A stretch of 60,446 nucleotides of DNA from Silicimonas sp. GTDB lineage: Bacteria > Pseudomonadota > Alphaproteobacteria > Rhodobacterales > Rhodobacteraceae. The translations under genes were made by a program, and so were the position numbers. The notes under the pieces are model-generated. The model worked only from the letters and a program-made list of their open reading frames with translations, did no database searches and was not told the origin of the DNA. The stretch's first letter is position 1. The number at the start of each line of letters is the position of its first letter. Where the stretch lies: assembly GCA_022340315.1 (NCBI GenBank), contig JAJDOD010000169.1, forward strand, positions 1 through 60,446, written 5' to 3'. Positions 1 through 60,446 of the stretch are shown here, piece by piece.

Positions 1-264
1 GACATCCTGATCGCCAACATCGCGCGCGCCGAGCAGTGGCGGACTGCGCTTTGCCGCGGCGATGACCTCACAACCATCGCCGCCCGCGACGGCATCACCG
101 AGAAGTACCTCGGCCAGATGCTGTGCTTTGCCTTCCTCTCGCCAAAGCTCGTCCGGACCATCCTCAATGGTTGTCAGCCACCGGCACTGACGACCAACTG
201 GCTGCGCCGGCACGGCCTGCCCATGTCCTGGGCCGAGCAGGACCGCATCGTCGCGCAACTCTGA
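1..264 (+). CDS. Serine recombinase, C-terminal end (5' truncated by window)
   Basis: An open frame enters from the left edge and ends at TGA 262-264 (87 residues visible). The segment resembles the C-terminal helix-turn-helix tail of recombinase-family (large serine) site-specific recombinases: a tryptophan-containing helix (EQWRTAL), a helix-turn-helix stretch (TIAARDGITEKYLGQML), then FAFLSPKLVRTILNG, a Pro-rich turn, and the MSWAEQ ending. The catalytic domain lies outside the window. Such proteins integrate phages or islands or invert DNA. Its position 173 bp from a tRNA gene suggests the edge of an integrated element. The call is by family resemblance only. Confidence 0.72.
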   Translation, partial: DILIANIARAEQWRTALCRGDDLTTIAARDGITEKYLGQMLCFAFLSPKLVRTILNGCQPPALTTNWLRRHGLPMSWAEQDRIVAQL

Positions 265-437
265 CCATCCGAGACACCCCTAAGTCTACTTTGAAAACCC
301 GTCTCTGAGACTTCCGCTGGAATTGGCTCTGTTTTGCCCTGACACGGCAGTCTCAGGATGCAGGTCCACCCGCTAGTCCCCGGAAACACGGGATAAAATC
401 GGCCTTGGCCTAAACGCGCGTCTGAGACGGGACTGTG

Positions 438-527
438 TGGCGGAGAGACAGGGATTCGAACCCTGGGTAGGCTTGCACCCACAACGGTTTTCGAGACCGC
501 CCCGTTCGACCACTCCGGCACCTCTCC
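438..527 (-). tRNA. tRNA-Ser (anticodon CGA)
   Basis: The minus strand folds as a class II tRNA of 90 nt. The acceptor 5' strand GGAGAGG pairs with the 3' strand (one G-T pair), a G discriminator follows, and CCA is encoded at 440-438. The anticodon loop CTCGAAA gives CGA, which reads UCG serine codons. There is a long variable arm, and the T arm contains GGTTCGAATCC. The 3' end points toward the recombinase fragment. Confidence 0.95.
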
Positions 528-654
528 GCGGGGGTCTGGTGCGGCGGAATACGGCAGGTGCCGGTTTCGCGCAAGCCATTTTTCCGTTGCACTTTCGTCG
601 AAGCACTTTGAATCCCAGGCCGACCTGCTTAGGTATCGGCCAGGAGGATTGCCC

Positions 655-1461
655 ATGCTTCGATTGTTGGCTGCGCTCGCACTGATGCCGGGTGTCGCAG
701 TTGCCGCAACGCCGGCGGAACTGGCGCGGTTGCACGAGGCCCTGTCGACCGAAGCGCTCATGGCCATTCTCTCGGAGGAGGGCATCGAGCAGTCCGAGGA
801 CTTGCGCGATGCAATGTTTCCGGGGCGCGGCGGCGCCGGCTGGACTGCGACGGCCGCGCACATCTATTCCGCTGCGCGGCTGAGTGGTCTCTTCCGCCAG
901 GCATTCGACGAAGCACTGCAGGACACCGACGCGGCGCCCTTGCTGGACTTCTACGAGGGTGAGACCGGCGCCCTTATCGCACGGCTCGAAGTCGACGCTC
1001 GGCGCGCCATCATGGCGGAAGATGTCGAGGCCGCCGCGCGGAACGCCTTCGATGCGCTCGACCCGTCCTCGCCGAGAATGGCGCTGCTTGAGGAATTTGC
1101 CGAACTGAACGACCTCGTGGACCGCAACGTGACCGGGGCGCTCAATGCCAATCTCGCTTTTTATCGAGGACTGAGTTCGGGCGAAGCCTTCGACATGACC
1201 GAGGACGACATGCTCCGCGATGTCTGGGAGCAGGAGACTGAGATCCGCGAAGACACCCGCGCCTGGGTTTTCGGTTACATGACATTCGCCTACGAGACGC
1301 TCACCGATGACCAGTTGAACGACTACGTGGTTATGGCGGACTCACCGGCGGGAAGGGCGCTGAACCGCGCGCTGTTCGCTGGGTTCGATGCGATTTTCCG
1401 GGATGTGTCTTACGAGATGGGGCAGGTCACGGCCCAGTTTTCGGTCGGTGACGAACTCTGA
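655..1461 (+). CDS. DUF2059-like secreted protein
   Basis: A 268-residue protein starting at ATG 655, preceded by AGGAGG at 642-647. An in-frame TTG at 649 is too close to that site to be the start. The first 17 or so residues (MLRLLAALALMPGVAVA) form a typical Sec signal peptide, so the product is probably periplasmic. The rest is helical and acidic, without cysteines, and has the look of DUF2059 proteins (helical repeats with an aromatic FGYMTFAYE-type segment near the C terminus), whose function is unknown. It is a single gene between the tRNA and a convergent small gene. Confidence 0.7.
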   Translation: MLRLLAALALMPGVAVAATPAELARLHEALSTEALMAILSEEGIEQSEDLRDAMFPGRGGAGWTATAAHIYSAARLSGLFRQAFDEALQDTDAAPLLDFYEGETGALIARLEVDARRAIMAEDVEAAARNAFDALDPSSPRMALLEEFAELNDLVDRNVTGALNANLAFYRGLSSGEAFDMTEDDMLRDVWEQETEIREDTRAWVFGYMTFAYETLTDDQLNDYVVMADSPAGRALNRALFAGFDAIFRDVSYEMGQVTAQFSVGDEL

Positions 1462-1515
1462 AATCAAAATCGGCGCAGGCAACTTCAAGCCGCCTGCACC
1501 AAGGTTTCCAGGCGT

Positions 1516-1818
1516 TCAGCCGTTGCGCGCGGCAAGCACGCGGGCGATGCCCTGTTGTTCGTTTTCGTTGCCCCATTCGTCGTCCGGATCGACAGACTTG
1601 ACCACGGTGGGCTGCTGCTGAACCGGTTTCGGAGCCGCGTCCTTGGGCGCTTCCGGCATCTTGGCGCCGCCATCATTCACGAGGGCTTCGCCGAACTCGA
1701 TAAAACTGTCGAGATCCGCGATCATCTCCTTAAGCTCCTCGATTTCCTTCTCTTTCTCGGAAATCGCCTTCTTGTAGTCTTCTCGCCGCTGCTGGGCGAC
1801 CTTGATCGCATCTGCCAT
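1516..1818 (-). CDS. Small coiled-coil hypothetical protein
   Basis: A 100-residue protein with start ATG 1818 and a GAAGGA ribosome site 8-9 nt upstream. Residues 8-45 are rich in Lys/Glu with regular hydrophobic spacing (EKEKEIEELKEMIADLDSFI), a probable coiled coil. The C-terminal half is Pro/Gln-rich and probably disordered. There is no signal peptide or membrane segment, so it is likely cytoplasmic. I do not recognise a named family. It is convergent with the DUF2059 gene. Confidence 0.65.
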   Translation of the reverse strand: MADAIKVAQQRREDYKKAISEKEKEIEELKEMIADLDSFIEFGEALVNDGGAKMPEAPKDAAPKPVQQQPTVVKSVDPDDEWGNENEQQGIARVLAARNG

Positions 1819-2161
1819 TGGTGTGTTCCTTCACTAGCCTGCTGCAGCAATAAGGAAGTTACGAGTGCAGCAATTCTTGGATCAATCCACGGCGAGAATG
1901 AGGCCCTTGCATGGCAGGATTGAAGCATTTGGCCAACCTGGCGCGCAGGTCCGGGCTCCGGGTGCGAGAATCCAGTGTTGATGCGGCTCCGAAGGGCTTG
2001 ACTTGCGGGGGCAATCTGACGATAAGCCGGGCTCTGGCGGGCAGGTCCCGCCTTTTGATATTTTCGACAGTCCCGATCAAGGGCGCGCAGTTCGAGGCGG
2101 TGAGGAACCGAAACGCCGGCAAGCCGGGGCCGAAGGACGCGGGATAATGGAAGGAAACCAG
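1819..2161. other. Noncoding stretch upstream of rplU
   Basis: About 343 bp separate the divergently read coiled-coil gene from rplU. No convincing gene is present; open frames here are N-terminal extensions of rplU or its antisense. It should hold the promoters of both genes. A sigma70-like promoter candidate is listed separately, and the remaining ~135 nt would be the leader of the L21-L27 mRNA. No riboswitch is recognised. Confidence 0.5.
1998..2026 (+). promoter_or_regulatory. Candidate sigma70 promoter for rplU-rpmA
   Basis: TTGACT at 1998-2003 and GATAAG at 2021-2026 are separated by 17 bp, a good fit to -35 and -10 elements, and lie about 135 bp before the rplU start. Seen by eye only; no transcript data. 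Confidence 0.42.
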
Positions 2162-2836
2162 ATGTTTGCAGTCATGAAGACTGGTGGCAAGCAGTATCGC
2201 GTTCAGGCGGGCGATGTCCTCCGCGTTGAAAAGCTGGCAGCCGCTGCCGGAGAGAAAGTCCAGTTCAACGAGATTCTGATGGTGGGTGCCACCGTCGGAA
2301 CGCCGCTGGTCGAAGGCGCCGCCGTACAGGCGGACGTGATCGACCAGATCAAAGGCGACAAGGTCATTCACTTTGTGCGCCGCCGTCGGAAGCATTCGTC
2401 GAAGCGAACCAAGGGTCACCGCCAGCAGCTGACGCTGCTCAAGGTCACCGATATCCTCGAAAAGGGCGGTGATAAGTCGGGCGTCAAGGCCGCCGTCGGC
2501 GCCGGATCGGTCGCTGCCGTTGCCGAAGCCGCGAAGCCGGCCAAGAAGGCTTCTCCGAAGAAGGATGAAGCCCCCAACGCCGAAGCGCCCAAGGCTGAGC
2601 CCGAGAAAGCCGCGCCGAAGGCGGTCGCCGGTGCAGACGATCTCAAACAGCTTACCGGTGTCGGCCCGGCGCTCGAAAAGAAGTTGCACGAGGCCGGCGT
2701 GACTTCGTTTGCGCAGATTGCGGCCTGGACGCCGGAAGAAATCGCCGAGATGGACGAGAAACTCTCGTTCAAGGGCCGTATCGAACGTGATGGTTGGGTC
2801 GAGCAGGCCACGACCCTCGCCGCTGAAAAGGAGTAA
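2162..2836 (+). CDS. rplU: Ribosomal protein L21 with C-terminal helix-hairpin-helix extension
   Basis: A 224-residue protein. Residues 1-101 are a standard L21 (MFAVMKTGGKQYRV start, RRRRKHSSKRTKGHRQ near the end), which binds 23S rRNA in the large subunit. L21 is usually 100-105 residues. Here a linker of about 55 residues rich in Ala/Lys/Glu/Pro is followed by a helix-hairpin-helix module (159-224) with LTGVGPALEKKL, then FAQIAAWT and a GWVEQA ending. Closely similar modules end NuoE and a membrane protein later in this window. ATG 2162 is chosen because a GGAAGGA site lies 7 nt upstream and it gives the standard L21 N terminus; ATG 2147 is in frame but less likely. It is followed 6 bp later by rpmA. 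Confidence 0.97.
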   Translation: MFAVMKTGGKQYRVQAGDVLRVEKLAAAAGEKVQFNEILMVGATVGTPLVEGAAVQADVIDQIKGDKVIHFVRRRRKHSSKRTKGHRQQLTLLKVTDILEKGGDKSGVKAAVGAGSVAAVAEAAKPAKKASPKKDEAPNAEAPKAEPEKAAPKAVAGADDLKQLTGVGPALEKKLHEAGVTSFAQIAAWTPEEIAEMDEKLSFKGRIERDGWVEQATTLAAEKE

Positions 2837-2842
2837 CGACCA

Positions 2843-3112
2843 ATGGCACATAAAAAAGCAGGTGGTTCCAGCCGCAACGGCCGCGACTCGGCCGGGCGTC
2901 GCCTTGGCGTAAAGATGTTCGGTGGTCAGGAAGTCATACCCGGCAACATCATCGTGCGTCAGCGCGGCACGAAGTGGTGGCCGGGCGAAGGCGTCGGCAT
3001 GGGTCGGGATCATACGATTTTCGCGACCGTCGAAGGTCGTGTGGCCTTCCGCAAGGGTCTCAAGGGCCGCACCTTCATTTCGGTGCTCCCGGAGGCGGTC
3101 GCCGCAGAATAA
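2843..3112 (+). CDS. rpmA: Ribosomal protein L27
   Basis: An 89-residue protein beginning [16 protein letters not shown], the diagnostic L27 N terminus, which reaches toward the peptidyl-transferase centre. It has no cleavable N-terminal extension of the kind seen in Firmicutes. The AAGGAG ribosome site overlaps the end of rplU, so both are made from one message. Length is normal for the family. Confidence 0.98.
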
Positions 3113-3139
3113 CCGATCCCGAGAATAGCAAGTTTTGTG

Positions 3140-3163
3140 GGGGTCGGCGCAAGAACCGGCCCC
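3140..3163 (+). terminator. Hairpin terminator after rpmA
   Basis: GGGGTCGG (3140-3147) pairs with CCGGCCCC (3156-3163) to form an 8-bp stem with one G-T pair and an 8-nt loop, followed by TTCACATTTTC. It lies 27 bp after the rpmA stop, consistent with an intrinsic terminator with a weak U tract. Confidence 0.55.
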
Positions 3164-3271
3164 TTCACATTTTCAGGATCCGGTTGCGTCACACGGCTGC
3201 CATACCCATGTGAGACGGGTCCCGGCATGACACATGTTCGGACCCCACGAGGCCAAGGAGGAGTGCGCCCC

Positions 3272-3811
3272 GTGAAGTTTGATACGATTGTAAACCAGCC
3301 GGTCGTCGAGACCGAACGGCTGACCCTGCGGCCTCTGCGCCGCGCGGATCATGGCCTGCTGGAGATGTATGGCTCGGACGAGCGGGTTGCCCGCATGACG
3401 CGCTCCATTCCGCATCCCTTGCCGCCGGGGGCGACCGAGGCGCTGATCCTCCGCGCCCTGGCCGAGGACCGGGACGAGGACATTTGGGCAATGGACGGCT
3501 CGCGCAACAACCACGCGGAACTCGTCGGCCTGATCGCGCTCGAGCGGATGGATCGTGACCAGTCCGAGATCGGCTATTGGGTCGCACCGGCCTTCTGGAA
3601 CACCGGCCTCGCGCAAGAGGCGGTTCGCGCCCTCGTCGAAGCCAACCCGCTCAACAACAAGACTATTTTCGCCAGCGTGTTCCAGGACAATCCGGCCTCG
3701 GCCCGCGTCCTGACCAACACCGGTTTCGAGTACCTGGGCGACGCCGAAGCATACTCGGTCGCGCGCGGCTCGACCGTGCCAACCTGGACCTATCTGAAGC
3801 GCTACTGGTAA
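3272..3811 (+). CDS. GNAT-family N-acetyltransferase (RimJ/RimL type)
   Basis: A 179-residue protein. GTG 3272 is chosen because AAGGAGGAG lies at 3255-3263; longer in-frame extensions cross the rpmA terminator and look noncoding. The ETERLTLRPLRRAD opening, EIGYWVAPAFWNTGLAQEA (acetyl-CoA binding region) and FQDNPASARVLTNTGFEYLG are typical of the RimJ/RimL acetyltransferase group, which modifies protein N termini or small amines. The substrate cannot be read from the sequence. The next GNAT gene begins 4 bp later. Confidence 0.88.
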   Translation: MKFDTIVNQPVVETERLTLRPLRRADHGLLEMYGSDERVARMTRSIPHPLPPGATEALILRALAEDRDEDIWAMDGSRNNHAELVGLIALERMDRDQSEIGYWVAPAFWNTGLAQEAVRALVEANPLNNKTIFASVFQDNPASARVLTNTGFEYLGDAEAYSVARGSTVPTWTYLKRYW

Positions 3812-3815
3812 TCCC

Positions 3816-6506
<2,691 letters not shown>

Positions 6507-6548
6507 CGATACGACAGATTTGTCGGAAAGCGGCGACGAGGTGCGACG

Positions 6549-7814
6549 ATGAAGGACGGGATGGACATTCATGCCGAGATGCAGGCGATCGGCGCGCGCG
6601 CCCGCGCGGCATCGGCGGAGCTTGCCTTCGCGTCCGCGGCCGCCAAGGCCAAGGCACTGGCCGTCGCGGCAGACGCTGTCTGGGAACGGCGCAAAGCCAT
6701 CATCGCGGCCAATGCCGAGGATATGGCCTTCGCACGCGATAAGGGGCTGTCGGACGCGATGCTCGACCGTCTGATGCTGGACGAGGCGCGGATCGCGGGC
6801 ATCTGTGACAGCCTGCGCTCGGTTGCGGCCCAGGACGATCCCGTTGGCGCCGTCATGGCGGAATGGGACCGTCCCTCGGGGCTGCACATTCAGCGGGTGC
6901 GCACACCGCTCGGCGTGATCGGGGTGATCTACGAAAGCCGGCCGAACGTCACAGCCGATGCTGGCGCGCTCTGCCTGAAGGCGGGAAATGCAGTGATCCT
7001 TCGGGGCGGGTCCGAGAGTTTTCACAGCTCCGGCGCGATCCTCGAAGGCCTGATCGACGGGCTGAAGGCAGCGGGTCTGCCCGAGGATGCGATCCAGCGG
7101 GTGCCGACGCGCGACCGCGCGGCGGTTTCCGAGATGCTGACGATGACGGACTATATCGACGTGATCGTGCCGCGAGGCGGCAAGGGCCTCGTGGGGTTGG
7201 TCCAGCGCGAAGCGCGCGTGCCCGTCTTCGCCCATCTCGAAGGGATCGTGCATGTCTACCTCGACGCGGCGGCGGATCCGGAAAAGGCGTTGAAGATCGT
7301 GCTCAACGCCAAGACGCGCCGCACTGGCATTTGCGGCGCGGCCGAGTGCCTGCTGATCCATCGCGATATCGTGGAAACCATCGGCAACGGCGTCATAAAG
7401 GCCCTGATGGACAAGGGCGTCGAGGTCAGGGGCGACACGAAGCTTCAGTCCGTCGAAGGGGTCAAGCCGGCATCCGAGGATGACTGGGGCCGGGAATTCC
7501 TCGACATGATCATCGCGGCGCGCGTTGTCGACAATGTCGACGACGCCATCACCCATATCCGCACCTATGGCTCGAACCACACAGATTGCATCGTGACCGA
7601 GGATCCGGCCGCCGCCGCGCGGTTTTTCCAACGTCTCGACAGCGCGATTCTGATGCAGAACGCCTCGACACAGTTCGCCGATGGCGGCGAGTTCGGCATG
7701 GGGGCCGAGATTGGAATTGCCACCGGCAAGATGCACGCGCGCGGACCTGTGGGCGCCGAGCAACTGACCAGCTTCAAGTATCTCGTCACCGGCGAGGGAA
7801 CGGTCAGAAGCTGA
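6549..7814 (+). CDS. proA: Gamma-glutamyl phosphate reductase
   Basis: A 421-residue NADPH-dependent enzyme of the aldehyde dehydrogenase superfamily that reduces glutamyl 5-phosphate to the semialdehyde, the second step of proline synthesis. Visible hallmarks are [23 protein letters not shown] and the catalytic cysteine region [17 protein letters not shown] lies 7 nt before ATG 6549. Its 3' end overlaps the 3' end of the opposing chpT gene by 11 bp. Confidence 0.97.
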
Positions 7815-8403
7815 CCGAGATCGCGTTGCCGTTGAACGTCACCTTCACATCCCTTCCGACCAATGCGGCGGTTGGGGCCACCAGCGCGAAGTGCACGCTC
7901 GCCGCCGAAATCTCGTCCGTGGCAGACGGGTTGGAAAAGAGCGACCACAGGTCCTTGTCGATCTTGGTACGCTCCGCCGATCCGAAGATGCTCCAGGTCT
8001 CGCCGTTGCGCGTGATGGCAACCTTGCCGCCCCAGGGCAGGGCGGACTCAAAGCACTGCAGGATCAGGAAAGCCAGCTTGGCCTCGAGCCGGAGCGTGTC
8101 CTCGCTTAGGCGCCAATCGACCCGCATACGGTTGCCGCGATACAAATCCCTCAGAAAACGTCTGACCTCGGCGTTGCCAATCATGGTGTCGCGCCCGGCT
8201 GCCCCGAAGGCTATCCGGAAGAATCGTATTCGAGCATTCGCATTCTCAACCGATTCCGCAATCAGGGTGATCTCGGGCGCAGCCGAAACTCCTGTCATGG
8301 ACAACAGCTCCACACCGTTGCCGATCGCGCCCAGCGGCGAGATCAGATCGTGGCAGATGCGCGATCCGATCAGTGCATTCAACTCGACAGCATTTCTAGC
8401 CAT
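7804..8403 (-). CDS. chpT: Histidine phosphotransferase ChpT
   Basis: A 199-residue protein. ATG 8403 is preferred because GGAAGGA lies 6 nt upstream; an in-frame ATG at 8424 would place that site inside the gene. The opening [20 protein letters not shown] carries the phospho-accepting His (residue 18) in an H-box like that of histidine kinases, followed by a degenerate kinase-like C-terminal domain. In alphaproteobacteria ChpT relays phosphate from CckA to CtrA and CpdR, controlling motility, gene transfer agents or the cell cycle. It faces proA tail-to-tail. Confidence 0.9.
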
Positions 8404-8448
8404 GTCGTGTCCTTCCAGTTTCATCCCACTGCAAACGGGCCGCCTTCT

Positions 8449-8646
8449 GTGACCTCATTCACATCGCTGTTAACTCCCGGAACTCTTGTTATTCATCCCG
8501 ACCGACCCGATTGGGGGACCGGTCAGGTGCAAAGCAACATCGGTGGCCGGGTCACCGTAAACTTTCAGAATGTCGGAAAGCAGGTCATTGACGCGACACG
8601 GATAGGACTTGTCCCCGTTTTTCAGGACCAGGAGCAACAGAAGTGA
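8449..8646 (+). CDS. DUF3553 small protein
   Basis: A 65-residue protein containing PGTLVIHPDRPDWGTGQVQS and a GRVTVNFQNVGKQVID segment, the DUF3553 pattern: a small beta-rich fold reminiscent of Tudor-like modules, function unknown. GTG 8449 is inferred because homologous proteins begin just before the LLTPG segment; no strong ribosome site is visible. It is divergent from chpT. Confidence 0.75.
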   Translation: MTSFTSLLTPGTLVIHPDRPDWGTGQVQSNIGGRVTVNFQNVGKQVIDATRIGLVPVFQDQEQQK

Positions 8647-8763
8647 TCTACCACAACCTTAACGGGTATACAATCACAGCTTGCACGCTAAATGCGATCT
8701 TTTGCTGCGGGTTCCTCTGACGGGGAAAAAGGTCTAAGACGCGGCACCCGGTGAGAAACGGTC

Positions 8764-9543
8764 ATGCTACTTGAAGACGACTTCCTGCAACTGCGGTTGG
8801 CTACGTCCGAGGCCGACAGACGAGCGGCGGAACGTCTGCGATACGAGGTCTTCGTAGAGGAACTGAATGCCGATGGGCCTCTCGTTGACCACGAAGGACG
8901 GTTCGAAAGAGATGCCTTCGATCCTTTCTATGACCATCTCGTGCTCGTCGACACCCGGAAGGACGAACGCGGCCTCGACCATGTCGTGGGCGTCTACCGG
9001 CTTCTGACCGGGGAAAAGGCGCAGGAGCACGGACGGTTCTATTCCGAGGACGAATACGACCTTTCAATTTTAAAGCAATCCGGCCGCAAGCTTCTTGAAC
9101 TCGGGCGCTCCTGCATCCGCGCCGAGTATCGCGGCGGCCTTGCCCTGCATCACTTGTGGTCCGGTTTGGCGGGCTATGTTCTCGAACGGGACATCAAGGT
9201 GCTTTTCGGCGTTGCCAGCTTCCACGGAACCGACCTCGAAGCGCTTGCAATGCCGCTTTCGCACCTGGCCTATGCCTATCTCGCGCCACCCGAGTTGAGG
9301 GTTCGCGCGGTCACGGAAGCGTACCAGCCGATGGCGCTGATACCGCGAGATGAAGTGAACCGTGTCGCGGCGATGCGTGCACTCCCCGCGCTGATAAAGT
9401 CATACCTCCGGCTTGGCGGATTCGTCGGTGACGGCGCCTATGTCGACACGGGCTTCAACACCACCGATGTCTGCCTTGTCATGGACACGGAACGCATGAG
9501 CGCGGACGCCAAGGCGCGCTATACCAGCGGTCGCGGCACGTGA
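8764..9543 (+). CDS. olsB: L-ornithine N(alpha)-acyltransferase OlsB
   Basis: A 259-residue GNAT-like enzyme that transfers a 3-hydroxyacyl chain from acyl-ACP to ornithine, making lyso-ornithine lipid. Characteristic blocks are RLRYEVFVEEL, VGVYRLLTG, ELGRSCIRAEYRGG and FGVASFHGTD. It overlaps the next gene by GTGA, so olsB and olsA form a coupled operon in the order known from Rhodobacter. It acts at the inner membrane surface. No Pho box was recognised upstream. Confidence 0.92.
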   Translation: MLLEDDFLQLRLATSEADRRAAERLRYEVFVEELNADGPLVDHEGRFERDAFDPFYDHLVLVDTRKDERGLDHVVGVYRLLTGEKAQEHGRFYSEDEYDLSILKQSGRKLLELGRSCIRAEYRGGLALHHLWSGLAGYVLERDIKVLFGVASFHGTDLEALAMPLSHLAYAYLAPPELRVRAVTEAYQPMALIPRDEVNRVAAMRALPALIKSYLRLGGFVGDGAYVDTGFNTTDVCLVMDTERMSADAKARYTSGRGT

Positions 9544-10370
9544 AACCGACCTGGCACTCAGACGACGCGCCCGAGACGCCGCGGCTTGGCGCTGTTGGCG
9601 CTCTAAGGGCAGTTCTGCGAGGCACGGCCCTGTTGCTCGTGCTTCTCACCGGCGTGAGCGCGACCGCCGTGTTGCGGCTTGCCGAGCGGCTGCTCCACGG
9701 GTCCGAGCGGCCCTGGACGGGCTGGATCACCGTGCTGGTCTGCCGCCTCGCGCTGGTCTGCATCGGGCTGAAGGTCAGAACTCACGGAGCGCCCATGCGC
9801 GAAAAGGGCGTGATCGTTGCCAACCACAGCTCGTGGCTCGACATCTTCGTGCTGAACGCGGGAACGCCGCTCTACTTCGTCTCCAAGGAAGAGGTCGCGG
9901 CCTGGCCGGGCATCGGGTGGCTGGCGCGCCTGACCGGCACCGTCTTCGTCCGCCGCGAGGCGCGGGAGGCGGGGCGTCAGAAAACGGTATTCGAGACTAG
10001 GATTGCCGAGGGGCACCGACTGCTCTTTTTCCCCGAGGGCACATCGACCGACGGTCAGCGGGTGCTGCCATTCAAGACGACGCTTTTCGCAGCACTCTAT
10101 TCAGACCGGTTCGCAGGCGAAATTCGGGTTCAGCCTGTTACCGTTGCCTACCAGGCGCCGAAGGGGCAGGAGGCCCGGTTCTATGGCTGGTGGGGCGACA
10201 TGGATTTTGGCTCGCATCTGGTTCAAATGCTGGGTGCTGCCCGGCACGGGCAGGTCGATGTGACCTGGCATGCGCCAATACAGGTCAGCTCCGTTCCCGA
10301 CCGAAAGGCACTGGCGCGATCGGTCGAGGCGAGCGTGCGCAGCGCACATCCCAAGGGCGGCGACCAATAA
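9540..10370 (+). CDS. olsA: Lyso-ornithine lipid O-acyltransferase OlsA
   Basis: A 276-residue PlsC-type acyltransferase. NHSSWLD is the HX4D catalytic motif, and FPEGTSTDG is the substrate-binding EGT motif. A hydrophobic helix at about residues 24-46 anchors it to the membrane. The GTG start at 9540 overlaps the olsB stop. With OlsB directly upstream, the likely reaction is O-acylation of lyso-ornithine lipid; on its own the fold would also fit 1-acylglycerol-3-phosphate acylation. Confidence 0.9.
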   Translation: MKPTWHSDDAPETPRLGAVGALRAVLRGTALLLVLLTGVSATAVLRLAERLLHGSERPWTGWITVLVCRLALVCIGLKVRTHGAPMREKGVIVANHSSWLDIFVLNAGTPLYFVSKEEVAAWPGIGWLARLTGTVFVRREAREAGRQKTVFETRIAEGHRLLFFPEGTSTDGQRVLPFKTTLFAALYSDRFAGEIRVQPVTVAYQAPKGQEARFYGWWGDMDFGSHLVQMLGAARHGQVDVTWHAPIQVSSVPDRKALARSVEASVRSAHPKGGDQ

Positions 10371-10372
10371 TG

Positions 10373-10993
10373 TCAGTTCAGAGGCGCAAGGAGCCGTGCA
10401 AGGGCGGAGCCTGCATCGTCTTCGCGCCAGATCTCTTCGCCAACGCCCAGGAAATCGACGACGAGGGCAAGTGCCTCGACCGTCGCGATATCAAGCTGGC
10501 CCTCGGCAACCACGGGCAACTCGATCATCTCCGACCACCAGGCAAACAGGTCAAGTTCCGCCCGTGTCCCGTCCCCCAGCGACGAGGCGCCGACAGGTCC
10601 GAAAGCCACATAGTCCGCGCCAGCCTCGCCCGCGTTCATCCCGTCATGCCGGGACGCGCCGCAAAACGCGCCAACGATCGCATCCGAGCCTAGCGCCTTG
10701 CGCGCCGCGCGAACACCACGCGCGCCGTCGCTCAGATGCACACCGTCAAGCCCCAGGCGTTCCGCCAGTGTCACATGCGCCTCGATAACAACGGCAACGT
10801 CGCGGAGATGGGCAACCTCGCGGACCGCGTCGGCCGCGCGCGAAAGACGGTCCTCGTCGCGCGTGGCCATTGCCAGCCGGATACAGGCGATCTCATGGGT
10901 ATCGAGCACGGCCGCCAGACGGGAAGGAAAGCTGGATAGCTCGAATTCCGGCGGGGTCAGCAGATATGTCTGCGGGCGATCGCTGCTGTCCAT
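10373..10993 (-). CDS. ThiE/TenI-family protein (thiamine-phosphate synthase-like)
   Basis: A 206-residue TIM-barrel protein. GLDGVHLSDG, IVGAFCGASRHDGM and GADYVAFGPVG correspond to the ThiE core, where thiazole and pyrimidine phosphates are joined. The THS-type stretch of classical ThiE is altered (CGASRH), so activity is not certain. It stands alone, converging on olsA with a 2-bp gap, and no other thi genes are in the window. Confidence 0.78.
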   Translation of the reverse strand: MDSSDRPQTYLLTPPEFELSSFPSRLAAVLDTHEIACIRLAMATRDEDRLSRAADAVREVAHLRDVAVVIEAHVTLAERLGLDGVHLSDGARGVRAARKALGSDAIVGAFCGASRHDGMNAGEAGADYVAFGPVGASSLGDGTRAELDLFAWWSEMIELPVVAEGQLDIATVEALALVVDFLGVGEEIWREDDAGSALARLLAPLN

Positions 10994-11153
10994 ATGTCAT
11001 GTCCTCGGTCTTGCCGTTCTGGCTATAGCCGTTGCAGGCTTCGGGGAAAAGCGTCTTGATCTGATAGGGTTAGCCAGCGGCCGGCGCGGGTTCGACCGGG
11101 CGATATGCACAGGTGCTTGGCAAATCTGCCACATTCCCGCCACATTAGTACGG

Positions 11154-11168
11154 TTAATGATTAGTTAG
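11154..11168. promoter_or_regulatory. CtrA-like half-site pair
   Basis: TTAA at 11154-11157 and TTAG at 11165-11168 are separated by 7 bp, one mismatch from the CtrA consensus TTAA-N7-TTAA. It lies in an AT-rich patch 31 bp before a small gene at 11199. This is inference from sequence alone. Confidence 0.3.
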
Positions 11169-11198
11169 TGTTTGTTAATGTTGTGAGTGGAGTGTGCA

Positions 11199-11357
11199 AT
11201 GGAACAGCGAGGCCCACAAAGCGTCGCCCGGTCGCCCCGTCGGATGTATTCGGAGTCCGAACGCGCGCTGACCCTGGCAGGTCTGAAGTCCCTGCGCGAA
11301 TATCGCCTGAAGAAAGTCGCCAACCGTCAAATGCCGCCTCAGCAGAGGCCGCACTGA
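11199..11357 (+). CDS. Small basic hypothetical protein
   Basis: A 52-residue protein: ATG 11199 with GGAG six nt upstream and stop 11355-11357. It is rich in Arg/Lys, with a predicted helix around residues 18-41 (SESERALTLAGLKSLREYR). No family is recognised. The good ribosome site, the AT-rich promoter-like stretch before it and the short gap to the convergent thioesterase gene support it being real, but coding status is not proven. Confidence 0.55.
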   Translation: MEQRGPQSVARSPRRMYSESERALTLAGLKSLREYRLKKVANRQMPPQQRPH

Positions 11358-11360
11358 CCG

Positions 11361-11792
11361 CTATTCGCGGGGACGGGAGTAGGTCAACGTCGCACGCGCA
11401 ACCAGTGCATCGCTTCCGTCGTTGCGCAACGCGGCATCTCCCACGACAAGTCCCCGGCCCAATTTCAGGAGCGTCACTTCGGCGTCCAGGTCGCGCCCCG
11501 CTTCCGGTTTTCGCATGAAGTCGAACGAGGCGCTCGTCGTCACCGCAAGCGCCTCCTCCCCAACATGGGCGATAATCGCCAGGTAGACCGCGCAATCGGC
11601 GAGAGCGAACATCGCCGGGCCCGACACCGTGCCTCCTGGCCGCAAGTGCCTGTCACCGGGGACCAGGCGCAGGCAAAGCCGCATCGGCCCGATCTCGGTA
11701 ACGATGAAATCCTCCGCCACCTGCGGAAAGTCGCGCTCGAGGAATTCATGCAGTTGCGGGATTGTCAGAACGGGTTGGGGCTGGCGTGTCAT
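11361..11792 (-). CDS. PaaI-family hotdog thioesterase
   Basis: A 143-residue hotdog-fold protein. ATG 11792 is chosen for the AAGGAT site upstream. RPGGTVSGPAMFALADCAVYLAI is the active-site helix region, and TTSASFDFMRKPEAGRDL is the dimer strand typical of PaaI/YbgC-like acyl-CoA thioesterases. The substrate is not evident. Upstream neighbour on the other strand is a DUF1801 gene, sharing an intergenic region of 35 bp. Confidence 0.86.
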   Translation of the reverse strand: MTRQPQPVLTIPQLHEFLERDFPQVAEDFIVTEIGPMRLCLRLVPGDRHLRPGGTVSGPAMFALADCAVYLAIIAHVGEEALAVTTSASFDFMRKPEAGRDLDAEVTLLKLGRGLVVGDAALRNDGSDALVARATLTYSRPRE

Positions 11793-11827
11793 GGGGCTAT
11801 CCTTGCCGCGACTTTGGGAGGCCTGCA

Positions 11828-12214
11828 ATGTCCGATCCGCTGAAAAGCGTCGCAACCGCAAAACGCGCCGAAGCCGAGAGGCTCGATGCCATCTTCCGCG
11901 ATGTCACAGGCTGGTCGCCAAGGCTCTGGCGTGACGTCATCGGCTATGGCCAGTACCACTACCGGACAAAAGCGGGAGCCGAGGGCGATTTTCTTGCGAC
12001 CGGCTTCAACATGCGGGCGCGCGACATCTCGCTGCACATCCTGCCGGGATACTCCGAGTTCCCCGAGATCGCGGCCCGACTGGGACCACACAAGCGGGGC
12101 AGAAGCTGCTGGTACGTCAAGAGCCTCGATGTCGTCGACGAGGACGCGCTGCGCGACCTGATCAGGGCCGGGCTGGCCGACCTGGCGAAATTTGCCGAGG
12201 TGAAGGCCACCTAG
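11828..12214 (+). CDS. DUF1801-domain protein
   Basis: A 128-residue cytoplasmic protein starting at ATG 11828 after GGGAGG. The GYGQYHYRTKAGAEGDF and GFNMRARDISLHILPGY segments match the YdhG-like DUF1801 fold, and CWYVKSLDVVDEDALRDLI is its C-terminal signature. Function unknown; relatives bind small ligands or iron-chaperone-like partners. It is convergent with the M32 peptidase gene. Confidence 0.82.
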   Translation: MSDPLKSVATAKRAEAERLDAIFRDVTGWSPRLWRDVIGYGQYHYRTKAGAEGDFLATGFNMRARDISLHILPGYSEFPEIAARLGPHKRGRSCWYVKSLDVVDEDALRDLIRAGLADLAKFAEVKAT

Positions 12215-12220
12215 ACCGGG

Positions 12221-13693
12221 CTAAACTCCGTAGATCTCTCCGAACTTTGCATCGAGATAGTCCAGCAGCGGACCCTCGCCCGGCGCTTCGCCCGTGGCCC
12301 GCGTGATCACGTCACGCGGCTCGTAAAGGCCGCCGTAGCGCTGCACCTTCTCCCGCAACCACGCGGTTGCAGGCGCGGTCACGCCCCGTGCCAGATGCGC
12401 GTCCAGATCGGGCACATCACGCCTGAGCGCGGCGTGCAGACATCCCGCATAGACATTCCCCAGCGTATAGGTGGGGAAATACCCGAAGAGCGCCTCGGAC
12501 CAGTGAACGTCCTGCAATACACCGTTCGAGGGGCGGTCGACCTTCAGCCCGAAGTCCGCCTCGAAGCGCGCGTTCCACGCCTCGGGCAGGTCGGGAACCT
12601 CCAGCCGCCCGGCAATCAGGTCGCGCTCCAGATCGAAGCGCAACAGGACATGCAGGTTATAGTGCACCTCGTCGGCCTCGGTCCGGATGAACCCCGGCGC
12701 GCAGCGGTTCGCCACGGCATAGAACGTCTCGCCATCGCCGATGCCGAAATCACCGAACGTGTCGCGCATGCGCCCGAATAGCCAGCCGGTGAATGCGCGG
12801 CTGCGGCCAAGCTGGTTTTCATAGATGCGGCTCTGGCTTTCATGCACGCCCATTGACACACCGCGCCCCAGAGGGGTCAGCAGGTACGCCGCATCTATGC
12901 CCTGCTCATAGCAGGCGTGGCCAACCTCGTGGATCGTCGAAAAGAAGCAGTTGAACGGATCCTCCGGCACGGTCCGCGTTGTGATCCGAACATCCAGCCC
13001 GGATCCCGACGAGAACGGATGTACCGCCTTGTCGATCCGGCCATGCGCGCTGTCATAGCCGAATGCGCGCGCAAGTTCTGTAGACAGCGCAAGCTGCCCC
13101 GCCTCGTCGAACCGCCACCCCAGCCTGGGCACCTCGCGATCCGACCCCATCACCCGCTCGCGCAACGCCACAAGGCGCGGGCGCAGGGCTCCGAACATTG
13201 CCTCAAGCTCGGCCTCGGTCGCGCCGGGCTCGTAGTCGTCCAGCAGAGCGTTGTAGAGGTTGCCATCCTCCGAAAGCGCCGCGGCCTTCTCCCGCGCAAG
13301 ACCCAGCACCTCGGCCAGCTTGGGCGCGAAGAGTGCATAGTCGTCGGTCGCCCGCGCCTCGGCCCAGATCCGGTGCGCCAGCGACGTGGTCCGCGCCAAC
13401 GCGGCCGAAAGCTTCTCGGGCACGCGCCGGGTCCGCTCGAAACGATGACGAATCTTGTGCAACTGCCGTTCCGCCTCGGCGCTTTCGGGACGGGCAGCCT
13501 CCAGCCATTCCCCGATCCGGGGATCGGTGCGCCGACGATGCAGAACTCCGTCCAGCGCGGCCATTTCCTCGGCCCGCTGCTCGGCCGCGCCGGGCGGCAT
13601 GACCGTTTCCTGGTCCCATCCCAACCGGCCCATGACCTGCCCCAGCGCTTCGGTTTCGCGCTGGAAAGCCATCAACTCGTCATAGGCACTCAT
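12221..13693 (-). CDS. M32-family metallocarboxypeptidase (Taq type)
   Basis: A 490-residue zinc carboxypeptidase, cytoplasmic. The HEVGH zinc motif is at residues 255-259 with the catalytic Glu at 256; HESQSRIYENQLGR and DEVHYNLHVLLRFDLE follow as in M32 enzymes. ATG 13693 overlaps the stop of ctaA (ATGA), so the two are co-translated. An in-frame extension to 14008 lies wholly within ctaA and is rejected. Family members trim basic or broad-specificity C-terminal residues. Confidence 0.94.
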   Translation of the reverse strand: MSAYDELMAFQRETEALGQVMGRLGWDQETVMPPGAAEQRAEEMAALDGVLHRRRTDPRIGEWLEAARPESAEAERQLHKIRHRFERTRRVPEKLSAALARTTSLAHRIWAEARATDDYALFAPKLAEVLGLAREKAAALSEDGNLYNALLDDYEPGATEAELEAMFGALRPRLVALRERVMGSDREVPRLGWRFDEAGQLALSTELARAFGYDSAHGRIDKAVHPFSSGSGLDVRITTRTVPEDPFNCFFSTIHEVGHACYEQGIDAAYLLTPLGRGVSMGVHESQSRIYENQLGRSRAFTGWLFGRMRDTFGDFGIGDGETFYAVANRCAPGFIRTEADEVHYNLHVLLRFDLERDLIAGRLEVPDLPEAWNARFEADFGLKVDRPSNGVLQDVHWSEALFGYFPTYTLGNVYAGCLHAALRRDVPDLDAHLARGVTAPATAWLREKVQRYGGLYEPRDVITRATGEAPGEGPLLDYLDAKFGEIYGV

Positions 13694-14838
13694 GCGCCAC
13701 CTCTCACGGATTGGGAAATCGGATACTGCGCCAGGAACCGCGCCCTTAGGATCAGAGTGAACAAGAGAACCGCCCCGAACTGGTGCAGAAGCGCCAGCGA
13801 GGCCGGCGCGAGATAGATCACGGCGGCAATGCCGAGCAATAATTGCAGGAGCATCATGGCCATAGCCGCGTTGAACGCACCCCGCGTTCGGGTATTGGCA
13901 GACCGCCGGGCCCGCAGCCAGACCACGATCCCGAAGACGAAAAGCAGGTAGCCCGACACCCGGTGCATGAACTGCACAAGGCCCGCATCCTCGAAGAAGT
14001 TTCGCCAAACGGGTGTCAGCGACAGGGGCTCGGGAGGCAGCCAGTAGCCCCCCATCAGGGGCCAGTCGTTGAAGCTTCGACCCGCGTCGATACCGGCAAC
14101 CAGCGCGCCGAGCAGGATCTGCAGAAAGGCGAAATGCATCAGCCCGGTGCCCATCGAAAACAGCTTGCCGTCCCGGCCTCTCCGCGCCTGCATCAGATCG
14201 GCCTCACGCCGGCCCAGCATGAGAATGTACCAGGCCAGCAGGCCGAGGATAACGAAGGCAAGGCCGAGGTGTACCGCCAGCCTGTAGGAAGCAACGTCAA
14301 GCATCTCGCCCTTCAGGCCGCTCGACACCATCCACCACCCGATCGCGCCCTGTAAGCCACCCAGAAGGCCGGGGACCAGCAACCGCCCCGTCCAGCCCGC
14401 CGGAATACGGCGTGCGACCAGAAAGCCGAGAAAGCCCACTGCCCACACAAGCCCGATGGCCCGGCCCAACTGCCGGTGACCCCATTCCCACCAGTAGATG
14501 GTCTTGAATTCGTCCAGCGTCATGCCGCGGTTCTGAAGCTGGTACTCCGGGATTGCCTGGTATTTCTCGAACTCCGCTGACCAATCCGCATCCGAGAGCG
14601 GGGGCAGGGCGCCGGTTACCGGCCGCCACTCGGTGATCGACAGCCCGCTGTCGGTCAGCCGCGTCAGCCCGCCCACGGCGATCATCACCACGACCATCGC
14701 GAAAAGCACCATCAACCACACCCGGATGCCGCGCCGGGCGCCGCGCCGGGCGGCCTTGTCGATGACACCGGTCTGTCGCTCAGGCCGCGTGCCGGTCTCG
14801 GCTCCGACTTCCTCGAAGATGCTGCGTTTGTCACTCAT
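13690..14838 (-). CDS. ctaA: Heme A synthase (COX15/CtaA type)
   Basis: A 382-residue membrane protein with about eight hydrophobic segments. The blocks GGLTRLTDSGLSITEWRPVTG, EFKTIYWWEWGHRQLGR and VQFMHRVSGYLL carry the conserved heme-ligating histidines of COX15-type enzymes, which oxidise heme O to heme A for cytochrome c oxidase. ATG 14838 has GGAAGGA 8 nt upstream. The downstream gene overlaps by 4 bp. The longer alpha-proteobacterial/mitochondrial form, not the short Bacillus form. Confidence 0.95.
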   Translation of the reverse strand: MSDKRSIFEEVGAETGTRPERQTGVIDKAARRGARRGIRVWLMVLFAMVVVMIAVGGLTRLTDSGLSITEWRPVTGALPPLSDADWSAEFEKYQAIPEYQLQNRGMTLDEFKTIYWWEWGHRQLGRAIGLVWAVGFLGFLVARRIPAGWTGRLLVPGLLGGLQGAIGWWMVSSGLKGEMLDVASYRLAVHLGLAFVILGLLAWYILMLGRREADLMQARRGRDGKLFSMGTGLMHFAFLQILLGALVAGIDAGRSFNDWPLMGGYWLPPEPLSLTPVWRNFFEDAGLVQFMHRVSGYLLFVFGIVVWLRARRSANTRTRGAFNAAMAMMLLQLLLGIAAVIYLAPASLALLHQFGAVLLFTLILRARFLAQYPISQSVRGGA

Positions 14839-14895
14839 GGCCCGCGTCCTTCCCAACGTTCCGGGAACCTATGTCCCGGAACCTGTCCGGTCCAG

Positions 14896-15630
14896 TCACT
14901 CGCCGCGTTCTTTCCAGCGGACCATCTGTCGCAGGATGCCGTGCAACACCTGCACGTCGGCCCGCGTCAGCGGCATCCGCGACCAGAGATTTCGCAGAAC
15001 CTGTTTCATCCCCTCGGCCTTCTCCGCCGGAAAGAAGAATCCGGCCTCGTCCAGGCGTTCCTCGTAGTGCTGTCCCAGCTTGTCGATCTCCAGCCCCGTG
15101 GCCGGGACTGTTCCGGCAAGCGCGGTCTCGACCCCGGCGACGTGCGTTGTCGCCCGCCGCCATTCATAGGCCGCCAGAAGCACGCATTGCGCAAGGTTGA
15201 GCGACGGAAAATCCGGGTTCACCGGCACCGAGATGATCGCATTGGCCCGCGCGATGTCGTCGTTTTCCAGCCCCGCGCGCTCGGGACCGAATAATACCGC
15301 GACGCGCTGCCCGGCCGAGATCCGCGATGCCGCCTCGCGCATTGCCGCCTCCGGCGAATAGACGTCCTTGGTCAGATCGCGCGGTCTCGCAGTGGTGGCG
15401 AAAACAAACTGTGCCTCGCCAATCGCGTCCGCCGTGGAAGGGAAAAGCCGCGCCGCATCAAGAAGTCGTCCCGCGCCGCTGGCCATCGCGACCGCCCTGG
15501 GGTTCGGCCAGCCGTCGCGCGGCGCCACGACGGCCATCCGGTCCAGACCGAAGTTCCACATCGCACGCGCCGCCGCACCCACGTTCTCGCCCATCTGGGG
15601 GCGAACCAGCACGAAATCCGGCTGCGTCAT
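14896..15630 (-). CDS. trmJ: tRNA/rRNA 2'-O-methyltransferase TrmJ-type (SpoU)
   Basis: A 244-residue SPOUT methyltransferase. RPQMGENVGAAARAMWNFG opens the family, LFGPERAGLENDDI and FPSLNLAQCVLLAAYE are the SAM-binding knot motifs. TrmJ methylates the 2'-OH of residue 32 in several tRNAs. Its ATG overlaps by one base the stop of the lipoprotein gene upstream, so they are co-expressed. The RNA target is inferred from family. Confidence 0.9.
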   Translation of the reverse strand: MTQPDFVLVRPQMGENVGAAARAMWNFGLDRMAVVAPRDGWPNPRAVAMASGAGRLLDAARLFPSTADAIGEAQFVFATTARPRDLTKDVYSPEAAMREAASRISAGQRVAVLFGPERAGLENDDIARANAIISVPVNPDFPSLNLAQCVLLAAYEWRRATTHVAGVETALAGTVPATGLEIDKLGQHYEERLDEAGFFFPAEKAEGMKQVLRNLWSRMPLTRADVQVLHGILRQMVRWKERGE

Positions 15631-16076
15631 CAGTTCAGATAGACCTCGAGCGTGACCAACTCGGTCAGAGGCGCATCCAGGAGCCTCAGCGCGGCCAGCG
15701 AAACCCGGCTCGATCCGCCCGCGATGGGGCGAAGGTCGACCGCGACCGTCCGCCCGGTCTTTGGATTGCGGATACGGCCCTTGGCCGGCGCATCCACCAG
15801 CGGCGTTTCCATCCAGAAGCCCGGCGCACCTGCATCGCCCAGCGAGGCAACGGTTGTCCCAAGGACATTCCCGCCCGCCGAGGCCGAGGCCGCGGCGTCG
15901 CGCTGGGTCGCACTTGTGGTATCGAAATCCTCGATCGTCCGCGCATCCTCGCCTGGCAGCTCCAGCCCGGTTGCATCGTCGATCGACGGCGGCGGCGCAT
16001 TGTCGAACCGATCGGTCGGGAAGATCTGGCCGCAGGCGCCAAGGACAAGGGTCAGGGAAAGCAAAGCGTATCTCAT
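15630..16076 (-). CDS. Lipoprotein of unknown function
   Basis: A 148-residue protein with a lipoprotein signal ([15 protein letters not shown], cysteine at about residue 15). The middle is Ala/Ser-rich, and the C-terminal half ([19 protein letters not shown], then [22 protein letters not shown]) looks folded. No domain is recognised. The stop overlaps the trmJ start by one base. The gene is divergent from moaA, with under 90 bp between them. Confidence 0.72.
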
Positions 16077-16164
16077 GCCCGACAATCTAGACGCCCGGCG
16101 AGCCGCCTTCAACGCCCATGAAGGCTTGCAGAGGGAACCCGCGCACTCTACCTTCGGATTGCTC

Positions 16165-17172
16165 ATGACCATGCCGCCGCTCATAGACCCGTTTGCACGT
16201 CCGATCAGCTACCTGCGCGTATCGGTGACGGATCGCTGCGACTTCCGCTGCGTGTATTGCATGGCGGAAAACATGACATTTCTGCCGAAACGAGAGCTTC
16301 TGACTCTCGAAGAACTTGACCGGATGTGTTCCGCCTTCGTGAGGATGGGTGTCGAGAAACTGCGGATCACCGGCGGCGAACCGCTGGTGCGGCGCGATAT
16401 CATGACGTTTTTCCGCGCCATGACCCGCCATCTCGAAAGCGGCGCGCTCAGGGAGCTGACGCTGACAACCAATGGCTCGCAGCTTGCGCGCTTCGCGGAC
16501 GATCTCAAGGCGGCGGGCGTGCGGCGGGTGAACGTCTCGCTCGACACGCTGGACGAGGCGAAGTTCGCCCGCGTCACCCGCTGGGGCCGCCTGCCGCAGG
16601 TGCTGAAGGGCATCGACGCCGCGCAGAAGGCGGGGCTTCGGGTCAAGATCAACACCGTGGCCCTGAAGGGCTTCAACGAGGACGAACTGTTCCGGCTGAC
16701 CGAATGGTGCGCCGAACGGGGCATGGACCTCACCTTCATCGAGGTCATGCCGATGGGCGATCTCGGCGGCGAAGACCGTGTGGGACAGTACTGGAGCCTC
16801 AAGGAGCTGCGAGGGCAACTGGCCGAGCGCTACACGCTCACCGATCTCGACCATCGCACCGGTGGCCCGGCTCGTTACGTGGAATTGGACGAAACCGGCC
16901 AGCAGGTCGGCTTCATCACGCCGCTCACCCACAATTTCTGCGAAAGCTGCAATCGCGTGCGGCTGACCTGTACGGGCGAACTCTTCATGTGCCTTGGCCA
17001 GGAGGACAACGCGGATCTGCGCACGCCCTTGCGCGCCTCCGAAGCCGACGACCAGCTCGAAGAGGCGATCCGCACCGCCATCGCCCGCAAGCCCAAAGGT
17101 CACGATTTCGATTATTCGCGCCAGCGCGCCGATGGTCAGGTGTCGCGCCACATGAGCCACACCGGCGGCTAG
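16165..17172 (+). CDS. moaA: GTP 3',8-cyclase MoaA
   Basis: A 335-residue radical SAM enzyme for the first step of molybdenum cofactor synthesis. The N-terminal cluster motif CDFRCVYC uses Cys 25, 29 and 32. [12 protein letters not shown] follows, and the second iron-sulfur cluster site is [18 protein letters not shown]. It ends in the required Gly-Gly. ATG 16165 or 16171 are both possible. No other moa genes are nearby. Confidence 0.96.
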
Positions 17173-17256
17173 CCCGACATCATTTCGCCACAGTTTCGGC
17201 AAGTTCTTCTGACTTGCTCGCCTGCGTGCGGGGCCATCGAGCAAAGGAGCGCGACC

Positions 17257-17511
17257 ATGCGCAAGCTCTTGATCCTGGTGCCGGTCATCGGCCTGGCCGC
17301 CTGTGCACAGACCACCGAAGCGGTGAATTCGGATGCGTCCGCCGCGAACGTGACCTACGAGACCGCCAAATATTTCTCGACCAGCACAAGGAACGTGCGC
17401 GTCGGCAATTTCGAGCAAGGCGTCTTTGGCACACAGTACAAGGCACGTGTCGGCGGCCGTATGTACGACTGCCGCTACATGCGTTCGCTTGTAACCTGCG
17501 AGAACGCCTGA
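17257..17511 (+). CDS. Small lipoprotein
   Basis: An 84-residue protein with AAAGGAG upstream of ATG 17257. The signal MRKLLILVPVIGLAAC has a lipobox with cysteine at 16. The mature part ends in a short cysteine-containing segment (MYDCRYMRSLVTCENA) that could form one disulfide. No family is recognised. It lies between moaA and the convergent glmS. Confidence 0.65.
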   Translation: MRKLLILVPVIGLAACAQTTEAVNSDASAANVTYETAKYFSTSTRNVRVGNFEQGVFGTQYKARVGGRMYDCRYMRSLVTCENA

Positions 17512-17525
17512 CACCCTGGGCTTTC

Positions 17526-17549
17526 ATGGCGGGGCCGACGCCTCGCCAT
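17526..17549. terminator. Hairpin between convergent genes
   Basis: ATGGCGGGGC pairs with GCCTCGCCAT in a 10-bp stem (one G-T) around a 4-nt CGAC loop. It sits between the ends of the small lipoprotein gene and glmS, so a bidirectional terminator is likely, although no T tract follows on either strand. Confidence 0.5.
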
Positions 17550-17565
17550 CCAGAAGGCTAGGCGC

Positions 17566-19380
17566 CTATTCCACGGTGACCGATTTCGCCAGGTTCCGCG
17601 GCTGATCGACATCCGTGCCCTTTGCGACAGCGGTGTAATAGGCCAGCAACTGCGCGGGGACAGCATAAACGATCGGCGCGACCAGGTGCGGGGTCTCCGG
17701 CATCTCGATCACGCGCCATGTCCCCTCACGGGCAATCTTCGCCCCGGCCCGGTCCGTGACCAGAACGATCTTGCCGCCGCGTGCCATCACTTCCTGCATG
17801 TTGGAAACGGTCTTGTCGAAAAGCCCGTCCTGCGGCGCCATGACAATGACCGGCACGTTTCGGTCGATCAGCGCGATCGGCCCATGCTTCAACTCGCCGC
17901 TCGCATAACCTTCGGCGTGTATATAACTGATTTCCTTCAGTTTCAGAGCGCCCTCAAGCGCCAGCGGGTACATCTGCCCGCGACCCAGGAACAGAATGTC
18001 CTGCGCCTCGGCCAGCTTGTTGCCGGTCGCCTCGATATCGCCCGCCGCGGCCAGAGCCTGGCTTGCCAGGCCGGGGATGCTCCGCAAGGCTTCCAGATGC
18101 CCGGCAAAGGCCGCATCGTCCAGGCGCCCACGGTCGCGCGCCGCCTTCAGCGCCAGGACCAGCAGCACAAGCAACTGGCAGGTAAACGCCTTGGTCGAGG
18201 CCACGCCGATCTCCGCGCCTGCATGGATCGGCAGTGAGATGTCGCTTTCCCGCGCAATGGAGCTCTCCGGCACGTTGACCACCGACAGGACACGGCTCGA
18301 CGCCGCAACATGGCGCAGCGCAGCGAGCGTGTCCGCGGTTTCGCCGGACTGGCTCACAAAGACCGAGAGCGTGTTCTTTCCGATGGGCGGGCTCCGGTAC
18401 CGGAACTCCGATGCGACATCGACTTCGACGGGAATACCTGCCAGTTGTTCGATCCAGTACTTGGCGGTCGCGCAGGCAAAAAAGGCAGTCCCGCAGGCGA
18501 CCATAACAATCCGTTCTATCTCGTTGAAATCAGGAACGGATTCGGGAAGAACAAGCCCGTTTCCGGACACGTAATGTGACAGGGCATCCGCCAGTACCGT
18601 CGGCTGCTCTGCTATCTCCTTGGCCATGAAATGCTTGTGGCCACCCTTGCTGATTTGCGCAGTGTCGATGCGAACCTTCCTGACCTCGCGGTTCGCACTC
18701 CGGCCCTCGGCGTCCCAGATCTCGGCGCCTTCGCGGGTCAACACCGCCCGGTCGCCTTCCTCGAGGTATGTGATCCGGTCGGTCAGGGGCGCCAACGCGA
18801 TCGCGTCCGAGCCTAGGTACATCTCGCCCGCACCCCAACCGATGGCGAGAGGCGAGCCCTTGCGCGCCGCGACAATCAGATCGCTCTCGCCCTCGAAAAG
18901 AAACGCCAGCGCGAAAGCGCCTTCCAGCCGCGCAATCGTCTGCTCGGCAGCATCGCGCGGCGCAAGGCCCTGGTCGAGGAAGCTTTGCGCCAGAAGCGAC
19001 ACGGTCTCGGTATCAGTCTCCGTCTCCGTCGCATACCCCTTCGCCGCAAGGTCCTCGCGCAGGGACTTGTAATTCTCAATGATTCCATTGTGCACCACTG
19101 CAACCGGTCCCGACCGGTGCGGGTGCGCATTGATCACCGACGGTGCGCCATGCGTCGCCCACCGCGTGTGCCCGATGCCCGAGCGACCGGGCAGGGGGTC
19201 GTGCACCAGAAGATCGGCCAGGTTCACCAGCTTTCCGACAGCCCGGCGCCGGTCCAGCCGGCCCTCGTTGACGGTCGCGATTCCGGCGCTGTCATAGCCC
19301 CTGTATTCCAGCCGTTTCAGCGCTTCGACCAGGATCGGGGCCGCCTCGTGTTCGCCAAGTATGCCAACGATTCCACACAT
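17566..19380 (-). CDS. glmS: Glutamine-fructose-6-phosphate aminotransferase
   Basis: A 604-residue enzyme making glucosamine 6-phosphate from fructose 6-phosphate and glutamine, for cell wall and lipopolysaccharide. It begins MCGIVGILG, where Cys 1 of the mature enzyme is the glutaminase nucleophile. Two SIS sugar-isomerase domains follow (SQSGETADTL, LGRGQMYPLALEGALKLKE), and it ends NLAKSVTVE, the classical tail. It is 4 bp after glmU in the same operon. No glmS ribozyme-like leader is present since there is no leader space. Confidence 0.97.
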   Translation of the reverse strand: MCGIVGILGEHEAAPILVEALKRLEYRGYDSAGIATVNEGRLDRRRAVGKLVNLADLLVHDPLPGRSGIGHTRWATHGAPSVINAHPHRSGPVAVVHNGIIENYKSLREDLAAKGYATETETDTETVSLLAQSFLDQGLAPRDAAEQTIARLEGAFALAFLFEGESDLIVAARKGSPLAIGWGAGEMYLGSDAIALAPLTDRITYLEEGDRAVLTREGAEIWDAEGRSANREVRKVRIDTAQISKGGHKHFMAKEIAEQPTVLADALSHYVSGNGLVLPESVPDFNEIERIVMVACGTAFFACATAKYWIEQLAGIPVEVDVASEFRYRSPPIGKNTLSVFVSQSGETADTLAALRHVAASSRVLSVVNVPESSIARESDISLPIHAGAEIGVASTKAFTCQLLVLLVLALKAARDRGRLDDAAFAGHLEALRSIPGLASQALAAAGDIEATGNKLAEAQDILFLGRGQMYPLALEGALKLKEISYIHAEGYASGELKHGPIALIDRNVPVIVMAPQDGLFDKTVSNMQEVMARGGKIVLVTDRAGAKIAREGTWRVIEMPETPHLVAPIVYAVPAQLLAYYTAVAKGTDVDQPRNLAKSVTVE

Positions 19381-19384
19381 CGCT

Positions 19385-20731
19385 TCAGCCTTTCCTTGCC
19401 GCCTTCGCCGCACGCAAGCGGGCAAAGAGCTTCCGGGCCAACCCCGGCTTGTTGACCTGCGGCGCACGCGCCAGCGCCATGTCGCCCGGCGGCACGTCCT
19501 TCGTGATGACCCCGCCCGTGGCGGTCATGGCCTCGTCGCCAATGGTCACCGGCGCTACCAGCATGGTGTTCGAGCCGATGAAGACGTCGCGGCCGATCTC
19601 GGTCCGGTGCTTGAAGACACCGTCATAGTTGCAGGTGATCGTCCCCGCTCCGATATTCGTCCGCTCGCCCACTCTGGCGTCACCGACATAGCTCAAATGA
19701 TTGACCTTGGCGCCTTCCCCGATCTCGGCGTTCTTCACCTCGACGAAGTTGCCCACCTTGCTGTCGTTCGCCAATTCCGCCCCCGGTCGCAACCGGGCAT
19801 AAGGACCGACAACGGCCCGCGCGCCGACATGTGCGCCCTCAAGGTGCGAAAACGCCCGGATGTGCGCCCCGGTCTCGACGGTCACGCCAACGCCGAAAAC
19901 CACGTAGGGCTCCACCACCGCATCCCGCCCGATCACCGTGTCGAACGAGAACTGCACGGTATCCGGCGCCTGCAAGGTCACGCCATCCGCCAGCGCAACC
20001 GCCCGCGCTGCCTGCTGAAAAACCGCCTCGGCGGCGGCAAGGTCTGCCCGCGTGTTCACCCCAAGCGTCTCGGCCTCGTCACATGTCGCGACACGCGTGA
20101 CAAGACCCTCGCGCGCGGCCAGGGCGGGGATGTCCGTCAGGTAAAACTCACCCGAGGCATTGTCGTTGCCCACTTCGGCGGCGAGCCGCATCAGAACCTC
20201 GGCATCGGCCAGAACAACACCAGAGTTACAAAGACTTATCCCACGTTCCTCATCGCTCGCGTCCTTGAACTCCACGATGCGCAGCAACCTTTCGCCCTCG
20301 GTCACCATCCGTCCGTACCGCCCCGGATCGCGCGCCTCGAAACCGAGAAACACGATATCGGCACCCCCGTTGCGCATGGCCTGCATCCGCTCCAGCGTCT
20401 CGGGCCGGATGAACGGCGTATCGCCATAGAGGATAACCACATCGCCGCCGGCACCCTTCAGAGCCTCGGCGGCCTGCAACACGGCATGCGCGGTGCCAAG
20501 CTGCTCGGCCTGCTCGGCAACCAGAATGTCGGGATCAACCTCCCGCGCCGCTGCCGCCACGGCTTCGGCCCCGTGGCCAACCACGATCACCCGCCGCCCG
20601 TCCAGCGCGGATGCCGAGGCCAGTGCATGCTGAAACAGCGGCGCCCCGGCGATCCGGTGCAACACCTTCGGCATGTCCGACTGCATCCGCGTGCCCTCGC
20701 CGGCGGAGAGAAGAATCAGGTGAGTAGGCAT
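19385..20731 (-). CDS. glmU: Bifunctional GlmU uridylyltransferase/acetyltransferase
   Basis: A 448-residue enzyme. The N-terminal nucleotidyltransferase shows LLSAGEGTRMQSDMPKVLH. The C-terminal left-handed beta-helix of hexapeptide repeats (VNHLSYVGDARVGERTNIGAG, ITCNYDG) carries the acetyltransferase. Product is UDP-GlcNAc for peptidoglycan and lipid A. ATG 20731 gives the usual MPTHLILLSAG opening; GTG 20743 is an in-frame alternative. Cotranscribed with glmS; divergent from gph. Confidence 0.97.
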   Translation of the reverse strand: MPTHLILLSAGEGTRMQSDMPKVLHRIAGAPLFQHALASASALDGRRVIVVGHGAEAVAAAAREVDPDILVAEQAEQLGTAHAVLQAAEALKGAGGDVVILYGDTPFIRPETLERMQAMRNGGADIVFLGFEARDPGRYGRMVTEGERLLRIVEFKDASDEERGISLCNSGVVLADAEVLMRLAAEVGNDNASGEFYLTDIPALAAREGLVTRVATCDEAETLGVNTRADLAAAEAVFQQAARAVALADGVTLQAPDTVQFSFDTVIGRDAVVEPYVVFGVGVTVETGAHIRAFSHLEGAHVGARAVVGPYARLRPGAELANDSKVGNFVEVKNAEIGEGAKVNHLSYVGDARVGERTNIGAGTITCNYDGVFKHRTEIGRDVFIGSNTMLVAPVTIGDEAMTATGGVITKDVPPGDMALARAPQVNKPGLARKLFARLRAAKAARKG

Positions 20732-20863
20732 CTGCTCGGCCACTCCGTTCTATTTATTTCTTGCCCTCTTTTACCTGCCGGGCCACATGTCGCAAAGCGT
20801 CATGCGCATCAATTTCTGTTGCCGGACATTACACGCATGGCACCAATCTGCCGGGGAAAAGAC

Positions 20864-21526
20864 ATGAAAACCGTGATCTGTGATCTTGACGGCACGCTGG
20901 CCGATACCAGCGGCGACCTGATCGCGGCGGCAAACGCCTGCTTTGTTTCCGAAGGTTACAGCCCCGTTCTCGACGACCAAAAGGACATGTTGACCGCGTT
21001 CCACGGCGGTCGCGCCATGCTGCGTCTCGGCTATTCGCGCCTCGGTATCGACGACCAGGCGCGGATCGACGCTGCATACCCCGACCTCCTTGCCTATTAC
21101 GGCGATCATATCGACGTGAAAACAAAGCTTTACCCCGGCGTCACCGAAGCGCTCGGCGCCTTGCTCGATGACGGCTACAGGCTGGGCGTGTGCACCAACA
21201 AGCCCGCAGCACTGGCCGAAACCCTGCTTGAAAGGCTCGGCATCCGCCCGCTCTTCACCTCGATGATCGGCGCCGACACGCTGCCGGTCCGAAAACCCGA
21301 CCCCGAACCCTATTTCGCCTCTGTTCGTGAAGCCGGAGGCGATCCCGCCGCCTCGGTCCTGATCGGTGATACGGAAACGGACGTGAAAACCGCCCGCGCC
21401 GCTGGCGTTCCGGTGGCCCTGGTCGAGTTCGGACCAGAAGGCGCAAAGGTCGCCCGGCTCAACCCCGACGCCCTCTTGCCGGCCTATTCACAGCTTGGCA
21501 GGGTGGTTCGGGCACTGATCGGATAG
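20864..21526 (+). CDS. gph: Phosphoglycolate phosphatase-like HAD hydrolase
   Basis: A 220-residue HAD-superfamily phosphatase. The nucleophile motif is DLDGTLADT; CTNKPAALAETLL is motif II and GDTETDVKTARAAGV is motif IV. The size and cap match phosphoglycolate phosphatase, which removes the 2-phosphoglycolate formed in DNA repair or by Rubisco. Longer in-frame extensions upstream are antisense to glmU and rejected. The next gene starts 4 bp after the stop. Confidence 0.88.
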   Translation: MKTVICDLDGTLADTSGDLIAAANACFVSEGYSPVLDDQKDMLTAFHGGRAMLRLGYSRLGIDDQARIDAAYPDLLAYYGDHIDVKTKLYPGVTEALGALLDDGYRLGVCTNKPAALAETLLERLGIRPLFTSMIGADTLPVRKPDPEPYFASVREAGGDPAASVLIGDTETDVKTARAAGVPVALVEFGPEGAKVARLNPDALLPAYSQLGRVVRALIG

Positions 21527-21529
21527 ACC

Positions 21530-22711
21530 ATGCGGTTCAACGGAAACTTCACCCAGCAGGAACCCATCCCCGAGGATGGCATCGCCGCCGCTACGGCAGT
21601 GATGCAACACGGGCGGCTGCACCGCTACAACACCCGCGACGGCGAGGCGGGAGAAACCGCGCAACTCGAGGCCGAGTTCGCCGCCTTTACCGGCGCCCGC
21701 CACGCGCTTGCCGTCACCTCCGGCGGCTACGCACTCGGCACCGCGCTCAGGGCGCTTGAGGTCAAACCCGGCGAACCGGTCCTGACGAATGCCTTCACGT
21801 TGGCCCCTGTCCCCGGCGCCATTGCCGCTCTCGGTGCGCGCCCGGTCTTCGTCGAGATCACGGAAGCGCTGGTCATCGACCTCGACGATCTTGCGGCCAA
21901 GGCGGCGACGTCCGGCGCGCGCGTCCTGATGCTCAGCCACATGCGCGGCCACCAGCCCGACATGGCGGCGCTGATGCAGGTGGCGGAAGCCGCCGGTCTC
22001 ACGGTCGTCGAGGACTGCGCGCATACGATGGGCGGGTCCTCGGGCGGCGTCGTTTCCGGACGGCACGGCACCATCGCCTGCTACTCGACCCAGACCTACA
22101 AGCACCTCAATTCGGGCGAGGGCGGGTTTCTCATCACCGATGATCCCGACATCGCCGCCCGCGCCACGCTGCTTTCCGGCAGCTACATGCTCTACGCGCG
22201 CCACGGCGCCGGGCCGGATACGGCAGTTTTCGAACCCCACCGCGACCATACCCCCAACGTGTCGGGCCGCATGGACAACCTGCGCGCCGCCATCCTGCGC
22301 CCGCAACTCCGCCTTCTGCCCGAGCGCGTCGCGCGTTGGGCGGCGCTGCACGATGCGATGGAAGACGGCCTGCGCCATGCCAACTCGATCCACCTCATCC
22401 AGCGCGATCCGGGACTGGTGCGCGTCGGTTCGTCCTTCCAGTTCGCCATGCCCGAACGCCGCGCCGAATGGATCGCGGATTTCGTCTCGCGTTGCGCCGC
22501 GCGCGGGGTCGAACTCAAATGGTTCGGCGCCCCGCGCGCAGCGGGTTTCACCTCGACGCACCACCACTGGGCCTATGCCGGATCTGCGTCGCTGCCCCGG
22601 ACCGACCGCGTGCTCGCGGGTCTAATCGACATGCGCCTGCCGCTCACGTTCTCGACCGGCGATTGCGAAATCATTTCCACCATCATCCTCGAGGAAGCCG
22701 CCTCAGCCTGA
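21530..22711 (+). CDS. DegT/DnrJ/EryC1-family PLP aminotransferase
   Basis: A 393-residue sugar-aminotransferase-fold enzyme. The PLP lysine is Lys 191 in YKHLNSGEGGFL; TSGGYALGTALRAL and VVEDCAHTMGGSSGG are the cofactor-binding segments. Family members aminate keto-sugars or act as dehydratases in surface-polysaccharide or cofactor synthesis. No sugar genes surround it; only gph is upstream in the same orientation, 4 bp away. Substrate unknown. Confidence 0.87.
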   Translation: MRFNGNFTQQEPIPEDGIAAATAVMQHGRLHRYNTRDGEAGETAQLEAEFAAFTGARHALAVTSGGYALGTALRALEVKPGEPVLTNAFTLAPVPGAIAALGARPVFVEITEALVIDLDDLAAKAATSGARVLMLSHMRGHQPDMAALMQVAEAAGLTVVEDCAHTMGGSSGGVVSGRHGTIACYSTQTYKHLNSGEGGFLITDDPDIAARATLLSGSYMLYARHGAGPDTAVFEPHRDHTPNVSGRMDNLRAAILRPQLRLLPERVARWAALHDAMEDGLRHANSIHLIQRDPGLVRVGSSFQFAMPERRAEWIADFVSRCAARGVELKWFGAPRAAGFTSTHHHWAYAGSASLPRTDRVLAGLIDMRLPLTFSTGDCEIISTIILEEAASA

Positions 22712-22835
22712 ACGCGCGGTATTGCGGACAATTTGAATCGAACTTTCCTTCTTTCTGGTAAAAATATCCAATTCCACGCGGTCGCCCGCACCGCCGTTGG
22801 CGGATGTTGACCCGACGGCTGCGGCAAAGTAGCTA

Positions 22836-22853
22836 GGTGAACGAGTGTTCACC
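22836..22853. promoter_or_regulatory. Inverted-repeat operator candidate upstream of ivd
   Basis: GGTGAAC (22836-22842) and GTTCACC (22847-22853) form a perfect 7-bp inverted repeat with a 4-bp GAGT spacer, 18 bp before the ivd start. The spacing and near-palindromic form resemble operators of TetR-type regulators of fatty-acid or branched-chain catabolism. No regulator is encoded next to it. Confidence 0.5.
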
Positions 22854-22870
22854 GATTTGGGAGGAAACCG

Positions 22871-24034
22871 ATGTTCAGCGCATCCATGCGTTTCGATCTG
22901 GGCGAGGATATCGAGGCGCTGCGCGAGATGGTGCACCGCTGGGCGCAGGATCGGGTCCGGCCGATGGCCTCCCGGATCGACACCGAAAACACCTTTCCCC
23001 CGGAACTCTGGCCCGAGATGGGCGAGCTTGGGCTTCTCGGCATCACGGTGGGCGAGGAATACGGCGGCGCGGGGATGGGGTACCTTGCCCATGCCGTCGC
23101 CGTCGAGGAGATCGCCCGCGCAAGCGCCTCCGTTTCGCTGTCCTATGGGGCGCACTCCAACCTTTGCGTCAACCAGATCAAGCTGAACGGAACAGCCGAA
23201 CAAAAGGCGAAATACCTGCCTCGCCTGGTCTCGGGCGAACACGTGGGCGCGCTGGCGATGTCCGAGGCAGGGTCCGGCTCGGACGTGGTCTCGATGAAAC
23301 TGAAGGCCGAGAAGCGTAACGACCACTACCGCCTCAACGGCACAAAGTACTGGATCACCAACGGTCCCGATGCCGACACGCTTGTGGTCTACGCCAAGAC
23401 GGACCCGGACGCGGGCTCGAAGGGCATCACGGCCTTTCTCATCGAAAAACAGATGACCGGCTTCAGCACGTCGCCCCACTTCGACAAGCTCGGCATGCGC
23501 GGCTCGAACACTGCCGAGCTGATCTTCGACGACGTGGAAGTGCCCTTCGAAAACGTCCTCGGGCAGGAAGGGCGGGGCGTTGCGGTCCTGATGTCGGGGC
23601 TCGATTACGAACGCGTCGTCCTGGCGGCCATCGGTCCGGGGATCATCGCCTCCTGCCTCGACGAGATCATGCCCTACATGGCCGAGCGACGGCAATTCGG
23701 CAAACCTATCGGCTCGTTCCAGCTCATGCAGGGCAAGATCGCCGACATGTACACCGCCATGAATTCGGCGCGCGCCTATGTCTACGAGGTCGCCAAGGCC
23801 TGCGACCGGGGCGACGTCACGCGCCAGGACGCGGCGGCCTGCTGCCTCTACGCCTCCGAGGTCGCCATGCAACAGGCGCACCAGGCGGTGCAGGCGATGG
23901 GCGGGGCCGGCTTCATGAATGACCACCCGGTATCCCGGCTCTTCCGCGACGCCAAACTGATGGAGATCGGTGCCGGGACATCCGAAATCCGGCGCATGCT
24001 GATCGGTCGCGAGCTTATGGAAACAATGCGTTGA
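22871..24034 (+). CDS. ivd: Isovaleryl-CoA dehydrogenase
   Basis: A 387-residue acyl-CoA dehydrogenase using [18 protein letters not shown] and [15 protein letters not shown] bind FAD and substrate. Glu 247 in SGLDYERV sits where isovaleryl-CoA dehydrogenases place their catalytic base, unlike medium- or short-chain enzymes that use a C-terminal Glu. [21 protein letters not shown] is the C-terminal signature. It works in leucine degradation. The expected liu neighbours (carboxylase, hydratase, lyase) are not directly downstream. GGGAGG precedes the ATG. Confidence 0.92.
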
Positions 24035-24096
24035 CGTGGCAATCGGTCTTGCCTGCGGCTCTGATCTTGTGTCTTTTGACAGCAGGGCTGGGCTGA

Positions 24097-24324
24097 ATGC
24101 CGGAGACGGATCTTCGAGACGACACCGGAATCGACATGATCGACGCTGCCGCGGTTCTTTCGGTGTCCGAGACGGGACGGCAAGAGAAATCGTCCCTCTT
24201 CGGCCATGTGCACCGGAACGAAGATGTATGTTTGGAAGTGAGTTACGCTATGGGGGATGTAAGGCGTGTGGAAATTTTCGATTCGAACGGCCGCCTGATG
24301 CGCAGCGTTCGTGCGGGTAACTGA
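24097..24324 (+). CDS. Possible small hypothetical protein
   Basis: A 75-residue open frame that ends 3 bp before the next gene. The C-terminal half (VRRVEIFDSNGRLMRSV) reads like protein, but GC at third positions is lower than in neighbours and the ribosome site is weak. No family recognised. Coding status is uncertain; transcription from ivd or a local promoter is possible. Confidence 0.38.
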   Translation: MPETDLRDDTGIDMIDAAAVLSVSETGRQEKSSLFGHVHRNEDVCLEVSYAMGDVRRVEIFDSNGRLMRSVRAGN

Positions 24325-24327
24325 GCC

Positions 24328-24816
24328 ATGCGCCTTTTCACCTGGGTCTTGCTCGTCGCATCCGCCGTCATCTGGGCCACAACGATGGTTCATGGCGATA
24401 CCCTCCATGATGAGGTCTTGTCCTGTTTCGACGAGGTGGACACGACCACCAACTGGAACACGTGCCTCGGGACCATGTTCGCGCCCTGCGCCAAAGTCGA
24501 GGTCGGCAGCGACGACCACATCGCCTGTCTCAAGCAACAGCGCGAGAGCTGGTTCGCCGCCAAGACAGGTGCGGAAGAGAAGGTCGTCTCCCGCCTCAGC
24601 GAAGACGGCATGGCGGAACTTTCGGGCCTGATGCTCGCCTGGCCGAAATTCGTCGAAGACAAGTGCAATGCCGTTGCCGAAAGCCGTGCCTCGATCAGCT
24701 TCGAGGCCGCCGCGCTCGGCTGCCAGATCTCTGAACTGGCGCTGATGACGAACGAGATGTCCGCCTGTCTCGAAGGCCGCTCGACCGAAGCCTATTGCCA
24801 GCTGCGGGACGAGTGA
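24328..24816 (+). CDS. LprI-like secreted protein
   Basis: A 162-residue protein with signal peptide MRLFTWVLLVASAVIWATTMVHG. The mature part has regularly spaced cysteines (SCF, NTC, APC, IAC, DKC, LGC, SAC, YC) and a W-x(3)-VEDKC-type helix, recalling the LprI/DUF1311 family of periplasmic proteins, some of which inhibit lysozymes. A paralogue lies at 26394. The stop overlaps the start of the acyl-CoA synthetase gene (GTGA). Confidence 0.65.
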   Translation: MRLFTWVLLVASAVIWATTMVHGDTLHDEVLSCFDEVDTTTNWNTCLGTMFAPCAKVEVGSDDHIACLKQQRESWFAAKTGAEEKVVSRLSEDGMAELSGLMLAWPKFVEDKCNAVAESRASISFEAAALGCQISELALMTNEMSACLEGRSTEAYCQLRDE

Positions 24817-26360
24817 GCGAGAGCCGCCAAACGCTCGGATTTTCAAGCGATTATGACGAGTTGCGCGCAGGGTTCTCATGGGGTCTTCCTCGCGAGTTGA
24901 ACATGGCCGCGCAATGTCTCGCCGGACCGGCGGACCGGGTCGCCATCGTCGATCTTTCCGGCGAGAGCCGTCGCGACATCACGACCAGCGGCCTCGATGC
25001 CATGTCGGCCCGTCTCGCGGGAGCGCTCGTGTCGCGCGGCGTCGCCCCCGGCGACCGTGTCGGCGTGCTGCGATCGCAGGACGCCTGGTGCGCCGCGGCG
25101 CATCTGGCGATCTGGCGCATTGGTGCGATCTCGGTCCCGCTCTTCAAGCTCTTCAAGTTCGAGGCACTGAAAACCCGCGTGACCGACGCCGGTTGCCGCT
25201 TCGCGGTCACCGACCGGCAGGGCGGGGATGCCCTTTCCGATCTCGCTGACCCCATCGTGCCGGAAACCGGTCTCGACGCCGACCCTGTAACTGGCATCGC
25301 CCGCACCGGCCCGGAAACGCCTGCCTGCCTGATCTACACCTCCGGCACCACCGGTTCGCCCAAAGGCGCGCTTCACGGTCACCGGATGCTCACCGGCCAT
25401 CTGCCGGGCGTCGAGATGAGTCACGACTTCCTCGGCCAGCCCGGCGACGTCCTCTGGACCCCCGCCGACTGGGCCTGGATCGGCGGTCTCTTCGATGTCC
25501 TGATGCCGGGCCTCGCGCTCGGTGTTCCCGTGGTCGCGGCGCGCATGGACAAATTCACGCCCGAGAGCTGCCTTCGGATCATCCGTCAAGCGCCTGTCAG
25601 GAATGTATTTTTCCCGCCCACAGCGCTCAGGATGCTGAAAGCCGCCGACGCCCGCATCCCTGGCCTCCGCTCGGTTGCCAGCGGCGGCGAGCCGCTCGGC
25701 GCCGAGATGCTGGCTTGGGGGCGCAAGGCGCTCGGCGTCACCATCAACGAATTCTACGGCCAGACCGAATGCAACATGGTCGCCAGTTCCAGTGCCGCGA
25801 TGTTCCCGCCGCACCCCGGCGCGATTGGTCGCGCGGTACCCGGCTTCAATGTCGCGGTCATCGACGAGGCGGGCAAGCCGACGGACGGTGAGGGCGATAT
25901 CGCGATCCGAAAGGGAGCGGCGTCGATGATGCTCGAATACTGGAGCAAGCCCACTGAAACAAAAGAGAAATTCCGAGGTGACTGGCTGGTGACCGGTGAC
26001 AGGGGCGTGATCGAAGACGGCTACATCCGCTTCGTCGGCCGCGAGGACGATGTCATCACTTCCGGCGGTTACCGCATCGGCCCTGCCGAGATCGAGGATT
26101 GCCTGCTCACTCATCCCGCCGTCGCTACCGTCGGCGTCGTGGGAAAGCCGGATCCGGTGCGGACCGAGATTGTCAAAGCCTATGTCGTCCTCAAGCCTCG
26201 CGCCGAGGCAACCGCCGACGAGTTGCAGGCATGGGTCAAGGACCGGCTGGCCGCCTATTCCTATCCGCGCGAAGTCGCGTTTCTCGACAGCCTGCCCATG
26301 ACCGTCACCGGCAAGGTGATCCGCAAGGACCTGAAAGCCCGGGCCGCCGCCGAAACCTAG
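24813..26360 (+). CDS. Acyl-CoA synthetase (AMP-binding family)
   Basis: A 515-residue enzyme activating a carboxylate with ATP and CoA. YTSGTTGSPKGALHGH is the P-loop motif, EFYGQTE the adenylation core, GYRIGPAEIED the hinge region and TVTGKVIRKDLK carries the C-terminal catalytic lysine. Overall it is most like medium-chain (ACSM) synthetases. GTG 24813 overlaps the stop of the LprI-like gene. The acyl substrate cannot be deduced; nearness to ivd hints at branched or medium-chain acids. Confidence 0.88.
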   Translation: MSESRQTLGFSSDYDELRAGFSWGLPRELNMAAQCLAGPADRVAIVDLSGESRRDITTSGLDAMSARLAGALVSRGVAPGDRVGVLRSQDAWCAAAHLAIWRIGAISVPLFKLFKFEALKTRVTDAGCRFAVTDRQGGDALSDLADPIVPETGLDADPVTGIARTGPETPACLIYTSGTTGSPKGALHGHRMLTGHLPGVEMSHDFLGQPGDVLWTPADWAWIGGLFDVLMPGLALGVPVVAARMDKFTPESCLRIIRQAPVRNVFFPPTALRMLKAADARIPGLRSVASGGEPLGAEMLAWGRKALGVTINEFYGQTECNMVASSSAAMFPPHPGAIGRAVPGFNVAVIDEAGKPTDGEGDIAIRKGAASMMLEYWSKPTETKEKFRGDWLVTGDRGVIEDGYIRFVGREDDVITSGGYRIGPAEIEDCLLTHPAVATVGVVGKPDPVRTEIVKAYVVLKPRAEATADELQAWVKDRLAAYSYPREVAFLDSLPMTVTGKVIRKDLKARAAAET

Positions 26361-26393
26361 CCGAGGCCTGTCCCGCTCCCTATATTGTGGAAA

Positions 26394-26909
26394 ATGAGAG
26401 CGAAATTCCTCAGTTTCCTTGGGCTTCTATGCCTTCCCGCGGCCGCGGCGGCAACCGAGCACGAGGTCGCGCTGTTCGGGTCGATTCTCGAGACCTGTTT
26501 TGGCGCTGCACCCGACATTGACGCACAGACCGCCTGCATCGGCCAGATGTCCACCACCTGCATGGACACCCAGGAGGGCGGGCACACCACGCTTGGCATG
26601 TCGTCCTGCCTGATGGCCGAGACACAGGTTTGGGACAAGCACCTCAACGCCGAATACCGCACCAGGATGTCCGAGCTGAAGGCGATGGACGCCGACGAGG
26701 CCGAGTATTTTCCCGAGTACGCCAGGCGCGCCGCAGCGCTGCGCGATGCGCAACGCGCCTGGATCGTCTTCCGCGATGCCGAATGCGGGCTCGACTATGC
26801 AATGTGGGGTTCCGGTTCGATGCGCAATATCGCAGGTGCCGATTGCCAGATGACCATGACCGCCGAGCGCGCCATCGCGTTGAAGAACCTGGGGAGCGAG
26901 ATGCGATGA
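26394..26909 (+). CDS. LprI-like secreted protein, second copy
   Basis: A 171-residue protein with a signal peptide (residues 1-20, ending AAAAA). It has paired cysteines (ETCF, TACIGQ, TTC, SSC, AECG, ADCQ) and the RDAQRAWIVFRDAEC segment typical of LprI/DUF1311 proteins. It is similar in plan to the protein at 24328, with an acyl-CoA synthetase between them. ATGA overlap couples it to the EcsC gene. Confidence 0.75.
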   Translation: MRAKFLSFLGLLCLPAAAAATEHEVALFGSILETCFGAAPDIDAQTACIGQMSTTCMDTQEGGHTTLGMSSCLMAETQVWDKHLNAEYRTRMSELKAMDADEAEYFPEYARRAAALRDAQRAWIVFRDAECGLDYAMWGSGSMRNIAGADCQMTMTAERAIALKNLGSEMR

Positions 26910-27703
26910 CCGATGTGATCGTTGTGCCCTACGTCGAGACCGTCTTGCGCGAACAAGACACGTACCGCGCGAAACCGCCCTCACTGCTGCCGCGTGCGGT
27001 GCGGTCCTTGGCGGGACCGTTCGACAAGCTCACCCACCACCTGATCCCGCCCGAGATAATCGAGGCCGCGATCCGTGGCGCCGACTGGGCGGCTTCAAAT
27101 TCCATCCGCAAGTCTACCATAAATCACGACTTTTCCGACCTCCAGGCCTGCGACGCTGCGGTACGGGACGTGCGCCGCTGGGCCTTGGGGTATGCCGTGA
27201 CCGGGGGCGGCGCGGCGGGCGCCTTCGGTGCCCTGGGGCTGGCGGTCGATGTGCCCGCCACCGTGGCGCTGGCACTTCGCACGACCCGCCTCGTCGGGCT
27301 GTCCTACGGGTTCGGCTCGGATACCGAGGCCGAGCGCACTTATATTCTCGACATTCTCCAATTGGCGGGCGCCAACAGCGCCCAGCAGCGCGCCGAGGCG
27401 TTCGAGCGTCTCGCCCGCGGCCGCGCAATGATGGACGCGGGCGACTGGAAGAAGATCGTCCGCCTCGCGGGCCAGACCACCGGCTCGGTCGCCGCGACCA
27501 AGCGCGTGGCCACCACGCTGGGTATCAATCTCTCGACCCGCAAGATGGCGCAGCTCGCACCCGTGATCGGAGCGGCAGTGGGGGCCGGCGTCAACGCCGC
27601 CTTCCAGAACGACGTGGCCGATGCCGCGCAGTTCGCCTACCGCGCCCGCTGGCTCGAGGTGAACGAGCGGATCGTTGACGGATCGTCCGTTGATGCCGGA
27701 TAG
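26906..27703 (+). CDS. EcsC-family protein
   Basis: A 265-residue protein with hydrophobic, glycine-rich helices (TGGGAAGAFGALGLAVDVPATVALALRTT) and a second such region near the C terminus. The VPATVALALRTTRLVGLSYGFG stretch is typical of EcsC-like proteins, associated with membranes; function unclear. It is translationally coupled to the LprI-like gene upstream and precedes nuoA by 82 bp, where a separate promoter is likely. Confidence 0.8.
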   Translation: MTDVIVVPYVETVLREQDTYRAKPPSLLPRAVRSLAGPFDKLTHHLIPPEIIEAAIRGADWAASNSIRKSTINHDFSDLQACDAAVRDVRRWALGYAVTGGGAAGAFGALGLAVDVPATVALALRTTRLVGLSYGFGSDTEAERTYILDILQLAGANSAQQRAEAFERLARGRAMMDAGDWKKIVRLAGQTTGSVAATKRVATTLGINLSTRKMAQLAPVIGAAVGAGVNAAFQNDVADAAQFAYRARWLEVNERIVDGSSVDAG

Positions 27704-27727
27704 CCGAAGCTGATCCCCCGGCCACCG

Positions 27728-27756
27728 TTGACCGCACGCAGCGGGCGCGCTACCAA
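27728..27756 (+). promoter_or_regulatory. Candidate promoter for the nuo operon
   Basis: TTGACC (27728-27733) and TACCAA (27751-27756) are 17 bp apart and about 30 bp before the nuoA ribosome site. The -10 element is weak. It is the only plausible promoter seen between the EcsC gene and nuoA. Confidence 0.35.
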
Positions 27757-27785
27757 GCCTTCGACTTCCAGCGACGAGGGCACCC

Positions 27786-28151
27786 GTGGACGACCTGCTC
27801 AGAGAATATCTGCCAATCATGATCTTCCTCGGCATCGCCGTGGGTCTCGGCATCGTTCTGATCCTTGCCGCAGTGATCGTGGCCCCCAACGACCCCGATC
27901 CCGAGAAGCTTTCCGCCTATGAATGCGGCTTCAACGCTTTTGACGATGCGCGGATGAAATTCGACGTCCGGTTCTACCTGGTCTCGATCCTGTTCATCAT
28001 CTTCGACCTCGAAATCGCGTTCCTCTTCCCCTGGGCCGTGGCCTTCGGCGACCTCAGCGATGTCGCCTTCTGGTCGATGATGGTGTTCCTTGTCGTGCTG
28101 ACCATCGGCTTTGCCTACGAATGGAAAAAAGGCGCGATGGACTGGGAGTAA
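27786..28151 (+). CDS. nuoA: NADH-quinone oxidoreductase subunit A
   Basis: A 121-residue membrane subunit of complex I with three hydrophobic helices. The loop [22 protein letters not shown] is the invariant NuoA/ND3 loop near the quinone site. It starts at GTG 27786 with GAGGG upstream. First gene of the nuo operon; nuoB follows after an unusual 330-bp gap. Confidence 0.97.
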
Positions 28152-28481
28152 TCCCTTCCGGCACCTCAATCACCGATATTTTCCCGGAAATGGGCAGGCC
28201 GCCCACTTGCGAAGCGACCTGCCCGAGTTCAGCGGTGCCTGATGGGGTCGCGATTTAGGCGTGCCGCTGAACATTCGGTTTGTGTCATTCACGTTTGCTG
28301 GGCGAAAAAAGTTTCAAACGGGGCAATTTTTTTCCGCGCGCCCCCACCGGAAGACGCATACCCCCGAGGACACAGGAAAATATGCCCGGCTCCCATCGTT
28401 TGACAGGCGTCCATCCGATTGACCCCACCGGCCCTTGGGGTTAGGTCAAACCCAAGCGAATACGCAGGAGGCCAGGACCCA
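28152..28481. other. 330-bp structured gap between nuoA and nuoB
   Basis: No gene is seen. It holds GGGCAGG/CCTGCCC (28192-28198 and 28218-28224), with a mutually exclusive small stem TGGGC/GCCCA at 28191-28205, and a larger stem CAGCGG..GCCT / AGGC..CCGCTG (28230-28240 with 28257-28269). An A-rich then T-rich stretch near 28310-28335 follows, and an inverted repeat sits just before nuoB. The rest of the operon has gaps of at most about 210 bp. Confidence 0.55.
28434..28456. repeat. Inverted repeat just upstream of nuoB
   Basis: CTTGGG (28434-28439) and CCCAAG (28451-28456) are perfect inverted copies, with further TT/AA pairing inside and one mismatch. It ends 25 bp before the nuoB start, next to the GGAGG ribosome site, so it could be an operator or a translational control hairpin. 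Confidence 0.45.
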
Positions 28482-29015
28482 ATGGGCGTTGCCACGAATG
28501 CCAACACTGCGGGCGCGGACCTTGAGGTCTCGACCCGTGCCCTGAATGCGGAATTGCAGGACAAGGGCTTTCTCGTCACCTCGACCGACGACATCATCAA
28601 CTGGGCGCGCACCGGCTCGCTGCACTGGATGACGTTCGGCCTGGCCTGTTGCGCCGTCGAGATGATGCACACCGCGATGCCGCGCTACGACATGGAACGC
28701 TTCGGCACCGCGCCCCGTGCGTCTCCGCGCCAATCCGACTTGATGATCGTGGCGGGCACCCTGACCAACAAGATGGCCCCGGCACTCCGCAAGGTCTACG
28801 ACCAGATGCCCGAGCCCCGCTACGTGATCAGCATGGGCTCCTGCGCCAATGGCGGCGGCTACTACCACTACAGCTACTCGGTGGTGCGCGGATGCGACCG
28901 GATCGTGCCTGTGGATATCTACGTCCCCGGCTGCCCGCCAACCGCCGAAGCGCTGCTTTACGGCATCCTCCAGTTGCAGCGGAAGATCCGCCGCACCGGC
29001 ACCATTACCCGCTGA
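28482..29015 (+). CDS. nuoB: NADH-quinone oxidoreductase subunit B
   Basis: A 177-residue subunit that holds cluster N2, the last iron-sulfur centre before quinone. Ligands are the adjacent Cys 56 and 57 (ACCAVEM), Cys 121 (GSCANGGG) and Cys 151 (PGCPPT). ATG 28482 follows a CAGGAGG site; an in-frame extension upstream is not supported. Next gene is nuoC after 11 bp. Confidence 0.97.
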
Positions 29016-29026
29016 GGAGAGCGACC

Positions 29027-29641
29027 TTGTCCGAAGCCCTCGAAGAACTCGCCGCCCATATCGAGCTGAAGCGTCCCGACTGCGTGGTGTCGTGGGAGAT
29101 CGCGCATGGCGAGCTGACACTGAACGTCTCGCGCTCGTCGCTGGTCAGCTTCGTCGATTACCTGAAGTCCGACAGCAACTGCCAGTTCTCGACGCTCGTC
29201 GATATCACTGCCGTCGACTACCCGGCCCGCGACATGCGCTTCGACGTCGTCTACCACTTCCTCTCGATGTACCGGAACCAGCGCATTCGCCTGAAGGTCG
29301 CCGCGCGCGAGGACGATATCGTACCGTCGCTCGTCTCGGTTCATCCCTCGGCCAACTGGTTCGAGCGCGAAGTGTTCGACATGTTCGGTATCATCTTCTC
29401 GGGCCACCCCGACCTGCGCCGCATCCTCACCGACTACGGTTTCCGGGGCTATCCGTTGCGAAAGGACTTCCCCACCACTGGTTATACCGAAGTGCGCTAT
29501 GACGACGAGCAGAAGCGCGTTGTCTACGAACCCGTCAGCCTGGTGCAGGAATACCGCCAGTTCGACTTCATGAGCCCCTGGGAAGGCGCACAATACGTCC
29601 TGCCGGGCGACGACAAGGCTGAAGGCAAGGCCAAGGGATGA
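29027..29641 (+). CDS. nuoC: NADH-quinone oxidoreductase subunit C
   Basis: A 204-residue hydrophilic subunit. TTG 29027 is chosen as start because GAGGAGA lies 6 nt upstream and it yields the normal length. The 30-kDa-subunit signature ERE(V)FDMFGIIF and the [24 protein letters not shown] block are present. NuoC is separate from NuoD here, as in Paracoccus and mitochondria, not fused as in E. coli. Its end overlaps the next small gene. Confidence 0.96.
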
Positions 29642-29823
29642 TGGGCGGCGGCCTCTTCTACTGGCTGATCGGCGCGCTGCTTCTGGGGGTCCCGCTCTGG
29701 AAACTTCTGCCGAGGGCCGGCATGTCGCCTTACCTCGCGTTGCTCAGTCTCGTGCCGGCACTTGGCATCGTGCTTCTCTGGATCGTCGCGTTCAAGGACG
29801 ATGTCGAAGGAAAAAGCGCATGA
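29638..29823 (+). CDS. Small two-helix membrane protein inside nuo operon
   Basis: A 61-residue protein with two hydrophobic stretches (about residues 6-24 and 31-52) and a charged end ([10 protein letters not shown]). It overlaps nuoC by ATGA and the sulfotransferase gene by ATGA, so it is co-translated with both. The overlaps and membrane nature suggest a small membrane-protein partner, but no family is recognised. Confidence 0.72.
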
Positions 29824-30686
29824 GCATCCTGTTTTTCTGCGTCGGCGCCACCAAGGCGGGCACAAGCTGGCTCCACCGCCAGCTTTCGAGCCATGCTGAA
29901 TGTCATTTCCGCGCCATCAAGGAGCTGCACTACTTCAACGCCATCGACGGTGGCACACTGGACCGCGAACTACGCAAGCACCGTAATCAGCAACAGGCGA
30001 TGCTCGACCGCTTCGCCCGCTCCGGCGCGGCGCCAAGCGACGAGCAGACCCTCCGAATGCTCGACCGGGGCAATTGGATCGACGTTCTGGATCGCGGCAA
30101 GGAAGATCACGCGGCCTATCTCGGCTACCTGCAGAATGGTGCGGGGAATGCCCGCGTGGTGGGCGAAATGACACCGGCCTACGGGCTGCTCACAGCCGAC
30201 CGACTGGCCGGACTGGCGAGGCTCACACCGGATGTCAGGTTCCTCTACCTGCTCCGCGACCCCGTGGACCGGCTCTGGAGCCACATCCGCATGATCGCCG
30301 GGCGTCGCGATGAAAGCGGCCAGGTCACGGCAGTCCGCTGCGCCCGGCTTCTCGACAGAACGCTCTCGGGCGAGGAAAGTCAGATCGTGGCGCGCTCCGA
30401 CTACGCCGGCGCGCTCGACCGGCTTGCGGCGGCAATCCGGCCCGCCAGGCTCCTGATCGAAGTGTTCGAGGAAACCGTGATCGGACCGGGCCTGGACCGC
30501 ATCTGCGATTTTCTCGGGATCGCGCGCATCGCCGCCGATCCCGCCCGCATTCACGAAGGACAGCCGCTTGCCATGACCGATGGCCAGCGCAGGGCCGCAG
30601 CCGACTGGCTGGCGCCGCAATATGTCGCCGCGGAAGCGGCGCTGGGACGTTTGCCTGCAAGCTGGGCCAGAGGAGGTTACAGATGA
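29820..30686 (+). CDS. Sulfotransferase-family protein inside nuo operon
   Basis: A 288-residue protein. The N-terminal [19 protein letters not shown] is the P-loop-like 5'-phosphosulfate-binding loop of PAPS-dependent sulfotransferases (Lys 12), and [15 protein letters not shown] at about residue 146 is the 3'-phosphate-binding motif. EMTPAY is another conserved site. The family sulfates carbohydrates, lipids or proteins; the acceptor is unknown. ATGA overlaps with genes on both sides, including nuoD, make it part of the operon. Such a gene is unusual there. Confidence 0.85.
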
Positions 30687-31894
30687 AAGACGGTGCTTTC
30701 GAGGACACCACGACCGGCGAGCAGAAAATCCGGAACTTCAACATCAATTTCGGGCCTCAGCACCCTGCGGCGCACGGCGTGCTGCGCCTCGTGCTGGAGC
30801 TTGACGGCGAGATCGTCGAGCGCTGCGACCCCCATATCGGGCTCCTCCATCGCGGCACCGAGAAGTTGATGGAGAGCCGGACCTATCTCCAGAATCTGCC
30901 CTATTTCGACCGGTTGGATTACGTGGCGCCGATGAACCAGGAACATGCCTGGTGCCTCGCCATCGAGAAGCTGACCGGCGTGGAAGTGCCGCGCCGCGCC
31001 TCGCTGATCCGGGTGCTTTACTGCGAGATCGGTCGCATCCTGAATCATATTCTCAACGTGACCACCCAGGCAATGGATGTCGGCGCGCTCACCCCGCCGC
31101 TCTGGGGCTTCGAGGAACGCGAGAAGCTGATGGTCTTCTACGAGCGTGCCTGCGGAGCACGGCTCCACGCCGCATACTTCCGGCCCGGCGGCGTGCACCA
31201 GGACCTTCCGCCCGCGCTCATCGACGATATCGAGACCTGGGCGAACGAGTTTCCCAAGGTGCTTGATGACATCGACGGGCTTCTGACCGAGAACCGCATC
31301 TTCAAGCAACGCAACGTCGATATCTGCGTGGTCTCCCAGCAGGAGGCTCTCGACTGGGGTTTCTCCGGCGTCATGGTGCGCGGCTCCGGCATGGCCTGGG
31401 ACCTCCGCCGCGCGCAACCCTACGAATGCTACGACGAGTTCGAATTCCAGATCCCTATCGGTCAGAACGGCGACTGCTATGACCGCTATCTCTGCCGCAT
31501 GGCCGAAATGCGCGAGTCGCTCAAGATCATCCACCAATGCGTCGAGAAGCTTCGCGCGACGCCCGGCGACGTTCTGGCGCGCGGCAAGATCACGCCGCCG
31601 TCGCGCGGCGACATGAAGACCTCGATGGAAGCGCTGATCCACCACTTCAAGCTCTATACCGAAGGCTTCCACGTTCCGGCGGGCGAGGTCTATGCCGCCG
31701 TCGAGGCGCCCAAGGGCGAGTTCGGGGTGTACCTTGTTGCAGACGGCACCAACAAGCCCTACCGCGCCAAGCTGCGCGCACCGGGCTATCCGCACCTTCA
31801 GGCGATGGATCACGTCTCGAAGGGCCACATGCTGGCCGATGTGAGTGCGATCATCGGGACGATGGATATCGTGTTCGGGGAAGTGGACCGATGA
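30683..31894 (+). CDS. nuoD: NADH-quinone oxidoreductase subunit D
   Basis: A 403-residue 49-kDa subunit at the quinone-binding site. [17 protein letters not shown] holds the conserved His and the quinone-site residues; [16 protein letters not shown] and [24 protein letters not shown] are standard. It overlaps the sulfotransferase gene by ATGA. Cotranslated order in the operon is C-x-sulfotransferase-D. Confidence 0.97.
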
Positions 31895-31962
31895 CCGACG
31901 ATGCACCGACGCAATACCGACGTAATACCGACGTAATACCGACGTCCGAAAAAGGGCTTTGA
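31891..31962 (+). CDS. Possible 23-residue ORF over a tandem repeat
   Basis: An ATGA overlap with the nuoD stop opens a 23-codon frame ending just before nuoE. It is built largely on an 11-bp triple repeat, so its sequence ([11 protein letters not shown]) is repeat-derived. It could be a leader peptide or a frameshifted remnant, or simply chance. No protein evidence. Confidence 0.22.
31913..31945. repeat. 11-bp direct repeat, three copies
   Basis: The unit AATACCGACGT occurs three times head to tail at 31913-31923, 31924-31934 and 31935-31945, without mismatch. It lies in the 75-bp gap between nuoD and nuoE. Copy number could vary by slippage. One copy is 11 bp, so any change alters the reading frame of the small ORF. 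Confidence 0.85.
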
Positions 31963-31969
31963 CAGGGAC

Positions 31970-33052
31970 ATGCTCCGCAGACTTCACCCCGAACAACCCG
32001 ATAGCTTCGCCTTCACCGATGCGAACCGGAAATGGGCCGAGGCCCAGATCACCAAGTATCCCGAGGGCCGCCAGGCCAGCGCGGTGATCCCGCTGCTCTG
32101 GCGCGCGCAGGAACAGGAAGGCTGGGTCTCCCGCGCAGCGATCGAGCATGTCGCGGCGATGCTGAATATGGCCTATATCCGTGTGCTGGAAGTCGCCACC
32201 TTCTACTTCATGTTCCAGCTTCAACCCACGGGAAGTATTGCAAATATCCAGGTCTGCGGCACGACGTCCTGCATGATCTGCGGGGCCGAGGACCTGATTG
32301 CGGTCTGCAAGGAAAAGATCGCCGCGAAGCCGCATACACTCTCTGCTGACGGCAAGTTCACCTGGGAAGAAGTCGAGTGCCTCGGCGCCTGTGCCAACGC
32401 GCCGATGGCGCAGATCGGCAAGGATTACTACGAGGATCTGACAGTCGAGAGCTTCACCGAGATTCTCGAGACCTTATCCGCGGGTAAGGTCCCCGTGCCG
32501 GGGCCTCAGAACGGGCGCTATGCGGCGGAACCGAAAAGCGGCCTGACCTCGCTGAAGGAATACGAAGCCGGACGCCCGCAGTACAACGCCAGCGCGCAAC
32601 TTGCCGTGGATATCGGCGACACGGTGCAGCGCATCGACGGCACCGAGGTGCCTCTGGTGACGCCGTGGCTGGACGGCTCCGATCAGGCGACGCCTCCAGC
32701 GACACCGCCCGAGCCGGCTCCTGCCGCCATGACCCGCGACGAGGTCGCGGACGAGCAGATTGCGCGCCCGGAGGAAGGCGCCGTGGCACCCGAACCGGCC
32801 TCGGGACAGAAGCCCGAGGGGCTGGCGGAGGCGCGCGGCGGCGCCGCTGACGACCTGAAGAAGATCAAGGGTGTAGGGCCGAAGCTGGAAAAGCTGCTGA
32901 ACAGCATGGGCTTCTACCACTTCGACCAGGTCGCGGCATGGACGGCGGACGAGATCGCCTGGGTGGACGACAACCTCGAAGGCTTCAAGGGGCGTGTGAC
33001 GCGCGACGAATGGGTTGCGCAGGCCAGGAAATTGGCTGACGGCTCGGAATAG
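31970..33052 (+). CDS. nuoE: NuoE with long C-terminal helix-hairpin-helix extension
   Basis: A 360-residue protein. Residues 1-165 are the usual 24-kDa thioredoxin-like subunit with the 2Fe-2S ligands Cys 96, 101, 137 and 141. NuoE is usually about 165-240 residues. After residue 200 there is an acidic, Pro/Ala-rich linker (230-290), then a helix-hairpin-helix module 294-360 with [20 protein letters not shown] and the [11 protein letters not shown] end. The same module is on L21 and on the next protein. The iron-sulfur site is intact. Confidence 0.95.
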
Positions 33053-33117
33053 TTCCCCTTGATTGAGTGCCAGCGGCTGTGCAGAGTTGCTGGCAAGCAC
33101 TTGGGAGGCTTCATCAC

Positions 33118-33933
33118 ATGTCGCAGAAAAACACGCTAAACTCGGTTGCTTTCGTTGCTGTTTTCGCCCTGGCCGTCTTTTTGGTCGCATTGGGCTTGAT
33201 GCTCTTCGTGGGCAAGTTCGCAATCTTCGGCTCGATCTTCATGGCTCTGGTGGTTGCCATCGCAACGGCCATATTCCTCCTGATCGGCTTCGGAGGCCCG
33301 GCCGCGCAAGCACTGCCGGTTGCGCGCCAGGCCGCACCGCCGGCGCCGGAACCGGTTGCCGAACCGGCTCCGGCTGAACCGGCTCACGCCGAACCCGAGA
33401 TGCCCGACACGTCCGAGGCGGACCGCGAAGCCGAGGAAGCGGCGGAACGGGCACGCGCCCAAGCCGCCGCAGCCGAGGCCGAGGCTGCGCGGAGATCCGC
33501 GGAAGAACAGGCTGCCCGCGACAAGGCCGAGGCCGACGCCCGTGCCGCCGCGGAAGCCGAAGCGGCACGCAAGGCCGCCGAGGCCGCCGCCGCCGCGCCT
33601 CAACCGGCGCCCGAACCTGAACCGGCGGCACCGGCCTCTGGTGAAGCTTCGCGCCCGGCGGGTCTCGATGGTCCGCGCGACGGAACAGCGGACGATCTCA
33701 AACAAATCAAGGGCGTCGGCCCCAAGATGGAACAGGTCTGCAATCGCCTTGGCTTCTGGCACTTTGACCAGATCGCCGCATGGACAGACGAGGAAGTGGC
33801 CTGGGTCGACGCCAACCTGGAAGGCTTTCCGGGCCGCGTTTCCCGGGATAACTGGGTCGAACAGGCAAAAATTCTCGCCTCCGGCGGTGAAACCGAGTTC
33901 TCGAAGCGTGTCGAGGATGGCGACGTCTACTGA
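33118..33933 (+). CDS. Two-pass membrane protein with Ala-rich linker and HhH tail
   Basis: A 271-residue protein. TM helices are near residues 9-31 and 35-58. A long Ala/Glu/Arg-rich stretch (about 100-165) looks like a charged single helix or coiled coil. The C-terminal 192-271 is a helix-hairpin-helix module (IKGVGPKMEQVC, FDQIAAWT, NWVEQAKILA), close to the tail of NuoE immediately upstream. GGGAGG precedes ATG 33118. It probably assists or binds complex I or nucleic acid at the membrane, but this is inference. Confidence 0.85.
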   Translation: MSQKNTLNSVAFVAVFALAVFLVALGLMLFVGKFAIFGSIFMALVVAIATAIFLLIGFGGPAAQALPVARQAAPPAPEPVAEPAPAEPAHAEPEMPDTSEADREAEEAAERARAQAAAAEAEAARRSAEEQAARDKAEADARAAAEAEAARKAAEAAAAAPQPAPEPEPAAPASGEASRPAGLDGPRDGTADDLKQIKGVGPKMEQVCNRLGFWHFDQIAAWTDEEVAWVDANLEGFPGRVSRDNWVEQAKILASGGETEFSKRVEDGDVY

Positions 33934-34014
33934 CGTCGCCCCCGCGTCTGATTGGCTGCCCGCGGCGTTGCGTTGCCCTGTGCGACAGTTGCGGCAACGG
34001 GAAATGGGGTGGAG

Positions 34015-34248
34015 ATGAACGAGCGACTTGAACGTGAAAAGCAGTTGGCACGACTGGGGCGCGTGGTCTCGATCGTGATTGCGGCCACCATGATCCTCTG
34101 GATGGGGGCGCAATGGCTAGGCGGGCGGATGGGACTGCCGGACGAGTACGTGTTTCTCTTCGATCTTTTCGCTCTTGCGGGTTTTCTCTGGGCGATATTC
34201 GTGACATTTCAACTCTGGCGAAAACGCCGCGAACTGGAGAAAGACTGA
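34015..34248 (+). CDS. DUF5337 family protein
   Basis: A 77-residue protein with two hydrophobic helices (about 16-36 and 46-66) and charged ends. It matches the DUF5337 proteins found inside nuo clusters of Rhodobacteraceae. Likely in the inner membrane, possibly a complex I accessory or assembly factor. Ribosome site GGGGTGGAG precedes ATG 34015. It is 46 bp before nuoF. Confidence 0.7.
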   Translation: MNERLEREKQLARLGRVVSIVIAATMILWMGAQWLGGRMGLPDEYVFLFDLFALAGFLWAIFVTFQLWRKRRELEKD

Positions 34249-34293
34249 GGCCGCCACGACAGGCGCGGGACCGGTCAGGATGGGAATGCTCTG

Positions 34294-35574
34294 ATGCTTG
34301 ACGACAAGGATCGTATCTTCACGAATCTCTACGGCATGCACGACCGGACGCTCGCCGGCGCGAAAGCGCGCGGGCATTGGGATGGGACCGCCGGTATCAT
34401 CCAGAAGGGCCGCGACTGGATCGTTGACCAGATGAAGGCTTCGGGCTTGCGTGGTCGGGGTGGAGCGGGTTTCCCAACCGGGCTGAAATGGTCCTTCATG
34501 CCCAAGGAAAGTGACGGGCGCCCTTCCTATCTCGTGGTCAACGCCGACGAGTCCGAGCCGGGCACCTGCAAGGACCGCGAGATCATGCGGCACGACCCGC
34601 ACACCCTCGTCGAAGGCTGTCTGATCGCCAGCTTCGCGATGGGGGCCAACACCTGTTACATCTACCTGCGCGGCGAATATATCCGCGAGCGCGAGGCGCT
34701 GCAGCGCGCCATCGACGAATGCTATGAAGCGGGGCTTCTGGGCAAGAACGCCGCCGGTTCGGGCTGGGATTTCGACCTTTTCCTGCATCACGGCGCCGGG
34801 GCCTATATCTGCGGCGAGGAAACCGCGCTTCTGGAAAGCCTCGAAGGCAAGAAGGGGATGCCGCGGATGAAGCCGCCGTTCCCGGCGGGTGCGGGTCTCT
34901 ATGGCTGCCCGACCACGGTGAACAACGTCGAGTCGATCGCGGTCGTGCCGACCATCCTGCGGCGCGGGCCGGACTGGTTCGCCGGTTTCGGGCGGCCGAA
35001 CAACGCGGGAACCAAGCTGTTTGCAATCAGCGGCCACGTGAACAACCCCTGCGTCGTCGAAGAAGCGATGTCGATATCCTTCGAGGAGTTGATCGACAAG
35101 CATTGCGGCGGCATCCGGGGCGGCTGGAAGAACCTCAAGGCGGTCATTCCGGGCGGTTCGTCGGTGCCCTGTCTGCCGGGCAAGATCATGAAGGACGAGG
35201 CGATCATGGATTTCGACTGGCTGCGCGAGCAGCGGTCGGGTCTGGGCACCGCGGCGGTCATCGTGATGGACAACAGCACGGACATCATCAAGGCGATCTG
35301 GCGGCTCTCCAAGTTCTACAAGCACGAGAGCTGCGGCCAGTGCACCCCCTGCCGCGAGGGCACGGGCTGGATGATGCGCGTGATGGACCGGTTGGTGAAG
35401 GGCGAGGCGGAGGTCGAGGAGATCGACATGCTGCTCGACGTTACCAAGCAGGTCGAAGGTCACACGATCTGCGCTCTTGGCGACGCGGCGGCCTGGCCGA
35501 TCCAGGGGTTGATCCGGCATTTCCGGGATGAGATCGAAGACCGGATCAAGGGCCGGGCGATCGCGGCGGAATAG
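34294..35574 (+). CDS. nuoF: NADH-quinone oxidoreductase subunit F
   Basis: A 426-residue 51-kDa subunit that binds NADH and [19 protein letters not shown] is the NADH-binding segment, [20 protein letters not shown] the FMN region, and [15 protein letters not shown] holds the 4Fe-4S ligands. Length is typical. It is followed by a methyltransferase gene after 2 bp. Confidence 0.97.
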
Positions 35575-35576
35575 CG

Positions 35577-36299
35577 ATGCCGCGAGGCGCGATCCGCGAG
35601 TACCTGTTCGGCGGCGATGATGTGGCTTCCGACATACGGGAGAAGTATCGCTTCGACGGCGAGCTTCTGAGTATGTTCGCGGACAACCGGGGGCCGGTCG
35701 TCCACAAGTGGCACCACTACATTCCGATATACGACCGGTACTTTTCGCGGTTCCGGGGAAAGCCACTCAGGTTCCTCGAGATCGGCGTTGCGAAGGGCGG
35801 CAGTCTTCAGCTTTGGCGGAACTATTTCGGGGACGCGGCGACGATATACGGCATCGACATCAAACCCCGTTGCGCCAGGTTCGATGGCCAGTCCGGGCAG
35901 GTGCGCATCGGCAGCCAGGACGATCCGGACTTCCTGGCGGGGGTGGTCGAGGAAATGGGTGGTGTCGACGTGGTGCTGGACGATGGCAGCCACCAGATGC
36001 CGCATATCGAGGCCAGCCTTCGCGCCCTGTTCCCTCTGCTGTCTGACGATGGCATTTACATGATCGAGGACCTGCACACCTCGTACTGGCAGAAATGGGG
36101 GGGCGGCTTCGATGCTCGCGGGAATTTCTTCAATACCGTCAGGCGCATGATAGATGGCATGCACCGCTGGTATCACGACCGCCCGGTTGTCCTGCCCGAG
36201 ATCTCGGACAAGCTGTCGGGGATTCATATCCACGACAGCATCGTGGTGCTCGAGAAAGGCCCGGTGTTCCGGCCTGTGACGTCTCGGATCGGAGGTTGA
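35577..36299 (+). CDS. SAM-dependent methyltransferase-like protein
   Basis: A 240-residue Rossmann-fold protein. FLEIGVAKGGSLQLWRNYF is SAM motif I, DVVLDDGSHQMPHI is motif II-like, and MIEDLHTSYWQ follows. The layout resembles sugar O-methyltransferases of macrolide tailoring (MycE/TylE-like C-terminal half) and other members of this class. The substrate cannot be inferred. It lies between nuoF and nuoG and is followed by a DUF3291 gene 4 bp later. Confidence 0.82.
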   Translation: MPRGAIREYLFGGDDVASDIREKYRFDGELLSMFADNRGPVVHKWHHYIPIYDRYFSRFRGKPLRFLEIGVAKGGSLQLWRNYFGDAATIYGIDIKPRCARFDGQSGQVRIGSQDDPDFLAGVVEEMGGVDVVLDDGSHQMPHIEASLRALFPLLSDDGIYMIEDLHTSYWQKWGGGFDARGNFFNTVRRMIDGMHRWYHDRPVVLPEISDKLSGIHIHDSIVVLEKGPVFRPVTSRIGG

Positions 36300-36303
36300 T
36301 CCA

Positions 36304-36774
36304 ATGCACCTCGCCGAACTCAACATTGGACGCCTCGTCGCCTCGACCGACGATCCACGTGTCGCCGAGTTCATGGCCGCACTCGACCGGGTCAACGGGC
36401 TCGGCAAGCGGATGCCCGGGTTTGTCTGGATGATGGAAGGGTCGGGCGAACCGGGGACAGGAAACACAGAGACCAAGATCGGCGGCGACCCGCGTTTCGT
36501 GTCCAACCTGACCGTCTGGGAAAACGTCCAGACGCTGGAGAATTTCGTCTGGAACACCGTTCACCGCCAGTTCTACCAGAGGCGGCGCGAATGGTTCGAG
36601 GTGCTGGGTGAGATGCATTTCGTCATGTGGTGGGTGCCTGAAGGGCATCGGCCGACACTGGATGAGGGGCTGGAGCGGCTGGAAGACCTGAAGGCCAACG
36701 GCAACAGCACGCGCGCCTTCGGCTGGGACGGACTGGAGGAGGCAAAGCTCTGGCGGCAGGGGGCATGCGCCTGA
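36304..36774 (+). CDS. DUF3291 family protein
   Basis: A 156-residue cytoplasmic protein. LAELNIGRL at the start, PGFVWMM, NLTVWENVQTLENFVWNTVH and FVMWWVPEGHRPTLDEGLERLEDL are characteristic of DUF3291, a dimeric alpha/beta-barrel fold related to monooxygenase-like proteins. Function unknown. It sits inside the nuo operon between nuoF and nuoG; another accessory gene. Confidence 0.85.
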   Translation: MHLAELNIGRLVASTDDPRVAEFMAALDRVNGLGKRMPGFVWMMEGSGEPGTGNTETKIGGDPRFVSNLTVWENVQTLENFVWNTVHRQFYQRRREWFEVLGEMHFVMWWVPEGHRPTLDEGLERLEDLKANGNSTRAFGWDGLEEAKLWRQGACA

Positions 36775-36867
36775 GTTGTTTTCCGGGCTCACATGCGGCT
36801 TCGGAAAATGCTTTCTGTTGAACGGTTTGCCGCAAGTCGCTAGGGTCACGCCACAACGGAGGGGGCC

Positions 36868-37215
36868 ATGACGGCAACACGCTTCTTGATAATGATCTGC
36901 GTCGCCCTGACGCTTACCGGCTGCGGATTGCGCGAGCGCATCTTTGGCGGCGGTGGTCAGTCGGATCGAGCCTTGCCCTACAGGGCCAAGCTTGCCAAGG
37001 GAGAGGATCGGCGGGACATCTCGGTTCGGGTACAGTCGCGGGGCGCTTCGGTGGCAGCTGTCCGGGAAAGCGTGCGTTTCCAGGCGACACGATATTGCCT
37101 GATCAACTTTGGCGGGGCCGATACGCGGTGGGTGATCAATCCGGTAACCGGCGATTGGGCTTTCACACGGGATGGTGACGACATGATCTTCCAAGGCCGC
37201 TGCGTTTTCCGTTGA
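36868..37215 (+). CDS. Lipoprotein of unknown function
   Basis: A 115-residue protein with lipobox LTLTGC (cysteine at residue 19). The mature domain contains YCLINFGGADTRWVINP and DWAFTRDGDDMIFQGRCVF, perhaps a small beta-fold. Two further cysteines may form a disulfide. A GGAGG site precedes the ATG. No family is recognised. Inner or outer membrane anchored. Confidence 0.72.
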   Translation: MTATRFLIMICVALTLTGCGLRERIFGGGGQSDRALPYRAKLAKGEDRRDISVRVQSRGASVAAVRESVRFQATRYCLINFGGADTRWVINPVTGDWAFTRDGDDMIFQGRCVFR

Positions 37216-37422
37216 GAGGAAGTAACACTTCTCACAATCCGTGAAGTCTCAAAAACGCGTCTATTCCAATAGCTTGACATGGTCGCGTGGCAGATATCCG
37301 CGCGTCCGGCGCAAACTTGTGCGTCGCGTCTCCTGCTCTGCCGACTGCAGGACTATATCGTGGTAGACAGCCGAGCGGGGAGCGGGACCCGTGTCGTGAC
37401 TGATGTTGGGAAGCCGGTTCGT

Positions 37423-37821
37423 ATGTGGAAATTCATTGTAAGTCTGACCTTTATCGCGCTGGCGGCACCTGCCGCCGCGCTGAAACCGCTGCATGAGGAT
37501 GCGCGGGTTCTGAACAGTTTTTACGTCGTCGGCTTTGCTGACGAAATTCGCAAGCGGTGCGACAGCATCGAGCCGCGGATCATCCGCGCGTATATGTATC
37601 TCAAGTCGCTGGAAAGCTATGCGAGGAAAGCCGGCTATTCTTCTGAAGACATTAAGGAACTTCAGGACAACAAGGCCGAGAAGGAGAAGCTTCGCGCGAA
37701 AATCCTGGCCGATCTGGCCAAACGCGGTGCGACACCGGAAAATCCGGAAGGCTATTGCACTGTCGGGCGTGAAGAAATAGCCAAGGGCAGCGCCGCGGGA
37801 CGCCTGCTGCGAGCGAAGTAA
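37423..37821 (+). CDS. DUF5333 family periplasmic protein
   Basis: A 132-residue protein starting at ATG 37423, with signal peptide MWKFIVSLTFIALAAPAAA. RKRCDSIEPRIIRAYMYLKSLESYARKAGYSSEDIKEL and EGYCTVGREEIAKGSAAGRLLR match DUF5333, another small protein typical of Rhodobacteraceae nuo clusters. Two cysteines may pair. A regulatory gap of about 200 bp lies upstream. nuoG follows after 48 bp. Confidence 0.75.
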   Translation: MWKFIVSLTFIALAAPAAALKPLHEDARVLNSFYVVGFADEIRKRCDSIEPRIIRAYMYLKSLESYARKAGYSSEDIKELQDNKAEKEKLRAKILADLAKRGATPENPEGYCTVGREEIAKGSAAGRLLRAK

Positions 37822-37869
37822 TCGCTCCGGTCCCCGTGGCACGACGGAAGCCACGAGGATCGAAGCCAA

Positions 37870-39888
37870 ATGTCCGAACTTCGCAAGCTCATCATCGACG
37901 GTGAAGAGATCGAGGTCGATCCGGCCCTGACGCTGATCCAGGCCTGTGAACAGGCCGGGATCGAAATCCCCCGGTTCTGCTACCACGAACGTCTGTCCAT
38001 CGCCGGAAACTGCCGGATGTGCCTGGTCGAGGTCGTGGGCGGCCCGCCCAAGCCGGCCGCAAGCTGTGCGATGCAGGTGCGCGATCTGCGCCCGGGCCCC
38101 GAGGGACAGCCGCCGGTCGTCAAGACGAACAGCCCGATGGTGAAGAAGGCGCGGGAGGGGGTGATGGAATTCCTCCTCATCAACCACCCGCTTGATTGCC
38201 CGATCTGCGACCAGGGCGGCGAATGCGACCTGCAGGACCAGGCAATGGCCTATGGCGTAGATTTCAGCCGCTTCCGCGAACCGAAGCGCGCTGTCGACAA
38301 CATGGATTTAGGTCCTCTGGTGGGCACCGCAATGACTCGGTGCATTTCCTGCACCCGCTGCGTGCGGTTCATTACCGAGGTCGCAGGGATGCCCGAGCTT
38401 GGTCAGACCGGGCGCGGCGAGGATGCCGAGATCACCTCGTATCTTGGCCAGACGCTCGACAGCGAGATGCAGGGCAATATCGTCGATCTTTGTCCGGTCG
38501 GCGCGCTGACCTCTAAGCCATATGCCTTCACCGCGCGGCCGTGGGAACTGACCAAGACCGAGACCATCGACGTGATGGACGCGCTGGGCTCGAATATCCG
38601 GGTGGATACCAAGGGCCGCGAAGTGATGCGGATCATGCCGCGCAACCATGACGGTGTGAACGAGGAGTGGCTGTCGGACAAGTCGCGGTTCGCCTGGGAC
38701 GGGCTGCGCCGCCAGCGGCTGGACAAGCCTTATATCCGCGAGAACGGTAAGCTGCGTGCCGCGACCTGGGGCGAGGCGCTGGGCAAGGCCGCCGAGGCGA
38801 TGAAGGGTGGCAAGGTTGCTGGCCTTGTGGGTGACCTGGCCCCGGTCGAGGCAGTCTACGCGCTGAAAGAACTGGTCGAAGGGCAGGGCGGCGCCGTTGA
38901 GTGCCGTGTGGACGGCGCGAAGCTGCCGGCGGGCAACCGCTCGGCCTACGTCGGCACTGCGGCGATCGAAGATATCGACAGTGCGAAGATGATCATGCTG
39001 GTCGGCACGAACCCGCGTGCCGAGGCACCGGTTCTGAACGCGCGCATCCGCAAGGCGTGGTCGCGCGGCGCGATGATCGGGCTGATCGGCGAGGGTGCGG
39101 ACCTGACCTATGACTACCAGCATTTCGGCACCGGGCGCGACGAGTTGCGCCGCGCCGCCGAGACGCTGGCAGACGATGCTATAGGCAAGGAAAGTCTGGT
39201 TATTGTCGGCATGGGCGCCTTGACCGGCGACGGCGGAAAGGGCGTTTTGGCCGACGCGATGGCGCTGGCCGAGGCGTCGGAATCGAAGCTGCTCGTGCTG
39301 CATACGGCGGCAAGCCGTGTGGGTGCGCTGGATGTCGGCGCAGTCAGTGCCGGCGGCGTGGACGGCGCGCTTGAGGGTGCTGCGGTCGTCTACAACCTTG
39401 GTGCAGACGAGATCGACATCCCCGAAGGGCCGATCGTGATCTACCAGGGCAGCCACGGCGATCGGGGTGCGCATCGGGCGGACATCATCCTGCCTGCCGC
39501 CGCCTGGACCGAGGAGAACGGGCTGTTCGTCAACACCGAAGGCCGTCCTCAGCTCGCGATGCGGGCCAGCTTCCCGCCGGGCGAGGCAAAGGAAAACTGG
39601 GCGATCCTGCGCGCGCTTTCGGCTGAAATGGGCGCGACGTTGCCCTATGACAGCCTGGCAGCCCTGCGACAGAAGCTGGTCGCGGATGCGCCGCATCTGA
39701 AGGATATCGACACCGTTGTGGAGAACGAATGGACGGCGGTGGAGGCGTCGGGCGACGGCTCGGGCGATTTCGGCCAGGCCATCATGGCGCATTACCTGAC
39801 GAACCCCATCCTTCGCGCCTCGGGCCTGATGGCCGAGTTGCAGGCGGCGGCGCGGGAGCGGCGAACTGGAAAGCTTGCGGCAGAGTAG
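37870..39888 (+). CDS. nuoG: NADH-quinone oxidoreductase subunit G
   Basis: A 672-residue peripheral-arm subunit with several iron-sulfur clusters. The N-terminal 2Fe-2S site is [16 protein letters not shown], next [21 protein letters not shown], then [10 protein letters not shown]; the C-terminal molybdopterin-oxidoreductase-like domain ([21 protein letters not shown]) has lost cofactor binding as in other NuoG. The size is normal for alphaproteobacteria. Confidence 0.96.
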
Positions 39889-39994
39889 GGGCGCGGGCCG
39901 GAAAACAAGGCATTGAGGCTGGAAATCAGGGCCGAGATGCGGTTTACGGGGGCAGGGAATATCCTCGCCCGGACTAAAGGGAACAAGAGGTTAG

Positions 39995-41032
39995 ATGGCT
40001 GACTTTCTGACGACACCGCTGGGCATCGTTGTCCTGGTCGCGGCGCAGACCCTTTTGGTGGTCGCGTTCGTGATGATCTCGCTTCTGTTCCTTGTTTACG
40101 GCGACCGGAAAATCTGGGCTGCTGTCCAGATGCGGCGCGGCCCCAACGTGGTCGGACCCTGGGGGTTGCTTCAGACCGTGGCCGACGCGCTGAAGTACAT
40201 TGTCAAGGAGAACGTCATTCCCGCCGGTGCGGACCGGGCAGTGTTTATCCTTGCGCCGCTGATCTCGTTCGTACTGGCAATGATCGCCTGGGCGGTGATC
40301 CCGTTCAACGACACTTGGGTGCTGGCGAATATCAATGTCGCGATCCTGTTCGTTTTCGCCGTCTCCTCGCTTGAGGTGTACGGCGTCATCATGGGCGGTT
40401 GGGCGTCGAACTCGAAATATCCTTTCCTCGGTTCGCTCCGTTCGGCGGCCCAGATGATTTCCTACGAGGTGTCGATCGGGCTCATCATTATCGGTGTGAT
40501 CATCTCGACAGGTTCGCTGAACTTCGGAGAGATTGTCCAGGCGCAGAACGGCGGCTATGGCCTGTTCTCGTGGTACTGGCTGCCGCATTTCCCAATGGTG
40601 TTCCTGTTCTTCATCTCGACCCTGGCCGAGACCAACCGGCCGCCATTCGACCTGCCGGAGGCGGAATCGGAACTGGTGGCGGGATACCAGGTGGAATACT
40701 CCTCGACGCCGTTCCTGCTGTTCATGGCCGGCGAGTACATCGCGATCTTCCTGATGTGCGCGCTGATCAGCCTCCTGTTCTTCGGCGGCTGGCTGTCGCC
40801 CATTCCGTTCATCCCGGACAGCCCCTTGTGGATGGTCGCGAAGATGGCGTTCTTCTTCTTCCTCTTCGCGATGGTGAAGGCGATCGTGCCGCGCTACCGC
40901 TATGACCAGCTGATGCGGATCGGGTGGAAGGTGTTCCTGCCGCTGTCGCTGTTCTGGGTGGTCTGGGTGGCCTTCGCGGCGAAATTCGAATTCTTCGGCG
41001 GCGCCTATGCGCGCTGGGCGATGGGAGGCTGA
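39995..41032 (+). CDS. nuoH: NADH-quinone oxidoreductase subunit H
   Basis: A 345-residue membrane subunit joining the peripheral and membrane arms. [16 protein letters not shown] is the ND1 signature, and [19 protein letters not shown] the conserved quinone-channel loop with acidic residues. About eight hydrophobic helices. nuoI follows with a gap of 4 bp. The 106 bp before it hold no gene. Confidence 0.97.
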
Positions 41033-41036
41033 TTGC

Positions 41037-41531
41037 ATGACGCAGATCGACTGGAACCGCGCCGGGAAATATTTCCTGTTGATGGATATGCTGAAAGGCT
41101 TTCAGCTTGGGTTGCGCTACTTCTTCGCGCCCAAGGCGACGGTGAACTATCCGCACGAGAAGGGCCCGCTTTCCCCGCGCTTTCGGGGCGAGCATGCGCT
41201 CAGGCGCTACCCCAACGGCGAGGAGCGCTGCATTGCCTGCAAGCTTTGCGAAGCGATCTGTCCGGCGCAGGCCATCACCATCGACGCAGAACCGCGCGAG
41301 GACGGCAGCCGCCGGACCACGCGCTATGACATCGACATGACCAAGTGCATCTATTGCGGCTTCTGCCAGGAGGCGTGCCCGGTCGATGCCATCGTGGAGG
41401 GCCCGAATTTCGAGTTCTCGACCGAGACGCGGGAGGAGCTCTTCTACGACAAGGAGAAGCTTCTGGCGAACGGCGACCGCTGGGAGGCCGAGATAGCGCG
41501 GAACCTTGAGATGGATGCGCCTTACCGATGA
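41037..41531 (+). CDS. nuoI: NADH-quinone oxidoreductase subunit I
   Basis: A 164-residue ferredoxin-like subunit with two 4Fe-4S clusters: [11 protein letters not shown] (Cys 65, 68, 71, 75) and [11 protein letters not shown] (Cys 104, 107, 110, 114). ATG 41037 gives the standard MTQIDW start and follows GGGAGG; a longer in-frame extension lies inside nuoH. Clusters N6a and N6b relay electrons to N2 in NuoB. Confidence 0.97.
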
Positions 41532-41571
41532 TCCTGCCGGACGGGCATAACACTCGCTCGGGAGGTCTCTG

Positions 41572-41994
41572 ATGGGGGCCTGGGGAGCGGGAGCCTTCGA
41601 GGACGACACGGCGCTCGACTGGATGGACGAGGCCTATTCGGAGCGCGGTGCCGATGCCGTGCGTGCGGCGTTGAAGGCGGCCGCCGAAACGCCGGCGGAC
41701 CAATATCTCGATTACGACACCGGAGCCGCGGCCCGGGCGGCAGCCGAGATCGTCGCGATCGCGCATGCGCGTGCGCCGGGGGGGCTCGATGACAACGATG
41801 AGGCGGCGGCGAAGGAACATGCCGAAGCCGTGCGCGCCGACCGAAGCCTCTCCTCGCTGGCTCTTGCCGCAATGGAACGGCTTCTCGGCAAGCAGTCCGA
41901 GCTTTGCGAGCTTTGGACAGAGGATCCGACCAACACCGAATGGCTGGACGCGATCACCGATCTGAGGCGCAGGCTGAAGCGGGGGGTGGAATGA
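41572..41994 (+). CDS. DUF4259 domain protein
   Basis: A 140-residue protein beginning MGAWGAGAFEDDTALDWMDE, the DUF4259 signature. The rest is helical and acidic, ending with a typical DPTNTEWLDAITDLRRRL segment. Function unknown; the domain is scattered across bacteria. It is inserted between nuoI and nuoJ, and its end overlaps the CMD gene by ATGA. Confidence 0.85.
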   Translation: MGAWGAGAFEDDTALDWMDEAYSERGADAVRAALKAAAETPADQYLDYDTGAAARAAAEIVAIAHARAPGGLDDNDEAAAKEHAEAVRADRSLSSLALAAMERLLGKQSELCELWTEDPTNTEWLDAITDLRRRLKRGVE

Positions 41995-42416
41995 CGGATC
42001 CCAAGAACCCTTTCGCCGCGATGATGGCGGCTGGGCAGGACTGGGCGCGCGCGATCAATCCAGCGCTCCAGAACTTCACGCCGCAGGGGTTCGAGGCGAT
42101 GTGGCCGACGATGCCGCGCGACCTGATGGAAACGATGATGGGCAAGACCTTCAACCCCGAGGGTCTCGACAGCAAGACCCGGCTTCTGCTGACACTCGGT
42201 GCGCTGACGATCCTGGGCGCACAGGCCGAGGCGCAGATCAGGTTGACGGTACGACATGCGCTTGAAGCGGGGGCCACGAAGCAGGAAATCGCGGAGACCA
42301 TTGCAATGATGGGCGTATTCGGCGGCGTCCCTGCGATGTCGAAGGCGATGGAGCTTGCAAGCTCCGTCATGGAAGAATCCGAGGGCGGCAACGCCACTGA
42401 GGAGGACAAGGAATGA
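41991..42416 (+). CDS. Carboxymuconolactone-decarboxylase-like (AhpD-fold) protein
   Basis: A 141-residue protein. [41 protein letters not shown] is the helical core of the CMD/AhpD family, but no CxxC redox motif is visible, so it is unlikely to be a peroxidase. [16 protein letters not shown] follows. ATG 41991 overlaps the DUF4259 gene; its stop overlaps nuoJ (ATGA). Confidence 0.83.
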
Positions 42417-43027
42417 CACCGGTCGTGCTGACCTTTTACCTTTTCGCCATTGCCTGCATCGCAGGCGGGCTGTTCACGGTGATCTCGCGGAACCCGGTCC
42501 ACTCGGTCTTGTGGCTGATCCTCGCGTTTCTCTCTGCCGCAGGGCTGTTCGTGCTGCTGGGGGCCGAGTTCGTGGCGATGCTGCTAGTCATCGTCTACGT
42601 GGGCGCGGTCGCGGTGCTGTTCCTTTTCGTGGTGATGATGCTGGACGTCGATTTCGCGGAACTGAAGGCCGAGATGGCGAAATACATGCCGCTGGCCTTG
42701 CTGATTGGTGTGGTGATCCTGATGCAGCTTGCAATGGCCTTCGGGGTCTGGGAAACGGCCGAGGGCGTCGTGATGGCGGACCGTCCCGACGCGATTGCAG
42801 GCGGTGGAGATCACAACACCGACGCGCTGGGGCGCATCCTATACGACAAGTATTTCCTTCTGTTCCAGCTGGCGGGCCTGATCCTGCTGGTGGCGATGGT
42901 CGGCGCCATCGTGCTGACGCTGCGCCACCGGACATACGTCAAGCGGCAGGACGTGTTGGCGCAGATGTACCGCGATCCGGCGAAGACGCTGGTGATGAAG
43001 GACGTGAAGCCGGGGCAGGGACTATGA
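42413..43027 (+). CDS. nuoJ: NADH-quinone oxidoreductase subunit J
   Basis: A 204-residue membrane subunit (ND6 type) with five hydrophobic helices. [44 protein letters not shown]-like core is the ND6 signature. It overlaps the CMD gene and nuoK by 4 bp each, giving strict translational coupling. Confidence 0.96.
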
Positions 43028-43329
43028 TCGGACTGGAGCACTACCTCATCGTGGCGGCGACACTGTTCGTGATCGGGATTTTCGGGATCTTCCTGAACCG
43101 AAAGAACGTGATCATCCTGCTAATGTCGATCGAACTGATGCTGCTGGCGGTGAATATCAATCTCGTGGCCTTCTCGGCCTATCTTGGCGATCTGACGGGC
43201 CAAGTCTTCACGCTGTTCGTGCTGACCGTCGCGGCGGCCGAGGCGGCGATCGGGCTTGCGATCCTCGTCTGTTTCTTCCGCAACCGGGGCACCATCGACG
43301 TCGAAGACGTCAATGTGATGAAGGGGTGA
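43024..43329 (+). CDS. nuoK: NADH-quinone oxidoreductase subunit K
   Basis: A 101-residue, three-helix ND4L-type subunit with the two conserved membrane glutamates in the [15 protein letters not shown] and [11 protein letters not shown] regions. It overlaps nuoJ by ATGA. Normal length. nuoL follows after 42 bp. Confidence 0.97.
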
Positions 43330-43371
43330 GGATTTGCGTATTTTTGAAGAGATGAAGAAGGCGCGCGTCTG

Positions 43372-45567
43372 ATGGAAACGATCATCCTTTTCGCCCCCCT
43401 CATCGGCGCTCTGATCTGTGGGTTCGGCTGGCGCTGGATTGGCGAGGTCGCCGCGCAATGGACCGCGACGGGCCTCTTGTTTCTCGCCGGTCTTCTGAGC
43501 TGGGTCATTTTCCTGAGCTTCGATCCCTTCGCGCATGAGAACGGCAGCTACACCGTGCAGGTGCTGCGCTGGATCGAGAGCGGGTCCCTGGCGACCGATT
43601 GGGCGATCCGGATGGACCGGCTGACGGCGACGATGCTTATCGTGATCACCACGGTCTCGGCGCTCGTCCATCTCTACAGCTTCGGCTATATGGCGCATGA
43701 CGACAATTTCAACGAGGAGACCGAGAGCTATCGCCCCCGGTTCTTCGCCTATCTGTCGTTCTTCACCTTCGCGATGCTGATGCTGGTGACGGCGGACAAC
43801 CTGGTGCAGATGTTCTTCGGCTGGGAGGGCGTGGGGCTCGCTTCCTACCTGCTGATCGGGTTCTATTTCCGCAAGCCGTCTGCCAATGCGGCCGCGATCA
43901 AGGCCTTTGTGGTCAACCGGGTGGGCGATTTCGGTTTTGCGCTGGGCATCTTCGCGCTGTTCTTCATGGTGGATTCGATCAACTTCAGCGACATATTTGC
44001 CGCGGCGCCTGAGCTGGCCGAGGCGGAGATCACGTTCCTCTGGACGTCATGGCCCGCGATCGAGTTGATCTGTTTCCTGCTGTTCGTCGGCGCAATGGGC
44101 AAGTCGGCGCAGTTCCTGCTGCACACCTGGTTGCCGGACGCAATGGAAGGCCCGACGCCTGTCTCGGCGCTGATCCATGCGGCAACGATGGTGACGGCAG
44201 GCGTGTTCCTGGTCTGCCGGATGTCGCCGCTGATGGAATATGCCGACTGGACGCAGAGCTTCATCGTCTGGATCGGGCTGATCACCGCGTTCTTCGCCGC
44301 GACCGTGGGCCTTGTGCAGAACGACATCAAGCGTGTGATCGCCTATTCGACCTGCTCGCAGCTTGGCTACATGTTCGTGGCGGCCGGCGTGGGCGTCTAT
44401 TCGGTGGCAATGTTCCACCTGCTGACGCACGCGTTCTTCAAGGCGATGCTGTTTCTCGGCGCGGGCTCGGTCATTCACGGAATGCATCACGAGCAGGACA
44501 TGCGTAACTATGGCGGGCTGAAGGACAAGCTGCCTTACACGTTCTGGGCGATGATGATCGGGACGCTGGCGATCACGGGGGTGGGCATTCCGCTTCTCTA
44601 CATCGGGTTCCCGGTGGGATTTGCCGGATTCGTGTCGAAGGATGCGATCATCGAGAGCGCGTATGCAGGTGGGACGAGCGCCTCGTTCGTCGCGTTCTGG
44701 GCGTTGGTCGTGGCGGCTCTGATGACCAGTTTCTATTCGTGGAGGCTGATGTTCCTGACCTTCTACGGCGAGCCGCGGGGCGATCATCACACACATGAGC
44801 ACGCGCATGAAAGCCCGATGACCATGCTTGCGCCGCTGGGTGTGCTGGCGCTTGGCGCGGTGTTCGCGGGCATGATCTGGTACAAGCCGTTCTTTGGGGA
44901 TCACGCCAAGGTCGAGAAATTCTTCGGAATTCCATCGGCGCACGCGGAAGCGAAGGCGGAGGATCATGCTGCGCTGGCCATGCTTGGCGCTGCCTTCGCG
45001 CAGGAAAGCCACGGCGAAGGGGCGGCCGCAACGTCGGAGGATCACGGCGCGACGGCCGAGGAGAGCCACGGCGATGACGCAGCGGCTTCGCATGAGGATC
45101 AGTCCGGGCCGATGCCGGGACAGGGTGCGATCTACATGGCACCGGACAATCACGTTCTCGACGGGGCCCACCACGCGCCGGTTTGGGTGAAGATATCACC
45201 CTTCATTGCAATGCTGCTGGGCTTCCTTACTGCCTACCAGTTCTACATTCGCAGGCCAGACCTGCCGGGGCGGCTGGCCGAGAGTCAGCCGATCCTCTAT
45301 CAGTTCCTGCTGAACAAGTGGTACGTGGACGAGATTTATGACTTTCTGTTCGTCAACCCTGCCAAGTGGCTTGGCGCCTTCCTTTGGAAGAAGGGCGACG
45401 GAGCCACGATCGACGGAGGGTTGAACGGGCTGGCGATGGGGGTCGTGCCGTTCTTCACCCGCCTCGCGGGGCGTGCGCAATCGGGGTACGTCTTCACTTA
45501 CGCGTTCGCGATGGTGCTGGGCATCCTGGTACTGGTCACCTGGATGACGCTGGCGGGGGGGAACTGA
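43372..45567 (+). CDS. nuoL: NuoL with extended His-rich loop
   Basis: A 731-residue proton-pumping subunit (ND5). Core motifs include [48 protein letters not shown] and [14 protein letters not shown]. NuoL in E. coli has 613 residues. The extra length is largely a loop at about 471-482 ([11 protein letters not shown]) and 523-580 (repeated SHG, DHG and SHE units in an Ala/Glu/Asp background), before the final helices. The loop is hydrophilic and histidine-rich. Pumping residues are intact. Confidence 0.96.
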
Positions 45568-45568
45568 G

Positions 45569-47125
45569 ATGCTGCTCGACAACCTGCTGTCCATCATCAT
45601 CTTCATTCCGCTGATCGCCGCGGCGATCCTGGGCCTGTTCCTGCGCGGAAATGACGAGGCGGCTCAGACCAATGCCAAGTACGTGGCATTGGCCGCGACA
45701 ATTGCCTCGCTGCTTGCCTCGCTTTTCCTTCTGGCGGGCTTCGATCCGGACGACACAGGCTTCCAGTTCGTCGAGGAGGGAACGTGGATACTCGGGCTGA
45801 CGTACAAGCTGGGGGTCGACGGGATTTCGGTGCTGTTCATCCTGCTGACCACCTTCCTGATGCCGATCACAATCCTGGCTTGTTGGGAGGTCAAGGATCG
45901 GGTGAAGGAATACATGATCGCGTTCCTTGTCCTCGAGACCTTGATGCTGGGTGTGTTCTGCGCGCTCGACCTCGTTCTGTTTTACCTGTTCTTCGAGGGC
46001 GGGCTGATCCCGATGTTCCTGATCATCGGCATCTGGGGCGGGGCGAACCGGATCTACGCGGCGTTCAAGTTCTTCCTTTATACGTTCTTCGGTTCGGTCC
46101 TGATGCTCGTCGCGATGGTGGCGATGTATGTCGATGCGGGCACCTCGGATATCGCCGCGCTTCTGAACCATAACTTCGGCTCCGATACGATGGAGGTCCT
46201 TGGCGTCCAGATCCTTGGCGGGATGCAGACGCTGCTCTGGCTGGCCTTTTTCGCGTCGTTCGCCGTCAAGATGCCTATGTGGCCGGTGCATACATGGTTG
46301 CCGGATGCGCACGTTCAGGCACCGACTGCAGGCTCGGTCGTGCTGGCGGCGATCCTGCTGAAGCTGGGCGGGTACGGGTTTTTGCGGTTCAATCTGCCGA
46401 TGTTCCCGATTGCCTCGGAGATCCTTGCCGACTTCGTCCTTTGGTTGAGCGCAATCGCAATCGTCTATACCTCGCTCGTCGCTCTGATGCAGGAGGACAT
46501 GAAGAAGCTGATCGCCTATTCGTCGGTCGCGCACATGGGGTACGTTACTGCTGGCATCTTCGCGGCAAACCAACAGGGCGTCGATGGGGCGATCTTCCAG
46601 ATGCTGAGCCACGGGTTCATCTCGGGCGCGCTGTTCCTCTGCGTTGGTGTGATCTACGACCGGATGCACACGCGCGAGATCGACGCCTATGGCGGACTGG
46701 TGAACAGAATGCCGGCCTATGCGGCGGTGTTCATGCTGTTTACGATGGCCAACGTGGGCCTGCCGGGCACGTCGGGTTTCGTGGGCGAGTTCCTGACGTT
46801 GATGGGTATCTTCCAGGCCAATACCTGGGTGGCCGCCGTTGCGGCGACGGGTGTCATCCTCAGCGCGGCCTATGCGCTCTGGCTCTATCGCCGGGTCGTC
46901 ATGGGCGACCTGATCAAGGAGAGCCTGAAGTCGATCACTGACATGACCACCCGCGAGAAGAGCATCTTTGCACCGCTGATCGTGATGACGATCCTTCTGG
47001 GTGTCTATCCAAGCCTTGTAACCGACGTGATCGGGCCTTCGGTCGCCGATTTGCTGTCGGGGTACCAGACCGCGGTTAGTGATTTCCACGCGACCAGCCA
47101 GGTCGCAGATGCGGGAGGGCACTGA
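45569..47125 (+). CDS. nuoM: NADH-quinone oxidoreductase subunit M
   Basis: A 518-residue antiporter-like subunit (ND4). [17 protein letters not shown] contains the conserved membrane Glu, and [35 protein letters not shown] is the family signature. It starts 1 bp after the nuoL stop and overlaps nuoN by one base. Confidence 0.97.
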
Positions 47126-48558
47126 TGTCCGCTGATCTTTCCATCATCCTGCCGGAGATTTTCCTCTCGGTCTTCGCCATGATCGGCCTGCTGGTCGGAG
47201 CTTATGGCGGCAAGGACAAGCTGGCGCCGCTTTTCGTCTGGGTCACCTCGGCTTTGCTGGTTGCCGTGGCCGCGTGGATCGGCCTGCAGGGCGCGGGGAT
47301 GGCGCGGGCCTTTGGCGGTATGTTTGTGGACGATGCGTTCGCGCGTTTTGCCAAGGTGACGATCCTGCTTGCCGCCGCTGCCATTCTGCTGATGAGCGAG
47401 CAATACATGGCGCGGCGCGACCTTTTGCGCTTCGAGTATCCGCTGCTGATCGTGCTGGCCTCGGTCGGCATGATGATGATGGTCTCGGCGGGCGACCTCA
47501 TCGCGCTTTACATGGGGCTCGAGTTGCAGTCGCTGTCGCTGTACGTCGTCGCGGCCTTGCGGCGGGACAGCGTGAAGTCGACCGAGGCCGGGCTGAAATA
47601 TTTCGTGCTTGGCGCCCTTTCGTCGGGATTGCTTCTCTATGGTGCGTCGCTGACATACGGCTTCACGGGTACCACGCTCTTCTCGGGCATCATCGAGGCC
47701 GCCCAGGGCGAGACCTCGGTGGGTCTGCTGTTCGGCCTGGCCTTCATCGCCGCCGGGCTTGCCTTCAAGGTCAGCGCGGCACCGTTCCATATGTGGACGC
47801 CCGATGTCTACGAGGGCTCGCCCACGCCGGTGACTGCGTTCTTCGCAACGGCTCCCAAGGTTGCCGCGATGGGCCTTTTTGCCCGCGTCGTGCATGATGC
47901 ATTCGGAGGCATCGTCGGCGATTGGCAGCAGATCCTCGCAGCGCTTTCGGTGGCGTCGATGTTCCTTGGCGCGGTCGCCGCGATCGGGCAGCGCAATATC
48001 AAGCGGCTGATGGCGTATTCTTCGATCGCGCATATGGGTTACGCGCTGATGGGGCTGGCCTCGGGAACAGCGCAGGGCGTCGAGTCGATGCTGATCTACA
48101 TGGCAATCTACGTCACGATGAACGTCGGAACCTTCGCCTTCATCCTGTCGATGGAGAAAGACGGGCAGCCAGTGGTCGAAATCGATTCATTGTCGCTGTA
48201 CTCGAAGCGCGAACCGGTGAAGGCGTTGGCGATGCTGGTGCTTCTCTTCTCGCTCGCCGGTGTGCCGCCGCTGGTCGGTTTCTTCGCCAAGTATTCGGTG
48301 CTCCTGGCCGCGGTCGAGGCCGGGCTGGTCTGGCTTGCGGTGCTTGGCGTTATCGCATCCGTCATTGGTGCGTTCTACTACCTGCGTATCGTCTACCTGA
48401 TGTATTTCGGTGCCGAGGAGAGCGAGTTGGACGCCGGAGGCTCGGGAGTTCTCTGGGGCTTCCTGGTTGTCAGCGCTGCCGCGATGGTGCTGGGCGTGAT
48501 CAACCTGTTCGGTGTCGAGGGCGCTGCGGCGGCTGCGGCGGCGACGCTGGTGAACTGA
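47125..48558 (+). CDS. nuoN: NADH-quinone oxidoreductase subunit N
   Basis: A 477-residue antiporter-like subunit (ND2). [50 protein letters not shown] and [13 protein letters not shown] are diagnostic. It is the last complex I gene; birA starts 51 bp later. Confidence 0.97.
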
Positions 48559-48609
48559 CCGAATGGCGGGGCTTGTTAGGATGAATCTGTCCTTTGGTTC
48601 CCGCGCCTC

Positions 48610-49359
48610 ATGACCGATCCGCTGCCCTGGCCATCTCGGACGGATCGTCTGATCTATGACGAACTGGATTCGACGATGGCCGAGGCGGCGCGCATCGCTC
48701 CCGACCTGTCACGACCGACCTGGATCATGGCGCGGAGGCAGACCGAGGGGCGTGGGCGACGCGGTCGCAGGTGGCTCGCACCCGAAGGGCATTTTGCAGC
48801 AACATATGTATATCGGCCGAGGGCGACGGCGCCCGAGGCCGCGTTGCGGTCGTTCTTTGCCGCGAATGCGGTGTTCGAGGCTCTGGCGCTGAAGGTTGAT
48901 CGCGACCGGTTGGCGCTGAAGTGGCCGAACGACGTTCTGCTCGATGGCGGGAAGGTTGCCGGAATCCTGCTTGAGAGCGTTGGAACCCCCGCCGGCCTGG
49001 ATTGGCTGGCGATCGGGATAGGCGTCAATCTCGTCAAGGCGCCATCGCCTATCCGCGACGCGGCTTTTCCGCCGGTCGGTCTGGAGGAGCAGGGCGGCGA
49101 CCCGGTCGCGCCGGAGGAGTTCCTTTCCTATCTCGCGTCGAATATCGAGACCGAGGAGCGGCTTTTCGACGAGATGGGTTTTGCCCCGATCCGCGAAAAC
49201 TGGCTTCGCCGCGCGGCCCGGCTGGGAGAGGTCATTACGGCGCGCACGGCCCGCGAGGAATTCACCGGCCGATTCGAGACGGTCGACGAGGCCGGGCAGC
49301 TTGTGCTTGAGACGCCGAAAGGGCAGGTTCGGATACCAGCGGCTGACGTCTATTTCTGA
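48610..49359 (+). CDS. birA: Biotin-[acetyl-CoA carboxylase] ligase
   Basis: A 249-residue biotin protein ligase, without the N-terminal DNA-binding domain of E. coli BirA, so a pure enzyme. RQTEGRGRRGRRWLAPEG is the biotin/AMP-binding motif and KWPNDVLLDGGKVAGILLE the catalytic segment. It activates biotin with ATP and attaches it to carrier proteins. Position after nuoN and before coaX is standard in Rhodobacterales. Confidence 0.94.
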   Translation: MTDPLPWPSRTDRLIYDELDSTMAEAARIAPDLSRPTWIMARRQTEGRGRRGRRWLAPEGHFAATYVYRPRATAPEAALRSFFAANAVFEALALKVDRDRLALKWPNDVLLDGGKVAGILLESVGTPAGLDWLAIGIGVNLVKAPSPIRDAAFPPVGLEEQGGDPVAPEEFLSYLASNIETEERLFDEMGFAPIRENWLRRAARLGEVITARTAREEFTGRFETVDEAGQLVLETPKGQVRIPAADVYF

Positions 49360-49367
49360 AGGACCAC

Positions 49368-50144
49368 ATGCTTCTTTGCATTGACACGGGTAATACCAAC
49401 ACCGTTTTCGCCGTCTGGGACGGATCGTCGTTCATCGGCACCTGGCGGGCATCGACCGAACATCAGAGGACAGCGGATCAGTATTTCGTCTGGCTGACCA
49501 CCCTGATGCAGGCGACGGGGTTGAAGGATGTCTCGATCGACGATGTCGTGATCTCGTCGACCGTACCGCGCGTTGTGTTCAATCTGCGCGTCCTCTGCGA
49601 CCGGTATTTCAACTGCCGCCCGCTGGTTGTCGGCAAGCCGGAGTGTCGGCTTCCCGTGCCCTATCGGGTGGACGAGGGAGTTAAGCCGGGACCGGACCGT
49701 TTGGCGAACGCGGCTGCGGCTTTCGACCGCTACGGTGGCAATTCGGTGGTCGTGGATTTCGGGACGGCCACGAACTTCGATGTCGTGGCGGAGGACGGTG
49801 CGTATGTCGGCGGCGTGATCTCGCCGGGTGTGAACCTCTCGCTCGAGGCCCTGGCGGCAGGTGCCGCCGCGCTGCCTCATGTCGACATCTCACAGCCCGA
49901 CAAGGTGATCGGCACCAATACAGTCGGCGCGATCCAGTCGGGCGTTTTCTGGGGGTACAGCGGACTGATCGAAGGCCTGGTGGCGCGCATCCAGAAAGAA
50001 TACGGACAAAAGCTGACGGTTATCGCAACCGGTGGCCTGGCGCCACTCTTCGCGCAGGGCGATATCGAGTTCGATCACATCGACGATGACCTCACCATTC
50101 ACGGGTTAACGGTGATCCACGATTTCAACAAGGAAAACAAATGA
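49368..50144 (+). CDS. coaX: Type III pantothenate kinase
   Basis: A 258-residue enzyme phosphorylating pantothenate in CoA synthesis. MLLCIDTGNTNTVFAVWDG is the ASKHA phosphate-binding loop, GPDRLANAAAAF and VVDFGTATNFDVV are further signatures. GAAGGA precedes the ATG, 8 bp after birA. The end overlaps rnj by ATGA. Confidence 0.96.
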   Translation: MLLCIDTGNTNTVFAVWDGSSFIGTWRASTEHQRTADQYFVWLTTLMQATGLKDVSIDDVVISSTVPRVVFNLRVLCDRYFNCRPLVVGKPECRLPVPYRVDEGVKPGPDRLANAAAAFDRYGGNSVVVDFGTATNFDVVAEDGAYVGGVISPGVNLSLEALAAGAAALPHVDISQPDKVIGTNTVGAIQSGVFWGYSGLIEGLVARIQKEYGQKLTVIATGGLAPLFAQGDIEFDHIDDDLTIHGLTVIHDFNKENK

Positions 50145-51805
50145 GTAAGGAGAGGTTGATCTATCTCCCCCTCGGAGGCGCGGGGGAAATAGGGATGAAC
50201 ACCTATGTCTATGGATGGGGTGCTCCGGGCAAGGAGCGGCTTATCCTGGCAGATCTGGGCGTGACTTTTCCGGACATGGACAGCTCGCCCGGCGTCGATC
50301 TGATCGTGGCCGATATCGCCTGGCTAGCGGAACGCGCGGACCGGATCGAGGCCATCTTCATCACGCACGCGCATATGGACCATGTCGGTGCAGTCGGTCT
50401 GTTATGGGATCGTCTCAAGGCCCCAATCCATGCGCGGCCATTCACCGGGCATCATGCGCGCGTCGCGATGGAGGAGAACGGTCATGACCCCGAGACGGTG
50501 CGGATCGTTTCGGCCTGGCCGGAACAGATCGAGGCCGGGCCGTTCAAGGTCGGTTTCGCGCCGATCAGCCATTCGATACCCGAAAGCTCGGCCTTGATCA
50601 TAGACACACCGGCAGGGCGCATCGTGCATTCCGGTGACTTCAAGCTGGATGAGACCCCGCTGGTTGGCGAACCGTTCGAGCAGGACTTCTGGGCCGGTGT
50701 CGGCGGCGGTGGCGTTCATGCGCTGGTCTGCGACAGCACCAATGTCTTCTCACCCTTGCCGGGCCGTTCGGAGGCGACCGTGGGACCGGAGATCGTCAAA
50801 CTGGTTCAGGATGCGCCGGGGATGTTCGTGGCGACGACTTTCGCTTCGAACGTGGCGCGGGTGAAGACGATGGCGGAGGCTGGCATCGCGGCCGGGCGCT
50901 CGGTCTGCCTGCTGGGACGGGCGATGCGGCGGATGATCGAGGCGGCGGTGCTAACCGGCGTGGTCACGGATTTCCCCAAGACGATCTCACCGGAAGAGGC
51001 CGAGGACATTCCACGCCAGAACCTGATGCTGATCGTGACCGGCAGCCAGGGAGAGCGACGGGCGGCGAGCGCTGCGCTGTCTCGCGGCAAGTACCTCGGC
51101 CTGGAACTGACCGAGGGCGATACGTTTTTGTTCTCTTCGAAGACCATTCCGGGCAATGAGCGCGGCGTCATCCGGATCATGAACGCCTTGTCCGAGAAAG
51201 GCGTCGACGTAGTCGACGACAGCAGCACGCTCTACCACGTTTCAGGTCATGCGAACCGCCCGGACCTTGAGCGGATGCACGCCCTGCTGAAACCCAAGAT
51301 GGTCGTTCCGATGCACGGCGAGCATCGGCACCTGCGCGAGCATTGCAAGCTGGCGGCGTCGAACGGGATGGCGTCAGTGCTGGCCGTGAATGGCTCGATG
51401 GTCGATCTGACGGGGGATGCGCCTGATATCGTTGAATATATCGAGGCGGGGCGAACCTATCTGGACGGTAACGTGATGATCGGTGCGCTTGATGGCGTCA
51501 TCCGCAACCGTTTGCGGATGGCGATGAACGGGCACGCGATCGTATCGCTGATCATGGAAGACGATGAGATGCTGGGCGAGCCCTGGGTCGATCTGATGGG
51601 GCTGCCGGAGCAGGGAAGCTCGAAGGCGCCGCTGGTGGATGTTCTCGAGGAAGACCTCAGCCAGCTGGTCGGCCGAGCCGGGCGAAAACTTCGCGGTGAC
51701 GACGACGATCTCGAGGAGGAGATCCGCAAGGCCGTCCGGCGGACGGCTCAGGACGAGATCGGCAAGAAGCCCGAAGTGACTGTGGTGATCAGCCGGCTTT
51801 CATAG
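50141..51805 (+). CDS. rnj: Ribonuclease J
   Basis: A 554-residue metallo-beta-lactamase/beta-CASP nuclease. FITHAHMDHVGAVG is the HxHxDH zinc site; HSIPESSALIIDTPAGRIVHSGDFK and the beta-CASP VTGSQGERRA, YHVSGHANRPDLERMHALLKPKMVVPMHGEHRHL blocks follow. It matures rRNA and degrades mRNA. ATG 50141 overlaps coaX. Order birA-coaX-rnj implies a shared transcript. Confidence 0.96.
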   Translation: MSKERLIYLPLGGAGEIGMNTYVYGWGAPGKERLILADLGVTFPDMDSSPGVDLIVADIAWLAERADRIEAIFITHAHMDHVGAVGLLWDRLKAPIHARPFTGHHARVAMEENGHDPETVRIVSAWPEQIEAGPFKVGFAPISHSIPESSALIIDTPAGRIVHSGDFKLDETPLVGEPFEQDFWAGVGGGGVHALVCDSTNVFSPLPGRSEATVGPEIVKLVQDAPGMFVATTFASNVARVKTMAEAGIAAGRSVCLLGRAMRRMIEAAVLTGVVTDFPKTISPEEAEDIPRQNLMLIVTGSQGERRAASAALSRGKYLGLELTEGDTFLFSSKTIPGNERGVIRIMNALSEKGVDVVDDSSTLYHVSGHANRPDLERMHALLKPKMVVPMHGEHRHLREHCKLAASNGMASVLAVNGSMVDLTGDAPDIVEYIEAGRTYLDGNVMIGALDGVIRNRLRMAMNGHAIVSLIMEDDEMLGEPWVDLMGLPEQGSSKAPLVDVLEEDLSQLVGRAGRKLRGDDDDLEEEIRKAVRRTAQDEIGKKPEVTVVISRLS

Positions 51806-51839
51806 CAGCGAAAACTGCCGCGTTTGCCGGTGACTTGCG

Positions 51840-53228
51840 TCAGCCCGCTTTCCGCTCGTCGAAACTCATGGCGATGAAGCTTGGCATGTGATCGCCCATG
51901 CCAACCGTCTTGTTTCCGCCGCCGTCGCGGCCGCCCGACCGCGAGTTGCGATTCTGCTGGCTCTGGGAAGCCTCGGCTTTCGGCGCCGGTGCTGGCGTAT
52001 CTTCGGACTTGGTTTCCTTGGGCTTGCCCCGTCCACGTTTCGGTTGTTCCGCGGGGCCGTCCTCGGTTGCAGCGGTGTTGCCGAGCGGATTCTCGGCGCG
52101 TGGAATCGGCTTGTCGATCAGCTTCTCGATAGCCGAGAGGTTCTTGTCGTCGATGGGCGCCGAGATCATTACCGCCTTGCCATCGCGGCCAGCGCGGCCG
52201 GTGCGGCCGATGCGGTGCACGTAGTCCTCGGAATGCGAGGGTACGTCGTAGTTGAAGACGTGGCTGACGCTGGGAATATCCAGGCCGCGCGCGGCGACAT
52301 CGGATGCGACCAGGAACCGAAGCGAGCGGTCGCGGAAGGCGTCGAGCGTCCGGGTGCGCTGTGACTGGTCGAGATCGCCGTGGATGGCGGCCGCGTCATA
52401 ACCGTGCTTTTTCAGTGACTTGGTAAGGATGTCCACATCGACCTTGCGGTTGCAGAAGACGATCGCGTTGGTGCATGCCTCGCCCTCGCGCTCGATCAGC
52501 GCGCGAAGAAGATCGCGCTTTTCCTTCGCGGCCCGGTCGCGTCGCGACGGTTTCATCAGCACGACTTCCTGGGCGATTGTCTCGGACGCCGTGGCCTGGC
52601 GCGCGACTTCGATGCGCTCGGGGTTCGACAGGAAGGTGTTGGTGATCCGCTCGATCTCGGGCGCCATCGTCGCGCTGAAGAAGAGCGTCTGGCGGGTGAA
52701 CGGCGTGAGCGAGAAGATGCGCTCGATATCCGGAATAAAGCCCATGTCGAGCATACGGTCGGCTTCGTCCACCACCATGATCTGAACGCCGGTCAATAGC
52801 AGTTTGCCACGCTCGAAATGGTCGAGCAGGCGTCCCGGCGTGGCGATCAGAACGTCAACGCCGCGGTCGATGAGTTGGTCCTGTTCCTTGAAGCTGACAC
52901 CGCCAATCAGGAGCGCCTTGGTGAGCTTCACATTCTGGGCGTAGGTGTCGAAGTTCTCGGCCACCTGTGCCGCAAGCTCGCGGGTCGGGCAGAGTACGAG
53001 GCTGCGCGGCATTCTCGCACGTGCGCGCCCGCGCGCCAGCAAGGTGATCATCGGCAGGGTGAAACTGGCGGTCTTGCCGGTACCGGTTTGGGCGATGCCG
53101 AGCACGTCGCGCCCTTCGAGCGCGGGGGGAATCGCACCTGCCTGGATCGGGGTTGGGGTTTCGTAGCCAGCCGCCTCAACGGCCTTGAGTACTTTTGGCG
53201 ACAGCGCCAGGTCAGAAAACTTTGTCAT
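51840..53228 (-). CDS. DEAD-box RNA helicase (RhlE-like)
   Basis: A 462-residue helicase. Q motif region FSDLALSPKVLKAV...PTPIQAGAIP, motif I AQTGTGKT, II DEAD, III SAT, VI HRIGRTGRAG are all present. The C-terminal tail is low-complexity Gly/Arg/Asn/Ser with Pro, as in RhlE homologues. ATG 53228 is preferred for the MTKFSDLALS start. It converges on rnj with a 34-bp gap. Its leader is a 425-bp noncoding region with unusual structure. Confidence 0.94.
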   Translation of the reverse strand: MTKFSDLALSPKVLKAVEAAGYETPTPIQAGAIPPALEGRDVLGIAQTGTGKTASFTLPMITLLARGRARARMPRSLVLCPTRELAAQVAENFDTYAQNVKLTKALLIGGVSFKEQDQLIDRGVDVLIATPGRLLDHFERGKLLLTGVQIMVVDEADRMLDMGFIPDIERIFSLTPFTRQTLFFSATMAPEIERITNTFLSNPERIEVARQATASETIAQEVVLMKPSRRDRAAKEKRDLLRALIEREGEACTNAIVFCNRKVDVDILTKSLKKHGYDAAAIHGDLDQSQRTRTLDAFRDRSLRFLVASDVAARGLDIPSVSHVFNYDVPSHSEDYVHRIGRTGRAGRDGKAVMISAPIDDKNLSAIEKLIDKPIPRAENPLGNTAATEDGPAEQPKRGRGKPKETKSEDTPAPAPKAEASQSQQNRNSRSGGRDGGGNKTVGMGDHMPSFIAMSFDERKAG

Positions 53229-53297
53229 ATCGGTCCAATACTTACGGACCAATCCGTGGCCCGTCGTCTGATGCGGCGGGTCCGGATGACCACAGGC

Positions 53298-53306
53298 TTA
53301 TCCACA
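53298..53306 (+). promoter_or_regulatory. DnaA-box match
   Basis: TTATCCACA matches the E. coli DnaA-box consensus exactly. A near match, CTATCCACA, is at 53586-53594, about 280 bp away on the same strand. Two sites alone do not make an origin. Confidence 0.4.
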
Positions 53307-53371
53307 AGCTGCCGCGTTGGGCATCACCTAGATGAATGTGGCAGACTCGTCAATGTGTCGTTAAAAACCGT

Positions 53372-53456
53372 CAACAATACGTTTCATTTGCGCCTATTGT
53401 TGCCAAAATTTTGGCGTCGTCATTTGCCGGAAATGACAGCATTTCCACTGAAATGC
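53372..53456. repeat. Cluster of four inverted repeats
   Basis: CAACAATA (53372-53379) pairs with TATTGTTG (53395-53402). GCCAAAATTTTGGC (53402-53415) is a perfect 14-bp palindrome. GTCATTT/AAATGAC (53419-53437) and GCATTTC/GAAATGC (53439-53456) are perfect 7-bp stems. They touch or nearly touch each other, which is far beyond what 85 random bases would give. Confidence 0.75.
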
Positions 53457-53570
53457 CGAGGAACCATGTCAGATATCCGGAATTCGGTGCTCCGACGGTT
53501 ACTTCGGCGTCGCGGCGGGCGCGTGCCTTGGGAACGGGGCAGCGAATGTGTTTACGGCCTCGTTGGTGCG

Positions 53571-53586
53571 TTAACCATTTGTTAAC
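53571..53586. promoter_or_regulatory. CtrA-type binding site
   Basis: TTAACCATTTGTTAAC is a perfect match to the alphaproteobacterial CtrA consensus TTAA-N7-TTAAC. The nearest gene reading away from it is the helicase, about 340 bp off on the minus strand. ChpT, which feeds CtrA phosphorylation, is encoded earlier in the window. Confidence 0.45.
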
Positions 53587-53653
53587 TATCCACAACCGAG
53601 GAAATCCGCTTTTCGACTACTGCAGCCGCGCCCGGCGCGATGAATCCGGTGCG

Positions 53654-55264
53654 TCAGTTGACTTGCATTTCCTTCGTAGCCGAGAGCGTCAGGTCGGGGT
53701 GATCCCGCTCGATCCGGTCGATGTCCCATTGCAGGCGGGTGAGGAATACAACGTCGCCGTCATTGTCATGTGCGATATGCTGCTTGTTCGCGGCGATGAA
53801 GGCGTCGAGCTTGTCTTTTGGGCCGGTCACCCACCGGGCGGACGTGAACTGCGAGGGTTCAAAACGTACCGGAAGGCCGTATTCGCCCTCGATTCGCGAG
53901 GCGAGGACCTCGAATTGCAGCTGACCTACCACGCCGACGATGAAGCCCGAGCCGATATTCGGCTTGAACACCTTTGCAGCCCCTTCCTCGGCGAACTGCA
54001 TCAGTGCCTTGTCGAGATGCTTGGCCTTCATCGGGTCGCCTGCACGGCAGGTTTGCAGAAGCTCGGGCGCGAAGCTGGGGATGCCGGTCACGCGAAGCGC
54101 CTCGCCTTCGGTGAGCGTATCGCCGATGCGGAGCTGACCGTGGTTGGGTATGCCGATGATGTCGCCGGCCCAGGCTTCCTCGGCCAGTTCACGATCGGCG
54201 GCGAGGAACAGGACCGGGTTAGAGATCGCCATCGCTTTTTTCGAGCGGACGTGATGCAGCTTCATGCCACGTTCGAAGTGACCGCTGGCGAGGCGCACGA
54301 AGGCCACCCGGTCGCGGTGCTTCGGGTCCATGTTGGCCTGAACCTTGAAGACGAAGCCTGCGACCTTTTCCTCGTATGGGCTGACCTGCCGGGGTTCGGC
54401 GGATTGCGGTTGCGGAACTGGGCCATAGTCGCCGATCCCGTCCATCAGTTCCTTGACGCCGAAAGAATTGATGGCGCTGCCGAACCAGATGGGTGTGAGC
54501 GTGCCGTCCAGAAAGGCATGAGCGTCAAAAGGGGGAAGCAGTTCGCGGGCCATTTCGACCTCTTCGCGGAGCTGCGAGAGGAGACCGGCGGGGATCAATT
54601 CGTCGAGCTTCTGGTCGTTCAGCCCGTCGATCTTGATACTTTCGGCGCGCCTGTTCCGATCGGCACGTTCCATCAATTCGAGCCGGTCGTTCAGCATGTC
54701 GTAGGAGCCGAGGAAGTCGCGGCCCATGCCGATGGGCCAGCTTGCAGGGGTCACGTCGATCGCCAGGTTTTCCTGGATCTCGTCGATGATCTCGAAGGTC
54801 TCGCGGCTTTCGCGGTCCATCTTGTTGCAGAAGGTCAAGATCGGCAGGTCGCGTAGCCGGCAGACCTCGAACAGTTTCCGGGTCTGGCTTTCCACACCCT
54901 TGGCGCCGTCGATAACCATGATGGCTGCATCGACTGCGGTGAGCGTGCGATACGTGTCCTCGGAGAAATCCGAGTGGCCGGGCGTGTCGACGAGGTTGAA
55001 CCGGAAGTCGCGGTAGTCGAAGGACATCGCACTGGCGGAAACCGAAATGCCGCGATCCTTCTCCATCGCCATGAAGTCTGAACGCGTGCGTCGCGCCTCG
55101 CCCTTGGCGCGAACCTGACCGGCCATCTGGATCGCGCCGCCATACAACAGGAACTTCTCGGTCAGCGTGGTCTTGCCCGCATCGGGGTGCGAGATAATTG
55201 CAAAGGTCCGGCGCCGCGCGATCTGGGGCGGCAGGTCAGGTGTATTCGAAGAACGGTCCAACAT
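53654..55264 (-). CDS. prfC: Peptide chain release factor 3
   Basis: A 536-residue translational GTPase that recycles release factors. G1 SHPDAGKTTLTEK, G3 DTPGHSDF and NKMD are visible; the C-terminal domains are typical of RF3. ATG 55264 gives the usual MLDRSS...RRTFAIISHPDAGKT start; a longer frame to 55381 has no support. No strong ribosome site, and CATTATAT lies close upstream, so it could be leaderless. Confidence 0.95.
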   Translation of the reverse strand: MLDRSSNTPDLPPQIARRRTFAIISHPDAGKTTLTEKFLLYGGAIQMAGQVRAKGEARRTRSDFMAMEKDRGISVSASAMSFDYRDFRFNLVDTPGHSDFSEDTYRTLTAVDAAIMVIDGAKGVESQTRKLFEVCRLRDLPILTFCNKMDRESRETFEIIDEIQENLAIDVTPASWPIGMGRDFLGSYDMLNDRLELMERADRNRRAESIKIDGLNDQKLDELIPAGLLSQLREEVEMARELLPPFDAHAFLDGTLTPIWFGSAINSFGVKELMDGIGDYGPVPQPQSAEPRQVSPYEEKVAGFVFKVQANMDPKHRDRVAFVRLASGHFERGMKLHHVRSKKAMAISNPVLFLAADRELAEEAWAGDIIGIPNHGQLRIGDTLTEGEALRVTGIPSFAPELLQTCRAGDPMKAKHLDKALMQFAEEGAAKVFKPNIGSGFIVGVVGQLQFEVLASRIEGEYGLPVRFEPSQFTSARWVTGPKDKLDAFIAANKQHIAHDNDGDVVFLTRLQWDIDRIERDHPDLTLSATKEMQVN

Positions 55265-55400
55265 GGGCGGGCATATAATGTGCGACTTGCGGATGTGCAC
55301 GCGGATTGTTGTTGCGCCGCGAGGTGCAGTTGCTAGGATGAGAACATAACAGGAACAAATTTCGGGCAGATTTAATTTCACGCTTCAGGGAGTAGACAAG

Positions 55401-55772
55401 ATGACGACCAAGGACATTGCCGAAAAACTTTGCGAACATTGCCACAACCATTCCGAAGCCCAGGCCTTGGAGGAGCTTTACGCCGAAGATGCTGTCTCGG
55501 TCGAACCGATGGCGCCGGAAGGTCAGAGCCCCGTCAGTGAGGGTCGAGATGCGATCAAGGGCAAGCACGACTGGTGGGCAGCAAATTTCGAGGTGCATTC
55601 CGCCGATCTTGAAGGGCCGTTCATCAATGGCGACCGGTTCAGCGTGATCTTCGAGATCGACGCCACCGACAAAGGGAGCGGTCAGCGCTGGAAGGCGAAG
55701 GAAGTTGCACTTTACGAGGTTGAGAACGGAAAGATCGCGCGCGAGAGCTTTTTCATGATGCCGATGGGCTGA
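55401..55772 (+). CDS. SnoaL/NTF2-like protein
   Basis: A 123-residue protein of the SnoaL-like cone-shaped fold. AEKLCEHCHNHSEAQALEELYAEDAVSVEP is the opening, then EGRDAIKGKHDWWAANFEVHSADLEGPFINGDRFSVIFEID and an ARESFFMMP end. Members are isomerases or have no enzyme activity; the substrate is unknown. A likely promoter is TTGCGC/TAGGAT at about 55312-55339. It is divergent from prfC. Confidence 0.85.
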   Translation: MTTKDIAEKLCEHCHNHSEAQALEELYAEDAVSVEPMAPEGQSPVSEGRDAIKGKHDWWAANFEVHSADLEGPFINGDRFSVIFEIDATDKGSGQRWKAKEVALYEVENGKIARESFFMMPMG

Positions 55773-55830
55773 AGTATCGCGGGGGCTTTGCCCGCGTGCT
55801 TTCCGGAGTGTCTTTACAAGGAAGAATACC

Positions 55831-56097
55831 CTAGTCGAGGCCGGCGCGGGAGCGGAGGGCTGCAAGCTCGTATGCGTGGCCTTCGCCCCCGAGTTGGCTT
55901 CCGGCCCGTCGGTCCCAATAGGCAGCGTTTCCATGATCGCCTTCAATCCGGTGAAGCAGTGCGTGAATGGCATCGAAAAGCGGTACGCCTTCGTGGGCTT
56001 GCGCGATTTGATGTGCCGCCTCCCAATGGTCGTTGACCTCGAAACCGCTGTCGCGGATTGCAGATAGGGCCTTCTCGGCGTCTGAAACGGCTGGCAT
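55831..56097 (-). CDS. Small conserved hypothetical protein
   Basis: An 88-residue helical protein. EVNDHWEAAHQIAQAHEG and HALLHRIEGDHGNAAYWDRRAG form a pattern with conserved His, Trp and Arg that recurs in a widespread bacterial family without known function. Cytoplasmic. It is divergent from the SDR gene and 48 bp from it. Confidence 0.72.
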   Translation of the reverse strand: MPAVSDAEKALSAIRDSGFEVNDHWEAAHQIAQAHEGVPLFDAIHALLHRIEGDHGNAAYWDRRAGSQLGGEGHAYELAALRSRAGLD

Positions 56098-56145
56098 GTC
56101 GGCTTTTCCCGATGATAGTCGGTATGAAACTCGAGGAGAACGATC

Positions 56146-56925
56146 ATGGATTTGGGGATCAAGGGCAAGCGGGCGTTGGTATGCGCGTCATCGAAGGGCT
56201 TGGGGCGCGGTTGCGCGGAAGCATTGGCGGAAGCCGGTGTCGATCTGGTTATGAACGCGCGCGGTGCCGAGGCGCTTGAGGCGGCGGCGGACGCCATTCG
56301 CGCGACCTACGGGGTCGAGGTGACCGCGGTTGCCGCGGATGTCACGACCGAAGAGGGGCGGCGCGCGGTTCTGGAGGCCGCAGGCGACGTGGACATCCTG
56401 GTTACCAATGCGGGCGGGCCGCCGCCGGGAATGTGGACCGACTGGGACCGCGAGGATTTCATCAAGGCGCTCGATGCCAACATGCTGACGCCTATCGCGC
56501 TCATGAAGGCGCTGTTGCCGGGCATGATGGAGCGCGGCTGGGGACGGGTGGTGAATATTACTTCAGTTTCGGTGAAGGCGCCGGTGAGCGTTCTGGGATT
56601 GTCGAACTCGGCGCGTGCAGGTCTGACGGGATATGTGGCCGGCACATCCCGGCAGGTCGCTGGGGCGGGCGTCGTGGTGAACAACCTGCTTCCGGGTATA
56701 CATGCCACCGATCGGATTGATGCGCTGGACGGTGGTGCCGCCAAGGCGGAGGGGATCTCGCTTGACGAGGTGCGGACGAAACGCGCGGCGAGCATTCCGG
56801 TGGGCCGTTATGGGACGGCAGAGGAGTTCGGGCACACGTGCGCCTTCATGTGTTCGCAATATGCGGGTTTCATGGTGGGTCAGAACGTTCTTCTGGACGG
56901 TGGAGCCACCAACACGACACTTTGA
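56146..56925 (+). CDS. SDR-family protein lacking the usual catalytic Tyr/Lys
   Basis: A 259-residue Rossmann-fold short-chain dehydrogenase. The nucleotide-binding region is ASSKGLGRG instead of the usual TGxxxGIG, NAG is present, and DGGATNTTL ends it. Where standard enzymes have YxxxK, the sequence is SNSARAGL, so Tyr is Ser and Lys is Arg by alignment to YSASKAGL. It may not be a conventional oxidoreductase, or may use other residues. Substrate unknown. Confidence 0.88.
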   Translation: MDLGIKGKRALVCASSKGLGRGCAEALAEAGVDLVMNARGAEALEAAADAIRATYGVEVTAVAADVTTEEGRRAVLEAAGDVDILVTNAGGPPPGMWTDWDREDFIKALDANMLTPIALMKALLPGMMERGWGRVVNITSVSVKAPVSVLGLSNSARAGLTGYVAGTSRQVAGAGVVVNNLLPGIHATDRIDALDGGAAKAEGISLDEVRTKRAASIPVGRYGTAEEFGHTCAFMCSQYAGFMVGQNVLLDGGATNTTL

Positions 56926-57001
56926 CGGCGCTTGCAGTAGGGGTGCGCGGTTGGTATCTGCGTTTGATTTCCGAGCGTAACGGTCGGATTAATCGGCGAG
57001 G

Positions 57002-58096
57002 ATGGGTTTGAGCACCGAAACGGACGGGCTGGTTGTCGAAGGGCTGAGCTTTGCGGTCGAGCGGCGCGAGATCGTGTCGGGCGTTTCGCTGCACGTCCGC
57101 TCGGGGCAGGTGACCTGCCTGCTGGGGCCGTCGGGTTGCGGCAAGTCGACGACCTTGCGGATCATCGCCGGGGTCGAGCGGCAGGATGCGGGTCGCGTGG
57201 TGTTGGACGGGCGCACGCTTTCCGATGAGAAACGGCATCTTGCGCCAGAGGATCGTCATATCGGACTTATCTTCCAGGATTTCGCGCTGTTCCCGCATCT
57301 CAACGTCGCGCAGAACGTCGGTTTTGGCGTTGCCGGAACTAACGCCGAACGCGAAGCGCGTGTGGGGAAGATCCTGGAACGTGTGCGCCTGAGCGAGTTT
57401 GCGGCCGCCATGCCGCATGAGTTATCTGGCGGTGAGCAGCAGCGGGTGGCCCTGGCGCGATCCATTGCGCCGCGCCCGCGCGTGATGCTGATGGACGAGC
57501 CGTTTTCGGGGCTGGACAACCGTTTGCGCGACGGCATCCGTGACGAGACGCTGGACATTTTAAAGGAGGAGGGCACGGCGGTCGTCCTGGTGACGCACGA
57601 ACCGGAAGAGGCGATGCGCATGGCCGACGAGATTGCGCTGATGCGGGATGGCCGGATCGTGCAGCAGGGGGCGCCCTATAACCTTTACAATGCGCCCTGC
57701 GACCGTATGGCGGCGGCGTTCTTCAGTGATATCAATGTGATCCGGGCGACGGTTCGGGGCGCTTTGACCTCGACCGCGTTCGGCGAGTTCCTGGCGCCCG
57801 GTGTGCCGGACGGAACCGAGGTGGAGATCATCATCCGGCCGCAGCACGTGCGGATCGACTTTGACAGGGGCGGCAAGGGGCCGAACCCGACGCCGGAGGA
57901 TGGGGTGCCGGCGCGGGGCGTGGTCACGCGGGCGCGGTTCATGGGTCACGAAAGCCTCGTCGAGTTCCGGATGGATTACGATGGTTCGATCATGAAGGCG
58001 ACGGTGCCCTCGGTATTCCTGCCGAAGCCGGGCACAGCGCTTTGGCTGATGATCCGCCGGGGACGATGCTTCGTGCTGCCGGTCAAGCCGGGCTAG
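57002..58096 (+). CDS. ABC-transporter ATPase (FbpC/PotA type), orphan
   Basis: A 364-residue ATPase. Walker A GPSGCGKST, signature LSGGEQQR, Walker B VMLMDEP and a H-loop THEPEE are present; the C-terminal third is a TOBE-like domain typical of importers of iron or polyamines. No permease or binding-protein gene is next to it in this window. The start could be ATG 57002 or TTG 57008. The last bases overlap the opposing WYL gene by 4 bp. Confidence 0.9.
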   Translation: MGLSTETDGLVVEGLSFAVERREIVSGVSLHVRSGQVTCLLGPSGCGKSTTLRIIAGVERQDAGRVVLDGRTLSDEKRHLAPEDRHIGLIFQDFALFPHLNVAQNVGFGVAGTNAEREARVGKILERVRLSEFAAAMPHELSGGEQQRVALARSIAPRPRVMLMDEPFSGLDNRLRDGIRDETLDILKEEGTAVVLVTHEPEEAMRMADEIALMRDGRIVQQGAPYNLYNAPCDRMAAAFFSDINVIRATVRGALTSTAFGEFLAPGVPDGTEVEIIIRPQHVRIDFDRGGKGPNPTPEDGVPARGVVTRARFMGHESLVEFRMDYDGSIMKATVPSVFLPKPGTALWLMIRRGRCFVLPVKPG

Positions 58097-58791
58097 GTCG
58101 GTTTTGCCTCTGGCACGGGTTGCATACGGTCGAGATAGTCGGCCAGCGTCTTGCCCGGTTCCTCGTCGAATGTCTCGAATCCGATGTCGAGCGTGCGGAT
58201 GCGATCGACGCGAAAGACCCTGAAATCGTTTCGTAATTCGCACCATCCGGTGAAGGTCCAGACGCGGCCCCAGTATTCCATCTGAAGCGGGCGGACGGTG
58301 CGCCGGGTCTCGTCCTTGTCCGGGGCCTGATAGGTGATATCGACCTTGCGGCGCGAGCGGATTGCGGCGCGAAGCGGGGCCATGTGGACGAAGCCGCGGG
58401 CCGCCTCGGCGAAAGGATAGACGGCGAAGCCCCAGCCCGAAGCGGGGGCGGCGCGATCCTCGGGGAGGACCGCGTCAACCTTCTCGGAAAGGGTCTGTGC
58501 CGCCAATTGCAGCTCCTCGTCCGCCGCTTTCGAGACGACGGCGAGGCCGAGATGCAGCGCTTCGAGTTCGGCCAGCGAAAGGTTCAGCGGCGGCAGGGTG
58601 ATAGGCGCGGTCATCATGTAGCCCAACCCTCGTTCGCCCTCGACGGGGATGCCGGAGGCGATGATCGTGTCCATGTCCCGATAGAGCGTGCGCACTGACA
58701 CGCCAAGCCGATCCGCCATGTCCTGGCCGCGATGGAGGCGTCCGTCGCGGAGGATCTGGATCAGTTCGAAAAGGCGATCGGTGCGGCGCAT
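58093..58791 (-). CDS. WYL-domain transcriptional regulator
   Basis: A 232-residue protein of the YafY/YobV type. The N-terminal HTH (RRTDRLFELIQILRDGRLHRGQDMADRLGVSVRTLYRDM) is DeoR-like, and residues about 130-215 form the WYL domain with WTFTGWCELRNDFRVFRVDRI. WYL regulators sense ligands, often nucleic-acid related. An inverted repeat 52 bp upstream may be its own operator. It is divergent from tatA. Confidence 0.88.
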   Translation of the reverse strand: MRRTDRLFELIQILRDGRLHRGQDMADRLGVSVRTLYRDMDTIIASGIPVEGERGLGYMMTAPITLPPLNLSLAELEALHLGLAVVSKAADEELQLAAQTLSEKVDAVLPEDRAAPASGWGFAVYPFAEAARGFVHMAPLRAAIRSRRKVDITYQAPDKDETRRTVRPLQMEYWGRVWTFTGWCELRNDFRVFRVDRIRTLDIGFETFDEEPGKTLADYLDRMQPVPEAKPT

Positions 58792-58842
58792 TCAAGCGTT
58801 TCTGATTCGTAATTGTAATGGTTTGAGAGCGGCGGTTCTCAA

Positions 58843-58860
58843 CTGACATTAACTTGTCAG
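58843..58860. promoter_or_regulatory. Inverted-repeat operator candidate between WYL gene and tatA
   Basis: CTGACA (58843-58848) and TGTCAG (58855-58860) are perfect inverted copies with a 6-bp TTAACT spacer. It lies between the divergent WYL regulator and tatA, where an autoregulatory site is expected. Confidence 0.45.
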
Positions 58861-58981
58861 GTGGCGATCTGCATCCGGAAAAACCACTGATCTGTCGCGG
58901 TAGTTGCGTTTTGCCGCTTTCCCCGCGCGCGAGGGGCGCTTACATACACGCTCGAATTTCAAAATGGAGTGCAAGGGACCC

Positions 58982-59197
58982 ATGCTGAACAATATCGGCC
59001 TGCCTGGCCTGCTTCTGATCGCCATTGTCGTTCTCGTTCTTTTCGGTCGCGGCAAGATCTCGTCGCTGATGGGCGAGGTCGGCAAAGGCATCACGGCGTT
59101 CAAGAAGGGCGTCGACGACGGCAAGAAAGAGATCGAGGACAATGCCGCCGAGGTCGCGCGCGACGTGACCCCGGAAGAGGAGAAGGACAAGGCGTAA
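58982..59197 (+). CDS. tatA: Sec-independent translocase TatA
   Basis: A 71-residue protein: one N-terminal membrane helix ([16 protein letters not shown]), the FGRGK hinge, an amphipathic helix, then an acidic tail. It forms the Tat export pore for folded proteins. ATG 58982 is chosen to give the short standard form. tatB starts 21 bp later. Confidence 0.95.
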
Positions 59198-59218
59198 TCG
59201 CCTTGTGGCCAACCCTCC

Positions 59219-59695
59219 ATGTTTGATTTCGGCTTTGGCGAGCTTCTCGTAATCGGCATCGTGGCGCTGATCGTGATCGGCCCGAAAGACCTGCCCGGCG
59301 TATTCCGCGAACTTGGGAGGTTCACGGGCAAGGTCCGCCGGATGGCACGCGAGTTTTCGCGCGCGATGGAGGATGCCGCCGACGAGGCTGGCGTCAAGGA
59401 TGCGGCGAAGACGTTCCGCGATGCGACCAATCCTTCCAAGATGGGTCTGAACAAGCTGAGCGAGGCGGCGGACAAGTTCGAGAAATGGGACCCCACAAAG
59501 CCATCGAAGAAGGCGGCGGATGCCGGGCCGGAAACCGCGAAGCTCAGCGAGGAACGGGCCGAGGCGGCCCGGAAGATCCGCGAGTACTCGGCTGAAAAGG
59601 CCAACGAGCGGATCGCTGCCGAGAAGGCGGCCGAGGAGGCCGGGTTGGCGGCTGACGCCGGCGCGCCCGAGCCGGAAACGAAGGGCGAGGCATGA
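59219..59695 (+). CDS. tatB: Sec-independent translocase TatB
   Basis: A 158-residue protein: N-terminal helix ELLVIGIVALIVIGPKDLPGV, then a long amphipathic region and a Glu/Ala/Lys-rich C-terminal tail. The GPKDLP hinge distinguishes it from TatA. Its stop overlaps tatC by ATGA. Tail length is on the longer side for TatB. Confidence 0.94.
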   Translation: MFDFGFGELLVIGIVALIVIGPKDLPGVFRELGRFTGKVRRMAREFSRAMEDAADEAGVKDAAKTFRDATNPSKMGLNKLSEAADKFEKWDPTKPSKKAADAGPETAKLSEERAEAARKIREYSAEKANERIAAEKAAEEAGLAADAGAPEPETKGEA

Positions 59696-60446
59696 GCCAG
59701 TCGGATGAGTTGGAAGACAGCTCGGCCCCGCTGATCGAGCACCTGGCGGAACTTCGGACGCGGCTTATCCGATCGGTCATCGCGTTCATCATCGGCATCG
59801 TCGTGGCCTTCGCGGTGGCCGAGCCGATCCTTCAATTCCTGCTGGGGCCGATCGAGGAGACCTTGCGCGAGTTGGGCGATCCGTCGCCGACGCTGCAATA
59901 TACCTCGCCCCAGGAGTACCTGTTTACGCTATTTCGTATCTCAATGGTGTTCGGCTTCGCCCTGGCGTTTCCCGTGATCGCACACCAGATGTGGCGCTTC
60001 GTGGCGCCTGGACTTTACCGTACTGAAAAGTCAGCGTTTTTACCGTTCATCATTGCGTCTCCAATCATGTTCCTGTTGGGCGCATCCTTTGCCCATTTCA
60101 TTGTCACGCCGCTTGCGATGGCGTTTTTCCTTGGCTTTGCCGACGTGTCTTCGATTTTCGCGAACCTTTTGGGGCGTGTGACCGAGACTCCGGAGGCGGT
60201 ACTGCCGCAAGCAAGCGAGTTGGCGGTGCCGATGACCGAGGAAGGTATACGCATTACCTTCTTCGGGAAGGTTAACGAGTCGCTCGATATCACGCTGAAG
60301 TTCATCATGGCGTTCGGTATCTGTTTCCAGTTGCCGGTTTTGCTGACGCTTATGGGCAAGGCCGGGCTGGTCTCGGCGCGGGGCCTCGGGTCGATGCGGA
60401 AATACGCGATGGTGGGCATCCTGGTGCTGGCCGCGCTGGTGACGCC
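59692..60446 (+). CDS. tatC: Sec-independent translocase TatC (3' truncated by window)
   Basis: The first 251 residues of a six-helix receptor for twin-arginine signals. LIEHLAELRTRLIRSV is the N-terminal Tat-motif region; SPQEYLFTLFRISMVFGFALAFPVI and FQLPVLLTLM are core helices. Between about 150 and 200 there is a long polar stretch (TETPEAVLPQASELAVPMTEEG) where E. coli TatC has a much shorter loop. ATG 59692 overlaps tatB. The gene continues beyond the window. Confidence 0.96.
   Translation, partial: MSQSDELEDSSAPLIEHLAELRTRLIRSVIAFIIGIVVAFAVAEPILQFLLGPIEETLRELGDPSPTLQYTSPQEYLFTLFRISMVFGFALAFPVIAHQMWRFVAPGLYRTEKSAFLPFIIASPIMFLLGASFAHFIVTPLAMAFFLGFADVSSIFANLLGRVTETPEAVLPQASELAVPMTEEGIRITFFGKVNESLDITLKFIMAFGICFQLPVLLTLMGKAGLVSARGLGSMRKYAMVGILVLAALVT

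Follow-up and report, generated by a model that had tools for sequence, protein, structure and literature searches.

A probable leader RNA with two predicted, mutually exclusive helices upstream of RhlE-type helicase genes in Rhodobacteraceae

Structured leaders described so far

DEAD-box RNA helicases are required in balance, and the need for them is greater in the cold. To our knowledge, little is understood of how the genes of these helicases sense demand. In attenuator leaders, one of the known forms of regulatory RNA, a shared arm pairs with either an upstream or a downstream partner. The leader analysed here is built in a similar way, since its arm3 has both an upstream and a downstream partner; unlike in attenuators, the downstream partner is the Shine-Dalgarno (SD) sequence, and no intrinsic terminator (a GC-rich hairpin with a T-run) was found between positions 53100 and 53800 of the window (the whole stretch of 60,446 nt from Silicimonas sp. 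that was analysed).

The 5′ UTR of rhlE in Caulobacter crescentus is 186 nt long and predicted to be structured (PMC5472812). According to the available text of that paper, rhlE is induced post-transcriptionally in the cold, and its expression is higher in a null strain; the fusion that rose in this strain carried translation signals of the vector and thus supports feedback on the mRNA level, not a switch at the SD (PMC5472812). The leader described here is likewise a long structured leader of an orthologous kind of gene in an alphaproteobacterium; compared by description, it differs in length (∼90 nt). No alternative pairing or covariation is described for the Caulobacter UTR in the available text (PMC5472812). 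The model of our leader matched nothing outside the family Rhodobacteraceae in 240 genomes of the class.

The cyanobacterial crhR gene also encodes a DEAD-box helicase, whose product controls its own expression with temperature; in the available text, this autoregulation operates via transcript and protein stability, and a leader switch is not mentioned there (PMC3485376). Order-specific structured RNAs found by comparison, as was the leader presented here, include HRC-8-4 and uORFC-8-2 (PMC8632094) and the SAM/SAH riboswitch (PMC2864571), the latter located immediately upstream of its gene, as our leader is. As far as the available text of these papers goes, the three RNAs serve other genes: cco operons, cysS and metK (PMC8632094, PMC2864571).

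A search of Rfam 15 produced no family at the gathering threshold; three sub-threshold matches (E up to 10) were chance matches to eukaryotic or viral families. No description of the leader was found in the available text of the papers searched, PMC8632094 and PMC11109978 among them. Judged by its predicted folds, the leader appears to be new in itself and to fall among the SD-occluding leaders that have an alternative fold, a kind already known.

The helicase gene and its predicted leader

The assembly comprises 3.33 Mb in 210 contigs; the window is one of them (C133). The noncoding gap at 53229–53653, placed correctly by an earlier note on this DNA, separates prfC (peptide chain release factor 3, named by NCBIfam; last base 53654) from a DEAD-box RNA helicase gene (51840–53228, ATG at 53226–53228); both genes are on the minus strand. 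The best NCBIfam matches of the helicase are RhlE2, CshA and RhlE, all with scores under the curated cut-offs, so that ‘RhlE-type’ is used here as a similarity label; the closest sequences come from Rhodobacteraceae genomes. An ORF at 50141–51805, which by its sequence we take to resemble RNase J, is oriented head-on to the helicase gene, with the two stop codons 34 bp apart; the pair would be two RNA-metabolism genes that are convergent neighbours.

Folded as minus-strand RNA, the whole gap does somewhat better than its shuffles (z −2.22; 2 of 100 shuffles equal). When the window was aligned with four other species of the genus, only ∼130 bp before the ATG aligned well, and this part begins at TTGACG (53348–53353, minus strand), a −35-like box; the remainder of the gap, with the palindromes and the CtrA-like site, aligned poorly. 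The TTGAC core is conserved: 147 of 154 leaders have it 75–160 nt before the start codon, compared with 19 of 154 in an equal-length control further upstream. The putative −10 box, TAGGTG (53325–53330, minus strand), assigned from its position 17 nt after the −35 box, is a poor match; at this spacing relatives have TA-nnnn (e.g. TATGCC). A scan with the E. coli-type consensus found no promoter here. Given this result and the poor −10 box, we only infer a helicase promoter at TTGACG/TAGGTG.

The conserved structured leader RNA occupies 53229–53315 (minus strand). Leaders of this family (∼90 nt) have a three-way junction of helices P1–P3 followed by three arms. Helix P1 is formed by a 5′ strand GCGGC (53311–53315) and a 3′ strand GCCGC (53273–53277), both placed by the model alignment and covariation; family-wide, all five of its pairs have double changes. 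Hairpins P2 (GCUU-GUGGAU-AAGC, 53296–53309) and P3 (GGUC-AUCCG-GACC, 53279–53291, with a conserved 5-nt loop) covary as well. Of the arms, arm2 (ACGGGCC, 53258–53264) can pair with 53244–53250 to form P4, and arm3 (AUUGGUCCGU, 53244–53253) can pair with either arm2 (P4) or arm4 (P5); these assignments are backed by pairing and covariation. Arm4 (UGGACCGAU, 53229–53237) carries a Shine-Dalgarno-like GGA at 53234–53236 and, with P5, directly abuts the ATG. The earlier note had suggested a long structured leader of the helicase mRNA, and this idea is supported, the bases involved being 53229–53315 and not the palindromes at 53372–53456; it is the helices of the leader that covary in the family, while the palindromes are not kept. 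For the note's idea of a separate small RNA, the analysis covered a scan for an intrinsic terminator, with none found.

We compared 154 leaders, including two (L046, L101) from outside the family, and sorted them by pattern into 98 of type A, 23 of type B, 19 of type C and 14 others. The type A set of 99 used below consists of these 98 plus L131, L143 and L159, formerly among the others, minus L039 and L040, which failed anchoring. As anchoring uses the arm sequences, a register control on the anchored set is biased; the alignment and the held-out tests are better evidence. A junction with P1 of at least four pairs, P2, and P3 with a 5-nt loop was found in 82 of the 99 leaders (87 of 297 shuffled sequences), and one better than −12 kcal/mol in 73 (31 of 297); the P3 loop reads NNNCG in 66 of the 82 leaders having the junction. 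In the window, the P1 chosen by the junction search differs from that of the covariance model, and the free fold of the leader displays P2 and P5, with P1 and P3 missing. The three-way junction is thus a feature of the family that is less clear in the window's own sequence.

Covariance model R1 was built from 14 leaders with the window left out. The search with R1 covered 150 loci out of 154, namely 99 of type A and 51 others, and neither model was applied to L020 or L039. R1 matched 86 of the 99 type A loci at E ≤ 0.01 and missed 13. The window was matched at 53226–53315, ATG included, with E = 3.4e-7; the E-value for model R2, which was built from the 86 R1-matched leaders and so includes the window, was 1.0e-10. 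Each of the 86 matches has its end precisely at the ATG. The fit of alignment A3, in which the 14 R1 sequences are included, used P1, P2, P3 and P5 and left P4 out. For the four fitted helices, 89.8% of the cells in the alignment of R1 matches pair; there are 280 double-change cells, compared with 79.6 in shuffled alignments and 29–52 in slid ones, and the covariation score is 0.427 versus 0.020–0.083 for slid registers.

Since arm3 is common to P4 and P5, the two helices are mutually exclusive. The Shine-Dalgarno GGA lies in arm4, whose end adjoins the start codon, so that the ribosome-binding site is hidden in P5 alone. A helix pairing the SD is present in 89 of 98 type A leaders, as against 162 of 490 sequences with the SD segment shuffled. 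Thus, two features of an SD-occluding leader, a conserved helix that includes the SD (P5, which covaries) and a conserved alternative pairing that frees it (P4), are found here.

Although P4 played no part in fitting the alignment, 99.8% of its cells are paired (27.6–49.3% when slid). It has 31 double-change cells against a shuffle value of 12.4, and almost all of them fall in a single column pair (G-C 48, A-U 30, G-U 3, other 1). Further pair types are no more numerous than in shuffles, and P4 is largely invariant, with three of six pairs never varying. On a tree of 43 helicases, this A-U/G-C column needs ∼7 changes on each side and nine for both together; shuffled labels need more (mean 17.4), so the changes are clustered yet repeated. 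A standard pair at the same column is kept in 31 of 32 held-out leaders, and in one leader (L143) arm2, arm3 and arm4 are altered together (CAGGC, GCCUG, CAGGC).

Computed energies of the two states are close, with a mean difference between P4 and P5 of −0.23 kcal/mol at 37°C over the 99 leaders. Transcripts cut after arm3 fold into P4 in 69 of 99 cases; complete transcripts fold into P5 in 70 and into P4 in 21. The window leader behaves in the same way, with P4 when cut after arm3 and P5 when complete. Without its 5′ domain, the window sequence prefers P4 (0.73, with 0.27 for P5), so the balance between P4 and P5 depends on context.

We also looked for a conserved short ORF within the leader, as in leader-peptide (uORF) attenuators. 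In 76 of 99 leaders, a start codon is present in the frame that ends in an ATGA overlap; the other frames have one in 59 and 52. The open lengths of the three frames (26.1, 25.3 and 18.4 codons) are unremarkable.

Distribution and possible modes of control

Large genome sets were scanned with stricter Infernal filters. Among 295 genomes of the family, R2 had matches with E ≤ 0.05 in 120, at least two of which (G079, G226) rest on a false match. In 30 R2-matched genomes with no sequence in the model, the best match preceded a helicase gene in every case (30/30), and the leaders of these newly sampled genomes have at most 86% identity to any row of the model. Together with two more genomes (G084, G097), 32 of the 36 R2 matches examined precede a helicase; the other four (in G079 and G226, and second matches in G240 and G478) are weak, with E from 0.0014 to 0.032. 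The weak match in G226 (L303, E = 0.026) lies upstream of an ORF other than a helicase. R1 revealed no regulon in 61 relatives, where it gave 12 matches in 11 genomes, one being a weak second match (G024:C16, E = 0.063). A class-wide sample of 240 genomes, scanned with the strict filters, yielded three matches, all in Rhodobacteraceae. Type A has two named carriers, Ruegeria lacuscaerulensis (L032) and a Pelagimonas MAG (L033).

Named carriers of type B include Pseudorhodobacter and Yoonia. Type B leaders (L042, L043, L045, L018 and others) have a GGGACGC/GCGUCCC hairpin, and for the 3′ arm of this hairpin the SD sequence GGACGC is a second possible partner; type C leaders (L017, L027, L123 and others) have competing GGCCGC/GCGGCC/GCCGC arms. 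Pairing of the SD was found in 22 of 23 type B leaders (47 of 115 shuffled) and, with no excess, in 5 of 19 type C leaders (29 of 95 shuffled). R1 produced one weak match in 51 loci including types B and C, and R2 none in 64 loci including the two from outside the family (L046, L101).

From comparison of sequences, we consider it quite probable that this conserved RNA acts in cis as a leader of the rhlE mRNA, with P4 and P5 as exclusive folds; its likely function, we infer, is translational control of rhlE. During transcription P4 would form first, leaving the ribosome-binding site open, and P5 would form later and shut translation. The balance of P4 and P5 might be set by slow refolding in the cold or by the helicase itself, the two candidates that we favour. 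Feedback in which the helicase refolds the leader and so sets this balance is possible, though on the whole doubtful. We are slightly more doubtful still that the leader is a self-sensing switch, in which RhlE would speed the change from P4 to the SD-hiding P5. If it were such a switch, scarce helicase, or strand exchange slowed by cold, would keep rhlE on, and enough helicase would turn it off, so that the RNA would measure free helicase activity.

Other factors could act on the same pair of helices. The P4/P5 choice might be made by another RNA-binding protein, such as a cold-shock protein, a ribosomal protein or an RNase; within the 5′ domain, P3 and its NNNCG loop are conserved best, and P3 is met again in other leader types, as would suit a binding site, yet a dedicated regulator would be costly for one gene only, and we regard this explanation as unlikely. 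A simple RNA thermometer, whose P5 would melt or rearrange at equilibrium when the temperature changes, would fit with an SD buried in a short helix adjoining the ATG and with the cold induction of RhlE in Caulobacter (PMC5472812, available text). Such a device seems unlikely here, as far as equilibrium folding can tell: in computed folds of the window leader, accessibility of the SD stays at or below 0.001 per base from 4 to 45°C, and cooling from 37 to 10°C has little effect on which of P4 and P5 is the more stable (P5 is the lower in energy in 59 and 66 of 99 leaders, respectively). Metabolite riboswitches are usually built in this way, with a three-way junction and, after it, exclusive helices that end at the SD; P1–P3 would be the aptamer and arms 2–4 the expression platform. 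It is nevertheless improbable that the leader is such a riboswitch, as the sequences of P1 and P2 vary freely and little is invariant beyond the P3 loop and the arms; moreover, essentially one gene, a non-metabolic one, is served, and in types B and C, compared by eye, a P3-like hairpin is retained and the junction is missing.

With its compact size, wide conservation and two folds backed by covariation, the proposed leader makes the question of how helicase genes sense demand testable in marine Rhodobacteraceae, for instance in Ruegeria.

Palindromes and protein-site motifs in the intergenic region

Upstream of the promoter-like boxes and outside the leader lies a cluster of palindromes (53372–53456, no strand assigned). 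The earlier note had counted four inverted repeats in 85 bp; they are present, and our count is five (7-bp arms, loops up to 18), making this the densest 85 bp of the window. Dinucleotide-keeping shuffles contain on average 0.21 inverted repeats per 85 bp and none of 2000 reached five, a figure that is optimistic as the stretch was picked after the fact. We rejected the palindromes as part of the leader, given their place upstream of the promoter-like box and their loss in relatives, and also as a genomic repeat family: with up to two mismatches, the central 14-mer has 18 strand matches at nine places versus 16 for the control.

Independently of the leader, the palindromes could act as a functional operator or fold into hairpins at the prfC mRNA 3′ end. 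Their strong excess over chance and the fold of the minus strand into four hairpins (−24.5 kcal/mol) speak for such a role, which we see as possible though doubtful. None of the four other genus members keeps the cluster, and among the 153 other loci examined it was missing too, save for one locus with four repeats; the repeats are unequally spaced, neither a T-run nor a terminator-like site accompanies them, and the central palindrome GCCAAAATTTTGGC has no second perfect copy in its own genome.

The earlier note had further pointed to a CtrA-type site, a perfect DnaA box and a near match ∼280 bp away, and all three are there. The CtrA-like motif, TTAA-N7-TTAAC, lies at 53570/53571 on both strands, 220 bp upstream of the −35 box, and is the sole occurrence in the window. 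Genome-wide it occurs 21 times versus 18 for the control, which is not above control, and none was found within 1.2 kb upstream of the helicase gene in the four other species of the genus; CtrA control of the promoter thus finds no support. The DnaA box TTATCCACA (53298–53306) is likewise the only copy in the window, with a one-mismatch box 288 bp from it; it is found in four of five species of the genus, and its 11 genome-wide matches are not above the 16 of the reversed pattern. Compared across leaders, this apparent DnaA box is part of hairpin P2, which contains it: the P2 stem is kept with a swapped pair in one leader (L005, ACUUGUGGAUAAGU) and is kept with the box lost in another (L006, GGCUUGUAACUAAGCC). 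A lone perfect DnaA box may, as a warning, be a hairpin loop.

A replication origin or a DnaA/CtrA cell-cycle control site, among the options in the earlier note (which itself took gene direction to argue against a true origin), would account for one perfect TTATCCACA, one near match and a double TTAA-N7-TTAAC within 425 bp, in a region AT-richer than the window. This reading is very improbable. The position of the helicase gene was compared with GC skew, sampled as 20 stretches of 20 kb in each of two complete relatives. In one (G007, 3.56 Mb), the helicase is at 1.05 Mb and ParB at 3.47 Mb; cumulative skew is lowest at ∼3.4–0.4 Mb, with the helicase at least 0.5 Mb off the minimum. In the other (G169, 4.32 Mb), the helicase is at 2.69 Mb and ParB at 4.21 Mb; skew is lowest at the end of the record, ∼1.5 Mb from the helicase. 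ParB is thus near the sampled skew minimum in both, and the helicase gene, contrary to what is expected of an oriC at the minimum and near parAB, is distant from it. In the genome of the window, ParB has its best match on a different contig (C47). There is one perfect box in place of a cluster of DnaA boxes, and this one belongs to a hairpin which L006 retains although the box is lost there; neither motif exceeds its genome-wide control. Elsewhere in the window, at ∼30000–35000, GC skew shifts from about −0.05 to +0.1, a change that may follow gene direction.
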